From NCBI RefSeq assembly GCF_013409345.1, contig NZ_JACCBB010000001.1, positions 3,782,001 to 3,846,000 on the forward strand: a stretch of DNA of 64,000 nucleotides, written 5' to 3'. Positions 1 to 64,000 of the stretch are shown here, in pieces; positions within the stretch are counted from its first letter, which is position 1; every line of letters begins with the position of its first letter. The notes beneath the pieces are model-generated. The model saw nothing but the letters and a program-made list of their open reading frames with translations, searched no databases and was not told the origin of the DNA. The translations under genes were made by a program, and so were the position numbers. The stretch comes from Kineococcus aurantiacus (GTDB lineage: Bacteria; Actinomycetota; Actinomycetes; Actinomycetales; Kineococcaceae).

Positions 1-822
1 TGCGGTCGCTACGCCCTGCGTCGGGAGCTCGAGGACCTCGTGGAGGAGTTCGAGGTCGACGACAACACCCTCACCGGCCCCGCCGCCGATCCCGCGGCGG
101 TCACCCGGTCCACGAACGTCGCCCCCACGACGACGCCCCCGGTGGTGCTGGAGCGCTTCCGCAAGGGCGAACCGGACGCCCCGCCCACCCGCTCGCTGCG
201 CGCGCTGCGGTGGGGCCTGGTGCCCAGCTGGTCGAAGGACGCCTCCGGCGCGGCCCGGATGGTCAACGCGCGGTCCGAGACGCTGCTGGACAAGCCCGCC
301 TTCGCCGCGGCCGCGCTCGCGCGCCGCTGCCTGGTGCCCGTCGACGCCTGGTACGAGTGGCAGACCACCGCGGTCACCGGGCCCGGCGGCAAGCCGCTCA
401 AGCAGCCCTTCGCGGTGTCCGCCGCCGACGGGTCGGTGCTGTCGCTGGCCGGGGTCTACGAGTTCTGGCAGGACCCCGCCAGGGCCCCCGAGGACCCCGC
501 CCGCTGGGTGGTGTCCTTCGCCGTCGTCACGCGGGCGGCCGAGGCGGGGCTGGACCGGCTGCACGAGCGGATGCCCCTCGTCGTCCCGCGGGACCTGCGC
601 GACGCCTGGCTGGACCCCTCCCTCGACGACGCCGACGACGTGCGGTCCCTGCTGGGGGCCGTCCCGCACGACCTCTTCCTCGGCGGTGCGCTGCGGGCCC
701 ACCCCGTCTCCCGGCGCGTCGGCGACGTCCGCGACACCGGCGAGGACCTGCTGGACCCCGTCCCCCTCGCCGACCTGGCGGGCGTGGTGGACCTGCGCAC
801 CGGCGAACCGATCGGTGGGTGA
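1..822 (+). CDS. SRAP domain protein (HMCES/YedK family), 5' partial by one codon
   Basis: The reading frame is open from base 1 and begins CGRYALRRELE. SRAP proteins begin MCGRYA, so the window starts exactly at Cys2, the catalytic residue, and only the start codon is missing (about 274 residues in all). The family forms a thiazolidine crosslink between Cys2 and abasic sites in single-stranded DNA, shielding them during replication. Other active-site motifs are visible: Asn near residue 90 in VNARSET, Glu near 120 in WYEW, and His near 188 in LHERMP. It is a normal full-length bacterial member. The stop lies 1 nt before the SigR-type promoter at 824, so the next transcription unit is packed directly behind it. 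Function is by family; the Cys2 call is direct from the sequence. Confidence 0.95.
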   Translation, partial: CGRYALRRELEDLVEEFEVDDNTLTGPAADPAAVTRSTNVAPTTTPPVVLERFRKGEPDAPPTRSLRALRWGLVPSWSKDASGAARMVNARSETLLDKPAFAAAALARRCLVPVDAWYEWQTTAVTGPGGKPLKQPFAVSAADGSVLSLAGVYEFWQDPARAPEDPARWVVSFAVVTRAAEAGLDRLHERMPLVVPRDLRDAWLDPSLDDADDVRSLLGAVPHDLFLGGALRAHPVSRRVGDVRDTGEDLLDPVPLADLAGVVDLRTGEPIGG

Positions 823-823
823 C

Positions 824-849
824 GGAATGGTGACGGCGGGCCCCGCGTT
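824..849 (+). promoter_or_regulatory. SigR-type promoter upstream of sigR (p2)
   Basis: GGAAT at 824-828 and GTT at 847-849 are separated by exactly 18 nt, a perfect match to the SigR/SigH consensus GGAAT-N18/19-GTT. It lies between the SRAP gene and sigR, where autoregulation is expected. The predicted start of transcription is about 856-858, directly before an in-frame ATG at 859. The match is seen in the sequence; use by SigR is inferred. Confidence 0.85.
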
Positions 850-1012
850 GTCCCGGTCATGCCGCTCGCCCCACCCCTCGAACCCGTCCGGGAGGCCCGG
901 CGCCCGTCCGCGCGCCGGGTCGAGCCGCGCACCCCGTCCCGCGGGACGGCCGGACCGCCCCGCCGCCAGGACCACCGTGCCCCGCGCGTGGGCGCCGTCC
1001 CCGCGCAGGGCC

Positions 1013-1018
1013 TAGGCT
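1013..1018 (+). promoter_or_regulatory. -10 element TAGGCT of a leaderless sigR promoter (p1)
   Basis: TAGGCT sits 8 nt before the ATG at 1027 and no Shine-Dalgarno lies between them. This is the arrangement of a leaderless actinobacterial housekeeping promoter. It would produce only the short form of SigR. No convincing -35 hexamer is visible. Confidence 0.6.
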
Positions 1019-1026
1019 CGATCCCG

Positions 1027-1659
1027 ATGACCGAGCAGACCGAGCAGGTCCCGGCGACCACCGTCGCCGAGGAGACCGCTGACGAGCGGGCCGCGCGCTT
1101 CGAGCGCGACGCCCTGCCCTTCCTGGACCAGCTGTACTCCGCGGCCCTGCGCATGACGCGCAACCCCGCCGACGCCGAGGACCTCGTCCAGGACGCCTTC
1201 GCGAAGGCCTACGGCGCGTTCCACCAGTTCACGCCCGGGACGAACCTCAAGGCGTGGCTGTACCGGATCCTCACGAACACGTACATCAACACGTACCGCA
1301 AGAAGCAGCGCGAGCCCCAGCAGTCGCACTCGGACGAGATCGAGGACTGGCAGCTGGCCCGGGCCGAGTCGCACTCCTCGACCGGTCTGCGCTCGGCCGA
1401 GACCGAGGCGCTGGACCACCTGCCTGACTCCGACGTCAAGCGGGCGCTGCAGCAGGTCCCCGAGGACTTCCGGCTGGCCGTCTACCTGGCCGACGTCGAG
1501 GGCTTCGCGTACAAGGAGATCGCCGAGATCATGGGCACTCCCATCGGGACGGTGATGTCCCGGTTGCACCGCGGCCGTCGTCAGCTGCGCGAGCTGCTGC
1601 GCGACTACGCCGTGGACCGCGGCGTGTCCGGTGCGACCCAGAAGGAGAGTGCGTCGTGA
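1027..1659 (+). CDS. sigR: Thiol-oxidative stress ECF sigma factor SigR (SigH family)
   Basis: This 210-residue ECF sigma factor directs transcription of thiol-stress genes. Region 2 includes [18 protein letters not shown] and [18 protein letters not shown], and region 4 includes [26 protein letters not shown]. Sequence and context identify it as SigR/SigH, because the next gene is the cognate zinc anti-sigma factor and overlaps it by 4 nt. The chosen ATG at 1027 follows a TAGGCT -10 by 8 nt and lacks a Shine-Dalgarno. The frame is also open upstream to an ATG at 859, giving a possible 266-residue form with a 56-residue Arg/Pro-rich N-terminal extension. That form would be made from the SigR-dependent promoter at 824-849. 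A longer unstable isoform is known in Streptomyces; its presence here is inferred. Confidence 0.95.
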
Positions 1660-1907
1660 GCGGGTCCAAGCACTGCCACGAGGTCCTGGACCGGGCCTTC
1701 GAGTACCTCGACGGCGAGATGCCGGACCTGGACTGCGAGCAGCTGCGCGCGCACCTGGAGGAGTGCGCCAGCTGCCTGGCCCAGCTCGCCGAGGACGAGA
1801 AGCTCAAGCGCGTCATCCGCGACGGCTGCCCCTGCGAGGAGGCCCCGCAGACCCTGCGGGCACGCATCCTCGTCTCGATCACGCAGGTCACCACCACCGC
1901 CGGCTGA
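1656..1907 (+). CDS. rsrA: Redox-sensing zinc anti-sigma factor RsrA
   Basis: This 83-residue ZAS-domain protein should bind and inactivate SigR in the reduced, zinc-bound state and release it on disulfide formation. The zinc/redox ligands are present: Cys7, His33, Cys37 and Cys40 (the HxxxCxxC motif). Two more cysteines (C58, C60) near the C-terminus match the Cys pair of Streptomyces RsrA. The GTG start overlaps the sigR stop as GTGA, giving translational coupling and matched stoichiometry. A strong hairpin at 1921-1952 ends the unit. The ligand pattern is seen directly; the mechanism is established for the family. Confidence 0.95.
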
Positions 1908-1920
1908 CCCCCGCACGCAC

Positions 1921-1952
1921 GAGGCCCCGGACCCGTCAGGGTCCGGGGCCTC
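1921..1952. terminator. Bidirectional hairpin terminator between rsrA and bL37
   Basis: A perfect 14-bp stem (GAGGCCCCGGACCC and its complement) closes a GTCA tetraloop. It lies between the convergent ends of rsrA (1907) and the bL37 gene (1973), so it can serve both strands. There is no long U-tract, as is usual in high-GC actinobacteria. Confidence 0.8.
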
Positions 1953-1972
1953 CGTCGTGTCTGCGAGCAGAC

Positions 1973-2047
1973 TCAGGCGTTGGGGCGCTTGCCGTGGTTC
2001 GCGCCGTTGCCCTTGCGCGAACGGCGCTTGCGGCCTCGCTTGCTCAT
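1973..2047 (-). CDS. Ribosomal protein bL37 (24 residues)
   Basis: The minus-strand frame encodes 24 residues, starting MSKRGRKRRSRKG and ending NHGKRPNA. Length, basic composition and the C-terminal HGKRPNA match bL37, the tiny large-subunit protein first recognised in mycobacterial ribosome structures. A strong Shine-Dalgarno (GGAGG) lies about 6 nt before the ATG at 2047. The gene is convergent with rsrA and divergent from pilT. It is below the usual gene-finder length cutoff. Identification is by recall of the family sequence and was not confirmed by a search. Confidence 0.85.
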   Translation of the reverse strand: MSKRGRKRRSRKGNGANHGKRPNA

Positions 2048-2148
2048 GGTGGTCCTCCTCCGTGCTGGTCGGGTGCTTCTCCGCCGTCCATCGTCCCACG
2101 GGGCGAGGGGTGCTCAAGGTCGCCCGCGCCCGCGCCGATGCCGCTGGG

Positions 2149-3285
2149 GTGACGACCACGCAGGGGACCGAGCAGCCGAGCGCCGGGCACCGGGCCGTCC
2201 CGGTCGAACCGCTCATCACGCCGTACCTGCGGGCCCTGGTCGAGCTGCGCGGCTCGGACCTGCACTGCAAGGCGGGCTCGCCGCCGCGCCTGCGCATCGA
2301 CGGCCGGCTGCGGGCGCTGCAGGCCCCCGCGCTGACGGCGGAGGTCACCGAGCGGATGCTCGAGGAGATCATGCGCGACGACCTCGTCGAGGAGTTCGCC
2401 CGCACCCACGAGGCCGACTTCGCCTACAGCCTGCCCGGCGGGGCGGGCCGCTTCCGCGTCAACGCCTTCCGCCAGCGCGGGGCCGTGGGGCTGGTGCTGC
2501 GCCGCGTCGCCGCCCAGGCCGTGCCGCTGTCCGGGCTCGGCGTGCCGCCGGTCATCGAGCAGCTCGCCCTGGAGCACCGCGGGCTGCTGCTGGTCACCGG
2601 CCCCACCGGGTCGGGCAAGACCACGACGCTGGCCGGGATGATCGACCACATCAACACCGTGCGCGAGTCGCACATCGTCACCATCGAGGACCCCATCGAG
2701 GTCCTGCACACCGACAACCGCTCGATCGTCAGCCAGCGCGAGGTCCGCCTCGACACCGCCGACTTCACCACGGCGCTGCGCGCGGCGATGCGCCAGGACC
2801 CCGACGTCATCCTCGTCGGGGAGATGCGCGACCAGGAGACCGTCAAGGCCGCCCTGTCGGCCGCCGAGACCGGGCACTTCGTCATGTCGACGCTGCACAC
2901 CATCGACGCGGCCGAGACGATCTCGCGCATCGTCGACTTCTTCCCCCCGCACGAGCAGAAGCAGGTGCGGCTGGCGCTGGCCGGGTCGCTGCGCGGGATC
3001 GTCTGCCAGCGGCTGGTGCCCCGCGCCGACGGCGCGGGGCGCTGCGTGGTCATGGAGATCTGCGTCAACACCGGCCGCATCGCCGACGCCATCGCGGACC
3101 CGGACAAGACGAACCTCATCACCGACCTCATCCGCGAGGGGCAGTACTACCAGATGCAGACGTTCGACCAGCACCTCGTCACGCTGGTCCGCGACGGCGT
3201 CGTGACGCTGGAGGACGCCCAGGACGCCGCGTCCAGCCCGCACGACCTGGCCGTGGAGCTGCGCCGCCTGGGCCTGGTGACCTGA
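2149..3285 (+). CDS. pilT: PilT-type twitching/retraction ATPase
   Basis: This approximately 378-residue secretion-superfamily ATPase resembles PilT, the motor that depolymerises type IV pili. It shows the N-terminal PAS-like region (SDLHCKAGSPPRLRIDG), Walker A (GPTGSGKTTT), the Asp box (VTIEDPIE), Walker B (VILVGEMRD), the His box (STLHT) and the PilT-like C-terminal MQTFDQHL. The start is uncertain: GTG at 2149 gives family-like length, while GTG at 2110 would add 13 residues. No pilin, PilB or PilC gene lies nearby, so its partners must be elsewhere or its role may differ. It is convergent with the epimerase gene, 25 nt away. Confidence 0.88.
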   Translation: MTTTQGTEQPSAGHRAVPVEPLITPYLRALVELRGSDLHCKAGSPPRLRIDGRLRALQAPALTAEVTERMLEEIMRDDLVEEFARTHEADFAYSLPGGAGRFRVNAFRQRGAVGLVLRRVAAQAVPLSGLGVPPVIEQLALEHRGLLLVTGPTGSGKTTTLAGMIDHINTVRESHIVTIEDPIEVLHTDNRSIVSQREVRLDTADFTTALRAAMRQDPDVILVGEMRDQETVKAALSAAETGHFVMSTLHTIDAAETISRIVDFFPPHEQKQVRLALAGSLRGIVCQRLVPRADGAGRCVVMEICVNTGRIADAIADPDKTNLITDLIREGQYYQMQTFDQHLVTLVRDGVVTLEDAQDAASSPHDLAVELRRLGLVT

Positions 3286-3310
3286 CCTCCCGCACCCCGC
3301 GGGGCGGGGC

Positions 3311-4225
3311 TCAGGCCCCGGCGCGGGGGTCGTCCAGCACGTCGCGCCAGGAGTGCTGCGGGGAGAACCCGAGCAGCTCGCGGGCCTTGTCGATGCTGTA
3401 GAGGGTCTCGTCCCGCCCCATCTCCCGGCGCACCTCGACCCCGGCGTAGAACCTCTCGAGGACCTCCTGCGTGGTCGCGGCGACCGACATGTCCGCGTTG
3501 GCGACGTTGAACACCTGGAAGCCGAGGCCGTCGGTCTCCAGGGCCCGTTCGGTCGCCAGCCCCAGGTCGCGGACGTCGATGTAGGCGAAGACGTTGCGCC
3601 GCCGCAGCGACGGGTCGGCCAGGAACGCCGGGAACTTCTCGGCGTACTCGTGCGGCTCGATGACGTTGTTGATCCGGAACCCGTAGACGTCGGCGCCGGT
3701 GCGGGCCTGGAACGACCGCGACACGACCTCCCCGGCCACCTTCGAGATGGCGTAGGCGTCCTCCGGCACGACGGGGTGCTCCTCGTCGACGGGCACGTAC
3801 AGGGGTTTGCGCTCCCCGCGGGCGAAGCAGATCCCGTAGGTGGTCTCGGAGGAGGCGAAGACGACCTTGCGGATCCCGAGCCGGGTCGCGGCCTCCAGCA
3901 CGTTGTAGTGGGCCGCGACGTTGGTCTGGAACGTCGTGGCCTCGGGGGCCTGGAACATGCTGGGGATCGCGGCGAAGTGGACGACGGCGTCGTACGCCGA
4001 GCCGCCACCCGTGTCGGGGCCGGGGGTGTCGAGGTCGTCCGCGGGGGTGCCCGCCAGCGCGGAGTAGACCTGGCCGGCGTCGGTCAGGTCGACCCGCAGG
4101 TCGGCGACGTCGGGGTGGCGCAGCGGGGTGAGGTCGGCGTTGGTGACCCGGTGGCCCCGGGAGGCCAGGTACGGGGCGACGTGGTGACCGGCCTTGCCGC
4201 TGCCGCCGGTGAAGAAGATGCGCAT
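3311..4225 (-). CDS. NAD-dependent epimerase/dehydratase (extended SDR)
   Basis: This 304-residue extended short-chain dehydrogenase has the nucleotide-binding motif TGGSGKAGHHV at its N-terminus. It also has the conserved FAAIP after strand 4, a Ser pair in VFASSETTYG, and the catalytic YAISK (YxxxK). The family interconverts or dehydrates nucleotide sugars, but the substrate cannot be read from sequence. The ATG at 4225 places the Rossmann glycine motif at residues 7-13, as expected. It stands alone: the neighbouring GGDEF gene ends 58 nt upstream on the same strand. Confidence 0.85.
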   Translation of the reverse strand: MRIFFTGGSGKAGHHVAPYLASRGHRVTNADLTPLRHPDVADLRVDLTDAGQVYSALAGTPADDLDTPGPDTGGGSAYDAVVHFAAIPSMFQAPEATTFQTNVAAHYNVLEAATRLGIRKVVFASSETTYGICFARGERKPLYVPVDEEHPVVPEDAYAISKVAGEVVSRSFQARTGADVYGFRINNVIEPHEYAEKFPAFLADPSLRRRNVFAYIDVRDLGLATERALETDGLGFQVFNVANADMSVAATTQEVLERFYAGVEVRREMGRDETLYSIDKARELLGFSPQHSWRDVLDDPRAGA

Positions 4226-4283
4226 GACCCCAGCCAAGCACTGACGGGCCGTCGCGCCAGGGGGAGCGGGCGGGCGCGGGTCC

Positions 4284-5012
4284 TCAGGCGTCCAGGTCCA
4301 CGTGGTGCACGCGGTTCTTGCCGGCCGCCTTCGCCGCGTACATCGCGTCATCGGCCGCGCGCACGAGGTCCTCCCCGGTGCGGCCGGCCGCCGTCGCCAG
4401 GGCCAGCCCGACGCTGGCGCCGACGCGGACGCTGCCGGCGCTCAGGGCGAACGGCCGGGACAGGGCCTCGACCAGCCGCCCGGCCACGGCCAGCGCCTGC
4501 GCGTCGGTGCCGGGGTCGGCCGTGGCCGTGAGGAACTCGTCGCCGCCGAGGCGGCCCACGAGGTCCGCGGAGCGGCAGCCGGTCCGCAGCCGGCCGGCGG
4601 CCGCGGTGATGAGCTCGTCCCCGGCGGCGTGGCCGTACCGGTCGTTGACGGCCTTGAACCCGTCGAGGTCGACGAAGCACACCGCCACCCGGGTCCCCCG
4701 CGCGGTGGCGCGCTCCAGCAGCCGGTCCAGCCCGTCGAGCAGCCCGGCCCGGTTCGCCAGCCCGGTCATGCCGTCCAGCAGGGCGCGCGAGCGCAGCTCC
4801 TCGTGCAGCCCGGTCATCTCCTCGGCGGAGATCCGCATGGCCCGTTCCAGCACGTACCGGGAGCGGTCGTGCTCGGTGTAGACGTCGGAGACGCCGGTGA
4901 GCAGCCGCTGCCAGCGCTCGGGGTCCGGGACGGTGGCCGCGTCCAGGCCCAGGCGGCGCAGCTGCCGGGCCAGGACGCGGTGCACGGCGCCGTCGGGGGA
5001 GGGGTCGGTCAC
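4284..5012 (-). CDS. Diguanylate cyclase (GGDEF domain)
   Basis: This 242-residue soluble protein carries a complete GGDEF domain at its C-terminus (about residues 78-240) and should make cyclic di-GMP. The catalytic motif GGDEF is intact at 156-160. An RxxD product-inhibition site (RSAD, 147-150) lies five residues upstream, so feedback control is expected. The first 75 residues are helical with no recognised sensor. The GTG start overlaps the stop of the FIST gene as GTGA, which implies that FIST supplies the sensory input. There is no EAL domain. Confidence 0.93.
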   Translation of the reverse strand: MTDPSPDGAVHRVLARQLRRLGLDAATVPDPERWQRLLTGVSDVYTEHDRSRYVLERAMRISAEEMTGLHEELRSRALLDGMTGLANRAGLLDGLDRLLERATARGTRVAVCFVDLDGFKAVNDRYGHAAGDELITAAAGRLRTGCRSADLVGRLGGDEFLTATADPGTDAQALAVAGRLVEALSRPFALSAGSVRVGASVGLALATAAGRTGEDLVRAADDAMYAAKAAGKNRVHHVDLDA

Positions 5013-6172
5013 GGGCGCTCGCCCAGGACGGCGACGGTGAGCGTCTCGTTGTGCAGGTCGCACGAGCGCGCCGCCGTCGGCGCCAGCTCGCCGTAGGTGT
5101 AGAAGCCCAGCACGGGGGTCCCGGCGGGCAGGCCGGCCACGACCGACTCCAGCTCGTCCTCGGTGCGCGAGCCCAGCGCCAGCCGGCGTCCCAGGCAGGT
5201 GACGACCAGGGCCAGGCCGACGGGGACGTCCGCGGCGGCGACGGCCCGGCGCGCGGCCTGCTCGGCGGCGTCGGCCAGCGCCTCGGAGTCCTGGTGCAGC
5301 AGCTGGGCGGTGCAGCCCTGGGGCACGTCGCCGGTGAGCAGGATGGTGTCGGTGGCGTCGTCGACGTCGAGGACCGAGCGCACCACGGCGGTGCCGTGCT
5401 CGCCGGGGCGGCGGATGGCCAGCGGGAAGCGCAGCCCGGCCACCGGCAGGCCGCGGGCCTCCTCGCCGAGGTAGCGCTTGTAGAGCGCGAGCGCGGGCTG
5501 CCCGTCCAGCTCGTGCAGGGTGGCGCCGTCCGCGCGGGTCACCCGCCGCTGCGGGCCCAGGTCGGCCCAGCCGCTGCCGGTGCCCACGCTCAGCCCGACG
5601 CGCTCGCCGTAGAGCCCGACGGCGGTCACGACCCCGGTCCGCGGCCGGCCGTCGACCAGCACCCAGCACGGCGGCAGCAGGCCGCCGGGCGCGGGCAGCC
5701 CGGCGCTCATGCCGCCGAAGACGGGGACGGTGCCGCCGGTCCCGCGGGACAGGCCCTCGGCCAGGGCGTTGCCGACGACGTCGCGGCCGTGGGCCAGGAC
5801 GAGGACGGCGGCCAGGTCCTCGCCGGGGCCCGAGCCGTGGGCGCGCAGGCGGCCGCCGAGGGCGGCGCCGGCCTCCTCGGAGGTGCCCGCGGTCAGCGGG
5901 ACGTGGTCGAGGACGACCCGGGTGCGCTCGAAGGTGACGACGGTGACGAGCACCTCCTCGTCCAGCAGCGCGTCGCCCAGGACGAGGCCGGCGGTGGAGG
6001 CGCCCAGGACGCTGGAGCGGGGGTAGGCGGCCAGCAGGTCGGCGACGGGGACGTCGGGTCCCGGCACGGCGGGGCCGCTGAGCACCAGGACCAGGGTGCG
6101 GGGTCCGTCCACGGCCGGCAGCGGGGTGGACCACCCCTGCGCGCGGTCCCAGCGCGCGTGGTGCACTCGCAC
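5009..6172 (-). CDS. FIST-domain sensory protein
   Basis: This 387-residue soluble protein contains FIST_N (about residues 25-215) and FIST_C (about 220-360). FIST domains are intracellular sensors thought to bind small ligands such as amino acids and are usually tied to signalling outputs. Recognisable parts include the N-terminal SSVLGASTAGLVLG, the central VFGGMSAG, and the C-terminal GFYTYGELAP. The GTG at 6172 was chosen because GGAGG lies 7 nt upstream. Its last bases overlap the start of the diguanylate cyclase, forming a two-gene sensor-output operon. The ligand is unknown. Confidence 0.9.
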   Translation of the reverse strand: MRVHHARWDRAQGWSTPLPAVDGPRTLVLVLSGPAVPGPDVPVADLLAAYPRSSVLGASTAGLVLGDALLDEEVLVTVVTFERTRVVLDHVPLTAGTSEEAGAALGGRLRAHGSGPGEDLAAVLVLAHGRDVVGNALAEGLSRGTGGTVPVFGGMSAGLPAPGGLLPPCWVLVDGRPRTGVVTAVGLYGERVGLSVGTGSGWADLGPQRRVTRADGATLHELDGQPALALYKRYLGEEARGLPVAGLRFPLAIRRPGEHGTAVVRSVLDVDDATDTILLTGDVPQGCTAQLLHQDSEALADAAEQAARRAVAAADVPVGLALVVTCLGRRLALGSRTEDELESVVAGLPAGTPVLGFYTYGELAPTAARSCDLHNETLTVAVLGERP

Positions 6173-6246
6173 GGCGGTTCCTCCTCGGACGGGTCGTCGG
6201 GGTGTTGTCGACGGGTCCGGGGGCGGACTTGACGGCTGCGGCGCCC

Positions 6247-6390
6247 CTACCGGCGCTGCACGGGGTAGGGGAGGGGGTCGGCGTCGGACCACGCGCGGGA
6301 GGTGCGGGTGTCGGCGCCGAAGCGGGGTGCGGCCAGGGCCAGCACCACGAGGACGAGGAGCACGAGGAGGGCGGGGAGGTCGGTGGGCAC
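6247..6390 (-). CDS. Predicted small single-pass membrane protein (47 residues)
   Basis: A GTG-started frame with GGAGG 8 nt upstream encodes 47 residues. The stretch LPALLVLLVLVVLALAAP (about residues 5-22) is an obvious transmembrane segment, followed by a polar tail ending PLPYPVQRR. I do not recognise a family. Two things support it: the good ribosome binding site, and the dyad operator at 6427-6461 just upstream, which is repeated at the neighbouring regulator gene. Coding status remains unproven. Confidence 0.45.
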   Translation of the reverse strand: MPTDLPALLVLLVLVVLALAAPRFGADTRTSRAWSDADPLPYPVQRR

Positions 6391-6426
6391 GCCTTCAGCC
6401 TCCGCCGCCGCGCCGCACCGGACGAG

Positions 6427-6461
6427 TGGCAGTTCTGCCGACGTTCGGCCACATCCTGCCA
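6427..6461. promoter_or_regulatory. Dyad operator, copy 1
   Basis: This 35-bp element has outer arms TGGCAG/CTGCCA and inner arms GCCG/CGGC. It is repeated almost exactly at 7245-7279; over 41 aligned bases 35 are identical. It lies between the small membrane protein gene and the 3' end of the maleylpyruvate-isomerase-like gene. It is likely bound by the DJ-1/AraC regulator encoded at 7310, by inference from position. Confidence 0.65.
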
Positions 6462-6491
6462 AGCGCTCGGGGCCCGCCCGGACGCCCCGGT

Positions 6492-7208
6492 TCAGGGGGT
6501 GAGGGCGTCGCCCAGGACCTCCCGCGCGCGCCGGGCGTCGCCCCGGACGACCAGCCGCGGGTCCCCGCACGTCGTGCGCCGCCACAGCAGGCGCACCAGG
6601 TCGGCGTCCGCCCCGGACACCGACGCCACGACCGGCCCGGTGCCCAGCACCCGGCGCCGCGACCCCAGCAGCTCGACCGCCACCGCGGGCGCCGCCACCC
6701 GGCCCAGCCGGACCTGCCGCGGCAGCACCGTGTCCAGGACCTCCTCGACGGCGTCCGCGACGACGTCCGGGGCGCCCTCGCGCGGCCGCCCCGCGGCGTC
6801 GGCCAGGTCCCACGTGTGCACGAGGGTCTCGTGCAGCTGCCGGCGCCCCCAGTCGGCGACCACGCCGTGCCCGGCGAAGGTCGGGCAGGGCCGGGCCGGG
6901 TCCTCGCCGAGCGCGGTGAGCAGGTCCCGCGCGGCGGCCGCGTACGCCGCGCACGGCGCGGGGTCCGGGGCCGGGTCGGCGTCGTCGGGCACGGTGCCGC
7001 CGACGGGGGTGCGGGTCACGGCCGCGGCCCAGCGGTGGACCCCCGTCAGGTGCGTCACGAGGTCCAGGGCCCGCCAGCCCGGGCAGCCCGGGACGGCGGC
7101 GTCGGGTCCCACCTCGCGGGCCAGGGCCAGGAACGCGCGCTGCTGGGCCTCGAGCGCGGTCCGGACGTCGAGGGCGGGCGGAGCGGGGTGCGGGGAGCCG
7201 GTGGTCAC
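6492..7208 (-). CDS. Maleylpyruvate isomerase/mycothiol-dependent enzyme family protein
   Basis: This approximately 238-residue protein has the DinB-like four-helix bundle of the MDMPI family. The N-terminal helix pattern (CPGWRALDLVTHLTGVHRW) carries the metal-ligand His, and LHETLVHTWDLADAAGRP carries the second conserved His region. The family uses mycothiol or related thiols and zinc, but most members have no assigned substrate. The GTG at 7208 is the only sensible start, although GGAG abuts it too closely to be a good ribosome binding site. It is divergent from the DJ-1/AraC regulator and shares the operator at 7245-7279. Confidence 0.8.
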   Translation of the reverse strand: MTTGSPHPAPPALDVRTALEAQQRAFLALAREVGPDAAVPGCPGWRALDLVTHLTGVHRWAAAVTRTPVGGTVPDDADPAPDPAPCAAYAAAARDLLTALGEDPARPCPTFAGHGVVADWGRRQLHETLVHTWDLADAAGRPREGAPDVVADAVEEVLDTVLPRQVRLGRVAAPAVAVELLGSRRRVLGTGPVVASVSGADADLVRLLWRRTTCGDPRLVVRGDARRAREVLGDALTP

Positions 7209-7244
7209 CTCCGCAGCGTCCTCGTGGTCGCGCCCCCGGGCCAG

Positions 7245-7279
7245 TGGCAGCCCCGCCGAGGTCCGGCCACATCCTGCCA
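7245..7279. promoter_or_regulatory. Dyad operator, copy 2, overlapping the regulator promoter
   Basis: This has the same arm structure as copy 1 (TGGCAG..GCCG..CGGC..CTGCCA). Its right arm CTGCCA (7274-7279) lies 17 nt before CACACT (7297-7302), which is 7 nt before the ATG at 7310. The arm therefore occupies the -35 position of a probable leaderless promoter. This placement fits control by an AraC-type protein, most simply autoregulation. Confidence 0.7.
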
Positions 7280-7309
7280 ACCGGCCCGGGCGCTGGCACA
7301 CTGCCGGTC

Positions 7310-8314
7310 ATGGGGACCAGCGGTGACCTGCACGACGTCGCGGTCGTCGTCGAGGAGGGCTTCTCGGCGTTCGAGTTCTCCGTGGCCTGCGAGGTCTTCG
7401 GCATCGACCGCGCCGACGACGGCGTGCCGCCGTTCCGCTTCGCCGTCTGCACCGAGCAGGAGGGCCCCGTGCCCTCCCGGCAGGGCTTCTCCCTCACGGC
7501 CGACCACCGCCTCGACCGCCTCGACGACGCCGACCTCGTGATCGTGACCCCCACCAAGCGCGGGTTCGAGCCGCCCGGCGACCAGCTCACCGAGCGCCTG
7601 CACGCCGCGGCGGCGCGCGGGGCCACCGTCGCCAGCTTCTGCAGCGGCGCCTTCACCCTCGCCCACACCGGGCTGCTCGACGGCCGCCGCGCCACGACCC
7701 ACTACATGTACGCGACCGAGCTGGCCCGCCGCTTCCCCCTCGTCGAGGTCGTCCCCGACGTCCTCTACGTCGAGGACGGCCCCATCGCCTCCAGCGCGGG
7801 CACGTCGGCGGGCATCGACCTGTCCCTGCACCTGGTCCGCCGGCACCACGGCACCGCCGTCGCCACGGCCATCGCCCGCCGCATGGTCGTGCCCCCGCAC
7901 CGCGACGGCGGGCAGGCGCAGTACGTCGAGGCCCCCGTCCGCCCGTGCGCCGACGAGTCCCTGGCCGCCGCCCTGGACTGGGCCGCGGCGAACCTGCACA
8001 CCGAGATCGACGTCGCCGCCTGGGCCCGCGCGGCCACCATGTCCCCGCGCACCTTCGCCCGCCGGTTCCGCGCCGAGACCGGCGTCACCCCCCACCGCTG
8101 GCTGCTGGAGCGCCGCGTCACCGCGGCCCGGCTGCTGCTGGAGGAGGGCGACGAGAGCGTCGACGAGGTGGCCCGCTGCTGCGGCTTCGGCTCCGCGGCG
8201 ATGCTGCGCCAGCACTTCCTGCGGCTCGTCGGGACCACCCCCACCGCCTACCGCCGCACCTTCCGCGGCACCCGGTCACCCGACCCGGTCCGCCTCGTGC
8301 CGGCAGGCGCATGA
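7310..8314 (+). CDS. GlxA-family transcriptional regulator (DJ-1/PfpI plus AraC)
   Basis: This 334-residue protein joins an N-terminal DJ-1/PfpI-like domain (about 1-190) to a C-terminal AraC-type double helix-turn-helix (about 215-320). The DJ-1 nucleophile elbow is present as ASFCSGAF. The DNA-binding part contains TPHRWLLERRVTAARLLLEE and VARCCGFGSAAMLRQHF. Such proteins are regulators, often of amine, thiol or nitrogen metabolism, and the ligand is unknown. The ATG at 7310 fits a leaderless start. The stop overlaps the ATG of the YihY gene (ATGA), so the two are coupled. Nearby dyads are probably its operators. Confidence 0.92.
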   Translation: MGTSGDLHDVAVVVEEGFSAFEFSVACEVFGIDRADDGVPPFRFAVCTEQEGPVPSRQGFSLTADHRLDRLDDADLVIVTPTKRGFEPPGDQLTERLHAAAARGATVASFCSGAFTLAHTGLLDGRRATTHYMYATELARRFPLVEVVPDVLYVEDGPIASSAGTSAGIDLSLHLVRRHHGTAVATAIARRMVVPPHRDGGQAQYVEAPVRPCADESLAAALDWAAANLHTEIDVAAWARAATMSPRTFARRFRAETGVTPHRWLLERRVTAARLLLEEGDESVDEVARCCGFGSAAMLRQHFLRLVGTTPTAYRRTFRGTRSPDPVRLVPAGA

Positions 8315-9168
8315 GGTTCCTGCGCAGGCTCTTCGCGGACGTCCACGCCCGCCTGCACGGTCACGACCTCTTCCTCGTCTCGGCGGGGGTCACCTTCTAC
8401 GCCGCCATCGCCCTCGTGCCCTCGCTCATCGTCGTGGTCCGGCTGCTGGCCGCCGTCATCGGGCCCGGGCAGGTGCTGGAGCTGGCCGACGCCGTCGGCC
8501 GCGCCCTGCCCAGCGCCCAGGGCGCCGGGGACGTCGTGCGGGAGCTGGCGGCGCGCGCCGTCGACGTCGGCTGGGTCGCCGTCGTCGTGGCCTTGGTGCC
8601 CGCGACCGTCTACGGGGAGGGCCTGCGGCGCGGGTTCGCGCGCGTCAGCGTGCGCCACCCCGAACCGCCCCCCGCCGCCGTGCGGGGCCGGGTGGGGGCC
8701 TGGAAGGTGCGGCTGCAGGCGCTGCCGCTGCTGCTGCTCGCCCCGGCGGGCTTCCTCGCCGTCCTGGAGGTCGCGCCCTGGCTCGTGCGGCTGTTCGGCT
8801 CCGGGACCCCCGGGTCCGTGCTGGCGGTGTACATCGCGCTCAACGTCGACTGGCTCGTCGTCTCGCCGGTGCTCGTCTACGTCTACAAGGTCCTCGGACC
8901 GGTCCGCCCGGGGTGGTGGGCCGCCCTGTGGGGCGGCTACGCCACGGGCGCGTTCGTCTCCGGCTTCCTGCAGGGCTTCGTGCTCTTCCTGGCCATCCCC
9001 GTCGACCTGGGCGCCCCCTTCGGCGGGTTCACCCAGGTCGGGGGGGCCGTCGCCGTCTGCCTGTGGCTGTGGGTGTTCACGGCGCTGAGCGTGTACGGCT
9101 ACGCCGTCACCCTGGAGCTGCAGCGGCTGCGGGACCGGCGCCACCGGCACGAGGTCAGCGCAGCGTGA
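8311..9168 (+). CDS. YihY/BrkB-family membrane protein
   Basis: This 285-residue integral membrane protein has about six hydrophobic segments. It shows the family-typical N-terminus ([24 protein letters not shown]) and C-terminus ([10 protein letters not shown]). The family was once called ribonuclease BN by mistake; its true role, possibly transport or lipid flipping, is not settled. The start overlaps the regulator's stop as ATGA. Its last 14 nt overlap the convergent chemoreceptor gene, so both reading frames end inside each other. Confidence 0.88.
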
Positions 9169-11305
9169 ACTGGCGCACCTGCTCGTCCAGGTGCCGGGCG
9201 ACCGCCGACAGCTCACCCACCGAACCGCGCACCGCCCGCACCTCCGCCGTCGTCCCCTGCACCGCACCGACCGTGCCCTCCAGGGCCGAGGTGATGCCCG
9301 CCGAGCGGTCCGCCGCGGTGTGCAGCGTGCCGCTGACGGACGTCGTGGTCGCCAGCTGCTGCGCGACGGCGGCCGCGATGGCCGCCTGCAGCTCGTCGAT
9401 GTGCGCGATGGTCTCGGTGATCCGGGCGATGTCGGCCCGCACCGCGGCGGCCTCCGACTGCACGGCCGTCAGCGTCGGCGCGATCTCCTCGGTCGCCTGC
9501 GCGGTCTGCCGGGACAGCTCCTTGACCTCCTCGGCCACGACCGCGAACCCCGCCCCCGCCTCCCCGGCGCGGGCGGCCTCGATGGTGGCGTTGAGGGCCA
9601 GCAGGTTCGTCTGCGCCGCGATCGCGGTGATGGTGCGCAGCACGTCGGCGATCTGCTGGGAGCTGGCCCCCAGCCGCTCCACCGTGCCGTTGGCGGCGTG
9701 CGCCAGCTGGACGGCGTCGGCGGCGACCAGGGTGACGTTGCTCGTCGTGGCCGACACCTCGTCGGCGGCCGCGCGCAGCTGCTCGACGGCGTCGGAGACC
9801 TCGTGCACCCCGCCGGAGACGGTCGCGGCGTCACCGGAGACCTGCACGATCTCGGCGGCCGTGGACTCGGCGGTGCCCGCGAGCCGGTCGCTGGCCCCGT
9901 CCAGGGCCCCGGCGGCCTCGGTGACCCGGCCCGCGCCGGCGCTGACCGCGGTCAGCGCCTCCCGCACCGCCGCGGTGGCCTCGTCCAGGGCCTGGCCCAT
10001 CGCGCCCAGCTCGTCGTCGCCGTGGCGCTCGCCGTCGGCCAGGACGCGGGCGGACAGGTCCCGCGCGGCGACGCGGCGCAGGACGTCGGTGAGCCGGCCG
10101 ATGCGGCCGACCAGGCTGCGGGCCAGCAGGGCGATGACCCCGGCCATGAGCAGCGCGACGCCCGCGCCGAGCAGCACGGTGTTGCGGACCAGGCTGGCGC
10201 CGCCGGCGGCGACGCGGTCGGTGACGGCGGCGGTCTCGGCGTCGGGCAGCCAGCTCGTGACGACCCAGTTGTAGGCGGGGTAGCGCGAGACGCCCACCGT
10301 GTAGCTGCCCGAGCTCAGGTGCACGCGGGTGGTGGTGAACCCGCCCTCGGGCAGCGCCTTCGCGGTCGCCAGCAGCTCCTGCACGTAGGGGCGGCCGTCG
10401 GCGTCGGCGGCGTCGGCCATGGCTTCGCCGTCCGCGGTCCCGTCGGGGGCCACGACGGCCGTGCCGGCCGTGGCGGCGGCGTCGGAGAACACGGCGTAGT
10501 AGCCGCTGCGGCCCACGGTGGAGGAGGTCAGCGCCGAGCGCAGGGCGTCGGTGACGTCGGCCTGGGGCAGGCCGACGAAGACGGCGCCCACGACCTCGCC
10601 GCCCACGGTGAGCGGGGCGTAGACCGTCACGTACGGCTTGTCGACGACCGTCGCGGTGCCGTGGTACGTCTCCCCGGCCAGCAGCGACTTCACGACGGCG
10701 TTGGGCGAGCCGTCGGCGCCGACGGCGGGGATGTACGTGCCGATGGCCCGCGAGCCGCTGGCCCCCACGACGGTGGTGGCGACCCGCAGCATGTCCCCGG
10801 TGGCGTTCACCTTCTGGAAGACCGTGACGGCCGCCCCGGTGAGCCGGGCCGCCTCGTCGATGGCGGGCACGACGGCGGCCGGGTCGCCCTGCTGGCCCAG
10901 CCACGTGCCGCCGAACTCCAGCCGGGGCAGGGTGACGGTGCTCTTGTCCTTGGTGACCTGGTTGGTGGCCGTCCAGGTGGCGCTCTCCCCGGCGTCCAGC
11001 GCGGCGGGGCCGAACTGGTCCAGCCGGTCGGTGGCGACCCGCAGGTCGGAGTCCAGCTGGTCCTGCACGGCCGCGGCCTGCGCGGACACCGTCGTCTGCA
11101 CCTGCGTGCCGGCGTCGTGCAGCGACTGCTCCGACACGGCCCGCACGTCGGCGGAGATGTCCTGGGCCAGCCCCTCCACCTGCACGGCGGACAGCGCGCT
11201 CAGCAGGCCCGCGGTGACGACGACGGCACCCACGCCCGGCAGCAGCAGCTGGGAGCGCAGGGAACGGGGACGCAGCGAGAACGGCACGGGGGACCCATCG
11301 GCCAC
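9155..11305 (-). CDS. Methyl-accepting chemotaxis protein with Cache3/Cache2 sensor
   Basis: This 716-residue chemoreceptor has an N-terminal membrane helix (about 20-42) and an extracytoplasmic Cache_3-Cache_2 fusion. The typical signatures are [39 protein letters not shown] and [12 protein letters not shown] second membrane helix (about 370-392) is followed by HAMP and a long signalling coiled coil. The hairpin tip [20 protein letters not shown] binds CheA/CheW. It ends without a CheR-tethering pentapeptide. It implies a chemotaxis system, encoded elsewhere. GTG at 11305 is the start. Confidence 0.95.
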
Positions 11306-11326
11306 CCCGCGCCGGAACTCAAGCGG

Positions 11327-11842
11327 TCACGGCGTGTCGCCGGGTTCCGGGTGGTCCCCGGTGCGGCCGTCGATGAGCTCGCGCAGCACGTCGACGTGCC
11401 CGGCGTGCCGCGCGGTCTCCTCGACCATGTGCAGCAGGACCCAGCGCAGCGTCACGGTCTCCCCGTGCCACGCCGTGCCGCGCTCGGTGACCTTCAGCTC
11501 CCGGATCGCCGCGTCGGCCGCGGCGCGGGCCCGCTGGTAGTAGGCCAGGACGCCCTCGGTGGTCTCCCACGGGTGGATGCGCCAGTCGGCCTGCGGGTCC
11601 TCGTCCAGCACGGCCGAGGGGACCTCGTCGCTGGGCCGCCCGAACGTGGAGCAGAACCAGCCGTACTCGACGCTGGCCAGGTGCTTCACGGTGCCGAGCA
11701 GGGTGATCTCCGAGCCCACGACGCGGCGGCGCAGCTGCTCGTCGTCGAGGCCCTCGAGCTTCCACAGCACCGCCTCGCGGTGACGCTGCAGGCTGGCCAC
11801 CAGGCTCGGCTTCTCACCGGCGGTGTACGGGACGAGCGTCAT
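11327..11842 (-). CDS. DinB-family (DUF664) protein
   Basis: This 171-residue four-helix-bundle protein has the metal-site histidines of the DinB/DUF664 group: VKHLASVEYGWF, and HMVEETARHAGHVDVLRELIDG near the C-terminus. Actinobacterial members are proposed thiol-S-transferases using mycothiol; the substrate is unknown here. The ATG at 11842 lies 8 nt after a TAGATT -10, so it is probably leaderless. It is divergent from the MOSC gene. Confidence 0.85.
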   Translation of the reverse strand: MTLVPYTAGEKPSLVASLQRHREAVLWKLEGLDDEQLRRRVVGSEITLLGTVKHLASVEYGWFCSTFGRPSDEVPSAVLDEDPQADWRIHPWETTEGVLAYYQRARAAADAAIRELKVTERGTAWHGETVTLRWVLLHMVEETARHAGHVDVLRELIDGRTGDHPEPGDTP

Positions 11843-11909
11843 GCCCCCGGAATCTACGGGGGAGCACCACCGCGGGCCACCCCGGGGGGCGGGCCCCTAC
11901 GATCACCGC

Positions 11910-12680
11910 GTGACCCCGCACGTCGACGGCCTGTTCGTCTACCCGGTCAAGGGCATGACACCGCAACCCCTCGACCGCGTGCGGCTGACCCCCGGCCGCG
12001 GCGTCCCCCACGACCGCACCCTGGCCCTGGCCCGGCCGGACGGGGAGTACGTGCCCGGCATGCGCCACGGCGTCTCCAAGCGCCACTACTACGTCCTGGT
12101 CGCCGAGGAACGCCTCGCCGGCCTGACGACCCACCTCGACACCGCGACCGGCGTCTTCACCGTCGACGTCCGCGGGCACCGCGTCCTGACCGCGGACCTG
12201 GGGACCGCCGGGGGGCTGGCCGACCTGCGCGCCTTCTACGCCCGCGTCCTGGACCTGCCGCCGGGGGTCGAACCCGTCGTCGCCCGCGACGAGGGGCGCC
12301 GGTTCACCGACACCGCGCACGCCTCCGACGAGGCCATGGAGCACGTCTCGGTCGTCAACCTCGCCTCCGTGCGCGACCTCGCCGAGCGCACCGGCACCGA
12401 GGTCGACCCGCTGCGCTTCCGCGCCAACGTCCACCTCGAGGGCCTGGAACCGTGGGCCGAGTTCGACCTCGTCGGCCGGGAGTTCTCCCTCGGCGACGTC
12501 CGCGTGCGCGGCACGAAGGTCACGGTCCGCTGCGCCGCCACCGAGGTCCGCCCCGGCACCGGGCGCCGGGACCTGCCCGTCCCGCAGCTGCTGGCCCGCA
12601 CCTACGGGCACGAGGTCGTGGGCTGCTACGTGCAGGTCCTCAGCGCCGGCGAGGTCGCGGTGGGGGCACCCGTTGGCTGA
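11910..12680 (+). CDS. MOSC domain protein (YcbX/mARC-like)
   Basis: This 256-residue protein has the MOSC_N beta-barrel (VDGLFVYPVKGMTPQPLDRVRLTPGRGVPHDR is typical) followed by a MOSC domain. MOSC proteins bind molybdenum cofactor and reduce N-hydroxylated compounds in YcbX and mARC enzymes. VRCAATEVRPGTG near residue 210 carries the cysteine expected to ligate molybdenum. GTG at 11910 follows TACGAT by 6 nt, a leaderless arrangement. The stop overlaps the next gene, a flavin/iron-sulfur reductase that could supply electrons. Confidence 0.88.
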   Translation: MTPHVDGLFVYPVKGMTPQPLDRVRLTPGRGVPHDRTLALARPDGEYVPGMRHGVSKRHYYVLVAEERLAGLTTHLDTATGVFTVDVRGHRVLTADLGTAGGLADLRAFYARVLDLPPGVEPVVARDEGRRFTDTAHASDEAMEHVSVVNLASVRDLAERTGTEVDPLRFRANVHLEGLEPWAEFDLVGREFSLGDVRVRGTKVTVRCAATEVRPGTGRRDLPVPQLLARTYGHEVVGCYVQVLSAGEVAVGAPVG

Positions 12681-13611
12681 GCGGCTGCACCTGGTCGTGG
12701 CGCACCGCTCCGACCCGACCCCCTCGGTCGCCCGGTTCGTCCTGCGCGACCCCGCCGGCGCGGCCCTGCCCGCCTACCGCGGCGGGGCGCACGTCACCGT
12801 CACCACCCCCGCGGGGCAGCGGCGCAGCTACAGCCTCGTCGAGCCCGGCGGCCGGGCCCCGCGCGAGTACGTGATCTGCGTGCGCCGGGACGCGAGCGGC
12901 CGCGGCGGGTCGGTCAGCCTGCACGACGACGTCCGCGAGGGCGACGTCCTGGAGGTCACCTGGCCGGCCAACAACTTCGCCCTGCGGCCCGCGAAGCGGT
13001 ACCTGTTCATCGCCGGCGGCATCGGCATCACGCCCGTCCGCGCGATGGTCGGGGAGCTGCGCGCCCGCCCCGGCGCGCAGGTCCAGGTCCTCTACCTCAC
13101 CCGGACGCCGGAGGAGACGGTGTTCCTCGACGAGTTCTCCGCCGACGGGTCCCTGCTGCACCACAGCGCGACGCACGGCCGCCTGGACCTGTGGCCCCAC
13201 CTGGAGCACCCCGACGACGACGCGCGCGTCTACTGCTGCGGCCCCACGGCGCTCGTCGAGGAGGTCCTGGCCCTCACCGCGCACTGGCGCCCCAGCCGCG
13301 TCCACGTCGAGGACTTCGCCGGCGTCGACGCCCTCGGTGGCCGGCGCGCGCCGTTCACGGCCGTGTGGGCCCCCACCGGGGCGCGGGTCCCGGTGCCCGC
13401 CGACCGGACCCTGCTGAACGCGCTGCGCGCGCGGGGGGTCGACGTCGAGGCCTCCTGCGAGTCCGGCACCTGCGGCACCTGCCGGTTGCGGCTGGTCGCC
13501 GGGGAGGCCGACCACCGCGACCTCGTCCTGACCGCCGACGAGCGGGCCGGGTACGTCATGCCGTGCGTGTCCCGCGCGCTGGGCGACGAGGTCACCGTCG
13601 CCCCCCTGTGA
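12673..13611 (+). CDS. Ferredoxin reductase-type oxidoreductase with C-terminal 2Fe-2S domain (PDR/VanB-like)
   Basis: This 312-residue reductase has the order flavin domain, NAD domain, then plant-type ferredoxin, as in phthalate dioxygenase reductase. The flavin motif RSYSL lies near residue 57 and the nucleotide motif GGIGITPVRAM near 115. The cluster cysteines are in CESGTCGTC plus a later Cys in MPCVSRA. The TTG start overlaps the MOSC stop, so the two proteins are co-made. E. coli YcbX fuses MOSC to a ferredoxin domain; this pair looks like the unfused equivalent with its own reductase. That pairing is inferred. Confidence 0.9.
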   Translation: MAERLHLVVAHRSDPTPSVARFVLRDPAGAALPAYRGGAHVTVTTPAGQRRSYSLVEPGGRAPREYVICVRRDASGRGGSVSLHDDVREGDVLEVTWPANNFALRPAKRYLFIAGGIGITPVRAMVGELRARPGAQVQVLYLTRTPEETVFLDEFSADGSLLHHSATHGRLDLWPHLEHPDDDARVYCCGPTALVEEVLALTAHWRPSRVHVEDFAGVDALGGRRAPFTAVWAPTGARVPVPADRTLLNALRARGVDVEASCESGTCGTCRLRLVAGEADHRDLVLTADERAGYVMPCVSRALGDEVTVAPL

Positions 13612-13741
13612 GGTCCGTCCGGCGGCCCGGGTCCGGGCGGCCGCGCCCGGCCGGGGTGGACGCCCTCGCGCCGGTCCTCCCGCACGCCCGGCGGGTCGTG
13701 GGGGAGGGCCGGCGGCAGGTCGCGGTGGCGCTGCGGGCGTC

Positions 13742-14521
13742 CTACTCCGGCTGACCGGCGAGCATGCGGGCCAGGAACGTCCGGGTGCGTTCCTCGCGCG
13801 GGGCGCCGATGACGTCGGCGGGTGCCCCGCGCTCGACGACGACCCCGCCGTCCATGAAGACGACCTCGTCGGCCACGTCCCGCGCGAAGGCCACCTCGTG
13901 CGTGACGACGACCATCGTCGTCCCGTCGGCGGCGAGCTCGCGCATGACGGCGAGCACCTCACCCACGAGCTCGGGGTCCAGCGCGGAGGTCGGCTCGTCG
14001 AACAGCATGAGCTTGGGCTGCATGGCCAGCGCCCGCGCGATCGCGACGCGCTGCTGCTGCCCGCCGGACAGCTGCGCCGGGTAGTTCTGCGCGCGGTCGG
14101 CGAGCCCGACCCGTTCCAGCAGCTCCAGGGCGCGCCGTCGCGCCTCCGCCTTGGGGACCCCACGCACCCGCACGGGGGCCTCCACGACGTTCTCCAGCGC
14201 GCTCATGTGCGGGAAGAGGTTAAACCGCTGGAACACCATGCCGATGTCCCGCCGCTGCCGCGCGATCTCCTTGTCGGTCAGCCGGTGCAGCCGGCCCCCG
14301 CGCTCGGCCAGGCCCACCAGTTCCCCGTCGACCCACAGGCGGCCGGCGTCGATGCGCTCCAGGGAGTTGATGCACCGCAGGAACGTCGTCTTGCCCGAAC
14401 CCGACGGGCCGAGCAGGCACACGACCTGCCCGGCGTGGACGTCGAGGTCGATGCCCTTGAGGACCTCGACGTGGCCGAAGTTCTTGTGGACGTTGAGCGC
14501 CTTGACCAGCGGCTCGCTCAC
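13742..14521 (-). CDS. Amino-acid ABC transporter ATP-binding protein
   Basis: This 259-residue ATPase has Walker [11 protein letters not shown]-loop [17 protein letters not shown], signature LSGGQQQR, Walker [13 protein letters not shown] and the switch His in VVTHE. The FNLFPH wording is typical of polar amino-acid importers (GlnQ/HisP group). The GTG start overlaps the permease stop as GTGA. It is the last gene of a three-gene importer operon read from right to left. About 130 nt downstream separate it from the convergent reductase; that gap holds GC-rich inverted repeats but no gene. Confidence 0.93.
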
Positions 14522-15489
14522 TTCGCACCCCCCGGGCCCATCGAGACCCCGGCCGCGGCCGGGCGCTGCGGCGCGGTCCCCCCGTAGCCGCGGCTGAACC
14601 GCTTCTCGAGGAAGTACTGGCCGACCATGAGGATCGACGTCGCGATGAGGTAGTACAGGACCGCGGCCATGTTCCCCGCCATCACCTCGAACGTCCGGTT
14701 CTTGATCTGGCTGACCCGGAAGAACAGCTCGGTGGACACGGGGATCGCGGCCAGCAGCGAGGTGTCCTTGAGCATGGCGATCACCTCGTTGCCGGTGGGC
14801 GGGACGATGACCCGCATCGCCTGCGGCAGCACGATCCGGCGCATCGCCAGCCGCTTCGACATGCCGAGGGCCTCGGCGGCCTCGTGCTGCCCGCGGTCGA
14901 CGCTGAGCAGCCCGGCGCGGGCGATCTCGGCCATGTACGCCGCCTCGGACACCCCCAGCCCGACGATGCCGCCGAAGACCCCGCCGAACAGGGCGAACAG
15001 CGTGGTCTGGGACACCGTGAGCAGCCGCAGGTCCGGGGTCCCGAACCACTGCGCGAGCAGGAAGTCGAACGGCACGCCGATCGACAGGCCCGTGGCGAAC
15101 AGCGCGCCCAGACCGCCGGTGACCGACAGCAGGACGTAGCGGGGGACGGCGCGGAAGAACCACGTGAACGTCCACGCGAACCAGGCGAGCGCCTTGTTGT
15201 CGGACAGCCGCAGGACGGCCAGCAGCACGCCGCCGACGATCCCGATGACCATGGCGCACACCGTGGTGAACAGGGTGCCGACGAGGAAACCGCGGATGAC
15301 GATCGTCTGGTTCATCACCTCGAGGGTGAACGGCCAGTCGAAGTTCTCGTTGGTCACCAGCAGGTGGGCGAGCATGAGGGTGAGCACCGCGATGACGGCG
15401 AGCGCCACCCACCGCCAGGGGTGGCGCACCTCGACGGCGTCGATGCGGCCGGGACGGTCCCCGTCCCGGCCCGGGGCCGGCGTGCTCAC
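14518..15489 (-). CDS. Amino-acid ABC transporter permease
   Basis: This 323-residue membrane protein has the HisMQ-type permease fold with at least five hydrophobic segments. The EAA loop is clear ([26 protein letters not shown]), and the C-terminus has [11 protein letters not shown] single permease gene implies a homodimer. It overlaps the binding-protein stop (GTGA) upstream and the ATPase start downstream. The cytoplasmic tail after residue 300 is Gly/Pro-rich. Confidence 0.93.
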
Positions 15490-16409
15490 GACGCGGGGTT
15501 GACCGGGAACTCGGTCACGGCGCCGCTCTGACCGCCCCAGGGCGCCAGGGCGGCCTCGTAGGAGCCGTCCTGCGCCATCGCCTGCAGCGCCTTGGAGATG
15601 GCGTCCGCGGCGCCGGTCTCGGCCTTGGGGACGACGATGCCGTAGGGGGCGGAGTCGTAGACGTCCCCAGCCAGCTCCAGCTTGTCGCCGGTCTGCTCGA
15701 CGGCGTACGCGGCGATGGGGGAGTCGGCCAGCATCGCGGCGGCGCGGCCCTGGACGAGCGCGGTCGTGGCGTCCTCCTGGGAGTCGAAGGACAGCACCTG
15801 GATCTCGGGCTTGCCGGCGCTGGTGCAGGCCTGCTGGCGGGCGGGCAGGTCCTGGTCGGACTGCGTCGTGCCGGTCTGGACGGACACGATCTTGCCGCAG
15901 GCGTTGTCGGGGTCGATGCCGTCGGGGTTGCCCTTCGCCACGACCCACTGGGTCCCGGCGTTGTAGTACTGGACCATGTTGACCTGCGCGACGCGCTCGG
16001 CGGTGATGGTGAACGAGGAGATCGCCGCGTCGTAGCGGTTGCTCGCGACGCCGGTCAGCAGGCTGTCGAAGCTGGCGTCGGAGAACTCCACCTTGACGCC
16101 GAGCTTGGCCCCGACGGCGTTCATGACGTCGATGTCCATGCCCTTGACGGTGGTGCCGTCGAGGAACTCGTTGGGGGCGTACTCGGCGTTGGTGCCGACG
16201 CGCAGCGTGCCGGAGTCCTGGACCGACTGGGGCAGCATCGCCTTCAGCGCGGGGTCGGCGGCCGGCGCGGAGGCGGCCGTCGTGGTCGAGGAGCTGCTGG
16301 CGTCCCCCGACAGGGTGTTCGAGCCGCAGCCGGCGGCGGTGAGGCCGGCGACGGCGACGGCGCCCAGGACACCGAGGAACGGGCGACGGGCGGTGGGGCG
16401 AGCAGGCAC
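15486..16409 (-). CDS. Amino-acid ABC transporter substrate-binding lipoprotein
   Basis: This 307-residue lipoprotein has a signal peptide ending in a lipobox (TAAGC; lipidated Cys near residue 28) and a Ser/Thr/Ala-rich linker. The mature domain is a family-3 periplasmic binding fold ([40 protein letters not shown]). It resembles polar amino-acid binders, but specificity is not readable. GTG at 16409 has GGAGG 5 nt upstream. It heads the importer operon. Confidence 0.92.
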
Positions 16410-16483
16410 GGGAACCTCCGGGGACGGGACTGGAGCCTGCACAGTGTGGACCAGGTGAACAGCCTCCCGTGCACGCCGCCCGC

Positions 16484-18181
16484 TCAGACGGCCGTTCGTA
16501 ACGCACTCGTCACACGCGGGCGCAGCCGGCGGGCCAGCGTGCGCCGCAGCCGCGGCCGGTCCCGGCTGCGGCCGGCGTGGTCGACCTCCACGTCGGCGGC
16601 GCCGTCGGGGTCCAGGACCACGGTCATCACGCCGTTGTCGAACCACGGGCCGTGTTCGACCCGCCACGCCATGTCGGGGTCGCGGACCCCGGCGAGCAGC
16701 GACAGGCCGCGCAGCAGGTTCCGCACGGGCGGCCGGTCCAGGAGCCGGTTGGCGATCTTCATGCCGCGCTCGAGGGGGTTGCGGAAGGGCGACATGACGA
16801 GCTGGTGCACCACCGTCCCGGCGGGGTCGACCCCCGGCAGCCGGACCTGCGCGGTGTAGCTGCAGTGCACGTCCCCGGACAGCAGCAGCACGCTCGCGGG
16901 CGCCTGCGGCCCGCGGGCGACGTCGGTGAGCAGCTCCACCAGTTGCCGGAACGAGCGGTGGAAGGCCGCCCAGTGCTCCAGGTCCGCGGCCTGCCGCAGC
17001 GCCTCGGCCCAGCGCGCCGCGCGGGCCCCGAAGCGGCCGTCGGCCACCGCCTCGTCGAACGCCTCGGCGTGGTGGATCCCGTGCAGCAGGAACGCCGGCA
17101 GCGTGGTCGCCAGCAGCAGGTGCCGGGCCCCCGGCTCCAGGGCGCGCTCGCGCACCCACTCCCACTCGGCGGCGTCGGTCATGTACCGCTCGCCGGGCGT
17201 CAGCCGCCGCGAGCAGCGCGAGTCGACCGCCACCAGCCGCGTCGCGCCCAGGTCGCGCGTGAAGCTCCACCGCGCCGAGGAGGGCTCGGCGTCGGCGCGC
17301 AGGGCGAACGCGTCGAGCAGGCCGTCGCGGGTGGCGTCGTCGCCGGTGCCGCGCAGCACCCGGTACAGCTCGTCGCGCTCCAGCTCGGCGGGGGAGAGGT
17401 TGCCCAGGTGCTGGTAGACCCAGTAGCTGGCGAACGCCCCCGCCACCCGGTCGCGCCACCACGGCGCCGCCGCGACCTGCGCGCGCCACGCCTGCGAGGT
17501 GTTCCAGTCGTCGCGCAGGTCGTGGTCGTCCAGGAGCATGCACGTCGGCACGCTCGAGAGCAGCCAGCGGACCGCGTCCGGCCCCCACGTCTCGTGGTAG
17601 AGCCAGGTGTACTCCTCGAAGTCGCCGATCTCGTCGCGGACCTCCTCCGCCCCCTGGGCCCGGCCGGCGTTGCGCTCCCGCAGCCGCTCGACGATGCCGG
17701 GGTTGGGGTCGTCGGCGTACACCTGGTCCCCGACGAGCAGCAGCACGTCCGGGGGCACCGCGCCCGGCTCGCCCACGAGCCGGTGCGCCAGGGCCGACAG
17801 CGCGTCCACCCCCACCAGCCGCGTCGACTCCTCCCCGTCGTCACCGGCGCGCCGGCAGGAGCCGAACGACAACCGCACCGCGGCCCCGGGCCGCGGCGTG
17901 CGCACCGCGCTGGCCGGCCAGTCCCAGCGGGGCGGCCACACCCGGTCCCCGCCCACGGACACCGTGTAGGGCAGCGTCTCGCCGGCCGGCAGCCCGTCGA
18001 CGACGACGAGCGCGAAGTGGTGGCCGTGCAGGGTCAGGGTCGGCTCGGAGCCGCGGCGCACCGAGCCGTCGGGCAGCTCCACGTCCACGTGGACGACGCC
18101 GCGGACGTCCACCTCCACCCACACCGTGGCGCTGGTGCCGTCGACGTGGCGCAGGAGGGGACCGAGGAGGGCGGTGGGCAC
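16484..18181 (-). CDS. PhoD-like alkaline phosphatase/phosphodiesterase domain protein
   Basis: This 565-residue protein matches the PhoD-like metallophosphatase fold. A beta-rich N-terminal domain precedes metal-site motifs LLLVGDQVYADD (near 160), LLDDHDLRDDWN (near 225) and LLSGDVHCSY (near 440). No signal peptide is evident, unlike classical secreted PhoD, so it may act in the cytoplasm. GTG at 18181 is chosen for length and an upstream AGGA. A cluster of palindromes at 18254-18306 lies just upstream. Confidence 0.85.
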   Translation of the reverse strand: MPTALLGPLLRHVDGTSATVWVEVDVRGVVHVDVELPDGSVRRGSEPTLTLHGHHFALVVVDGLPAGETLPYTVSVGGDRVWPPRWDWPASAVRTPRPGAAVRLSFGSCRRAGDDGEESTRLVGVDALSALAHRLVGEPGAVPPDVLLLVGDQVYADDPNPGIVERLRERNAGRAQGAEEVRDEIGDFEEYTWLYHETWGPDAVRWLLSSVPTCMLLDDHDLRDDWNTSQAWRAQVAAAPWWRDRVAGAFASYWVYQHLGNLSPAELERDELYRVLRGTGDDATRDGLLDAFALRADAEPSSARWSFTRDLGATRLVAVDSRCSRRLTPGERYMTDAAEWEWVRERALEPGARHLLLATTLPAFLLHGIHHAEAFDEAVADGRFGARAARWAEALRQAADLEHWAAFHRSFRQLVELLTDVARGPQAPASVLLLSGDVHCSYTAQVRLPGVDPAGTVVHQLVMSPFRNPLERGMKIANRLLDRPPVRNLLRGLSLLAGVRDPDMAWRVEHGPWFDNGVMTVVLDPDGAADVEVDHAGRSRDRPRLRRTLARRLRPRVTSALRTAV

Positions 18182-18253
18182 CGGGTCATCCTGACCCCCC
18201 GGTCCCACCCCCGCCCGTCGTCGCGCCCGATCGGCCCAGCGCCCGTCACCCGC

Positions 18254-18306
18254 TGCTCGATCACCGCAGTGCTCGGTCACCGTGATCGAGCACTCCCGTG
18301 ATCGAG
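18254..18306. repeat. Cluster of CTCGATCAC/GTGATCGAG inverted repeats
   Basis: Four related elements occur within 53 bp. TGCTCGATCAC at 18254-18264 is followed by a 25-bp near-perfect palindrome at 18269-18293: 12-bp arms, one mismatch and a single central C. Another GTGATCGAG lies at 18298-18306. The cluster sits between the end of the GDSL-like gene and the start of the PhoD-like gene on the same strand. It could be an operator, a terminator or a copy of a genome-wide intergenic repeat. Confidence 0.75.
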
Positions 18307-18337
18307 CCCTGAGGTGACGGGGCCCGGCCCCGGCGCC

Positions 18338-18940
18338 TCAGGGCTGGGGGACGCCCAGCCAGTCGTACCAGCCGCTGTGCAGCACCAGCCACGCCAGCAG
18401 CCCGTACCCGGCCTGGCCGGGGTGGACGCCGTCGGAGGCGGCGAGGTCGGCGTACCAGTCCTCGTGCTCCAGCAGCGGGGAGAAGGTGTCGACGTAGGCG
18501 ATCCGGCGGCGCGCGCAGACGTCGGCGAAGGCGTCGGCGAGGTCGCCGATGCGGTCGTTGCGCTCGGTGTCGGAGACGGGGGTGGGGCCCACGACGAGCG
18601 TGGGCAGGCCGCGGGCCTCGCACTCGTCGAGGACGTTGGCGAGGTTGAGGCGGCTGCGCGCCAGCGTCGTCCCGGCGTCGAGGTCGGCGTGGCCCAGGCC
18701 CACGACGAGGCGGTGCTCGTCGCCGCCGACGAACCGGCGCGAGGTCTCCTCGCGCCAGCGGTTGTTCAGCTCCGTCGTCGTCTCCCCCGGGACGCCGAGG
18801 GGGAAGAACGTGATGTCGCGGTCCTCGCGGGGCGTGCGGGCCGACACGCGGCCCACCCAGCCCAGGGCCCGCGGGTCGCCGACGCCGGTCAGGAACTCAT
18901 CGCCGATCAGGCACACCCGCACGTCGTAGCGGCCGTTCAC
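18338..18940 (-). CDS. GDSL/SGNH-like protein lacking the catalytic serine
   Basis: This 200-residue protein has the SGNH hydrolase layout: block I (VCLIGDEFLTGVGD), block II Gly (PLGVPGETT) and block V (SDGVHPGQAGY with Asp and His). Block I reads GDE rather than GDS, so the nucleophile Ser is Glu. Block III reads GHAD rather than GxND, so the oxyanion Asn is also absent. The change is coded cleanly (GAT GAG), with no frameshift. It may be a non-hydrolytic binding protein or use other chemistry. The ATG at 18940 is well placed. Confidence 0.78.
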   Translation of the reverse strand: MNGRYDVRVCLIGDEFLTGVGDPRALGWVGRVSARTPREDRDITFFPLGVPGETTTELNNRWREETSRRFVGGDEHRLVVGLGHADLDAGTTLARSRLNLANVLDECEARGLPTLVVGPTPVSDTERNDRIGDLADAFADVCARRRIAYVDTFSPLLEHEDWYADLAASDGVHPGQAGYGLLAWLVLHSGWYDWLGVPQP

Positions 18941-19064
18941 TGCTGGTCCTCGCTCACGCGGGTGGTGCTCCTCGTCGAAGGGGGTGGTGGTCCGGGGCGA
19001 GGATAGTCGCTCCGGGCCCCGCCGCGGCCACCGCTGGAGGACCCGCCGGGTGCCGCCGGACGCG

Positions 19065-19102
19065 CAGGACCCCGCCCCCCGCGGCGGGGGGACGGGGTCC
19101 TG
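19065..19102 (-). terminator. kgd terminator hairpin
   Basis: A 16-bp stem (10 bp, one bulged base, then 6 bp of G/C) with a 5-nt loop begins 13 nt after the kgd stop on the minus strand. It is the strongest hairpin in the 175-nt gap and a probable intrinsic terminator without a U-tract. Confidence 0.75.
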
Positions 19103-19115
19103 GGCGCAGCGGGTC

Positions 19116-22100
19116 TCAGCGCGTGAACGCCTCCTGGACGAGCTGGCGCTGCTCGGCCTGGTGGCGCTTGGCCGACCCGGCGGCGGGGGAGGCCGACGCC
19201 GGGCGGGAGACCAGCCGCAGCTTGGCCGCCAGCGAGGGGAACAGGCCCATCGCGACGTGCCACCAGCCGCCCTGGTTCGCCGGCTCCTCCTGCACCCAGA
19301 CCACCTCCGCGCCGGGGTACTGCGACAGCACCGCGAGGACCTGCTGCACCGGCAGCGGGGCCAGCTGCTCCAGGCGGACGACCGCGGTGGAGGTGTCCTG
19401 GCGGGCGGTCCGCTCGGCGACGAGGTCCCAGTAGACCTTGCCCGAGCACAGCAGGACGCGGTCGACCTTCGCGGCGTCGAGGCCGCCCTGGTCGCCGATG
19501 ACCTCCTGGAAGGTCCCCGAGGTGAAGTCCTCCACGGCCGACTGCGCGGCCTTGAGGCGCAGCATCGACTTCGGGGTGAAGACGATGAGCGGGCGGCGCG
19601 GGCGCGCGTAGGCCTGGCGGCGCAGCAGGTGGAAGTAGCTGGCCGGCGTCGAGGGGACCGCGACGGTCATGTTGTCCTCGGCGCACAGCTGCAGGAACCG
19701 CTCGATGCGGCCCGAGGAGTGGTCCGGGCCCTGGCCCTCGTAGCCGTGCGGCAGCAGCAGCACCACCGAGGAGCGCTGGCCCCACTTCTGCTCACCGGCG
19801 GCGATGAACTCGTCGATGACGGTCTGCGCCCCGTTGAAGAAGTCGCCGAACTGCGCCTCCCACAGCACCAGGGCGTCGGGGCGCTCGACGGAGTAGCCGT
19901 ACTCGAAACCCATGGCGGCGTACTCGGACAGCAGCGAGTCGTAGATCCAGAACTTCGCCTGCTCGGCGCCCTCGCGGCCCAGGTACAGCAGCGGGGTCCA
20001 CTCCTCGCCGGTGACGCGGTCGGTGAGGACGGCGTGCCGGGAGACGAACGTGCCGCGGCGGGAGTCCTGCCCGGCCAGCCGGACCGGGGTGCCCTCCATG
20101 AGCAGCGAGCCGAAGGCCAGCAGCTCGCCCCAGCCCCAGTCGACGCCGCCCTCGGTGGACATCTGCTCGCGCTTGTCGAGCAGCTGCCGCAGCTTGGGGT
20201 GGACGGTGAAACCCGCCGGCGGGTTCGCCTGGACCTGGCCGATGTGCTTGAGGACCGCGGCGTCGACGGCGGTCTCGCGCGCCTGCGCGGGGGCCTGCTC
20301 GTCGGCCTCCTGCGCGGACGGCTTGCCCAGCCCGCCGCGGCTGTCGCCGTCGGCGGGGCCGTCCTTGGACTCCTTGGTCTCGGCGAAGGCCCGCTCCAGC
20401 TGGGCGGAGTAGTCGCGCAGCGCCTCCTCGGCCTCCTCGACCGAGATGTCGCCGCGGCCGATGAGGCCCTCGGTGTAGCTCTTGCGCACCGAGCGCTTCT
20501 TCTCGATGAGGTTGTACATCAGCGGCTGCGTCATCGAGGGGTCGTCGCCCTCGTTGTGACCGCGGCGGCGGTAGCAGACCATGTCGATGATGACGTCCTT
20601 GTCGAACGCCTGGCGGAACTCGAACGCCAGCTGCGCCACGCGGACGCACGCCTCGGGGTCGTCGCCGTTCACGTGGAAGATCGGCGCCTGGATCATGCGG
20701 CCGACGTCGGTGCAGTAGAACGAGCTGCGCGAGGACGTCGGGGCCGTGGTGAAGCCGACCTGGTTGTTGATGACGACGTGGACCGTGCCACCCGTGCGGT
20801 ACCCGCGCAGCTGGGACAGGTTCAGCGTCTCGGCCACCACGCCCTGGCCGGCGAACGCGGCGTCGCCGTGGATGAGGACCGGCAGCACCGGGAACGAGGC
20901 GCCACCGAGGTTGATGCGGTCCTGCTTGGCGCGGGCCACGCCCTCCAGCACCGGGTCGACGGCCTCCAGGTGGGAGGGGTTGGCGGCGACGTAGACCTTC
21001 GTCTGCTCCCCGTCCTCGCCCGTGAACGTGCCCTCGGTGCCCAGGTGGTACTTCACGTCCCCCGAACCCTGCACGGTGCGCGGGTCCTGCATGCCCTCGA
21101 ACTCGCGGAACACCTGCGAGTAGCTCTTGCCGGCGACGTTCGTCAGCACGTTGAGGCGGCCGCGGTGGGCCATGCCGAGGCAGACCTCGTCGAGGCCGGC
21201 CGAGGCGGCGCGCGAGAGCAGGCCGTCCAGCAGGGCGATGACGGACTCGCCGCCCTCGAGGCTGAACCGCTTCTGCCCCACGTACTTCGTCTGCAGGAAG
21301 GTCTCGAAGGCCTCCGCGGCGTTGAGCCGGCGCAGGATGCGCAGCTGCTCGGCGGCGGTGGGCTTGGCGTAGGGCCGCTCGACGCGGTCCTGGATCCACT
21401 TGCGCTGCTCGGGTTCCTGGATGTGCATGTACTCGATGCCGACGGTGCGGCAGTACGAGTCGCGCAGCACCCCGAGGATGTCGCGCAGCTTCATGTGCGC
21501 CTTGCCGCCGAAGCCCCCGGTGGGGAACTCGCGGTCGAGGTCCCACAGCGTCAGGCCGTGGGTCTCGATCTCCAGGTCGGGGTGGATGCGCTGGCGGTAC
21601 TCCAGCGGGTCGGTGTCGGCCATGAGGTGGCCGCGCACGCGGAAGGCGTGGATGAGCTCGACCAGGCGCGCGGTCTTGTTCAGCTGGTCGTCGTGGCTGA
21701 TCGAGATGTCCGGGGTCCAGCGGATCGGCTGGTAGGGGATGTGCAGCGCCTGGAAGACGCGGTCGTAGAACCCGTCCTCGCCCAGCAGCTTGGTGTGCAC
21801 GATCCGCAGGAACTCGCCCGAGCCGGCGCCCTGGATGATGCGGTGGTCGTAGGTGGAGGTCAGCGTGATGACCTTGCTGACCGCCAGCCGCGTCAGGGTG
21901 TCCTCGCTGGCGCCCTGGTACTCGGCGGGGTACTCCATGGCGCCGACGCCGATGATCGCGCCCTGGCCCTTGACCAGCCGCGGCACCGAGTGGACGGTCC
22001 CGATGGTGCCCGGGTTCGTCAGGCTGATCGTCGTGCCGGCGAAGTCGTCGGTGGTGAGCTTGCCGGCGCGGGCGCGGCGCACGACGTCCTCGTAGGCGCC

Positions 22101-22946
22101 CCAGAAGTCGGCGAAGTCCTTGGCCTCGCACCCCTTGATCGAGGGCACCATGAGCTGGCGGGTGCCGTCGGGCTTGGGCAGGTCGATCGCGATGCCCAGG
22201 TTCACGTGCGCCGGCTGCAGCACGGCGGGCTTGCCCTTGGCGTCGGTCGTGTAGGCGGCGTTCATCGACGGCATCGCCGCGAGCGCCTCGACGACGGCGT
22301 ACCCGATGAGGTGCGTGAAGGAGACCTTCCCGCCGCGGGCGCGCTTGAGGTGGTTGTTGATGACGATGCGGTTGTCGACCAGCAGCTTCGCCGGGACCGC
22401 GCGCACGCTCGTCGCGGTGGGGACCTCGAGGGACTCCTCCATGTTCGTCACCACGCGCGCGGCGGGGCCGCGCAGCGGGGAGACGGTGTCGGTGGGGGCC
22501 TCGACGGGAGCCTGGGCGGGCTCGGGGCGGGCGGGCGCGGCGGCCGGGGTCCGGGGGGGCTGCGCCGCGGTCGTCGGGGCGGTCGCCGGGGTGGTCGCGG
22601 GAGCGGGGGTCGGCGCCGGTGCCGGGGGCTGCGTGGTGGGCTTGGCGGCCGGCTGGGCCGTCTGCCCGGTGGCCGTCCGCTGGGCCGTCTGCTGGGCGGT
22701 CGGGGCGGCGGGCGCCCCCGCGGCGGCGGTGCCGTTGCCGTTCCCCGCGCCTGCGCCGTGGCCGTTGCTGCGGGTGGTGCCCGCGGGGTTCTCGGCGGGC
22801 GCGTAGTCCTCGAAGAAGTCCCACCAGGCCTGGTCGACGGAGTTCCTGTCGGTCTTGTACTGCTCGTACAGCTCGTCGACGAGCCACTCGTTCGGGCCGA
22901 AGGTGGCTGCGATCTTGTCCTCGTGGTGCGAGGGCTGTTGAGGCAC
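19116..22946 (-). CDS. kgd: Multifunctional 2-oxoglutarate decarboxylase/dehydrogenase (E1o-E2o fusion)
   Basis: This 1276-residue enzyme joins a short E1 N-terminal segment ([15 protein letters not shown]), an Ala/Pro/Thr-rich linker (about 35-130), an E2 acyltransferase domain and a thiamine-diphosphate E1 domain. The E2 domain contains [10 protein letters not shown]; the E1 domain contains HRGRLNVL and [10 protein letters not shown]. It is the actinobacterial TCA-cycle form that needs no separate SucB. GTG at 22946 is preferred, after GAGGAAGAAGG. An upstream GTG at 23003 overlaps a TAGGGT -10 (23002-23007), so it should not be translated. The gene stands alone. Confidence 0.97.
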
Positions 22947-23001
22947 GGCGGTGTCGCCTTCTTCCTCGTTCGTTTTTTCTTCCGACTGCGGGCGCCCGTC
23001 C

Positions 23002-23007
23002 ACCCTA
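23002..23007 (-). promoter_or_regulatory. kgd -10 element TAGGGT
   Basis: On the minus strand TAGGGT lies 55 nt before the preferred kgd start. Transcription from it would begin near 22995, giving a leader of about 50 nt that includes the Shine-Dalgarno. No clear -35 hexamer is seen. Confidence 0.5.
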
Positions 23008-23037
23008 TCCCCGTGTGGTATGCGGGCGCCCGCCGCC

Positions 23038-24225
23038 CTACGGCGCCGTCGCGCCCGGTCCTGCGGTGTTCGTCACACCCAGTGCATCGTCCGTCACAGC
23101 CGGCAGGTGGACGTCGATGCGGCACCCGCCCTCCGGCGGCGTCGGCGCCACCCGGATCGTCCCGCCGTGCAGCTGCACGGCCCAGCGCGCGATGGCCAGC
23201 CCCAGCCCCGTGCCGCCGTCGGTGCGGGCGCTGCCGCGCTGGAAGCGCTCGAAGACCCGCTCCCGGTCGGCGTCGGCGATGCCCGGGCCCTGGTCCTGCA
23301 CCGTGATCCGCACGACCTGGCCCACGGCCGCGGCCGACACGAAGACCTTCCCGCCCGGCGGGGAGTGCCGCGAGGCGTTGTCCAGCAGGTTCGCCACCAC
23401 CTGGTGCAGCCGCGCGGAGTCCACGAGCACCTCCAGGTCCGGCGGCTGCACGTCCAGGACGAACCGCACGTCGCGGCCCGTCATCGACATCGCCCGCGTC
23501 GCCTGGCCCAGGAACGGCTCCAGCGCCAGGTACTCCCGGTCCAGCTCCACGGCCCCGGCGTCCAGCCGCGACAGGTCCAGCAGCTGCTCCACCAGCCGGC
23601 CCAGCCGCTCGGTCTGGGCCAGGGCCGTGCTCAGCGTCTCCTGGTCCGGCTCGGTCACCCCGTCGACGAGGTTCTCCATCACCGCGTGCAGCGCCGAGAC
23701 GGGCGTGCGCAGCTCGTGGCTGACGTTGGCGACCAGCTCCCGCCGCTCCCGGTCGACCGCCTCCAGGTCCTCGGCCATCCGGTTGAAGGCGTCGGCCAGC
23801 TCCCCGACCTCGTCGTTGGAGGTCGAGCGCACGCGGCGGGAGTAGTCGCCCGTGGCCATCGCGCGCGCCGCGGCCGTCATCTCCCGCAGCGGCGAGGTCA
23901 TGCCCCGGGCCAGCAGCTGGGTGAAGACCAGGGTCACCGCGATCGAGGCCGGCAGCGTGTACCGGGGCCCGATGTGGATCTCCGCCAGCCGCAGGCCGGC
24001 CCACACCAGCAGCGAGGCCACCGTCACCGACGCCCCCACGAGCAGGGCCAGCTTCGTCTTGATCGAGTGCACCGGGTCCAGCGGCCGCACGTCCGGCCAC
24101 GGGCGCCGGGTCGCCGTCCGCGCCGTGGTCGCCGCCCGCACCCGGGCGTCGTGCGCGGCGCCGCTGATCGGGATGGGGCCCGTCAGGCCCGTCCCGACCG
24201 GCTCCGGGGCGTGCGGGGAGGTCAC
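23038..24225 (-). CDS. Sensor histidine kinase (HAMP, HisKA, HATPase)
   Basis: This 395-residue kinase has two membrane helices (about 55-75 and 85-105) with almost no extracytoplasmic loop. HAMP follows ([22 protein letters not shown]), then the phospho-acceptor box [16 protein letters not shown]. The ATP-binding motifs are N ([14 protein letters not shown]), G1 ([18 protein letters not shown]) and G2 ([12 protein letters not shown]). The lack of a sensor domain suggests it detects a membrane or intracellular signal. The GTG overlaps the response-regulator stop as GTGA. Confidence 0.95.
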
Positions 24226-24995
24226 GGCGCCTCCTGACCGCCGGCCGGCTCGAAGGCGTACCCGACCCCGTGGACGGTGCGGACCAGGTCCGCCCCCAGC
24301 TTGCGGCGCAACGCCTTCACGTGGCTGTCGACCGTGCGGGTGCCCGAGGCGTCCACCCAGTCCCACACCTCCTCCAGCAGCTTCTCGCGCGTCAGGACGG
24401 TGCGCGGGGACTCCGCCAGGCACACCAGCAGGTCGAACTCCGTCGGCGTCAGGTGCACCTCCGCACCCGCGCGGCGCACCCGGCGCTGGGCGCGGTCGAT
24501 CTCCAGCTCCCCGTCCGAGACCGGGAACCGCAGCGCCTCGGTGGACGGCTGCGGGGCCCCCACCAGGGCCCGGGCGCGCTCGACGCGGCGCACCAGCCCG
24601 TTGACGCGGGCGACCAGCTCGCGCATCGAGAACGGCTTGGTCATGTAGTCGTCGGCCCCCACGCCCAGGCCCACGAGCTTGTCCGTCTCGTCGTCGCGGG
24701 CGGTGAGCATGAGGACCGGCACCGGCCGCGAGGCCTGCACGCGCCGGCACACCTCCAGGCCGTCGAAGCCGGGGAGCATGACGTCCAGGACGACGACGTC
24801 GGGGGAGACGCGCTCGCACAGCTCCACCCCGCCGGGCCCGTCCCCGGCCGTCTCGACCGTGTACCCCTCCGCGCGCAACCGCCGCGCGACGGCGTCGGCG
24901 ATCGTGGGTTCGTCCTCGACGACGACGGCCGTGCGCGGCGGCTGACCGTTCTGGCCCGCCCCGCCCCGGGGCGCCGACGTGGTTCCGGTGCTCAT
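24222..24995 (-). CDS. OmpR-family response regulator
   Basis: This 257-residue regulator has a receiver domain with acidic pair (VVVEDEP), phospho-acceptor Asp (VVVLDVMLPGFDG), Thr (VLMLTARDD) and Lys (DDYMTKPFS). A winged-helix effector follows (LTPTEFDLLVCLAESPRTVLTREKLLEEVW, RTVDSHVKALRRKLG). An insert of about 35 residues with a Pro-rich stretch separates the two. The ATG at 24995 follows TACGCT by 7 nt, fitting a leaderless start. It is divergent from guaB1 and coupled to the kinase. Confidence 0.95.
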   Translation of the reverse strand: MSTGTTSAPRGGAGQNGQPPRTAVVVEDEPTIADAVARRLRAEGYTVETAGDGPGGVELCERVSPDVVVLDVMLPGFDGLEVCRRVQASRPVPVLMLTARDDETDKLVGLGVGADDYMTKPFSMRELVARVNGLVRRVERARALVGAPQPSTEALRFPVSDGELEIDRAQRRVRRAGAEVHLTPTEFDLLVCLAESPRTVLTREKLLEEVWDWVDASGTRTVDSHVKALRRKLGADLVRTVHGVGYAFEPAGGQEAP

Positions 24996-25101
24996 GGCGG
25001 CCAGCGTAGGACGGCCCGGCCCCGCCGGACCCCGGTCGCCGCCCGGTGGTGGCCGTGTGCACGAGCCCTGCACACGCTCTCCCCCCGCCGCACCGGCCTA
25101 G

Positions 25102-26568
<1,467 letters not shown>

Positions 26569-26572
26569 GCCG

Positions 26573-27397
26573 TTGATCCTGGAGGGGGTGCGGCGCGCCG
26601 ACGGTTCCCCCGTCGACGTCACCACCACCGGCACCGGCCCGGGCCTGGTGCTGGTCCACGGCGCGCGGGCCGCGGCCGACTACGGCAAGCTCGCCGACCG
26701 CCTCTCCGGGCGCTTCACCGTCCACCGCTACGACCGCGAGCACCGCGGCCGCGACGGGGGCCGCTACGCCGTGGCCGACGACGTCGCCCTCCTCGGCGCC
26801 GTCCTGACCCGCACCGGCGCCCGGCTCGTGCTGGGGCACGGCCTCGGCGGCCTCGTGGCGCTGCTGGCCACCGCTGGCCTGCTCGACCGCCTCGTCGACC
26901 GCGTCGCCGTCTACGACGCCGTCCTGCCCATCGACGGCTCCGTGCCCGAGGAGGCCCTGGAGCAGGCCGTCCGGGCCCTGGCCACCGGCTCCCCGGACCT
27001 GGCCCTGGCCCACCTGGACCGGCACCTGCGCACGTCCTCCCTCCAGGCCGTCGCCCGCTCCGAGCGCGTGCAGCGGGTGCTCGGCGGGGTCCTGGCCCGC
27101 ACCGAGTGGGGCCGCTCCACGGCGGCCCGGCTGCCCCAGGTGCTCGCCGAGACCCGCGCGGGCCTGCAGTTCGACGGCCCCGCCGACGTCTACGCCGACC
27201 TGCCGGCCCGCGCGCTGCTGCTGACGGGGGAGCGGTCCCCGGCCTACTTCGCCGAGGCGGCGCTCGCGATGGCCGCCGCCGCCCCGGCCGCCACGGCCCT
27301 CGTGGCCGGCGGGTGCGGGCACGACTCGCTGCTGCGGGCCGCGAGGCGGTGCGTCACCCCCCTCGAGACGTTCCTCGCGGGCGACACCCTGTTCTGA
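26573..27397 (+). CDS. Alpha/beta-hydrolase-fold protein lacking the nucleophile serine
   Basis: This 274-residue protein has the alpha/beta hydrolase pattern: oxyanion HG (VLVHGARAAAD), the nucleophile-elbow region and a late His (GGCGHDS). The elbow reads LGHGLGG, where active enzymes have GHSLGG or GxSxG, so the Ser is replaced by Gly. The codon is clean (GGC). It may be an inactive homologue with a binding role. The TTG start lies 4 nt after the guaB1 stop with GGTGAG nearby, so it is probably co-transcribed with guaB1. Confidence 0.75.
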   Translation: MILEGVRRADGSPVDVTTTGTGPGLVLVHGARAAADYGKLADRLSGRFTVHRYDREHRGRDGGRYAVADDVALLGAVLTRTGARLVLGHGLGGLVALLATAGLLDRLVDRVAVYDAVLPIDGSVPEEALEQAVRALATGSPDLALAHLDRHLRTSSLQAVARSERVQRVLGGVLARTEWGRSTAARLPQVLAETRAGLQFDGPADVYADLPARALLLTGERSPAYFAEAALAMAAAAPAATALVAGGCGHDSLLRAARRCVTPLETFLAGDTLF

Positions 27398-27470
27398 GCC
27401 CGGGCGCCCGGCCACCCGCGTCCTTCCGGACGGCGGCGGGAGCGGGTCACCGACTAGCATCGGCCTCGCC

Positions 27471-27539
27471 ATGAGCTCAGATGCCCGGTCCGACCAGGAC
27501 CCCCCCAGCACCTGCCCGGCGGGAACCCTCCCGTGCTGA
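27471..27539 (+). CDS. Possible 22-codon upstream ORF before the hemolysin-family gene
   Basis: TAGCAT at 27455-27460 is a good -10 hexamer, and the ATG at 27471 follows it by 10 nt, so this is likely the first start codon on the mRNA. The frame runs 22 codons (begins MSSDARSDQD, ends TCPAGTLPC). Its stop overlaps the GTG start of the next gene at 27533 by 7 nt. It could couple or attenuate translation downstream. Coding status is unproven. Confidence 0.4.
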   Translation: MSSDARSDQDPPSTCPAGTLPC

Positions 27540-28873
27540 CCGAGTGGCTCCTGCTGCTCGTCGGCGTCGTCCTGACCCTGGGGACGGCCGTCTTCGTCGC
27601 CGCCGAGTTCGCCTTCGTCACCCTCGACCGGTTCACCGTCGAGAAGGCCGTCGAGGACGGCGACCGGCGCGCGGCCGGCGTCCTGCCCGCGCTGCGGACC
27701 CTGTCCACCCAGCTGTCCGGCGCGCAGGTCGGCATCACCCTGACCACCCTGCTCGTGGGCTACCTCACCGAGCCGTCGCTGGCCCGGCTGCTGCACGGGC
27801 CGCTCACCGGCCTGGGCCTGGGCGACGCGCTCGCCGACTCCGTCGCGGGCGTCGTCAGCGTCGTCGTCGCGGCGGTCTTCTCCATGGTCGTCGGCGAGCT
27901 CATCCCCAAGAACCTGGCGCTGTCGGTGCCGCTGCGCACCGCCGGGGTCGTCGCCCCGCTGCAGCGCGGCTTCACCTGGCTGACCGGCCCGCTCATCACC
28001 GTCCTCAACGGCAGCGCCAACTGGTTCCTGCGCCGCATCGGCGTCGAACCGCAGGAGGAGCTGTCCGGGGCCCGCTCGGCGCGCGAGCTGGCCGCCCTGG
28101 TCCGCCGCTCGGCCGACCTCGGCACCCTCGACGAGGGCACCGCGAACCTCATCAGCCGCTCGCTGCTCTTCGGCGACCAGACCGCCGCCGACGTCATGAC
28201 GCCCCGCGTGCGGATGGAGGTCGTGCGGCTGGAGGAGACCGCCGCCGACGTCGTCGCGCGCGCCCGCTCCACGGGGCACTCCCGCTTCCCCGTCACCGGT
28301 GACGACGACGACGACGTGCGCGGCGTCGTGCACGTCAAGGCCGCCGTCGCGGTCCCGCCCGAGCGCCGCCACGACGTCCCCGCCGCCGCGCTCATGTCCG
28401 CGGTGCGCCGCGTCCCCGACTCCCTGACCCTGGAGCCGCTGCTGCTGCAGCTGCGGCAGAAGGGCCTGCAGCTGGCCGTCGTCGTCGACGAGTACGGCGG
28501 CACGGCCGGGGTCGTGACGCTGGAGGACCTCGTCGAGGAGATCGTCGGCGACGTCTCCGACGAGCACGACCGCGACCGCGGCGGCCTGCGCCAGCACCGC
28601 GACGCCTCCTGGACCGTCCCGGGCCTGGCCCGCCCCGACGAGGTCCGCGACGCCACCGGCGTCGAGGTCCCCGACGACCCGGCCTACGAGACCGTGGGCG
28701 GTTTCGTCATGGCCCGCCTGGGCCGCATCCCCGCCGTCGGCGACGAGGTCGAGGTGAGCGGCGCCGTGCTGCGCGTGGTCCGCATGGAGGGGCGGCGCGT
28801 GGAGCGGCTGCGCCTGCGGCCCCGCCCCGTCACCCTGCCGTCCCCCGTCCCCAGCTCGGAAGGTGCCGCGTGA
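27533..28873 (+). CDS. Hemolysin-family (CNNM/CorC) membrane protein with DUF21, CBS pair and CorC_HlyC domains
   Basis: This 446-residue protein has an N-terminal DUF21 membrane domain with about four helices (AAEFAFVTLDR, GELIPKNLAL). Two CBS motifs follow (about 195-330, including DVMTPRVRMEVV and VVDEYGGTAGVVTLEDLVEEIVGD), then a C-terminal CorC_HlyC domain (YETVGGFVMARLGRIPAVGD). The family is linked to magnesium/cobalt efflux or membrane tolerance despite the hemolysin name. GTG at 27533 lies inside a possible upstream ORF. The stop overlaps the start of a paralogue, so both are co-made. Confidence 0.92.
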   Translation: MLTEWLLLLVGVVLTLGTAVFVAAEFAFVTLDRFTVEKAVEDGDRRAAGVLPALRTLSTQLSGAQVGITLTTLLVGYLTEPSLARLLHGPLTGLGLGDALADSVAGVVSVVVAAVFSMVVGELIPKNLALSVPLRTAGVVAPLQRGFTWLTGPLITVLNGSANWFLRRIGVEPQEELSGARSARELAALVRRSADLGTLDEGTANLISRSLLFGDQTAADVMTPRVRMEVVRLEETAADVVARARSTGHSRFPVTGDDDDDVRGVVHVKAAVAVPPERRHDVPAAALMSAVRRVPDSLTLEPLLLQLRQKGLQLAVVVDEYGGTAGVVTLEDLVEEIVGDVSDEHDRDRGGLRQHRDASWTVPGLARPDEVRDATGVEVPDDPAYETVGGFVMARLGRIPAVGDEVEVSGAVLRVVRMEGRRVERLRLRPRPVTLPSPVPSSEGAA

Positions 28874-29922
28874 GCAACGAGGCCTCGCTGGTCCTGGCGG
28901 TGTTCCTGATCCTGGGGAACGCCTTCTTCGTCGGCGCCGAGTTCGCCGTGCTGTCGGCCCGCCGCAGCCAGATCGAGCCCCTGGCCCAGACCAGCGCCCG
29001 CGCGCGCTCGGCCCTGGCCGCCATGGAGCACGTCTCGCTCATGCTGGCGGCGTGCCAGCTCGGGGTGACGCTGTGCTCGCTGGGGCTGGGCGCGGTCGCC
29101 GAGCCCGCCATCGCGCACCTGCTCGAACCGCTCTTCCACGCCGTGCACCTGCCCGAGGTCCTGATCCACCCCGTGTCGCTGGTCATCGCCCTGTCGATCG
29201 TGACGTACCTGCACGTCGTCGCCGGGGAGATGATCCCCAAGAACCTCTCGATCGCCGGCCCGGACCGTGCGGTGCTGCTGCTCGCCCCGCCGCTGGTCGC
29301 CATCGGCCGCGTCACCGGGCCGGTCATCCGCGCCCTCAACGCCCTGACGAACGCGGCCCTGCGGCTGCTGGGCGTCGAGCCCAAGGACGAGGTGTCCAGC
29401 GCCTTCACGGTCGAGGAGGTGCAGTCGATCGTCGCCGAGTCCCGCCGCGAGGGCACCCTGGACGACTCCGGCGGGCTCGTCACCGGCGCCCTGGAGTTCT
29501 CCGACCGCACCGTCGGGGACATCGCCGTCCCGCTGGCCGGCCTGCGCACGCTGCCGGCGGGGTCCACCCCCGCCGACGTCGAGGCGCTCGTGGCCCGCAC
29601 GGGGTACAGCCGGTTCCCCGTCGTCGACGGCAACGGCGACCTGGAGGGGTACCTGCACCTGAAGGACATCCTCTACGCCGACCCCGCCGAGCACCCCGAC
29701 CGCTACGGCCAGCCCGTGCCGGACAAGCGGGTCCGCGCCCTGGGCACCCTGGGGGCGGGGGAGGAGGTCGAGGACGCGCTGGCCACCATGCGCCGCACGG
29801 GCGCCCACCTGGCCCGCGTCGTGGACGCCTCGGGCCGGGTGAGCGGCGTGGTGTTCCTCGAGGACGTCCTGGAGGAGCTGGTCGGCGAGGTCAGCGACGC
29901 CATGCAGCGCGCCCGGGGCTGA
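28870..29922 (+). CDS. Hemolysin-family membrane protein with DUF21 and CBS pair only
   Basis: This 350-residue paralogue of the preceding gene has DUF21 helices (GAEFAVLSARRSQIEPL, GEMIPKNLSI) and a CBS pair ending VSGVVFLEDVLEELVGEVSD. It lacks the C-terminal CorC_HlyC domain. GTG at 28870 overlaps the previous stop. Pairs of one long and one short member are common in actinobacteria and probably form heteromers; that is inference. It ends directly against the convergent PRC-barrel gene with no spacer. Confidence 0.92.
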   Translation: MSNEASLVLAVFLILGNAFFVGAEFAVLSARRSQIEPLAQTSARARSALAAMEHVSLMLAACQLGVTLCSLGLGAVAEPAIAHLLEPLFHAVHLPEVLIHPVSLVIALSIVTYLHVVAGEMIPKNLSIAGPDRAVLLLAPPLVAIGRVTGPVIRALNALTNAALRLLGVEPKDEVSSAFTVEEVQSIVAESRREGTLDDSGGLVTGALEFSDRTVGDIAVPLAGLRTLPAGSTPADVEALVARTGYSRFPVVDGNGDLEGYLHLKDILYADPAEHPDRYGQPVPDKRVRALGTLGAGEEVEDALATMRRTGAHLARVVDASGRVSGVVFLEDVLEELVGEVSDAMQRARG

Positions 29923-30285
29923 TCAGCGGCGGGCCAGGCGCCGTCCGCTGGGCGTGGCGGCGGGGGTGTACTCCATCGCGTACGCCGCGTAGACGCGCGG
30001 CTCGTCGTCGGGCCCGAGCTCGTCGTCGGTCCCGAACGCGGGGGAGGCCTTCACGGTGTCCTTGCCGAACGCCACCCGGATGTCGTGGCGCCCCACGGCC
30101 GCGCCCTCCAGGGGGACCAGCACGACCTTCTTGAAGCCCACGACCCCGGTCTCCACGGCGCCGAACAGCCACTCGTCGGTGGCGGCGTCGACGTAGACGG
30201 CCGCCAGCGTGCCGAGCTTCGCGTCGCTCACGTCGAGGACGGGGGCGCCCTTCCACTGGTTCAGGTCCTGCACGAGGATCGTCAT
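29923..30285 (-). CDS. PRC-barrel domain protein
   Basis: This 120-residue protein has a PRC-barrel-like beta domain (QDLNQWKGAPVLDVSDAKLGTLAAVYVD, FKKVVLVPLEGAAVGRHDIRVAF) and a short polar tail. PRC barrels serve as interaction or RNA/protein-binding modules; no specific function can be given. The ATG at 30285 is chosen because it places the barrel at the N-terminus. Its stop abuts the stop of the upstream convergent gene. Confidence 0.75.
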   Translation of the reverse strand: MTILVQDLNQWKGAPVLDVSDAKLGTLAAVYVDAATDEWLFGAVETGVVGFKKVVLVPLEGAAVGRHDIRVAFGKDTVKASPAFGTDDELGPDDEPRVYAAYAMEYTPAATPSGRRLARR

Positions 30286-30395
30286 GACGATCACTGTCGC
30301 GCAGGGCCCGCCGGTGCGCACGCGGGCTCCTTCACAGGACCTTCCCGCCCGGCGGTCAGGACCGCCCCGGGCCGGGTGACACCATGGGGAGCGGC

Positions 30396-31283
30396 ATGAG
30401 CGAGCAGACACCCCAGCGGACCACCCTGACCATCAACTGGCTGCAGATCGCCGGCGGAGCGGGCGCGGCGGTGACGTCCGCGGTGCTGCTGGCCGGTCTC
30501 AAGACCTTCGGCGCGTACGGCACCCTCGTGGGGGCCGCCCTCGGCAGCGTCATCGCCTCGACGGCCGCGGCGGTCTACGGCTACACGCTGAACCGCAGCC
30601 GGGAGCACCTGGCCGACGTGGCCCGGCGGGCCCGCGAGCGCCGCACGGGCACGGTGCCGCCGGCGCAGGACGAGCACCCCGACCGCGCCGACCCGCCCGT
30701 CACCGACCCGGACGACCCGACCCCGGCGCCGGACCCGACGCCGGGCCCGACGCCGGACCCCGGGCGCGGCCCGTCGCCGCGCCGGCGGTTCCGCGCCCGG
30801 CACGCCGTGCTGCTGGGGGTCGTGGCGTTCCTGCTCAGCGTGGGCGGGATCTTCGCGTGGGAGAACCTCACCGGCACGAGCGTGGCCGCCGAGCGGCAGG
30901 GCACCACGGAGACGACGAGCAGCACCATCCTCGGCACCACGGTCACCGAGGCGCCCTCGACGCCGACCGGCACCCCGACCGCCACCCCGACGGCCACGGG
31001 GACCGCCACGAGCACGGCCACCGGCACGGCGACGGGGACCGCGACGCAGGAGCCGACGACCTCGCCCACGGCCACCGGCGACGCCACGGCCACGAGCACG
31101 GCCACGAGCACGGCGACGAGCTCGGCCACCGCCACCTCGAGCAGCCGGTCGACGCCGACCCCGACCGCCACGTCGACGGTCGAGCCGAAGAGCGCGCCGT
31201 CCGCCGCGGACGACGCCGCGGTGGAGGGCGCCGCGGTGGAGGGCGCCGCCGTGGACGACGCCGCCGCGACGACGGCCCCCTGA
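30396..31283 (+). CDS. Membrane protein with Thr/Ala-rich low-complexity tail
   Basis: This 295-residue protein has a glycine-rich membrane segment (about 15-65, with GAYGTLVGAALGSVIASTAAAVYGY) and a charged, Pro-rich middle. A second membrane helix (about 145-162, HAVLLGVVAFLLSVGGIFAW) leads into a tail of about 130 residues almost wholly Thr, Ala, Ser and Pro. The tail probably lies outside the membrane as a cell-wall-spanning stalk. I recognise no catalytic domain. ATG at 30396 has GGGGAG upstream; an ATG at 30384 is possible. Confidence 0.7.
   Translation: MSEQTPQRTTLTINWLQIAGGAGAAVTSAVLLAGLKTFGAYGTLVGAALGSVIASTAAAVYGYTLNRSREHLADVARRARERRTGTVPPAQDEHPDRADPPVTDPDDPTPAPDPTPGPTPDPGRGPSPRRRFRARHAVLLGVVAFLLSVGGIFAWENLTGTSVAAERQGTTETTSSTILGTTVTEAPSTPTGTPTATPTATGTATSTATGTATGTATQEPTTSPTATGDATATSTATSTATSSATATSSSRSTPTPTATSTVEPKSAPSAADDAAVEGAAVEGAAVDDAAATTAP
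30955..31275 (+). repeat. Low-complexity ACG/GCC-rich tandem repeat inside a coding region
   Basis: Irregular short units such as GGCACGGCG, GCCACGAGC and GCGGTGGAGGGCGCC encode Thr-Ala-Thr-Gly and AVEGA runs. The frame stays open. Such tracts are prone to length change by replication slippage. Confidence 0.8.
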
Positions 31284-31302
31284 CCGGCCCGACCGGCCCG
31301 GG

Positions 31303-31320
31303 GCGCCGCCCTAGCGGCGC
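31303..31320. terminator. Possible bidirectional hairpin between convergent genes
   Basis: GCGCCGC and GCGGCGC form a 7-bp stem with loop CCTA, overlapping the nadK stop codon. It lies 20 nt after the Thr-rich protein's stop, so it could end both transcripts. Confidence 0.45.
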
Positions 31321-32249
31321 TGGGTGGTCTCGCTGCGGCGCAGCTCCCGGGGGACCAGCTCCAGCATCTCCTCGGGCAGCAGCGGCAGGTCCAGGAGGCT
31401 GAGCTTGACCCGCGAGCGCCGGCCGTGGTCGGCGGCGTCGAGCCGGATGACGTGCCCGGCGTCGCGCTCGGCGTGCACCTCCACGACCGACCCCGGCGCC
31501 AGCTCCCCGGACGCGATGCCGTCGACCTCGACGACGGGCGGGCCGGAGCCCTCCAGCAGCTCGATGCGCACCGGCTCGTCGACGCCGAGCACGATGGTGC
31601 GGGCGATGCCGGACATGGGGGCCACGGGCGTCACGAGCAGCGCGTCGGCGCCGGGGGAGACGACGGGACCGCCCGCGGCGTAGCTGTAGGCCGTCGAGCC
31701 GGTCGGGGTCGCCAGGACGATGCCGTCGCAGCGCAGGTAGCCGATGCGCTGGTCGGCGACCGACAGCGCCGCCGTCACCGTCCCGCGCCCGGGCGTGCGG
31801 GCCAGCGCGATGTCGTTGAAGGCCACCGCCCCCCGGCGCTCGGTGCCGGTGCGCAGCTCGGTCCGCAGGGACAGGTGCGGCTCGACGGTGAAGTCGCCCG
31901 CGGAGATCCGTTCCAGGGCCCCGGGCAGCTCGCTGGGCTCCAGCTCGACGAGGAAGCCCAGGTGCCCCAGGTTCACGCCCAGCACGGGCACCTTGCGGCC
32001 CACGAGCAGCCGCAGGGCACCGAGCATGGTGCCGTCCCCGCCCAGGCTCACGACGGCGTCGACGGTCGCGGCGAACTCCTCCACGCCGACGAGCCGCACG
32101 TCGTCGGGCAGGCGGGTGGCGTCGGTGCGCAGCCCGACGACCTCCTTGCCGTGCTCGTGCGCCCAGCGCTGCACGACGCGGGCCTGCTCGACCGTGTCGC
32201 GCACGGGGTGCACGACGAGGCCGAGGCGTCCGACGCTTCCGGGTTGCAC
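31311..32249 (-). CDS. nadK: NAD kinase
   Basis: This 312-residue enzyme phosphorylates NAD to NADP. It has the GGDGT motif (VVSLGGDGTMLGA), the NxG motif (GVNLGHLGFL), AFNDIALAR, and the conserved GIVLATPTGSTAYSYAAGGP. The GTG at 32249 lies 7 nt after a minus-strand TAGCGT -10. An upstream GTG at 32258 overlaps that -10, so the shorter form is preferred as a leaderless start. It is on the same strand as the siderophore transporter but probably separately transcribed. Confidence 0.96.
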   Translation of the reverse strand: MQPGSVGRLGLVVHPVRDTVEQARVVQRWAHEHGKEVVGLRTDATRLPDDVRLVGVEEFAATVDAVVSLGGDGTMLGALRLLVGRKVPVLGVNLGHLGFLVELEPSELPGALERISAGDFTVEPHLSLRTELRTGTERRGAVAFNDIALARTPGRGTVTAALSVADQRIGYLRCDGIVLATPTGSTAYSYAAGGPVVSPGADALLVTPVAPMSGIARTIVLGVDEPVRIELLEGSGPPVVEVDGIASGELAPGSVVEVHAERDAGHVIRLDAADHGRRSRVKLSLLDLPLLPEEMLELVPRELRRSETTQRR

Positions 32250-32293
32250 CTGCGACACGCTAAACGGCCCCGCCGCGGGCGGTCCTGGCGGGG

Positions 32294-33133
32294 TCAGGCC
32301 CGGCGGTGGGCGGCGGCGGGGCCCGCGTCCGCGCCCAGCCGGCTCCTGCGGGCCCGGGGCACCACGAGCGGGGTCCCCGTCTCGGGGTCGGGGACGACGA
32401 CGCACGGCAGCCCGAAGACCTCCTCGACGAGCTCGGCCGTCACGACCTCGGAGGGGTCGCCCTGCGCGACGACCGTGCCGGCCTTGAGGGCCACGAGGTG
32501 GGTGGCGTACCGGGTGGCGTGGTTGAGGTCGTGCAGCACCGCGACCATCGTGCGGTCCTGCTCCTCGTGCAGCTGGGCGCACAGGTCGAGGACCTCGATC
32601 TGGTGGGCGATGTCGAGGTACGTCGTGGGCTCGTCGAGCAGCAGGATGGGCGTCTCCTGCGCCAGCGCCATGGCGATCCACACGCGCTGGCGCTGACCGC
32701 CGGACAGCTCGTCGACGGTGCGGTCGGCCAGCTCGGAGACCTGCGTGGCGGCCATCGCCGCGTCGACGGCCCGCTCGTCCTCGGCCGACCACTGCCGCAG
32801 CAGCTTCTGGTGCGGGAAGCGGCCGCGGGCGACCAGGTCGGCGACCGTGATGCCGTCGGGGGCGGTGGCCGTCTGCGGCAGCAGCCCCAGGCGGCGCGCG
32901 ACCTCCTTGGAGGGCAGGGAGTGGATCTGCTCGCCGTCGAGGTACACGTGGCCCGCCGTCGGCTTGACCATGCGGGCCAGGGCCCGCAGCAGCGTCGACT
33001 TCCCGCAGGCGTTGGGGCCGATGACGACGGTGAACGAGCCGTCGGGGATCTCCAGGCCGAGGTCGCGGGCGATGGTGCGCTCGTCGTAGGCCAGCGTGAG
33101 GGCCTCGGCACGCAGCCGGTTCGGGGGAGTCAT
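32294..33133 (-). CDS. Iron-siderophore ABC transporter ATP-binding protein (FecE/FepC type)
   Basis: This 279-residue ATPase has Walker A (IGPNACGKSTLL), Q-loop (LLPQ), signature ELSGGQRQRVWIAMALAQ, Walker B (LLLDEPTTYLD) and switch His (VLHDLNHA). The LDEPTTYLDIAHQIEVLDL wording is diagnostic of the iron-siderophore group. ATG at 33133. It is the last of three genes controlled by the probable iron box at 35310-35328. Confidence 0.94.
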   Translation of the reverse strand: MTPPNRLRAEALTLAYDERTIARDLGLEIPDGSFTVVIGPNACGKSTLLRALARMVKPTAGHVYLDGEQIHSLPSKEVARRLGLLPQTATAPDGITVADLVARGRFPHQKLLRQWSAEDERAVDAAMAATQVSELADRTVDELSGGQRQRVWIAMALAQETPILLLDEPTTYLDIAHQIEVLDLCAQLHEEQDRTMVAVLHDLNHATRYATHLVALKAGTVVAQGDPSEVVTAELVEEVFGLPCVVVPDPETGTPLVVPRARRSRLGADAGPAAAHRRA

Positions 33134-33145
33134 CGTCGGGTCCTC

Positions 33146-34243
33146 TCAGCCGCGGCCGCGGCGCCACTGGGTGACCAGCAGGTAGGCGAGGTAGAGGCCG
33201 CCGACGGCACCGGTCACGACGCCGACGGGCAGCTGGGTGGGGGCGAACAGGCGCTGGGCGGCGAAGTCGCTGACCAGCAGGAGCAGGGCGCCGGTGAGGC
33301 CGGCGGCGACGAGGCCGGCCCCGACGGCGCCGGTGAGGCGGCGGGCGACCTGCGGGGCGGCCAGGGCCACGAAGGCGATCGGGCCGGCGGCCATGGCGGC
33401 CAGCGCGGTGAGCGCGGTGGCGGCGACCAGGACGACGAGCCGGGTGCGGGCGACGTCGACGCCGAGGGCGCGGGCCGCGTCGTCGCCGAGGTCGAGCAGG
33501 GTCAGGGAGCGCCCCGAGAGCAGCAGCACCGGCAGCAGCACCGCCAGCCCGACGCCCAGCGGGGTGGCCTGCTCCCAGCCCCGGCCGTTGAGGGAGCCCG
33601 TGATCCACAGCTGGGCCTGCTGGGCGTCCTCGACGCGGGAGCGGGTGAGCAGGTAGTCGTTCGCGGCCTGCAGGACGGCCGAGACGCCGATGCCGACGAG
33701 GATGAGCCGGTAGCCCTGGACGCCGCCGCGCGTGGACAGCAGGTAGACGAGGACCGCGGTGCCCCCTCCGCCGGCGAGCGCGCCGAAGGAGGTCTGCCAG
33801 CCGCCGCCGTGCAGGACGAGCAGCACGACGAGCGCGCCGGTGACCGCGCCGGAGGTGAACCCGATGACGTCGGGGGAGCCGAGCGGGTTGCGGGTGACGA
33901 GCTGGAACACGGCGCCGGCGACGCCGAGGGCGCAGCCGACGAGCAGGCCGACGACGACGCGCGGCAGCCGCAGGCCCAGGACGATGAACTCGTCGGCCCG
34001 CTGCCCCTGCCCCACGAGGGTGCGCAGGACGTCGGGGACGGAGATCGGGTAGTCGCCGGTGGTGAGGCTGACCGCGACGACGGCCCCCAGGGCCAGCAGC
34101 AGGCCGAGGCAGACGGTGAGGGTGCGGCCCTCGACCCGCACGGACAGCCCGCGGCCGGCGCGGACGGTGCGGCCGCGCCGGGCCCGGTCGGCGACGCCGC
34201 GGCGGGGCAGCGGCACGGCCCGGCCCGCGGTGGGGGCGCTCAC
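33146..34243 (-). CDS. Iron-siderophore ABC transporter permease (FecCD, second)
   Basis: This 365-residue membrane protein has about ten helices in the BtuC/FecCD fold. Family signatures are LRLPRVVVGLLVGCALGVAGAVFQLVTRNPLGSPDVIG and AGPIAFVALAAPQVARRL. The Arg/Pro-rich first 35 residues may be a start-choice artefact, but GTG at 34243 overlaps the first permease's stop as GTGA. It pairs with the preceding gene as a heterodimer, as in FepD/FepG. Confidence 0.94.
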   Translation of the reverse strand: MSAPTAGRAVPLPRRGVADRARRGRTVRAGRGLSVRVEGRTLTVCLGLLLALGAVVAVSLTTGDYPISVPDVLRTLVGQGQRADEFIVLGLRLPRVVVGLLVGCALGVAGAVFQLVTRNPLGSPDVIGFTSGAVTGALVVLLVLHGGGWQTSFGALAGGGGTAVLVYLLSTRGGVQGYRLILVGIGVSAVLQAANDYLLTRSRVEDAQQAQLWITGSLNGRGWEQATPLGVGLAVLLPVLLLSGRSLTLLDLGDDAARALGVDVARTRLVVLVAATALTALAAMAAGPIAFVALAAPQVARRLTGAVGAGLVAAGLTGALLLLVSDFAAQRLFAPTQLPVGVVTGAVGGLYLAYLLVTQWRRGRG

Positions 34244-35304
34244 AGCTGGGCCAGTCGGCGCCGGCGGACGAGGGCGACCAGGACGGGGGCCCCGAGCAGC
34301 GCGGTCACGATGCCGACCTCCAGCTCCCCGGGCCGCACGACGACCCGGCCCAGGACGTCGCCGAACAGCAGCAGCGCCGGGGACAGGACGCAGGAGAACG
34401 GCAGGACCCAGCGCTGGTCGGGCCCGGTGAGGGCGCGCACGAGGTGCGGGACGGCCAGGCCGACGAAGGCGATCGGCCCGGCGGTGGCGGTCGCGGCCCC
34501 GCACAGCAGGGTGACGGCCAGGGCGGTCAGCACGCGGGTGCGGGTGACGTGGGCGCCCAGCGCCCGGCCGGAGTCGTCGCCCAGGGCCAGGGCGTTCAGG
34601 GGGCGGGCCTGCGCCAGGGCCAGGGCCGTCCCGACGGCGAAGAACGGCAGCATCTGCCAGAAGACGGTCGTGTCGTGCCCGGCCAGGGAGCCGACCTGCC
34701 AGAAGCGGAACCGGTCGAAGGTCGTGGTGTCCAGCAGGACCTGCGCGCTGGTGTAGGCGTAGAGCGCGGCCGAGACGGCCGTCCCGGCCAGGGCCAGCCG
34801 CACGGGGGTCGCCCCGCCGCGGCCGGTGGCGCCCAGCACGTAGACGGCGACGGAGACGACCGCGGCGCCGGCCATCGCGGCCCACACCAGCTGCAGCCGG
34901 GACGTGACGCCGAGGAAGGCCAGCGCGGTGACCATGGCGGCCGCGGCCCCGGCGTTGACGCCCAGCAGCCCGGGGTCGGCCAGCGGGTTGCGGGTCAGGG
35001 CCTGCATGAGGGCCCCGGACAGCCCCAGGGCCACGCCGACCACGATGCCGACGAGGGTGCGGGGCACGCGCAGCTCGCGCACGACGAGGGCGTCCTGGGA
35101 GGTGCCGCCCAGCCCGCGCAGGGCGTCCAGGACGGTCCCGAGCGGGACCTCCCGCGAGCCGACGGCCAGGCTCGCCAGGACCGCCAGGACCAGCAGGGCG
35201 AGGGCGGTGACGAGGGCCGCGGGCCGGCTGACGCGGCGCCGGGCGGCGGGCCGGCGCCGTGCGGGGGCGGCCGCCGGGGGCGGCGCGCTCGTCGAGGTGG
35301 ACAC
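34240..35304 (-). CDS. Iron-siderophore ABC transporter permease (FecCD, first)
   Basis: This 354-residue FecCD-family permease has LRVPRTLVGIVVGVALGLSGALMQALTRNPLADPGLLGVNAGAA and AGPIAFVGLAVPHLVRAL. An Ala/Pro/Arg-rich cytoplasmic stretch precedes the first helix. GTG at 35304 follows minus-strand TAACCT by 7 nt, a leaderless arrangement, and that hexamer lies inside a probable iron-repressor box. No substrate-binding protein gene accompanies the cluster. Confidence 0.94.
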   Translation of the reverse strand: MSTSTSAPPPAAAPARRRPAARRRVSRPAALVTALALLVLAVLASLAVGSREVPLGTVLDALRGLGGTSQDALVVRELRVPRTLVGIVVGVALGLSGALMQALTRNPLADPGLLGVNAGAAAAMVTALAFLGVTSRLQLVWAAMAGAAVVSVAVYVLGATGRGGATPVRLALAGTAVSAALYAYTSAQVLLDTTTFDRFRFWQVGSLAGHDTTVFWQMLPFFAVGTALALAQARPLNALALGDDSGRALGAHVTRTRVLTALAVTLLCGAATATAGPIAFVGLAVPHLVRALTGPDQRWVLPFSCVLSPALLLFGDVLGRVVVRPGELEVGIVTALLGAPVLVALVRRRRLAQL

Positions 35305-35309
35305 GTGAG

Positions 35310-35328
35310 TGAGGTTAGCCTCTCCACT
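35310..35328 (-). promoter_or_regulatory. Probable IdeR/DmdR iron box overlapping a -10 element
   Basis: The 19-bp stretch TGAGGTTAGCCTCTCCACT (plus strand) matches the DtxR/IdeR consensus TTAGGTTAGSCTAACCTAA at 13 positions, best in the left half. On the minus strand it contains TAACCT (35312-35317), 7 nt before the permease GTG. Iron-loaded repressor bound here would cover the promoter. The match is seen; binding is inferred. Confidence 0.65.
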
Positions 35329-35588
35329 GCCCGGCGGAGCAAGCCGCGTCCGCACCCCGCCTCCCCCCGCCTCCCCCGCCACCGCGGGGCGGGGGAGTGC
35401 CGAGGGGGAGTGGGATCGGTCACGAACCGTCGTGCGCGCCCCCCCGCCTGCCGATGGAGTGCCGTGACGGCGACTAGGGTGGTCGTCGGCGGTCGTCCAC
35501 CGGGGCGGCCGCGGTCGAGTGTTCAGTCCGGTCAGTCCGCGGGCACCACGGCCGATCCCCGTCGTGTCCGATCACCGGAAGGCTCCAC

Positions 35589-37103
35589 GTGAACTCGTCC
35601 GCGTCCCGCGGCCCCCGCACGTCCACCACCCCCTCGAACGACTCCTCGGTGCCGCGCCCGCGCCGCCGTCGCCGCTCCGGCGGTGGCGGTGCCGGTACCG
35701 GTGCCGGCGCGCAGGCCGTGCCCGCGCAGCGCACCGAGGCCCCGCGCCCGCAGGTCGTCCCCGACACCGCGACCGAGGTCGTCGCCGACGACCGCTCCTT
35801 CGCCGAGCTCGGGGTGCCGCAGGCCCTCGTCGACGTCCTCGCCGGGCGCGGCGTGAGCAGCCCGTTCCCCATCCAGAGCGCCACGCTGCCGGACTCCCTG
35901 GCCGGCCGCGACGTCCTGGGCCGCGGCCGCACGGGCAGCGGCAAGACCATCGCGTTCGCCCTGCCGCTGGTGGCGCGCGTGGCGGCCTCGGGCCGGCCCC
36001 GGCGCAGCACCCGCCCGCGCTCCCTCGTCCTGGTCCCCACCCGCGAGCTGGCCAACCAGGTCGCCGAGACCGTCAAGCCCCTGGCCGCCGCGGCCGGGCT
36101 GCGCACCGCCGTCGTCTTCGGCGGCGTGGGCCAGAACCCGCAGGTCACCGCCCTGCGCGAGGGCGTCGACGTCCTCATCGCCTGCCCCGGCCGGCTCGAG
36201 GACCTCATCGGGCAGGGCCACTGCCGGCTCGACGCCGTCGAGGTCACCGTCCTGGACGAGGCCGACCACATGGCCGACCTGGGCTTCCTGCCCGGCGTCA
36301 AGCGCCTCATGGACGCCACCCCCGTCGTCGGCCAGCGGCTGCTGTTCTCGGCCACCCTCGACAACGGCATCGACGTCCTGGTCAAGCGCTACCTGTCCGA
36401 GCCGGTCGTGCACTCGGTCGACCCGGCCGTCGCACCCGTCTCGACGATGGAGCACCACGTCCTCGAGGTGGCCGCCGACACCAAGAACGCCCTCGTGCGC
36501 GAGCTGGCCGCCGGCCAGGGCCGCACGGTGCTGTTCACCCGCACCAAGCACGGCGCGAAGAAGCTCGCCAAGCAGCTGACGGCCGCGGGCGTCCCGGCCG
36601 TGGACCTGCACGGCAACCTCAGCCAGAACGCCCGCGAGCGCAACCTCGGGGCCTTCTCCGACGGCTCGGTCCGCGTCCTGGTCGCCACCGACATCGCCGC
36701 GCGCGGCATCCACGTCGACGAGGTCGGCCTCGTCGTGCACGTCGACCCGCCGACCGAGCACAAGGCGTACCTGCACCGCTCGGGCCGCACGGCCCGCGCC
36801 GGGGCCGGCGGCCTCGTCGTGACGGTCGCGACGCCGGACCAGCGCGCCGACGTGCGGACCCTGGCCCGGCAGGCGGGGATCTCCCCGCAGTGGACCCCGG
36901 TGGGGACCGGTCACGAGCTGACCGCGCGCCTCGTCGGCCCGGCGGCGGCCTGGGTCGACCCGGCGAGCTCGCCCGTGCCGACCGCCCCGCAGCGCACCGC
37001 GCAGCGCACGCCCGCCGGGCCCGCCGCCGGGTCCGCCGGGTCCGGGGGCGCTCCCCGCCGTCGCCGCCGCGGCGGTCGCGGCACCGGCGCCGGGACGAAC
37101 TGA
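35589..37103 (+). CDS. DEAD-box RNA helicase
   Basis: This 504-residue helicase has an N-terminal Arg/Gly-rich extension (about 1-65) and both RecA domains. Motifs are the Q motif (SPFPIQSATLP), I (GRTGSGKT), Ia (PTRELA), II (DEAD), III (SAT), and VI (HRSGRTARAG). A basic C-terminal tail (RRRRRGGRG) probably binds RNA. It resembles actinobacterial RhlE-type helicases involved in ribosome assembly or cold adaptation. GTG at 35589 follows GGAAGG. A 284-nt upstream gap contains TAGGGT at 35475-35480, a likely -10 giving a leader of about 100 nt. Confidence 0.93.
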   Translation: MNSSASRGPRTSTTPSNDSSVPRPRRRRRSGGGGAGTGAGAQAVPAQRTEAPRPQVVPDTATEVVADDRSFAELGVPQALVDVLAGRGVSSPFPIQSATLPDSLAGRDVLGRGRTGSGKTIAFALPLVARVAASGRPRRSTRPRSLVLVPTRELANQVAETVKPLAAAAGLRTAVVFGGVGQNPQVTALREGVDVLIACPGRLEDLIGQGHCRLDAVEVTVLDEADHMADLGFLPGVKRLMDATPVVGQRLLFSATLDNGIDVLVKRYLSEPVVHSVDPAVAPVSTMEHHVLEVAADTKNALVRELAAGQGRTVLFTRTKHGAKKLAKQLTAAGVPAVDLHGNLSQNARERNLGAFSDGSVRVLVATDIAARGIHVDEVGLVVHVDPPTEHKAYLHRSGRTARAGAGGLVVTVATPDQRADVRTLARQAGISPQWTPVGTGHELTARLVGPAAAWVDPASSPVPTAPQRTAQRTPAGPAAGSAGSGGAPRRRRRGGRGTGAGTN

Positions 37104-37127
37104 GCGTCCCGGCCTAGATTGGCCGGG

Positions 37128-37934
37128 GTGGGGCGGCGCCGGCGTCAGTGGTGGGGGTACAGCCACCCGCACAGCCGCGCCGCCGTCCACCTCTTCTTCT
37201 GGCTGCTCGTCGCCGGTGTCCTCGGCGCCGCCTACTGGTGGCTGCGGGGCCGGCACGCCCCCGTCCGGCGCGCGCCCGTGCGGGTCGCCCAGGGCGTCGT
37301 GGCGGGCCTGGCCGTGGGGCTGATCCTCGTCGGCACCACCTGGCGCAGCCTCACCGACCTCGGGGACGCGCCCGTGTGCGCCGCCCCGCCCGGGGAGGAC
37401 TGGGGCTCGACGGACGAGGTCGCCCCGCTCACCGCGTCGGTGGCGGCGCAGAAGGTCGCGACGTGGCCCGAGACGGGGCTGGCGATGCTGTACGCCGACG
37501 CCCGGGGCCTGACGGTCTGCCGGTACGCGGCCGCGGACTACTACGTCGGCGTCGTCGCCGAGGCCGTGGCGGGCAAGCGGACCGTCAACTTCGGCGACAT
37601 GGTCGTCTCCCCGCGCTTCCCGACGCTGCCCGCCGACGCCGCGGCCCTGGCCGCGCACGAGTCCCGGCACCGGCCGCAGTGGGCCGTCGCCACCCTCCTG
37701 GGGGGCCCGGCCGCCTTCCCGGTCGCCTACGGCGTCGACGACTTCTTCTTCCCCGGAGCCCGCAACCACTTCGAGCGCCTCGCGGGGCTGAGCTCGGGCG
37801 GGTACGCGTGGGAGGGGGCCGGGCCGGTGCTGGGCGCGCGCCAGGTCCTCGCCCTCGTCCTGGTCGCCGGTGGCGCCACCGGGCTCGTCGTCCGCCACCG
37901 GTACCGGCGGCGGGAGCGCGTCCGGGCAGGATGA
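37128..37934 (+). CDS. Membrane protein with a HExxH metal-binding motif
   Basis: This 268-residue protein has two membrane helices near the N-terminus (HLFFWLLVAGVLGAAYWWL and VVAGLAVGLILVGTTW) and one near the C-terminus. Between them lies a domain with HESRH at residues 177-181 and NHFERLAG with Glu216 downstream. HExxH plus a later NxFE is the zinc-site pattern of several metallopeptidase-like families, but I cannot name this one. GTG at 37128 follows TAGATT (37115-37120) by 7 nt, so a leaderless start is preferred over TTG at 37119, which lies in the hexamer. hrpB follows 4 nt later. Confidence 0.72.
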   Translation: MGRRRRQWWGYSHPHSRAAVHLFFWLLVAGVLGAAYWWLRGRHAPVRRAPVRVAQGVVAGLAVGLILVGTTWRSLTDLGDAPVCAAPPGEDWGSTDEVAPLTASVAAQKVATWPETGLAMLYADARGLTVCRYAAADYYVGVVAEAVAGKRTVNFGDMVVSPRFPTLPADAAALAAHESRHRPQWAVATLLGGPAAFPVAYGVDDFFFPGARNHFERLAGLSSGGYAWEGAGPVLGARQVLALVLVAGGATGLVVRHRYRRRERVRAG

Positions 37935-37938
37935 GCCC

Positions 37939-40392
37939 GTGCTCGCCGACGGACTGCTCGACTCCCTGCCGGTCGGCGTCGCCGTCCCCGGCCTGCTGGC
38001 CGCCCTGGACGCCGCGGGCACGGCCGTCCTGCAGGCCCCGCCGGGCACGGGCAAGACGACCCTCGTCCCGCTGGCCCTGGCCGACCACGTCCCCGGCCGG
38101 GTCGTCGTCGCCGAACCCCGCCGGGTCGCCGCGCGCGCCGCCGCGGCCCGGATGGCGGCCCTGCTGGGGCAGGAGGTGGGCGGCACCGTCGGCTACGCCG
38201 TGCGCGGGGAGCGCCGGGCCGGCCCGGGCACCCGCGTCGAGGTCGTCACGACGGGGCTGCTGCTGCGGCGGCTGCTGCGCGACCCCGAGCTGCCCGGCGT
38301 GGGGGCGCTGCTGCTCGACGAGGTCCACGAGCGCCAGCTCGACGCCGACCTCGTCCTCGCCTTCGCCCTGCAGTCGCGGCAGCTGCTGCGCGAGGACCTG
38401 CGCCTGGTCGCGGCCTCGGCGACCCTGGACGTGCCCCGGCTGGCGCAGCTGCTGGGCGGCCCGGTCGTGACGGCCACCGCGCCCGTCCACCCGCTGCAGG
38501 TGCTGTGGTGCCCGCCGCCGCGCCCCGTGCGGCCCCCCGACGGCCTGCGCGTCGACCCCGCGCTGCTGGACCACGTCGCGGCCCTGGTGCGCCGGGCGCT
38601 GGCCGAGCACCCCGGGGACGTGCTCGCCTTCCTGCCCGGCACGGGGGAGATCCGGTCCGTCGAGGGCCGGTTGCGGGGCGTGGACGCCGACGTGGTCCCG
38701 TTGCACGGCAGGCGTTCCGGTGCCGAGCAGGACGCTGCTCTGCGGCCGGGGACCCGGCGCCGGGTCGTGCTGTCCACGGCCGTGGCCGAGTCCAGCCTCA
38801 CGGTGCCCGGCGTCCGCGTCGTCGTCGACGCGGGCCTGTCCCGGGTCCCGCGCGTGGACCACGCCCGCGGTTTCGGGGGCCTGGACACCGTCCGCGTCTC
38901 CCGCGCCTCGGCCGACCAGCGGGCCGGTCGCGCCGCCCGCGAGGCCCCCGGCGCGGTGCTGCGGGCCTGGTCGGCCGCCGACCACGCGCTGCTGCCGGCG
39001 CACTCGGCGCCGGAGATCCTCACCGCCGACCTCACGGGCTTCGCGCTGCTGACGGCCGGCTGGGGCGACCTGGAGGACCTGGCCCTGCTCGACCCGCCCC
39101 CCGCGGGCCCCCTGAGCGCCGCCCGCGAGGCGCTGCACCGGCTCGGCGCGCTGGAGGGCGGGACGATCACCGCGCTGGGGCGCGCGATGGCCGACGTGGG
39201 CCTGCACCCCCGGCTGGCCCGGGCCCTGCTCCAGGGCGCCGGGCGGGTCGGGTCGACGGCGGCCGCCGAGGTCGTCGCCCTGCTGTCGGAGGACGGCGGC
39301 CGGTCCGGGGACGACCTCGTCGCCGCCTGGCGGGCCGCCGAGCGCGACGGCGACCCCGGCTGGCGGCGGGAGGTGCGGCGGCTGCGGGCGCTGGCCCCCG
39401 AGCACCCCGGCACGGGGGTGCCCCGGGACCTGGCCGCCGGCACGGTCGTCGCCCTGGCCCACCCCGAGCGCGTGGCCCGGCAGCGCGCGCCCGGCGGTGC
39501 CGCGTACGCGACGGCCGGCGGGACGGGCGTCGAGCTCGCCGACGGCAGCGGGCTGCGGTCCTCGCCGTGGCTCGCGGTGGCCGTCGCCGACCGCGTCCCC
39601 GGCCGGGCCGCGGCCCGCGTGCGCGCGGCGGCGCCCCTGGACGAGGGTACCGCCCGCGACGTCGTGGGCGTGGAGGTCGTCGAGGAGGTCCGCTGGGACG
39701 GCGACGTCCGCGCGCGCCGGGTCGAGCGCCTGGGCGCGCTGGAGCTGTCGGCCCGGCCGCTGCCGCACCCGCCCGCCGCCGCGGTCGCCGACGCCGTCGC
39801 CGAGGGCGTGCGCCGCGAGGGGCTGGGCCTGCTGACGTTCGGGCCGGCCGCCGCGTCCCTGCGGGCCCGCGTGGCGTGCTGCCGCGCGGCCCAGGGCGAG
39901 CCGTGGCCCGACCTGGGCGACGAGCACCTGCTCGCGACCCTGCCCGAGTGGCTCGGGACGCAGCTGGCCGGGGTGCGCTCGCGCCGGGACCTGGCCCGCC
40001 TCGACGTCGCCGCCGCCCTGCGCGCCCGGCTGCCGTGGCCGCAGGCCGGCCGCCTCGACGAGCTGGCCCCCGTGGACCTGCCCGTCCCGACGGGGCGCCG
40101 CGTCCGCGTCGACTACGCCGACCCCGCGCGGCCGGTCGTCGCGCTGAAGCTGCAGGAGGCCTTCGGCTGGACCGCCACCCCGCGGCTCGTCGACGGCCGG
40201 GTGCCGGTGGTCCTGCACCTGCTCTCACCCGCGGGCCGGCCGCTGGCGGTCACCGCCGACCTGGGGTCGTTCTGGCGCGACGTGTACCCGTCGGTGCGCG
40301 CGGAGGTGCGGGGACGCTACCCCCGGCACCCGTGGCCGCAGGACCCGCTGACGGCGACCCCGACCGCGCGCACCGCCCGCCGCTCAGGCTGA
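37939..40392 (+). CDS. hrpB: ATP-dependent helicase HrpB
   Basis: This 817-residue DExH helicase has motif I (APPGTGKTTLVPLAL), Ia (EPRRVAARAAA), II (DEVHER), III (SATLD) and the HrpB C-terminal region. Motif VI reads QRAGRAAR rather than QRAGRAGR, changing the second conserved Gly. The cellular role of HrpB is not established. GTG at 37939 lies 4 nt after the preceding gene's stop. The last 9 nt overlap the convergent phosphoribosyltransferase gene. Confidence 0.92.
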   Translation: MLADGLLDSLPVGVAVPGLLAALDAAGTAVLQAPPGTGKTTLVPLALADHVPGRVVVAEPRRVAARAAAARMAALLGQEVGGTVGYAVRGERRAGPGTRVEVVTTGLLLRRLLRDPELPGVGALLLDEVHERQLDADLVLAFALQSRQLLREDLRLVAASATLDVPRLAQLLGGPVVTATAPVHPLQVLWCPPPRPVRPPDGLRVDPALLDHVAALVRRALAEHPGDVLAFLPGTGEIRSVEGRLRGVDADVVPLHGRRSGAEQDAALRPGTRRRVVLSTAVAESSLTVPGVRVVVDAGLSRVPRVDHARGFGGLDTVRVSRASADQRAGRAAREAPGAVLRAWSAADHALLPAHSAPEILTADLTGFALLTAGWGDLEDLALLDPPPAGPLSAAREALHRLGALEGGTITALGRAMADVGLHPRLARALLQGAGRVGSTAAAEVVALLSEDGGRSGDDLVAAWRAAERDGDPGWRREVRRLRALAPEHPGTGVPRDLAAGTVVALAHPERVARQRAPGGAAYATAGGTGVELADGSGLRSSPWLAVAVADRVPGRAAARVRAAAPLDEGTARDVVGVEVVEEVRWDGDVRARRVERLGALELSARPLPHPPAAAVADAVAEGVRREGLGLLTFGPAAASLRARVACCRAAQGEPWPDLGDEHLLATLPEWLGTQLAGVRSRRDLARLDVAAALRARLPWPQAGRLDELAPVDLPVPTGRRVRVDYADPARPVVALKLQEAFGWTATPRLVDGRVPVVLHLLSPAGRPLAVTADLGSFWRDVYPSVRAEVRGRYPRHPWPQDPLTATPTARTARRSG

Positions 40393-40887
40393 GGCCGCGC
40401 CGCCACCGAGCTCGGGCACGGGCCCCTGCGCGGACCAGGGGAACTCGATCCAGCGGTCGGTCTCGCGCCAGGCGTACTCCGGCGCGAGCGTCGTCGTGGG
40501 CTTGCGGTAGACCACGGCCGAGCGCACCCGCACGCCCGCCTCGGCGCACATGCGCACCACGACGCCCAGCGTGCGGCCGGTGTCGGCGACGTCGTCGACG
40601 ACCAGCACGTCGCGGCCGGCGAGCTCGGACAGGTCCACCGACGGCGGCAGGACGACGGGCTCGGGCAGCCGGGAGTCGACGCCGGTGTAGAACTCGACGT
40701 TGATCGTCGCGGTCTCCTTGACGTCCAGGGCGTAGGCCAGGCCCGCCGCCAGCGGCAGCCCGCCGCGGGCGATGCCCAGCAGCACCTCGGGCCGGTACCC
40801 GTCGCGGGCGATGCGGGAGGCGAGGTCGCGGACGGCCTCCCCGAAGGTCGACCAGGTCAGGACTTCGCGCTCGGGGGTGGGCTCCAC
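40384..40887 (-). CDS. Phosphoribosyltransferase
   Basis: This 167-residue type I phosphoribosyltransferase has the PRPP-binding motif VLVVDDVADTGRTL (about residues 90-103) and the PPi-loop region LLGIARGGLPLAAGLA. It resembles xanthine/hypoxanthine phosphoribosyltransferases of the short Gpt-like group, but the base is not certain. GTG at 40887 is chosen to put the conserved WSTFGEAVRDLA near the N-terminus. It is divergent from the flavin monooxygenase unit. Confidence 0.85.
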   Translation of the reverse strand: MEPTPEREVLTWSTFGEAVRDLASRIARDGYRPEVLLGIARGGLPLAAGLAYALDVKETATINVEFYTGVDSRLPEPVVLPPSVDLSELAGRDVLVVDDVADTGRTLGVVVRMCAEAGVRVRSAVVYRKPTTTLAPEYAWRETDRWIEFPWSAQGPVPELGGGAASA

Positions 40888-40944
40888 CCGGTGAGGGTAG
40901 CGGCGGGGCCGGCGGCTTCCCCGACGCGCGGAGCCCCGGACGAT

Positions 40945-40950
40945 TACGAT
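40945..40950 (+). promoter_or_regulatory. -10 element TACGAT of the flavin monooxygenase unit
   Basis: TACGAT lies 8 nt before the GTG at 40959, which opens a 14-codon ORF. This would make the short ORF leaderless at the 5' end of the mRNA. Confidence 0.55.
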
Positions 40951-40958
40951 CACTCTTC

Positions 40959-41003
40959 GTGACGACCCGTTCGCGGACCAGGCCGGCCGCGGGGCAGCCG
41001 TGA
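40959..41003 (+). CDS. Possible leaderless 14-residue leader peptide
   Basis: A GTG 8 nt after a TACGAT -10 opens a frame coding MTTRSRTRPAAGQP. Its TGA (41001-41003) overlaps the GTG start of the next gene as GTGA. The peptide has three Arg within six residues. The exact stop-start overlap suggests translational coupling and perhaps control through Arg supply. This is unproven; the sequence relation itself is direct. Confidence 0.5.
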   Translation: MTTRSRTRPAAGQP

Positions 41004-42052
41004 GCCCCGCGCTCAGCACGGTCGACGTCGTCGTCGTGGGCGCGGGCCAGGGCGGGCTGTCCGCCGCCCACTTCCTCGACCGCGCCGGGCTGGCGCCCGG
41101 GCGCGGCTACGTCGTCCTCGACGCCGACGACGCCCCCGGCGGCGCCTGGCGCCACCGCTGGCCCGGCCTCGTCATGGCGCGCGTCAACGGCGTCCACGAC
41201 CTGCCCGGGTACCCGCTGGGCGCCGTGGACCCGCGGGCCCCCGTCCGCGAGGTCGTGCCCGCCTACTTCGCCGAGTACGAACGGCGCCTGGGGCACCCCG
41301 TCCGCCGGCCCGTCGCCGTCCACGCCGTCCACGCCGCGGGGGCCCGGCTGCTCGTCGAGTCCACGGCCGGGTCCTTCGCCGCCCGCGCCGTCGTCAACGC
41401 CACCGGCACCTGGACCCGGCCCTTCTGGCCGTCCTACCCCGGGGCCGGCACCTTCGGCGGCCGGCAGCTGCACACCGCCGACTACGCCGGGCCGCAGGAG
41501 TTCACCGGCCAGCACGTCGTCGTGGTCGGCGGCGGCATCTCCGCCGTTCAGCACCTCGCCGAGCTCGCCGGGGCCGGGGTGGGCACCACCTGGGTCACCC
41601 GCCGCGAACCGGAGTTCCGCGAGGAGTTCGACGTCGAGGCCCGCCGCGCCGCCGTCGAGGTCGTCGCCCGGCGCGTCGCGCGCGGCGAACCGCCCGGCAG
41701 CGTCGTCTCGGCCACCGGCCTGGCCCTGACCCCCGAGGTCGCCGCGCTGCGCGACCGCGGCGTCCTCAAGCGGCACCCGCCCTTCGCGCGCCTGACCCCC
41801 GACGGGGTGCAGTGGGCCGACGGGTCCACCCAGCGCGCCGACGCGGTCCTGTGGGCCACGGGGTTCCGCCCCGCCCTGGACCACCTGCGCCCGCTGCGGC
41901 TGCGCGAGCCCGGCGGCGGCATCCTCGTCGACGGCACCCGCGTCGTGCGCGAGCCCCGGCTGCACCTCGTCGGCTACGGCCCCTCGGCCAGCACCGTCGG
42001 GGCCTCCCGCGCGGCCCGCGAGGCCGTCCGCGAGGTGCTCGCCGGGCGCTGA
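41000..42052 (+). CDS. Flavin-containing monooxygenase-like NAD(P)/FAD oxidoreductase
   Basis: This 350-residue protein has the FAD motif VVVVGAGQGGLSAAHFL near the N-terminus and a second Rossmann motif VVVVGGGISAVQHLAEL near residue 173. The ATGFRP of flavin monooxygenases lies near 290. It is likely a small soluble FMO or thioredoxin-reductase-like oxidoreductase; the substrate is unknown. GTG at 41000 overlaps the stop of a short upstream ORF. Glutathione peroxidase follows after 34 nt but has its own -10. Confidence 0.88.
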   Translation: MSPALSTVDVVVVGAGQGGLSAAHFLDRAGLAPGRGYVVLDADDAPGGAWRHRWPGLVMARVNGVHDLPGYPLGAVDPRAPVREVVPAYFAEYERRLGHPVRRPVAVHAVHAAGARLLVESTAGSFAARAVVNATGTWTRPFWPSYPGAGTFGGRQLHTADYAGPQEFTGQHVVVVGGGISAVQHLAELAGAGVGTTWVTRREPEFREEFDVEARRAAVEVVARRVARGEPPGSVVSATGLALTPEVAALRDRGVLKRHPPFARLTPDGVQWADGSTQRADAVLWATGFRPALDHLRPLRLREPGGGILVDGTRVVREPRLHLVGYGPSASTVGASRAAREAVREVLAGR

Positions 42053-42086
42053 CCGGGCCGCGGGGGACCCGGTGTACGTTCCGCCC

Positions 42087-42578
42087 GTGACGTCCCCCCT
42101 CGACACCCCCCTCACCGCGCTCACCGGCGGCCCGCTGGACACCGCGGCCCTGGCCGGCAAGGCCGTCCTCGTCGTCAACGTCGCCTCCCGCTGCGGCTTC
42201 ACGCCGCAGTACGAGGGCCTGGAGGAGCTGCAGCGGGAGTACGGCGACCGCGGGTTCACCGTCCTGGGCGTGCCCTGCAACCAGTTCGCGGGCCAGGAAC
42301 CGGGCACGGAGGAGGAGATCGCCGAGTACTGCTCGGCCACCTGGGGCACCACCTTCCCCATGACGGCCAAGGCCGACGTCAACGGCGCCGGCCGGCACCC
42401 GCTGTACGCCACCCTCACGCAGGCCCCCGACGCCGACGGCGCGGCCGGTGACGTGGCCTGGAACTTCGAGAAGTTCCTCCTCGCCCCCGACGGGCGGGTC
42501 GTGGGCCGCTGGCGCTCGCGGACGACCCCGCAGGACCCGGCGCTGCGCGCGGCGGTCGAGGCGCAGTTGCCCGCCTGA
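42087..42578 (+). CDS. Glutathione peroxidase-family thiol peroxidase
   Basis: This 163-residue peroxidase has the tetrad Cys (NVASRCGFTPQYEGLEEL), Gln (PCNQFAGQEPGT), and Trp-Asn (VAWNFEKFL). The catalytic residue is Cys (TGC), not selenocysteine. Actinobacteria lack glutathione, so the electron donor is probably thioredoxin or mycothiol; that is family knowledge. GTG at 42087 follows TACGTT by 6 nt, a leaderless start. A 15-bp palindrome (42575-42589) contains its stop and the stop of the convergent SprT gene. Confidence 0.93.
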   Translation: MTSPLDTPLTALTGGPLDTAALAGKAVLVVNVASRCGFTPQYEGLEELQREYGDRGFTVLGVPCNQFAGQEPGTEEEIAEYCSATWGTTFPMTAKADVNGAGRHPLYATLTQAPDADGAAGDVAWNFEKFLLAPDGRVVGRWRSRTTPQDPALRAAVEAQLPA

Positions 42579-42585
42579 GCCCGGC

Positions 42586-43317
42586 TCAGCCCACCGGGCC
42601 CGGGGAGGGGCCGGTGCGGGGGCCGGGGAGGGGGTCGGCGAGGGCGAAGGGGACGGTGAGCACCCCGCCGCGCGTGCGGACCCGGTAGCGGCTGCGCCCG
42701 AGCGCCACGACCTGCCCCGTGCTGCCCGCGTGCGGGCCGCCGCCGCCCACGCGGACCCACGAGCCCACGGGCAGCCGCGGGCCCGGCCCGGCCGCCCCGC
42801 CCGTCCCCGCCGTCCCGGTGCGCAGCAGCTCCACGTCGGCGCGGTAGCTCGCGGGCATCGCCGCCGCCGGGACCGGCTCGCCCCCGAAGGTCCACCGCAC
42901 GACGTTCCCCGGGTCGAACCCGGGCCCGCAGCGCCCGCACGAGAGCACGCGCGCCGGCCGCCGGTGCCGCGTCGTGACGTGCCCCGCCGGGCAGGTGCCC
43001 ACCCAGGGACCGGCCACCCGCGGCCCGCTCGACGTGCGCTCGCCCGAGCAGCCGATGTGGCGGGCGGTGGCCCGCCACACCGCGTCGTGGCCGTGGCCGG
43101 GCCCCACGAGGGCGTGGGCGATCTCGTGCAGCACCGTGTCGCGGACCTCGGCCTCGGCGTGCAGCGCCGTCAGCGGCCCGCTCAGCCCGATCTGGCGCCG
43201 GTCGGCCCGGCACACCCCGGCGCGCGTGCGCGCCCGGTCCAGCACGACCGTCCAGCCGTCCAGCCCGTGCTGCGCCACCAGTCCCCGCGCCATCGCCAGC
43301 GCGTCCTGCACGTCCAC
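42586..43317 (-). CDS. SprT-like zinc metalloprotease domain protein
   Basis: This 243-residue protein has a SprT-like domain with HExxH (DTVLHEIAHALVG) and a third ligand in GHGHDAVW. A zinc-ribbon-like part (CSGERTS..GTCPAGH..SCGRCGPGFDPGN) follows, then a C-terminal KOW-like stretch (GSWVRVGGGGPHAGSTGQVVALG). SprT proteins relate to Spartan, which digests DNA-protein crosslinks, but bacterial roles are unproven. GTG at 43317 has GAGGGGG upstream. It follows the tRNA-Arg terminator. Confidence 0.88.
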   Translation of the reverse strand: MDVQDALAMARGLVAQHGLDGWTVVLDRARTRAGVCRADRRQIGLSGPLTALHAEAEVRDTVLHEIAHALVGPGHGHDAVWRATARHIGCSGERTSSGPRVAGPWVGTCPAGHVTTRHRRPARVLSCGRCGPGFDPGNVVRWTFGGEPVPAAAMPASYRADVELLRTGTAGTGGAAGPGPRLPVGSWVRVGGGGPHAGSTGQVVALGRSRYRVRTRGGVLTVPFALADPLPGPRTGPSPGPVG

Positions 43318-43359
43318 CCGCGGACCCCCTCGCCGGCCCCGCGCGCGGGGCGGACACGG

Positions 43360-43392
43360 CGAAGGGCGCCGCACGGTGTGCGGCGCCCTTCG
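43360..43392 (-). terminator. tRNA-Arg terminator hairpin
   Basis: A perfect 15-bp stem with a 3-nt loop begins 6 nt beyond the tRNA 3' end on the minus strand. It is the longest perfect hairpin noticed in the window and separates the tRNA from the SprT gene. Confidence 0.85.
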
Positions 43393-43398
43393 TGGAAG

Positions 43399-43470
43399 TG
43401 CCCCCGGCAGGACTCGAACCTGCGCACACGGCTCCGGAGGCCGATGCTCTATCCGCTGAGCTACGGGGGC
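43399..43470 (-). tRNA. tRNA-Arg(CCG)
   Basis: The minus strand folds as a tRNA with acceptor stem GCCCCCG/CGGGGGC and discriminator A. The D arm is GCTCAGCGGATAGAGC. The anticodon loop is CTCCGGA (anticodon CCG, reading CGG) and the T arm is GCAGGTTCGAGTCCTGC. The outermost anticodon-stem pair is a T-T mismatch. CCA is not encoded. Confidence 0.95.
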
Positions 43471-43642
43471 CCTGCGGTGCGTCGCCGACACTACCAGCGA
43501 TGCGCCGCGTCCCCGACCACCCCCGCCCGGTCCGCCCGCGCGGTCACCCGGACGGCGCGGGGACGGCGCGGGGACGGCGGGACGACGGCGGGACGACGGT
43601 GGGGGACGGGGGTACCGACGTGCGCCGGTAGGCTTGTCGCTC

Positions 43643-45307
43643 GTGACTCCCGCCGAGCTCTCAGCTGCCCTGAGGGACGCCCTGACCGCCGCCGTCGCCG
43701 CCGGAGAGCTGTCCCTGGACCCCGCCGACGTGCCGGCCGAGGTCCGCGTGGAGCGCCCCAAGAACCGCGACCACGGCGACTGGGCGACCAGCGTGGCCCT
43801 CCAGCTGGCCAAGAAGGCCGGCGCGGCGCCCCGCGACGTGGCGACGGTCCTGCAGCGGCGCCTGGCCCAGGTCCCCGGCGTGAAGGCCGTCGACATCGCC
43901 GGGCCCGGGTTCCTCAACGTCACCCTCGACGCCGCCGCGGCGGGGGAGCTGGCGCACGCGATCGTCACCGCCGGCGCGGCCTACGGCACGGCCGCCGAGC
44001 TGAGCCGCGAGAAGGTCAACCTCGAGTTCGTCTCCGCGAACCCGACCGGCCCGATCCACCTCGGCGGCACCCGCTGGGCCGCCGTGGGCGACTCCCTGGC
44101 CCGCATCCTGCAGGCCTCCGGCGCCTCGGTCACCCGCGAGTACTACTTCAACGACCACGGCGGCCAGATCGACCGGTTCGCCCGGTCGCTGATGGCCCGC
44201 GCGAACGGCGAGCCCGCCCCCGAGGACGGGTACGGCGGGGACTACGTCACCGACATCGCCGAGCAGGTCGAGGCCCGCGTGCCCGACGTCCTGCAGCAGC
44301 CGCGCGAGGAGCAGCAGGAGACGTTCCGGCGCGAGGGCGTCGACCTGATGTTCGCCGAGATCAAGCAGAGCCTGTCCGAGTTCGGCGTCGAGTTCGACGT
44401 CTACTTCCACGAGGACTCCCTGCACGCCTCCGGCGCCGTCGAGCGCGCCGTGCAGAAGCTGCGCGACCTCGGCCGGATGTACACCGCCGACGGCGCGGAG
44501 TGGCTGCGCACGAGCGACTTCGGCGACGACAAGGACCGCGTCGTCCTCAAGAGCGACGGCACCGCGGCCTACATCTCCGGCGACATCGCCTACTACCTCG
44601 ACAAGCGCGAGCGCGGTTTCGACCGCTGCGTCTACATGCTGGGCGCCGACCACCACGGGTACGTCGGCCGGATGATGGCGCTGTGCGCCGCCTTCGGCGA
44701 CACCCCCGGGGTGAACCTGGAGATCCTCATCGGCCAGATGGTCAACCTCGTCAAGGACGGCGTCCCGGTCCGCATGAGCAAGCGGGCCGGCACGGTCGTG
44801 ACGATGGAGGACCTGGTGGGCGCCGTCGGCGTCGACGCGGCGCGGTACTCCCTGGTGCGCTCCAGCGTCGACTCCAGCATCGACGTCGACCTGGACCTGC
44901 TGACCCGGCGCAGCAACGACAACCCCGTCTTCTACGTGCAGTACGCCCACGCCCGCACGGCCAACGTCGGCGTCAACGCCGCCGCGGCCGGGGTGCGCCG
45001 CGAGGACGCCTTCGACCCGGCGCTGCTGACCGACGAGACCGAGTCGCTGCTGCTGGCCGCGCTCGCCGAGTTCCCCGGCGTCGTCAAGCGCGCCGGGGAG
45101 CTGCGCGAACCGCACCGGGTCGCGCGGTACCTGGAGGAGCTGGCGGGGCGGTTCCACAAGTTCTACGACGCCTGCCGGGTGACCCCCCGCGCCGGCGAGG
45201 AGGTCACCGACGTCCACCGGACGCGGTTGTGGCTCAACGACGCCACGCGGCAGGTGCTGGCCAACGGCCTGGGCCTGCTCGGCGTCTCGGCTCCGGAGCG
45301 GATGTAA
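43643..45307 (+). CDS. argS: Arginyl-tRNA synthetase
   Basis: This 554-residue class I synthetase charges tRNA-Arg. It has the N-terminal additional domain, the HIGH-region signature [20 protein letters not shown], and the KMSKS-region [16 protein letters not shown] anticodon-binding domain is C-terminal ([17 protein letters not shown]). GTG at 43643 lies 8 nt after TAGGCT (43629-43634). TTG at 43634 falls within the hexamer, so it is rejected as a start. lysA follows with no gap. A tRNA-Arg gene lies just upstream on the other strand. Confidence 0.97.
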
Positions 45308-46699
45308 GTGGCGGACATCGCGGTCGTGCCGGCGTGGCTCAAGCCCCCGGCCGACGTCAACGAGCTGCTGCCGCAGCTGTGGGCCCGCACCGTCCGGCGC
45401 GGGGACGGCGGGGCCCTGCAGGTCGGCGGGGTCGACGTCGCCGACCTCGCGCGCACCCACGGCACCCCGCTGTTCGTCGTCGACGAGCTGGACTTCCGCT
45501 CGCGCGCGGTGGCGTTCCGCAACGCCTTCGCCGACGCCTTCGCCGACCTGTGCGGCGGGGCGGACGTCTACTACGCGTCCAAGGCGTTCCTGGCCACGGG
45601 CGTGGCCCGCTGGATCGCCGAGGACGGCCTGCACCTGGACACCGCCTCCGGCGGTGAGCTGGAGCTGGGTCTGCGCGGCGGGGTGCTGCCGGGCCGGATC
45701 GCGCTGCACGGCAACAACAAGTCGCGCCGGGAGATCTCCACGGCCCTGGAGGCCGGCGTCGGCCGGATCGTCGTGGACTCCCTGGAGGAGATCGACGTCG
45801 TCGCCGACCTGGCCCGCGAGCGCGGGCTGGTCGCGCCCGTCATGCTGCGCGTCACCGTCGGCGTCGAGGCGCACACCCACCAGTACATCGCCACGGCCCA
45901 CGAGGACCAGAAGTTCGGGTTGTCGCTGACGAGCGGAGCCGCCGAGACCGCCGTGGCGCGGGTCCTGTCGCGCCCGGAGCTGCACCTGCTGGGCCTGCAC
46001 AGCCACATCGGCTCGCAGATCTTCGACCTCGGCGGTTTCGAGGTCTCGGCCCGCCGGCTGCTGGAGCTGCACCGCAAGGTCGAGCGCGAGCACGGCGTCG
46101 AGCTGCCCGAGATCGACCTCGGCGGCGGGTACGGCGTGGCCTACACCTCCGAGGACACCCCGCTGGCCCCGGTCGAGATCGCCGGCCGGCTCGCCGAGAT
46201 CGTGGCCCGCGAGTGCCTCGTGCAGGGCATCGCGGTCCCGCGGGTCTCGGTCGAGCCGGGGCGCGCGATCGCGGCCCCGAGCACCTTCACGCTCTACGAG
46301 GTCGGCACCACCAAGGTCGTCGACCTCGACGGCGGCGCGAACCGGCGCTACGTCTCGGTCGACGGCGGGATGAGCGACAACATCCGCACCGCCCTGTACG
46401 GCGCGGACTACTCCGCCACCATCGCCTCGCGCGCCTCCACCGCGCCGGGCGTGCTGTCCCGGGTCGTCGGCAAGCACTGCGAGAGCGGCGACGTGGTCGT
46501 GCGCGACGAGTTCCTGCCCGCCGACGCCGCGGCGGGGGACCTGCTCGCCGTCCCCGGCACGGGTGCCTACTGCCGCAGCATGGCCAGCAACTACAACCAG
46601 GTCCCGCGCCCGGCGGTGGTCTCGGTGCGCGACGGTGCCGCCCGGGTCCTCGTGCGCCGGGAGACGCCCGAGGACCTGCTGGCGCTGGACGCCGGCTGA
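45308..46699 (+). CDS. lysA: Diaminopimelate decarboxylase
   Basis: This 463-residue PLP enzyme makes lysine from meso-diaminopimelate. The PLP-binding Lys is in VYYASKAFL, the glycine-rich phosphate site is DLGGGYGVAYT, and the active-site Cys region is VVGKHCESGDVV. The His in GLHSHIGSQIFD is conserved. GTG at 45308 begins directly after the argS TAA, so the two genes are co-transcribed. This argS-lysA-hom-thrC-thrB order is typical of actinobacteria. Confidence 0.97.
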   Translation: MADIAVVPAWLKPPADVNELLPQLWARTVRRGDGGALQVGGVDVADLARTHGTPLFVVDELDFRSRAVAFRNAFADAFADLCGGADVYYASKAFLATGVARWIAEDGLHLDTASGGELELGLRGGVLPGRIALHGNNKSRREISTALEAGVGRIVVDSLEEIDVVADLARERGLVAPVMLRVTVGVEAHTHQYIATAHEDQKFGLSLTSGAAETAVARVLSRPELHLLGLHSHIGSQIFDLGGFEVSARRLLELHRKVEREHGVELPEIDLGGGYGVAYTSEDTPLAPVEIAGRLAEIVARECLVQGIAVPRVSVEPGRAIAAPSTFTLYEVGTTKVVDLDGGANRRYVSVDGGMSDNIRTALYGADYSATIASRASTAPGVLSRVVGKHCESGDVVVRDEFLPADAAAGDLLAVPGTGAYCRSMASNYNQVPRPAVVSVRDGAARVLVRRETPEDLLALDAG

Positions 46700-46781
46700 G
46701 GACGCCCGGTGGTCGGGGCGACCTGACGCGGGGTGAGAGGGTGGGGCGGATCGTGCAGGACGAACTGAGGGAGCGCAAGCG

Positions 46782-48080
46782 GTGGAGCCGGTGAAGGTCG
46801 CGCTGCTCGGGTGCGGTGTGGTGGGCGCCGAGGTCGCGCGCCTGCTGACGACGCAGGCCGACGACTTCGCGGCGCGCGTGGGCGCGCCGCTCGAGCTCGT
46901 CGGGATCGCGGTGCGCCGTCTGGGCCGCGACCGCGGGGCGGGCATCGACGCGTCGCTGTTCACGACCGACGCCGAGGAGCTGGTGACGCGCGCCGACGTC
47001 GTCATCGAGGTCATCGGCGGCATCGAGCCGGCCCGGTCCCTCGTCCTGCGCGCCGTCGAGCACGGCGCCTCGGTCGTCACCGCGAACAAGGCGCTGCTGG
47101 CCGCCGACGGCCCGGCGCTGTACGAGGCCGCGGCCAAGAACGGCGTCGACCTGTACTACGAGGCGTCCGTGGCCGGGGCCATCCCGCTGCTGCGCCCGCT
47201 GCGCGAGTCCCTCGTCGGCGACCGCGTCACGCGCGTGCTGGGCATCGTCAACGGGACGACGAACTACGTCCTGGACCAGATGCACACGACGGGCATGGGG
47301 TTCGCCGAGGCCGTCGAGCAGGCGCAGGCCCTCGGGTACGCCGAGGCCGACCCGACGGCGGACGTGGAGGGTTTCGACGCCGCCGCCAAGGCCGCGATCC
47401 TCGCCTCCCTCGCCTTCCACACCCGCGTCAGCCTCGACGACGTCCACCGCGAGGGCATCACCGAGGTCAGCGCGGCCGACGTGCGCGCCGCCGAGCTGCA
47501 GGGCTGCGTCGTGAAGCTGCTGGCGATCTGCGAGCGCGGCACCGACGCCGACGGCAACGAGGCCGTCTCGGTGCGGGTGCACCCGGCGATGCTGCCGCGC
47601 GAGCACCAGCTCGGCGGGGTCCGCGGGGCGTTCAACGCCGTGTACGTCGAGGCGGAGGCGGCCGGGCAGCTCATGTTCTACGGCCCCGGCGCGGGCGGGC
47701 GGCCCACGGCCAGCGCCGTGATGGGCGACGTCGTCGCCGTCGCGCGGCACAAGGTCGTCGGGGGCCGCGGGCCCGGGGAGTCGGCCTACGCGCAGCTGGC
47801 CGTGCAGCCCATGGCCGAGACGGTCACGCGGTACCACGTGCGCCTGGACGTGGCCGACAGGCCCGGCGTGCTGGCCCAGGTGGCCGGTGTCTTCGCCGCG
47901 CACGGCGTCTCCATCGAGGCCGTGCAGCAGCGTCAGGACGACGCGGGCCGCGCGGTCCTGGTCGTCGTGACCCACAGCGCCACCGACGCGGCGCTGTCGA
48001 CCACGGTCGACGAACTCGAACAGCTGGACATCGTGGACTCCGTGGCGGGCGTGCTGCGGGTCGAGGGGGGAGACGCCTGA
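46782..48080 (+). CDS. hom: Homoserine dehydrogenase with ACT domain
   Basis: This 432-residue enzyme reduces aspartate semialdehyde to homoserine. It has the Rossmann motif [15 protein letters not shown], the substrate region [14 protein letters not shown], and [30 protein letters not shown]-terminal ACT domain ([29 protein letters not shown]) probably gives threonine feedback inhibition. GTG at 46782 follows GGGAG. GTG at 46791 is an alternative. The stop overlaps thrC. Confidence 0.96.
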
Positions 48081-49156
48081 TGGCGCACGTGTGGCGGGGT
48101 CTCATCGAGGAGTACCGGGACCGGCTGCCCGTGACCGAGGCGACTCCGGTCGTCACCCTGGGCGAGGGCGGGACGCCGCTGGTCCCGGCGCGGCACCTGT
48201 CCGAGCTGGTGCGGGGCCGCGTCCTGATCAAGGTCGAGGGCTGCAACCCGACCGCGTCCTTCAAGGACCGCGGCATGACGATGGCCATGAGCAAGGCCAA
48301 GGAGCACGGCGCCGAGGTCGTCATCTGCGCCTCGACGGGCAACACGTCCGCCTCGGCCGCGGCCTACGCCACGGCCGCCGGCATCCGCTGCGCCGTCCTC
48401 GTGCCCGACGGCAAGATCGCCATGGGCAAGCTGTCCCAGGCCGTCGCCCACGGCGCGACGATCCTGCAGGTCGACGGCAACTTCGACGACTGCCTGAACC
48501 AGGCGCGCAAGCTCGCCGAGGCCTACCCCGTCGAGCTGGTCAACTCGGTCAACCCGTTCCGCATCGAGGGCCAGAAGACCGGCGCCTTCGAGGTCGTGGA
48601 CGTCCTCGGGGACGCCCCGGACATCCACGCGCTGCCCGTCGGCAACGCCGGCAACATCACGGCGTACTGGAAGGGCTACACCGAGTACGCGAAGGACGGG
48701 GTCGCCTCCCGCACGCCGAAGATGTGGGGCTTCCAGGCCGCCGGCGCGGCCCCCATCGTCAAGGGGCACCCCGTCGACCACCCCGAGACGATCGCCACGG
48801 CGATCCGCATCGGCCACCCCGCCTCGTGGACCGGGGCCACCACGGCCCGCGACGACTCCGGCGGCCGCATCGACGCCGTCACCGACGAGCAGATCCTCGC
48901 CGCGCACCGCTGGCTGTCGGCCCGCGAGGGCGTCTTCGTCGAGCCCGCCTCCGCCGCGGGGGTGGCCGGTCTGCTCGCCGCCGCGGAGGCCGGTGAGGTC
49001 GAGCCGGGTCAGACCATCGTCATCACGGTCACCGGGCACGGGCTCAAGGACCCGCAGTGGGCCCTGGAGCTGGCCGGGGGCTCCGGCGCGGTCGAGCCGG
49101 TGCGCGTGCAGCCGGACGCGGTGACCATCGCCCGGGCCATCGGCCTGGACGTCTGA
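48080..49156 (+). CDS. thrC: Threonine synthase
   Basis: This 358-residue PLP enzyme converts phosphohomoserine to threonine. The PLP Lys is in [11 protein letters not shown], and the phosphate-binding loop is in [16 protein letters not shown] at 48080 shares its A with the hom stop (TGATG). It ends 5 nt before thrB, so hom-thrC-thrB form one coupled unit. Confidence 0.97.
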
Positions 49157-49161
49157 GTCGC

Positions 49162-50160
49162 GTGTCCGACTCCGCACGGCCCGTGGTCAGCGTCCCCACC
49201 CGGCCCCGGGTCCTCGCGCCGCTGCCGGTGGGGACGGCCGTGACCGTCCGCGTCCCGGCGACCAGCGCGAACCTCGGCCCGGGGTTCGACGCCTTCGGGC
49301 TGGCGCTGGACCTGTGCGACGAGGTCCGCGCCGAGGTGAGCGCCGGGGGGCTGGCCGTGCGCGTGCGGGGGCAGGGCGAGGGGGCCGTGCCGACCGACGA
49401 GCGGCACCTCGTCGTGCGGGTCCTGCGCGAGGAGCTGGCCGCGGCCGGGTACACCTCGGCCGGGCTGGACCTGCTGTGCCGCAACGTCATCCCGCACGGC
49501 CGGGGTCTGGGGTCGTCCGCCTCGGCGATCGTGGCGGGCCTGGCCGCGGCCCGGGCCCTGCTGCTGGCGGCCGGGGTCGTGACCGAGACCGAGCAGGACA
49601 CCCGGGCCCGCGTCCTGCTCGAGGCCTCCCGGCGCGAGGGGCACCCGGACAACGCCGCGCCCGCCGTGCACGGCGGGTTCACCATCGCCTGGACGCGCGG
49701 TGAGGACCCCACGCACCCCGACGCCGTGCGGTCCGTCCGCCTCGACGTGCACCCCGACGTCCGCGCCGTGGTGTGCGTGCCGGCCGAGGAGCTCGCGACG
49801 TCGCGGGCCCGGGCCCTGCTGCCCGCGACGGTGCCGCACGGGGACGCCGCGCTGACCGCAGGCCGCGCCGGGCTGCTCGTGCACGCCCTGACCGCGGACC
49901 CGTCGCTGCTGCTGGACGCCACCGAGGAACGGCTGCACCAGGCCCAGCGCGCACCGGCCATGCCGCGGTCGGCGCAGCTGCTCGAGGCGCTGCGCGAGGC
50001 CGGGCTGGCGGCCGTCGTCTCCGGGGCCGGGCCCAGCGTGCTCGTGCTGACCGGGGCGGCCGGGGTGCCGCGGGTCCGCTCGGTCGCCGGGGCGCACGGG
50101 GCGTGGGACGTCCACGACCTGCCCGTGCACCCGAGCGGCGTCTCCTGGCGGGTCGGGTAG
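49162..50160 (+). CDS. thrB: Homoserine kinase
   Basis: This 332-residue GHMP kinase phosphorylates homoserine. It has the N-terminal VRVPATSANLGPGFDAFGLALDL, the ATP loop VIPHGRGLGSSASAIVAGL, and the C-terminal VSGAGPSVLVL. A 20-residue N-terminal extension precedes the usual start region. GTG at 49162 lies 5 nt after thrC. A hairpin 18 nt downstream ends the threonine unit. Confidence 0.96.
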   Translation: MSDSARPVVSVPTRPRVLAPLPVGTAVTVRVPATSANLGPGFDAFGLALDLCDEVRAEVSAGGLAVRVRGQGEGAVPTDERHLVVRVLREELAAAGYTSAGLDLLCRNVIPHGRGLGSSASAIVAGLAAARALLLAAGVVTETEQDTRARVLLEASRREGHPDNAAPAVHGGFTIAWTRGEDPTHPDAVRSVRLDVHPDVRAVVCVPAEELATSRARALLPATVPHGDAALTAGRAGLLVHALTADPSLLLDATEERLHQAQRAPAMPRSAQLLEALREAGLAAVVSGAGPSVLVLTGAAGVPRVRSVAGAHGAWDVHDLPVHPSGVSWRVG

Positions 50161-50491
50161 CCCTCCCGGTGGTGGGCCGCGGCGCGACGCGCCGCGCGTC
50201 CGAACGGGGGACGGGGAAGGACAGCGGGCCCCCGGGTGTTAGCATCGTCATCAGCACTCACGGCGGGACCGTTTTCGGCGGACGCTGGTCGGAGAACAAC
50301 TGCTCGCAGGACCGTCTTCCTGCAGCGCCCGTCCCCCCGCTCCCGGGTGCGTGTCCACGTTCTCGCCGCGTCTCTGCGCGCGGCCGTGGATTCCCGATTC
50401 CTGCCCGATCGGGCAGTCAACGCGACACCCCCGGACCCGACGAAGCGCCGGGTCCGCCGGTCCGTCGCTCCGACGAGGGGGAAGGACCTTC
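50161..50491 (+). promoter_or_regulatory. rho promoter and long leader region
   Basis: This 331-nt gap has no convincing gene. It holds the thrB hairpin, a TAGCAT -10 hexamer at 50240-50245, and a leader of about 240 nt. The leader contains a perfect 16-bp palindrome (CTGCCCGATCGGGCAG, 50401-50416). A GTG at 50351 is in frame with rho and could add 47 residues. rho is autoregulated through its leader in other bacteria, so this is a likely control region. Confidence 0.6.
50178..50196 (+). terminator. Hairpin after thrB
   Basis: CGCGGCGC and GCGCCGCG form an 8-bp stem with loop GAC, 18 nt after the thrB stop. It is a possible terminator separating the threonine genes from rho; no U-tract follows. 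Confidence 0.55.
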
Positions 50492-52573
50492 GTGACCGAC
50501 ACCACCGACATCGCTGCCACCGACGCTGCGACCGCCGAGGCGCCCGCGCGCCGGACGGGGAGCCTGTCCGCGCTGCGCCTGCCGCAGCTGCAGGCGCTCG
50601 CGACCGAGCTCGGCATCTCCGGCACCGGCCGCATGCGCAAGGTGGACCTGCTCGCCGCCATCCGCGAGCACCAGTCCGGCGCGCCGCAGCGCAGCGCGCG
50701 CCCCGAGCCCGCCGCCGACGGCGCGGCCGCGGCTCCCGCCCAGACCCCGGCTCAGGCCCCGAGCCCCGTCGCCGAGCAGGCCCCGGTGCAGGAGCCGGTG
50801 CAGGAGCAGGCCCCCGCCCAGGCGGCGCCCGCGACCCGCACCCGGTCGCGCCGCGCCGGCGCCCCCGCCGGTGCCCCGCCGGTCACCGAGCAGGCCCCCA
50901 CCCTCGAGGTCCCGGTCGTGGAGCCGGTGCGCACCCCGCAGCAGCGTCCCGAGCCGACGCTCGACGACTTCACCGGCGGCCGGGCCGACCGTCCCGAGCG
51001 CTCGGAGCGCCAGGAACGTCAGGAGCGCTCGGAGGACGGCTCCCCGCGCCTGTCGCGCCGCGAGCGCGCCCGTCGCGACCGCGTCCGCGAGCCCGACCAG
51101 CAGGTCGAGCTGCCCAACATGCCGCGCCGGGACCGCACCGACGGTGCCGCCGACGGTGAGCAGCGGACCGAGGCCCGCGGCGAGGGCCGTGGCGAGGCCC
51201 GCGGTGAGAACCGTGGCGAGGCTCGCGGTGAGGGTCGTGGCGAGGGCCGCCGGCAGGAGCAGCGCTCCGAGGAGCGCCCGCAGGCCGCCCAGCACACCGG
51301 CCCGTCCGACGACTTCGACGGCGAGGGCCGCCGCGGGCGGCGCAACCGCTACCGCGACCGCAAGGGCCGTCGCGGCGGCCGCGAGGGCGGCGGCGCCCCC
51401 GAGGTCGACGAGCAGATCAACGAGGACGACGTCCTGCTGCCCGTCGCGGGCATCCTCGACGTCCTCGACAACTACGCCTTCATCCGGACCTCGGGCTACC
51501 TCGCCGGCGCCAACGACGTGTACGTCTCCCTGGGCCAGGTGAAGAAGAACAACCTGCGCCCCGGCGACGCCGTCACCGGCGCCGTCCGCCAGCCGCGCGA
51601 GGGCGAGCAGACCGGTCAGCGCGCGAAGTTCAACGCGCTGGTCCGCGTCGACACCGTCAACGGCGCCGCGCCCGAGCAGGCCCGGCACCGGCCGGAGTTC
51701 ACCAAGCTCACGCCGCTGTACCCGCAGGAGCGCCTGCGGCTGGAGACCGAGCCCAACGTCCTGACCACGCGCATCATCGACCTGATGTCGCCGCTGGGGA
51801 AGGGGCAGCGCGGGCTCATCGTCGCCCCGCCGAAGGCCGGCAAGACGATGGTCATGCAGGCCATCGCCAACGCCATCACGACGAACAACCCCGAGTGCCA
51901 CCTCATGGTCGTGCTCGTGGACGAGCGTCCCGAAGAGGTCACCGACATGCAGCGGACGATCAAGGGTGAGGTCATCGCCTCCACCTTCGACCGTCCCGCC
52001 TCCGACCACACCGCGGTCGCCGAGCTCGCCATCGAACGGGCCAAGCGCCTCGTGGAGCTCGGCAACGACGTCGTCGTGCTGCTGGACTCCCTGACCCGCC
52101 TGTCGCGCGCCTACAACATCTCGGCGCCGGCCAGCGGCCGCATCCTGTCCGGTGGTGTCGACGCCTCGGCGCTGTACCCGCCGAAGCGCTTCTTCGGCGC
52201 GGCCCGCAACGTGGAGAACGGCGGCTCGCTGACGATCCTGGCCTCGGCCCTCGTCGAGACCGGCTCCAAGGCCGACGAGGTCATCTTCGAGGAGTTCAAG
52301 GGCACCGGGAACATGGAGGTCCGCCTGTCGCGCCAGCTGGCCGACAAGCGCATCTTCCCCGCCGTCGACGTCCCGGCCTCCGGCACGCGGCGCGAGGAGA
52401 TCCTCATGTCCCGCGAGGAGCTGCAGACGGTCTGGAAGCTGCGCCGCGTGGTCACCGCGCTCGACGCGCAGGCCTCCATCGAGCTGCTGCTGGACCGCCT
52501 CAAGAAGACCCGCAGCAACCTCGAGTTCCTGCACCAGGTGCAGACCTCGACGCCGCTGGTCCAGAAGGACTGA
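50492..52573 (+). CDS. rho: Transcription termination factor Rho
   Basis: This 693-residue RNA helicase ends transcription. It has a SAP-like Rho_N segment (SALRLPQLQALATELGISGTGRMRKVDLLAAI), then an actinobacterial insertion of about 220 residues rich in Ala/Pro and Arg/Glu/Gly. The RNA-binding cold-shock-like domain follows (GILDVLDNYAFIRTSGY), then the ATPase core: Walker A APPKAGKTM, Walker B VVVLLDSLTRLSRAYN, and Q-loop/R-loop LSGGVDASAL. The insert includes three 24-nt tandem repeats. GTG at 50492 has GGGGGAAGGA upstream. Confidence 0.97.
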   Translation: MTDTTDIAATDAATAEAPARRTGSLSALRLPQLQALATELGISGTGRMRKVDLLAAIREHQSGAPQRSARPEPAADGAAAAPAQTPAQAPSPVAEQAPVQEPVQEQAPAQAAPATRTRSRRAGAPAGAPPVTEQAPTLEVPVVEPVRTPQQRPEPTLDDFTGGRADRPERSERQERQERSEDGSPRLSRRERARRDRVREPDQQVELPNMPRRDRTDGAADGEQRTEARGEGRGEARGENRGEARGEGRGEGRRQEQRSEERPQAAQHTGPSDDFDGEGRRGRRNRYRDRKGRRGGREGGGAPEVDEQINEDDVLLPVAGILDVLDNYAFIRTSGYLAGANDVYVSLGQVKKNNLRPGDAVTGAVRQPREGEQTGQRAKFNALVRVDTVNGAAPEQARHRPEFTKLTPLYPQERLRLETEPNVLTTRIIDLMSPLGKGQRGLIVAPPKAGKTMVMQAIANAITTNNPECHLMVVLVDERPEEVTDMQRTIKGEVIASTFDRPASDHTAVAELAIERAKRLVELGNDVVVLLDSLTRLSRAYNISAPASGRILSGGVDASALYPPKRFFGAARNVENGGSLTILASALVETGSKADEVIFEEFKGTGNMEVRLSRQLADKRIFPAVDVPASGTRREEILMSREELQTVWKLRRVVTALDAQASIELLLDRLKKTRSNLEFLHQVQTSTPLVQKD
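51173..51244 (+). repeat. Three 24-nt tandem repeats in the rho insertion domain
   Basis: Units at 51173, 51197 and 51221 each encode ARGExRGE (x is G, N, G). Differences are mostly synonymous, so the repeats are maintained as protein sequence. They lie in the RNA-binding, disordered insert of Rho. Confidence 0.9.
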
Positions 52574-52575
52574 CG

Positions 52576-52601
52576 GGAATCCCCCGCGGGGTCGCCGGGT
52601 T
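52576..52601 (+). promoter_or_regulatory. SigR-type promoter of rpmE
   Basis: GGAAT (52576-52580, preceded by G) and GTT (52599-52601) are spaced by exactly 18 nt. The element starts 3 nt after the rho stop and 105 nt before the rpmE ATG. rpmE is a known SigR target in Streptomyces, which supports the assignment. Confidence 0.85.
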
Positions 52602-52614
52602 CCACCACCCGGCG
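52593..52614 (+). terminator. Hairpin after rho
   Basis: CGCCGGGT and ACCCGGCG form an 8-bp stem with a 6-nt loop, 19 nt after the rho stop. It overlaps the SigR-type promoter of rpmE, so upstream transcription could end where SigR-driven transcription begins. Confidence 0.55.
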
Positions 52615-52705
52615 GCTCCTGTGGGAGACTGCTTCGACCGCAGGTACCGGCTCACGCCCGCTCGCAGGCGACCCGGTGCCGACTGAGCGCTATGAGGAGA
52701 TCACC

Positions 52706-52921
52706 ATGAAGGCCGGAATCCACCCGGAGTACGTCGAGACCCAGGTCGTCTGCACCTGCGGCAACACGTTCACCACCCGCAGCACCGAGACGTCGGGCGA
52801 GATGCGCGCCGACGTGTGCAGCGCCTGCCACCCGTTCTACACGGGCAAGCAGAAGATCCTGGACACCGGTGGCCGCGTCGCCCGCTTCCAGCAGCGCTAC
52901 GGCAAGAAGACCGCCAAGTAG
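52706..52921 (+). CDS. rpmE: Ribosomal protein bL31 (zinc-binding form)
   Basis: This 71-residue large-subunit protein starts MKAGIHPEY and keeps the zinc ligands: CTC near residues 16-18 and CSAC near 37-40. It is therefore the C+ form that stores zinc. ATG at 52706 has GAGGAG 7 nt upstream. A SigR-type promoter lies 105 nt before it, linking its synthesis to thiol or zinc stress. A long hairpin follows the stop. Confidence 0.97.
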
Positions 52922-52930
52922 TCGCCCCGC

Positions 52931-52974
52931 AGCGCCGGTCCCGCCACCCCCGAAGGGGTGGCGGGGCCGGCGCT
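52931..52974 (+). terminator. rpmE terminator
   Basis: A 20-bp stem with one G-U pair and a CGAA tetraloop begins 9 nt after the rpmE stop. It separates rpmE from prfA. No U-tract follows. Confidence 0.8.
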
Positions 52975-53010
52975 GTCGCGTTCTGAGCCCTGCGTCCCCG
53001 GGAGTCCACC

Positions 53011-54072
53011 GTGTTCGAAGCCGTCCAGCCGCTGCTCGACGAGCACGCCGAGCTCGAGCGCCGGCTGGGTGACCCCGCCGTCCACGCCGACCAGGGCCTG
53101 GCCCGCAGCCTGGGCCGGCGGTACGCCGAGCTGGGGCAGGTCGTCGAGGCGTACTCCGCCTGGCGCGCGGCCACCGACGACGCCGGGGCGGCCCGCGAGC
53201 TGGCGGCCGAGGACGCCGGGTTCGCCGCCGAGCTGCCCGCGCTGGAGCAGGCCGTCACCGAGGCCGGCGAGCGCCTGCGCCGCGTCCTGCTGCCGCGCGA
53301 CCCCGACGACTCCCGCGACGTGATCCTGGAGATCAAGGCGGGGGAGGGCGGGGAGGAGTCCGCGCTGTTCGCCGGGGACCTGCTGCGCATGTACCTGCGG
53401 TACGCCGAGCGCCACGGCTGGGCCACCGAGCTGATCGACTCCACCCCCAGCGACCTGGGCGGCTACAAGGACGTCTCGGTGGCGGTCAAGACGCGCGGCA
53501 GCACCGCCGACGGCGTCTGGCACCGGCTGAAGTACGAGGGGGGCGTGCACCGCGTGCAGCGCGTCCCCGTCACCGAGTCCCAGGGGCGCGTGCACACCTC
53601 CGCCGTCGGGGTGCTCGTCATGCCCGAGGCCGAGGAGGTCGAGGTCGCGATCGACCCGAACGACCTGCGCATCGACGTCTTCCGCTCCTCCGGCCCCGGG
53701 GGCCAGAGCGTCAACACGACCGACTCGGCCGTGCGCATCACCCACCTGCCCACGGGCATCGTCGCCAGCTGCCAGAACGAGAAGTCGCAGCTGCAGAACA
53801 AGGAGCAGGCGCTGCGGATCCTGCGGGCCCGGCTGCACGCCGTGGCCCAGGAGGCCGCCGACGCCCAGGCCTCCGCCGCGCGCCGCTCCCAGGTGCGCAC
53901 GGTCGACCGGTCCGAGCGCATCCGCACCTACAACTACGGCGAGAACCGCATCGCCGACCACCGCACGGGCTTCAAGGCGTACAACCTCGACACCGTCCTG
54001 GACGGCGACCTCGACCCCGTCATCCAGTCGGCGATCGACGCCGACGAGGCGGCGCAGCTCGCGGCGTCCTGA
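53011..54072 (+). CDS. prfA: Peptide chain release factor 1
   Basis: This 353-residue factor terminates translation at UAA and UAG. The codon-recognition tripeptide is PVT ([15 protein letters not shown], the RF1 type) and the catalytic motif is GGQ ([16 protein letters not shown]). GTG at 53011 follows GGGAG. The methyltransferase for its GGQ glutamine, prmC, is the next gene. Confidence 0.97.
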
Positions 54073-54148
54073 CCCCCGGCTCCCCGGGTCCACCGGAGGG
54101 CGGGCACCCGGACCGTGGCCTGCCGGCCGCTGGGCCTAGCCTCGTGAG

Positions 54149-54994
54149 GTGATCGACGCCCGCCAGCTGCTGCTCGAGGCCGAGGAGCGGCTCGCGGCCG
54201 CCGGCGTACCCACCCCCCGCACCGACGCCGAGCTGCTGCTCGCCCACGCCCTGGGGGTGGAGCGCTCGCGGGTCGGGGTGCTCGTCGCGCTGGGGGAGCG
54301 GGTCGACCCGGGCCGGTTCGACGACCTGCTGGAGCTGCGGGCCGACCGCGTCCCGCTGCAGCACCTGACCGGCCGCGCGGGGTTCCGCGCCCTGGACCTG
54401 CACGTCGGCCCGGGGGTGTTCGTGCCCCGGCCCGAGACCGAGACCGTCGCCGAGCTGGCGGTCGTCGCGGCGTGCGCGGTGCCGTCCCCCGTCGTCGTGG
54501 ACCTGTGCACGGGGTCGGGGGCCATCGCGCTCGCGGTCGCGACCGAGGTGCCGGGTGCGCGGGTGCACGCCGTCGAGCTGGACCCCATGGCCCACGAGTG
54601 GGCCCGCCGCAACGTGCAGGAGATCGCCCCGGACGTGGACCTGCGCCGGGGGGACGCGGCCACGGCCTTCCCCGACCTCGACGGCGCGGTCGACGTCGTC
54701 GTCAGCAACCCGCCCTACGTGCCGCCGGGCGCCGTCCCCGTCGACGCCGAGGTCGCCCGGCACGACCCCGAGGTGGCGCTGTACGGGCTCGGGGACGACG
54801 GGCTGCTGGTGCCGCGGCGCGTCGTGGCCTCGGCCGCCCGGCTGCTCAAGCCCGGCGGGTACGCCGTCGTCGAGCACGCCGAGGTCCAGGAGGCCGCGGC
54901 CCGGGCCATGTTCGGCGGGCGGGACTGGACCGACGTGCGCAGCCACCGCGACCTCACGGGCCGTCCCCGCTCGACCTCCGCGCGCCGCCGCTGA
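54149..54994 (+). CDS. prmC: Release factor glutamine methyltransferase
   Basis: This 281-residue SAM enzyme methylates the Gln of the GGQ motif in release factors. It has the helical N-terminal domain, FVPRPETE, SAM motif VVDLCTGSGAIALAVA, and catalytic NPPY (VVVSNPPYVPPG). GTG at 54149 follows TAGCCT (54137-54142) by 6 nt, so it is probably leaderless and separately transcribed from prfA. Confidence 0.95.
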   Translation: MIDARQLLLEAEERLAAAGVPTPRTDAELLLAHALGVERSRVGVLVALGERVDPGRFDDLLELRADRVPLQHLTGRAGFRALDLHVGPGVFVPRPETETVAELAVVAACAVPSPVVVDLCTGSGAIALAVATEVPGARVHAVELDPMAHEWARRNVQEIAPDVDLRRGDAATAFPDLDGAVDVVVSNPPYVPPGAVPVDAEVARHDPEVALYGLGDDGLLVPRRVVASAARLLKPGGYAVVEHAEVQEAAARAMFGGRDWTDVRSHRDLTGRPRSTSARRR

Positions 54995-55051
54995 CGCGCC
55001 GCGGGGCAGGCCGTCCTCACGACACGCCGGGACGGTGCCAGACTCTCCCCC

Positions 55052-55801
55052 GTGAGGCCCCCGTTCGATTGCGCTGACCCGATCATCCGAGAGCGCGGCC
55101 TGTCGGCCGCGCACAACGCCGTCAAGCGCGGCGAGGTCGTCGTGCTGCCGACCGACACCGTGTACGGCATCGGCGCCGACGCGTTCAACCCCGCCGCCGT
55201 CAAGCGGCTACTCGAGGCCAAGGGCCGCGGCCGGGACATGCCGCCGCCGGTCCTGGTGCCCGAGACCCGCACCATCGACGGGCTCGCGAGCTCCATCCCC
55301 TTCGCGGTGCGCGAGCTCATCGACGCCTTCTGGCCCGGTGCGCTGACGATCATCTGCCGCGCCCAGCCGTCCCTGACGTGGGACCTGGGGGAGACGGGCG
55401 GCACGGTCGCCCTGCGGATGCCGCTGCACCCGGTGGCCCTGGAGCTGCTCAAGCGCACGGGCCCGATGGCCGTCTCGAGCGCCAACAAGTCCGGGCAGCC
55501 GGCCGCGACGCTCGTGCAGGAGGCCGTCGACCAGCTCGGCGAGTCCGTGCGGGTGTACCTGGACGGCGGGCCCAGCCCGAAGGGGGCGCCCTCGACCATC
55601 GTCGACGCCTCCGACGGGCCGTTGCGCGTCGTGCGCGTCGGCGCGATCAGCGAGGCGGAGCTGCGGGCCGCGGTGCCGAAGGGCTGGGTCGAGCCGGAGG
55701 AGCCGCAGACCGCCGCGGGAGCCCCCGCCGAGGTCCCCCCCGCGGGCGAGCCCACCGAGCCCACCGGGGGCGCGGAGCGGTCAGGGGCCGCGAGCGGATG
55801 A
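55052..55801 (+). CDS. L-threonylcarbamoyladenylate synthase (TsaC/Sua5 family)
   Basis: This 249-residue enzyme makes the precursor of the t6A37 tRNA modification. The YrdC/Sua5 core is clear (KRGEVVVLPTDTVYGIGADAF, FWPGALTIIC, VALRMPLHPVALELL, MAVSSANKSGQPAAT). A Pro/Glu-rich tail of about 35 residues replaces the Sua5 C-terminal domain. GTG at 55052 follows CAGACT by 7 nt, fitting a leaderless start. The stop overlaps the next gene's ATG. Confidence 0.95.
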   Translation: MRPPFDCADPIIRERGLSAAHNAVKRGEVVVLPTDTVYGIGADAFNPAAVKRLLEAKGRGRDMPPPVLVPETRTIDGLASSIPFAVRELIDAFWPGALTIICRAQPSLTWDLGETGGTVALRMPLHPVALELLKRTGPMAVSSANKSGQPAATLVQEAVDQLGESVRVYLDGGPSPKGAPSTIVDASDGPLRVVRVGAISEAELRAAVPKGWVEPEEPQTAAGAPAEVPPAGEPTEPTGGAERSGAASG

Positions 55802-56964
55802 GGGCCTACCTGCTCGTCATCGTCGTGGCCGCGGCCGTGACGTACCTGACGACGCCCCTGGTGCGGCGCCTGGCCCAGCGCGTCGGCGCGGTCACCCCCC
55901 TGCGCGACCGGGACGTGCACACCGTGCCGATCCCGCGCCTGGGGGGGCTGGCCATGCTGCTGGGGACCGGCGCCGCGCTCCTGGTCTCCAGCCGCATCCC
56001 GTTCCTGTCCCGCGTGTTCGACACCGACCCCGGCCCGTTGTGGGTCCTGGTCGGCGCCGCGGTGGTCGTTGCCGTCGGGGTCGCCGACGACATCGTCCAG
56101 CTCGACGCCGTCACCAAGCTGGCCGGTCAGGTGCTCGCCGCGGGGATCATGGGCTGGCAGGGCGTGAGCCTGCTGCAGCTGCCCATCGGCGGGGTGACGC
56201 TGCTGTCGGGGCGGACGATGATGGTCATCACCATCCTCGTCGTGGTGGTCTCGGTGAACGCCGTGAACTTCGTCGACGGTCTCGACGGCCTCGCGGCGGG
56301 CATCGTCGGCATCGGCGCGATCGCCTTCTTCGGCTACTCCTACGCGCTGCAGCGCGGCAGCGTCCCCGACGACTTCTCCTCCCTGGCCACGCTCATCGCC
56401 GCGATCACCGTCGGGGTGTGCCTGGGCTTCCTGCCGCACAACGCCCACCCGGCGCGCATCTTCATGGGCGACTCCGGCTCGATGCTGCTGGGCCTGCTCC
56501 TGGCGAGCTCGACCATCGCCGCGACGAGCACGGTCGACCCCGGGACGGTCGCGGCCGAGAAGATCGCCCCGGCCTTCTTCCCGCTGCTGCTGCCCATCGC
56601 GGTGCTGCTCGTGCCGTTCAGCGACATGCTGCTGGCCGTCGTGCGCCGCACCCGGGCCGGCAAGGCGTTCTGGCACCCCGACAAGAAGCACCTGCACCAC
56701 CGGCTGCTGCAGATGGGGCACTCGCACCGGGTGGCGGTGCTCGTCATGTACTCCTGGGCCGCGTTCCTGAGCTTCGGGGCGGCCACGTCGGCCTTCCTGC
56801 CGCTGACCCAGGCGCTCGCCGTGGCCTTCGCCGCGGGCTGCCTCGTGCTCGCGCTGACGTTCCTGCCCTTGTACTGGCGCCGCGGACGGCCCACCGTGGA
56901 GCCCGTGAGCGACCAGACCGGCGCGGACCGTGAACCCGCACCCCCCGAAGCGTCGCGCACGTGA
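55798..56964 (+). CDS. WecA/TagO/MraY-family phosphoglycosyl transferase
   Basis: This 388-residue membrane protein has about ten helices and transfers a sugar-1-phosphate to a polyprenyl phosphate. Motifs are VGVADDIVQL, NFVDGLDGLAAG, FMGDSGSMLLG and the HLHHRLL histidine cluster (DKKHLHHRLLQMGHSHR). The His cluster points to the WecA group that starts cell-envelope polysaccharide synthesis, rather than MraY. ATG at 55798 overlaps the TsaC stop as ATGA. The polar tail is cytoplasmic. Confidence 0.92.
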   Translation: MRAYLLVIVVAAAVTYLTTPLVRRLAQRVGAVTPLRDRDVHTVPIPRLGGLAMLLGTGAALLVSSRIPFLSRVFDTDPGPLWVLVGAAVVVAVGVADDIVQLDAVTKLAGQVLAAGIMGWQGVSLLQLPIGGVTLLSGRTMMVITILVVVVSVNAVNFVDGLDGLAAGIVGIGAIAFFGYSYALQRGSVPDDFSSLATLIAAITVGVCLGFLPHNAHPARIFMGDSGSMLLGLLLASSTIAATSTVDPGTVAAEKIAPAFFPLLLPIAVLLVPFSDMLLAVVRRTRAGKAFWHPDKKHLHHRLLQMGHSHRVAVLVMYSWAAFLSFGAATSAFLPLTQALAVAFAAGCLVLALTFLPLYWRRGRPTVEPVSDQTGADREPAPPEASRT

Positions 56965-57004
56965 GCCCGGACGGCGAACGACGCGGCGTAGGAGACCCTG
57001 CGGC

Positions 57005-57022
57005 TCGTGATAGCTTTCACGA
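57005..57022 (+). promoter_or_regulatory. Probable atp operon promoter: -10 TAGCTT inside a dyad
   Basis: TCGTGA and TCACGA form an inverted repeat with a 6-nt spacer, and the spacer is TAGCTT, a plausible -10 hexamer. It lies 86 nt before the first atp gene. A dimeric regulator bound here would cover the -10. No clear -35 is seen. Confidence 0.5.
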
Positions 57023-57107
57023 AGTCTCCCCGGTTCCACCCGAGTCCGGGGCTGCCGCCGATAGGCCTGTCCCACCGGACGACCCACCGACGACGAAAGA
57101 GAATCCC

Positions 57108-57545
57108 GTGAGCACGAGCACCGACGCAGGGGTCCAGGCCGCCGAGGCCTTCGGCCTCCTGCTGCGCCGCGCGTCGCGGGTGACGGCTGTCGTCGCGCTC
57201 GCCTGCGTCGCGGTCGCGGCGGTCTGGAAGGGCCTCCCGGCGGGTCTGTCGTCGCTGATCGGCGGGGCGATCGTCATCGCGTTCTTCGGGGCGCGGCTGG
57301 TCGTCATGCGCAAGGTCACCGCGAGGAACCCGCACATGATCATGCTGACGGCGATGGTCGTCTACTCGGTGAAGATCGTGCTGCTGGGGGTCGCGATGCT
57401 GCTGCTGACGCGCGTCGACGGCATCTCCGGCCCGGCGCTGGGCTTCACCGTCATCATCACCGCCGTGGTCTGGCTGGCCGCGGAGCTGCGCGCCTTCACG
57501 AAGCTGCGCATCCCGGTCTTCATGGTGGACGGGGACCGCAGGTGA
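57108..57545 (+). CDS. atpI: AtpI-like ATP synthase accessory membrane protein
   Basis: This 145-residue protein has four hydrophobic segments and lies first in the ATP synthase cluster, where AtpI is expected. AtpI assists c-ring assembly in some bacteria. Sequence identity to AtpI is weak, so the name rests mainly on size, topology and position. GTG at 57108 has no strong Shine-Dalgarno. The stop overlaps the next gene. Confidence 0.75.
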   Translation: MSTSTDAGVQAAEAFGLLLRRASRVTAVVALACVAVAAVWKGLPAGLSSLIGGAIVIAFFGARLVVMRKVTARNPHMIMLTAMVVYSVKIVLLGVAMLLLTRVDGISGPALGFTVIITAVVWLAAELRAFTKLRIPVFMVDGDRR

Positions 57546-57778
57546 GCGCCGTCGAGCCCGCCGCCCCCCGCGAGGTGCCGACCGACGCCGGCAACGGCAT
57601 CACCGAGAAGGTCGCCTGGAGCGTGACGTCGTACCTCATCTCCGGCGCGCTCCTGGGGGCGCTGGCCGGCTGGGGCGTCGACCACCTGCTCGGGACCCAC
57701 TTCGTCGTGGGCATCGGCCTGGTCGTCGGCAAGGCGCTGACTTTGTACTACGTGTGGCTCCGGTACGGTACGCACTGA
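57542..57778 (+). CDS. AtpZ/AtpI-family small membrane protein
   Basis: This 78-residue protein has two membrane helices (TSYLISGALLGALAGWGVDHLL and HFVVGIGLVVGKALTLYYVWLR). The layout matches AtpZ-type proteins, which occur with AtpI and may form a cation channel or aid Fo assembly. GTG at 57542 overlaps the previous stop. The 88 nt to atpB hold only a Shine-Dalgarno and no gene. Confidence 0.75.
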   Translation: MSAVEPAAPREVPTDAGNGITEKVAWSVTSYLISGALLGALAGWGVDHLLGTHFVVGIGLVVGKALTLYYVWLRYGTH

Positions 57779-57866
57779 CCGCGGGACGCTCGACCACTTG
57801 TTCGCAGGGCCACGCGGCCGGCCGCCGGCCCCGTACCCACGATGAAGTTCGCACGGAGGAGTTGAC

Positions 57867-58655
57867 GTGAGCCTGCCCCTGCTGGCTGCCGCGGAGAGCG
57901 CGTACGAAGCGCCCGACCAGAGCATCTTCTGGCAGCCGCTGATCGGGAGCGGTCCGTTCGCCATCACGCGTCCGGCCATCGTCTTCGCGCTGTCGGCGGT
58001 GCTCATCACCTGGCTGCTGCTGGCCGGCACCAAGCGCCTGTCGGTGGTGCCGGGCAAGAAGCAGATGGTCGTCGAGGCCGCCTACGGCTTCGTCCGCAAC
58101 TCCATCGGCCGGGACATCATCGGTTCCAAGGAGTTCCTGAAGTTCGTCCCGCTGCTGTTCACGTTCTTCTCGATCATCCTCGTGAACAACCTGTTCGGCG
58201 TCATCCCGCCGATCCAGTACCCCACGATGGGGCGCATCGCCTTCCCGCTGGCGCTGACGATCTTCCTGTACCTGACCTACCACTTCGTCGGGATCCGGAA
58301 GAAGGGCTTCGCGGCCTACTTCGCCGGTGTCGTGCCGCACGGCCTGCCCAAGCCGATCGTCCCGCTGGTCTTCCTGCTCGAGGTCCTCTCGATCGTCGTC
58401 ATCCAGCCGGTGACGATCACCCTGCGGCTGTTCGGCAACATGTTCGCCGGCCACCTCATCCTCGTGCTGTTCATCACCGGCGCGGAGCACATGTTCCTCG
58501 AAGGTGGCCTGGGCCTGAAGCTCGTGGGCATCCCGACGATCGCCATGGCCTTCGCGCTCACCCTCTTCGAGCTCTTCGTCGAGTTCCTCCAGGCGTACGT
58601 CTACACGATGCTCGCCGCCACGTTCATCGCCAGCGCCCTCGCTGACGACCACTGA
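57867..58655 (+). CDS. atpB: ATP synthase subunit a
   Basis: This 262-residue Fo subunit forms the proton half-channels. The essential Arg lies in ITLRLFGNMFAGHL. Other conserved parts are FTFFSIILVNNLFGVIPP and FELFVEFLQAYVYTMLAATFIASAL. GTG at 57867 follows GGAGGAG. Confidence 0.97.
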   Translation: MSLPLLAAAESAYEAPDQSIFWQPLIGSGPFAITRPAIVFALSAVLITWLLLAGTKRLSVVPGKKQMVVEAAYGFVRNSIGRDIIGSKEFLKFVPLLFTFFSIILVNNLFGVIPPIQYPTMGRIAFPLALTIFLYLTYHFVGIRKKGFAAYFAGVVPHGLPKPIVPLVFLLEVLSIVVIQPVTITLRLFGNMFAGHLILVLFITGAEHMFLEGGLGLKLVGIPTIAMAFALTLFELFVEFLQAYVYTMLAATFIASALADDH

Positions 58656-58720
58656 CCCGCCCCACCCAGAACCCGGGGCGCGGACCTGCGCTTCGGCTAC
58701 GAAAGGAATGACAGAGGACC

Positions 58721-58945
58721 ATGTACGGCTCCCTCGCCATCGTCGGTTACGGTCTCTCCGCCATCGGCCCGGGCATCGGCATCGGCCTGATCTTCGCGGC
58801 CTACATCAACGGCGCGGCTCGTCAGCCCGAGGCCCGCGGCATGCTCCAGAGCATCGCCATCCTGGGCTTCGTCCTCGCCGAGGCGCTCGCCATCTTCGGC
58901 ATCGCGCTCGCCTTCGTCTTCTCGGGCACCAACCCCAACGGCTGA
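58721..58945 (+). CDS. atpE: ATP synthase subunit c
   Basis: This 74-residue double-helix hairpin forms the rotor ring. The proton-carrying carboxylate is Glu54 ([16 protein letters not shown]) and the polar loop is ARQPEARG. The GPGIGIGLI glycine run packs the ring. ATG at 58721 has GAGG close upstream. Confidence 0.98.
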
Positions 58946-58993
58946 TCAGTCCGGCTGATCCGACCGCCGTCGCCCTAGCCCGAAGGAGGAAAC

Positions 58994-59560
58994 GTGCTCG
59001 CAGCAGTCTTCGCCGCCGCCGGTGAAGAGACCGTCGAGGGCGACCCGATCTACCCGATCCTTCCCCACCTGGGGGAGCTGATCGTCGGGATCATCTTCGC
59101 GATCATCATCTGGATCGTCGTCGCCAAGAAGGTCGTCCCGCGCCTCGAAGCCATGTACGAGGAACGGCGCGCGGCCATCGAGGGCAACGTCGAGAAGGCC
59201 GAGAGGGCCCAGGCCGAGGCCCAGGCCGCCCTCGAGGAGTACAAGGCCCAGCTCTCGGACGCCCGCGCCGAGGGCAACCGCATCCGCGAGGAGGCGCGCC
59301 AGCAGGGTGCGCAGATCCTCGCCGAGATGCGCGAGCAGGCGCAGGCCGAGTCCGAGCGCATCACGACCGCGGCGCGCACGACCATCGAGGCCGAGCGCGC
59401 CCAGGCCACCGCGCAGCTGCGCGCCGAGGTGGGTCGCCTGGCGACCGACCTGGCATCGCGCATCGTGGGTGAGTCGCTGCAGGACCCCGCTCGCCAGAGC
59501 GGTGTCGTGGACCGGTTCCTGGCCGAGCTCGAGCGGTCCGAGGCCGGGGCGAGGCGCTGA
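58994..59560 (+). CDS. atpF: ATP synthase subunit b
   Basis: This 188-residue peripheral stalk subunit has one membrane helix (LIVGIIFAIIIWIVVAKKVVP, about 28-48) and a long charged coiled coil. It is a plain b subunit, not the b-delta fusion of mycobacteria. GTG at 58994 follows GAAGGAGG. Confidence 0.96.
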   Translation: MLAAVFAAAGEETVEGDPIYPILPHLGELIVGIIFAIIIWIVVAKKVVPRLEAMYEERRAAIEGNVEKAERAQAEAQAALEEYKAQLSDARAEGNRIREEARQQGAQILAEMREQAQAESERITTAARTTIEAERAQATAQLRAEVGRLATDLASRIVGESLQDPARQSGVVDRFLAELERSEAGARR

Positions 59561-60387
59561 TGAGCGAGCTCGACTCCGGCGTCGCGAAGGCGAGCCTCGC
59601 CGCCGCGCAGCAGGTGCTCGAGGCGCAGCTGGCCGCCGAGGGGGCCGACGCGGGCCGGACCGGTGAGGACCTCTTCGCCGTCACCAGCCTGCTCGACTCC
59701 TCGGTCGGCCTGCGCCGCGCGCTGACCGACCCGTCCCGCGAGGGCACGGCCAAGGCCGCCTTCATCCACGCCACGTTCACCGGGAAGATCAGCCCGGCCG
59801 CGGTCGGGACGCTGGTCGCCCTGGCGTCCGCGCGGTGGACGGCCGGGCGCGACCTGTCCGACGCCACGGAGCGGCTCGCCGTCGTGGCGGTCGTGATGCA
59901 GGCCGAGCGGTCGGGGCACCTGGACGCGCTGGAGGACGAGCTCTTCCGGTTCTCCCGGACGATCGCCGGCAACCCCGCCCTGCGCGACGCGCTCGCCGAC
60001 CGCACCGCCCCCGACGCCAACCGCGCCTCGCTGGTCTCCCGGCTGCTGCTCGACCGAGCGGTGCCCGAGACGGTCCAGCTGGTCCGTCGCGCGGCCGTGG
60101 CCCCCCGCGGGCTGCGCGCCGAACGCGTGCTGGAGGACTGGGTCGAGGTCGTGGCCGCGCGCCGGTCCCAGCTCGTCGCCCACGTCGTGAGCGCCGCGCC
60201 GCTGACCGAGGTCCAGCGCGACCGCCTGGCGGCCTCGCTCTCGCGCCAGTACGACCGGCCGATCCGCCTCAACGTCGACGTCGACCCGCACCTCGTGGGT
60301 GGGCTGCGCATCAGCGTCGGGGACGACGTCATCGACGGGTCGATCCTGACCCGCCTCGAGGACGCCCGCCGCCGCCTCGCCGGCTGA
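59560..60387 (+). CDS. atpH: ATP synthase subunit delta
   Basis: This 275-residue delta subunit is longer than the E. coli form (about 177), as is usual in actinobacteria. The extra part is N-terminal, and the C-terminal [20 protein letters not shown]...[21 protein letters not shown] is typical. ATG at 59560 shares a base with the atpF stop (TGATG). Confidence 0.95.
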
Positions 60388-60473
60388 CGCCGACTCAACA
60401 CCGCCCCCCGCGCCGCGCGGGGGGACAATGGACTTCGAGAACCGCAGGACCCGAGAAGGAGAGCAGGGCTTCC

Positions 60474-62132
60474 ATGGCCGAGCTGACCATCCGCCCGGAG
60501 GAGATCCGGGACGCTCTCGACGCCTTCGTGGCGTCGTACGACCCCGGTACCGCCGCGCGTGAGGAAGTCGGCCGCGTGACCGACGCGGGCGACGGGATCG
60601 CCCACGTCGAGGGCCTGCCCTCGGTCATGGCGAACGAGCTGCTGCGCTTCGAGGACGGGACCCTCGGCCTCGCGCAGAACCTCGATGTCCGGGACATCGG
60701 TGTCGTCGTCCTGGGCGACTACGCCGGCATCGAGGAGGGCCAGGAGGTCCACCGCACGGGTGAGGTCCTCTCCGTCCCCGTCGGTGACAACTTCCTGGGC
60801 CGCGTCGTCGACCCGCTGGGTGCGCCGATCGACGGCCTCGGGCCGATCGAGGCCGAGACCCGCCGCGCCCTGGAGCTGCAGGCCCCCACGGTCGTGCAGC
60901 GCCAGGAGGTCCGCGAGCCGCTCCAGACCGGCATCAAGGCCATCGACGCCATGATCCCGGTCGGCCGCGGCCAGCGTCAGCTGATCATCGGCGACCGCCA
61001 GACCGGCAAGACCGCCATCGCGATCGACACGATCATCAACCAGAAGGCCAACTGGGCCTCGGGCGACCCCAAGCAGCAGGTCCGCTGCATCTACGTCGCC
61101 ATCGGCCAGAAGGGCTCCACGATCGCTTCGGTGAAGCGCTCGCTGGAGGAGGCCGGCGCGATGGAGTACACGACCATCGTCGCGGCCCCCGCCTCCGACC
61201 CGGCCGGCTTCAAGTACCTCGCCCCGTACACCGGCTCGGCCATCGGCCAGCACTGGATGTACGCCGGCAAGCACGTCCTCATCGTCTTCGACGACCTGTC
61301 CAAGCAGGCCGAGGCCTACCGCGCCGTGTCGCTGCTGCTGCGCCGCCCGCCGGGCCGCGAGGCCTACCCCGGTGACGTCTTCTACCTGCACTCCCGCCTG
61401 CTGGAGCGTTGCGCGAAGCTGTCCGACGAGCTCGGTGCCGGCTCGATGACGGGTCTGCCGTTCATCGAGACCAAGGGCAACGACGTCTCGGCGTACATCC
61501 CGACCAACGTCATCTCCATCACCGACGGCCAGATCTTCCTGCAGTCGGACCTGTTCAACGCGAACCAGCGTCCGGCCATCGACGTCGGCATCTCGGTGTC
61601 CCGCGTCGGTGGTGCCGCCCAGACGAAGGCCATCAAGGGCATCTCGGGCACGCTGAAGCTGGACCTGGCCCAGTACCGGTCGATGCAGGCGTTCGCGATG
61701 TTCGCCTCGGACCTCGACCAGGCCTCGCGCAACCAGCTCGCCCGGGGCGCGCGCCTCGTCGAGCTGCTCAAGCAGCCGCAGTACACGCCCTTCTCCCTCG
61801 AGGAGCAGGTCGTCTCGATCTGGGCCGGCACGACGGGTCAGCTCGACTCCGTCGAGGTCGAGGACGTCTCCCGCTTCGAGCGCGAGTTCCTCGAGCACGT
61901 CAAGCGCAACCACGCCGACCTGATGCGGGGCATCCGCGAGACGAAGCAGTTCTCGGACGGCGCCAAGGACGAGCTGAAGAAGGCCATCGACGCCTTCAAG
62001 CCGCAGTTCACCTCGGGCGCCACCGAGTCCGCGGTGCCGGCCGACGAGGACCTCGGCGCGACCGACGCGGACGACATCACGCAGGAGCAGATCACCACGC
62101 GCAAGGGCGGGGCCACGGCCGCTCGCGGCTGA
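60474..62132 (+). CDS. atpA: ATP synthase subunit alpha
   Basis: This 552-residue F1 subunit has the P-loop [13 protein letters not shown] and the alpha signature [17 protein letters not shown]. The Arg finger region follows. An acidic C-terminal extension of about 35 residues (about 515-550) goes beyond the usual end, a feature also seen in mycobacterial alpha. ATG at 60474 follows AAGGAGAG. Confidence 0.98.
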
Positions 62133-62188
62133 GGCGCTCCACCCGGCAGTCACGAAGGACCGAGCGGAGCAAGGAAGAGGAGCAGGAC

Positions 62189-64000
<1,812 letters not shown>

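Follow-up and report, generated by a model that had tools for sequence, protein, structure and literature searches.

A doubled probable operator beside a DJ-1/AraC regulator of Kineococcus aurantiacus looks like a local rearrangement of a class-wide regulator-micropeptide divergon

DJ-1/AraC regulators are common in actinobacteria, and to our knowledge a site or a target has been established for few of them other than AdpA. AdpA of Streptomyces has the same two-domain architecture as the regulator described here and provides the closest solved DNA-binding domain (3w6v, E 4.1e-27). The two proteins also have in common the R-T-F-x-R of the first recognition helix, whose arginines in AdpA presumably contact TGGC. 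The AdpA box TGGCSNGWWY (PMC8653842) shares this TGGC core with a dyad in the window, by which we mean the whole stretch of 64,000 nucleotides of the Kineococcus aurantiacus genome that was analysed. The helices differ, however, in one residue, since the AdpA helix SRRTFDRRF has D where the window protein (SPRTFARRF) and its family have A.

A second point of reference is AraC, which at araBAD binds a pair of adjacent 17-bp half-sites immediately before the -35 region, the position of a class II activator, and whose own gene is divergent and autoregulated. By analogy, the layout in the window resembles this AraC/XylS class II arrangement in its candidate adjoining 17-bp half-sites and in the divergent, putatively autoregulated regulator gene. 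The half-sites here are inverted, however, and not direct repeats as in araI1-I2, the sensor is DJ-1-like and not an AraC arm domain, and the target is probably a leaderless gene for a one-helix peptide. A third system is the AraC-type MSMEG_0307 of Mycolicibacterium smegmatis, for which a conserved motif GTCAGGACATGACTTTTCTTGCT is placed at -57 to -34 before its own gene and one of the two motifs proposed is reported to have been bound (PMC4266540). This motif resembles by eye the left half of the window dyad, but MSMEG_0307 sits in the nat operon and has another target set. Two other candidates were set aside: SAV742 has different repeats (GCCGA-n10/n12-TCGGC; PMC5107987), and the ncRNA of PMC6429828 is unrelated to the dyad. 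Here, we report a comparative analysis of the dyad, which we think is probably the operator of the adjacent regulator, used for class II activation of a divergent gene and for autoregulation, and split in this genome by a duplication.

The gene calls of the initial annotation held for both the regulator and the mycothiol maleylpyruvate isomerase-like (MDMPI-like) protein (Table 1). The regulator combines an N-terminal DJ-1_PfpI domain (PF01965, 49.3 bits against a cut-off of 26.6) with a C-terminal HTH_18/HTH_AraC region (PF12833, 82.3 against 33.6; PF00165, 55.4 against 26.6) and so belongs to the DJ-1/PfpI-AraC (GlxA/AdpA-type) group. Its best NCBIfam match is FtrA (NF006902, residues 8-320, E 4.7e-107), but it is not called FtrA because the score of 357.9 lies below the curated cut-off of 425 bits.

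Table 1. Features of the regulator locus, in positions of the window
Feature	Position	Strand	Remarks
Diguanylate cyclase (GGDEF) gene	4284..5012	-	After the FIST gene; same place in G005
FIST-domain gene	5009..6175	-	Downstream of the small gene; repeated in G005 only, among the loci compared
Small membrane protein gene	6247..6390	-	47 aa, GTG start, one hydrophobic stretch; no Pfam match
Small-gene -10-like hexamer GAGGCT, probable leaderless promoter	6397..6402	-	From leader comparison
O1, putative operator	6427..6461	.	Dyad, with 36 bp between its edge and the small-gene GTG
MDMPI-like gene	6492..7208	-	Between O1 and O2
MDMPI-like gene -10-like hexamer GACGCT, probable leaderless promoter	7215..7220	-	Place as in the small-gene leader
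O2, putative operator	7245..7279	.	36 bp from the MDMPI-like start codon on one side, 30 bp from the regulator ATG on the other
Regulator -10-like hexamer CACACT, probable leaderless promoter	7297..7302	+	17 bp after the CTGCCA arm of O2
DJ-1_PfpI/AraC-type (HTH_18) regulator gene	7310..8314	+	334 aa; domain and profile matches
BrkB-type membrane protein gene	8311..9168	+	Overlaps the regulator stop by 4 bp

The two copies of the dyad agree at 30 of the 35 bases of the core, and the 35 identities in 41 aligned bases noted initially were recovered over the extended span (6425-6465 against 7243-7283), as was the distance of 818 bp from copy to copy. Nested arms are present as described, but they are not concentric, the outer arms (dyad positions 1-6 and 30-35) being centred on position 18 and the inner GCCG/CGGC on position 17. 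No other 35-base match to O1 exceeded 21 identities on either strand of the window. When the genome (5,027,298 bases in two contigs) was scanned with the 28 fixed bases common to O1 and O2, allowing up to three mismatches, the pattern matched O1 and O2 only and the control gave 0 hits. An interspersed repeat, the contrary reading raised at the outset, is therefore discarded, since the 28-base pattern occurs at just two places in 5.03 Mb. AdpA differs in this respect, with about 1,500 bound sites (PMC8653842) against two occurrences of the full pattern in the window genome. An RNA element was rejected because Rfam yielded nothing for positions 6150-7400 with an E-value of 1 or less and because the transcripts, as inferred, start only downstream of the operator.

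Counting the motif over whole genomes proved uninformative, for at three mismatches it occurred 5+4 times in the window genome while a reversed-pattern control occurred 12+18 times. The case for the dyad thus rests on position and not on number, and the association was examined by starting from the regulator and using upstream control windows. With E 1e-85 as the cut-off, the regulator had matches in 91 genomes out of 196 searched in the class, 105 homologues altogether. The region from -160 to +15 of each homologue start was then inspected for TGGCAG-N21-TCCTGCCA, a dyad being accepted if it had no more than two mismatches out of 14. The homologue of G491 was set aside from the count as it has 49 bp upstream only. 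The dyad was present near the start of 89 of the 104 testable homologues, 55 of these without mismatch, and absent from 15; 0 of 309 control windows of equal length, taken farther upstream, reached two mismatches. A second set, consisting of the best 80 named loci among the matches listed, gave the dyad at 69 loci and none at 11, against 1 of 395 control windows. This set partly overlaps the first and the two are not independent, as seen from the same small protein in L236 (Jiangella) and G481.

The site-bearing loci of the second set include Streptomyces, Arthrobacter, Microbacterium, Cellulomonas, Mycolicibacterium, Micromonospora, Amycolatopsis and others. In this set a locus of Ktedonospora, which we take to be a genus of the Chloroflexota, scored one mismatch and a locus of Paraburkholderia four. 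A scan starting from the motif matched 56 of 396 genomes and listed 74 places, 6 of them in the window genome, alongside many hits of the control pattern; among the 29 loci given for other genomes, a regulator homologue was found at 25 and its start lay to the right of the motif at 24. The consensus of 88 sites across the class, TGGCAGgAcTGcCAnnntnCgtCgAnTTcCTGCCA, is best conserved in its outer arms, and its layout would fit a pair of 17-bp half-sites in inverted orientation on either side of a single base. The position of O2 before regulator homologues is conserved class-wide, and O1 and O2 alike have the appearance of operators that serve the neighbouring regulator. A similar 35-bp layout with other arms is seen in L194 (G060) and L296 (Paraburkholderia). 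Operators built in this way, but differing in specificity, may also occur with paralogues and in other phyla.

The presence of the dyad covaries with the recognition helix of the regulator, although the contact itself is putative. All 56 site-bearing proteins read have R-T-F-A-R with A250 in the first recognition helix, and A250 occurs in 1 of the 14 site-lacking proteins read (G217, L202), while eight have the AdpA helix; this reading leaves out L039, L136 and L214 (site-bearing), L201 (site-lacking) and L016. In a single case, L208, a variant helix SSRHLGRHF is accompanied by variant upstream arms CGTCCGGAACGCC...TTCCGGACA. These observations bear on the possibility that the dyad is bound by another protein, such as AdpA or a paralogue, and reflects control of the regulator by that protein. 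Such a binder might be suggested by the paralogue in the window genome (G000:C1:1873720), whose promoter carries a dyad of this kind, and by the relatedness of the AdpA box to the dyad (PMC8653842). The dyad follows the A250 helix, however, and is missing from the own starts of the eight homologues with the AdpA helix. It also follows the regulator within the genus. Among the 39 genomes searched as relatives, 11 are genus members, counting that of the window (G000); nine of the 11 have a regulator orthologue (E 1.5e-150 or better) and all nine have the dyad at three mismatches or fewer, whereas G002 and G009, which are without the orthologue, have no dyad at this threshold. We therefore regard another binder as very improbable and keep to the adjacent regulator.

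A further residue shared by these proteins is C111, which was found in 56 of 56 site-bearing and 16 of 16 other-group proteins, the latter including L128, where the operator is present, and L125, with 49 bp upstream only. Its position is presumably that of the cysteine of the DJ-1 nucleophile elbow. Since C111 is invariant and AdpA senses sulfane sulfur via a cysteine of its own, C62 (PMC9239190), our guess is that the regulator may respond to a thiol-reactive signal.

The operator stands at a fixed distance from a divergent start codon. A start codon opening at least 25 codons lies 36 bp (20 sites) or 37 bp (58 sites) away at 78 of the 89 sites, as compared with a mean of 1.6 sites for each of the other offsets from 10 to 79, and 11 sites are without one at 36 or 37 bp. 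In the second set this was so for 59 of 69 sites, and six of the ten exceptions bear Micromonospora-like and Streptosporangium names. The genes so placed are mostly small: 73 of the 78 divergent ORFs have at most 100 aa, 67 of these also with a TM-like stretch, and the corresponding numbers for the 59 of the second set are 58 and 53. Five example small proteins gave no Pfam match; in NCBIfam three of them had no match and two had sub-threshold matches only. The small ORF behaves as a gene: when six congeners are compared in pairs, its substitutions number 97, 67 and 161 at codon positions 1, 2 and 3, with a clear preference for the third. The copy 1 site of the window stands, as first annotated, before such a gene, an ORF of 47 codons that would be the usual divergent partner of the regulator.

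The leaders between operator and start codon have an A and a T four bases apart in 100% of the 36-bp class (20 sites) and 98% of the 37-bp class, the T of this A-N3-T element lying 7 or 8 bases before the start codon. A -10 of the type TANNNT is expected of a leaderless transcript, and since this -10-like element is kept in the leader the divergent transcript is probably leaderless, its start being deduced from the -10-like columns. On the other side of the operator the regulator start is less fixed, from -1 to 92 bp (nearest-start guess, 88 sites), so that autoregulation may differ among members of the family. The modes of this distance at -1, 10-11 and 21 bp are roughly one helical turn apart. 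In the congeners compared the regulator has a -10-like hexamer CACACT or CAGACT, and the comparison supports the initial placing of O2 at a probable leaderless promoter of the regulator. The 37-bp leaders (58 sites, e.g. L086 and L126) contain a second, partly dyad stretch, TGGCrGGAT...ATTaCTGCC, which ends at the ATG of the small gene and is a possible second, repressing site; the leaders in the window are without it.

This geometry also bears on how the regulator would act. Many divergons of the TetR or MarR type repress both promoters, and the regulator could likewise bind its operator only as a repressor of both divergent promoters, to be released by a ligand. Repression would be in keeping with an operator that, to its left and to its right, touches or partly covers an inferred -35 region and with the second dyad-like stretch at the small-gene start codon in the 58 sites with a 37-bp leader, and there is a parallel in AdpA, whose persulfidation weakens its binding at the adpA promoter and increases expression of adpA (PMC9239190). 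Across the class, however, the divergent start keeps its distance from the operator to within 1 bp, whereas the distance on the regulator side varies, and since activators near the -35 need such a register and pure repressors do not, we favour activation and hold the repressor-only alternative to be unlikely. If the divergent transcript is leaderless, the operator covers roughly -71 to -37 of it, and the regulator is taken to be a putative activator of the small gene and, in the window, of the MDMPI-like gene also.

The genus comparison indicates how two operators came to stand beside one regulator. Seven congeners (G006, G007, G008, G001, G003, G004 and G010) have a single operator, which separates the regulator from a small hydrophobic ORF that runs divergently and has its start codon 36 bp away, or 37 bp in G004, and a hydrophobic small ORF is found at 36 or 37 bp in all nine regulator-bearing members. 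By eye, the small ORF of G010 appears to be of the same family as that of G004. The MDMPI-like gene lies downstream of the small gene in G006, G007 and G001, and in G006 and G007 its GTG overlaps the small-gene stop as GTGA. Two operators are found in the window genome and G005 only, among the genus genomes compared. Both species have the 36-bp distances given in Table 1, from O1 to the small gene and from O2 to the MDMPI-like gene, and the regulator-side copy of G005 has kept its outer arms with 6 of 28 mismatches. The 36-bp leaders of the small gene and the MDMPI-like gene agree at 20 of 36 bases in the window, a value that about 0.5% of random window pairs reach, and at 19 of 36 in G005, and in both species the two leaders carry a -10-like hexamer at the same place.

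Because there is one operator in seven congeners and two in G000 and G005, the pair O1 and O2 is best read as a duplicated divergent operator. The initial proposal that both copies are operators of the regulator is supported by comparison, and the pair is reinterpreted as the apparent split halves of what in the seven congeners is a single divergent operator. The simplest account of its history would be a tandem duplication that took in the operator, the small gene and the MDMPI-like gene, after which one small gene was lost, from start codon to start codon, together with one MDMPI-like gene. The regulator tree left G000, G005 and the G006/G007 pair unresolved, so that one duplication or an older duplication with subsequent loss are both possible. 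The window would thus be a clean case of a divergent operator doubled in such a way that both the intervening gene and the old partner can stay controlled.

Two other explanations of the pair have to be weighed against this duplication. Loops made by AraC are known, and cooperation of O1 and O2 by DNA looping across the MDMPI-like gene, one of the suggestions made at first, could appeal to the near identity of two sites that flank a single gene at a spacing of 818 bp. Yet seven regulator-bearing congeners manage with one copy, and the spacing is 818 bp in the window genome and 804 bp in G005 (77.9 against 76.6 turns of 10.5 bp), so that helical phase is not kept; we give looping very little chance, while the local regulon proposed together with it is likely. 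As the copies probably arose by duplication, their similarity alone is no proof of function, and it could be a non-functional repeat left by rearrangement. But both copies keep the 36-bp distance and a -10-like element in two species and the dyad is conserved far beyond the genus, which makes a mere leftover scarcely credible.

Sites resembling the operator were also seen elsewhere in the window genome, two further places having perfect outer arms. One (G000:C1:1874681-1874716) lies before the DJ-1/AraC paralogue G000:C1:1873720, which is 52% identical to the regulator, and a divergent ORF of 287 codons opens at a distance of 36 bp from it. The other (G000:C1:221946-221981) lies 37 bp before an ORF that by eye resembles an MFS transporter, and no regulator homologue was found within 1.5 kb of it. 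The same holds for four other places of the motif in this genome, likewise searched to 1.5 kb. As these sites keep 36 or 37 bp before different ORFs, divergent genes may have been swapped while the distance to the operator was kept. A degenerate variant, TGGTAGGAATGCC... at L103:4201-4235, near the start of the paralogue G000:C1:108206, is possibly a diverged operator. In G217, a regulator with the family helix (53072-54037) has no operator at its start and a dyad site is found 3.8 kb upstream on the same strand (G217:C17:49240-49275), which may be another displaced pair.

The mechanism that we propose is as follows. Two inverted half-sites of about 17 bp would each be read by one two-helix domain of the AraC type, the DNA-binding domains belonging to a DJ-1-linked dimer and the first recognition helix contacting the outer TGGCAG arms. 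Bound at the operator, which by analogy with araBAD would have the class II activator position, the regulator would drive the divergent gene from a leaderless start 36-37 bp from the operator edge; this gene would usually encode a one-helix membrane peptide. On the other side the operator would overlap or adjoin the promoter of the regulator, which would thus control itself. In K. aurantiacus a duplication would have given a second copy of the operator together with the leader and the position of the start codon, the MDMPI-like gene replacing the small gene at the regulator-side copy, such that O1 serves the small gene and O2 the MDMPI-like gene and the regulator. The BrkB-type gene, perhaps with the FIST and GGDEF genes, would be carried along by co-transcription. 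Each of the eight congeners with the regulator has a BrkB-type gene after it, probably co-transcribed with it, and the FIST and GGDEF genes are possible members of the O1 transcript. The target set, at first given as unknown, can be narrowed in this way to the two divergent genes, small and MDMPI-like, plus the regulator and any genes co-transcribed with these. Binding, activation, autoregulation and the order of events are what we infer from the comparison, which itself displays the association of operator and regulator, the fixed distances, the -10-like columns and the split.

A dyad of this kind with a small membrane partner was not found described in the open-licence papers searched, and subscription papers might contain such a description. 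For most of the close homologues examined, comparison alone has provided a candidate operator, its half-site layout, a first target and the geometry of control, and as a result binding, signal and regulon are directly testable in laboratory species. The doubling in K. aurantiacus looks like a local rearrangement, and the operator like part of a class-wide divergon of regulator and micropeptide. More tentatively, and with some doubt on our part, these loci could represent an ancient class-wide switch, new to the literature, in which a cytosolic DJ-1/AraC sensor has as its dedicated first output a leaderless single-helix membrane peptide, encoded across a shared operator at a fixed distance, that feeds back on either the regulator or a partner in the membrane, and in which some lineages have copied the operator or swapped the divergent gene, for an MDMPI-like enzyme or MFS-like transporters, with the 36-37-bp register kept. 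If this is true, new genes would be captured by the switch by way of the register that it keeps.
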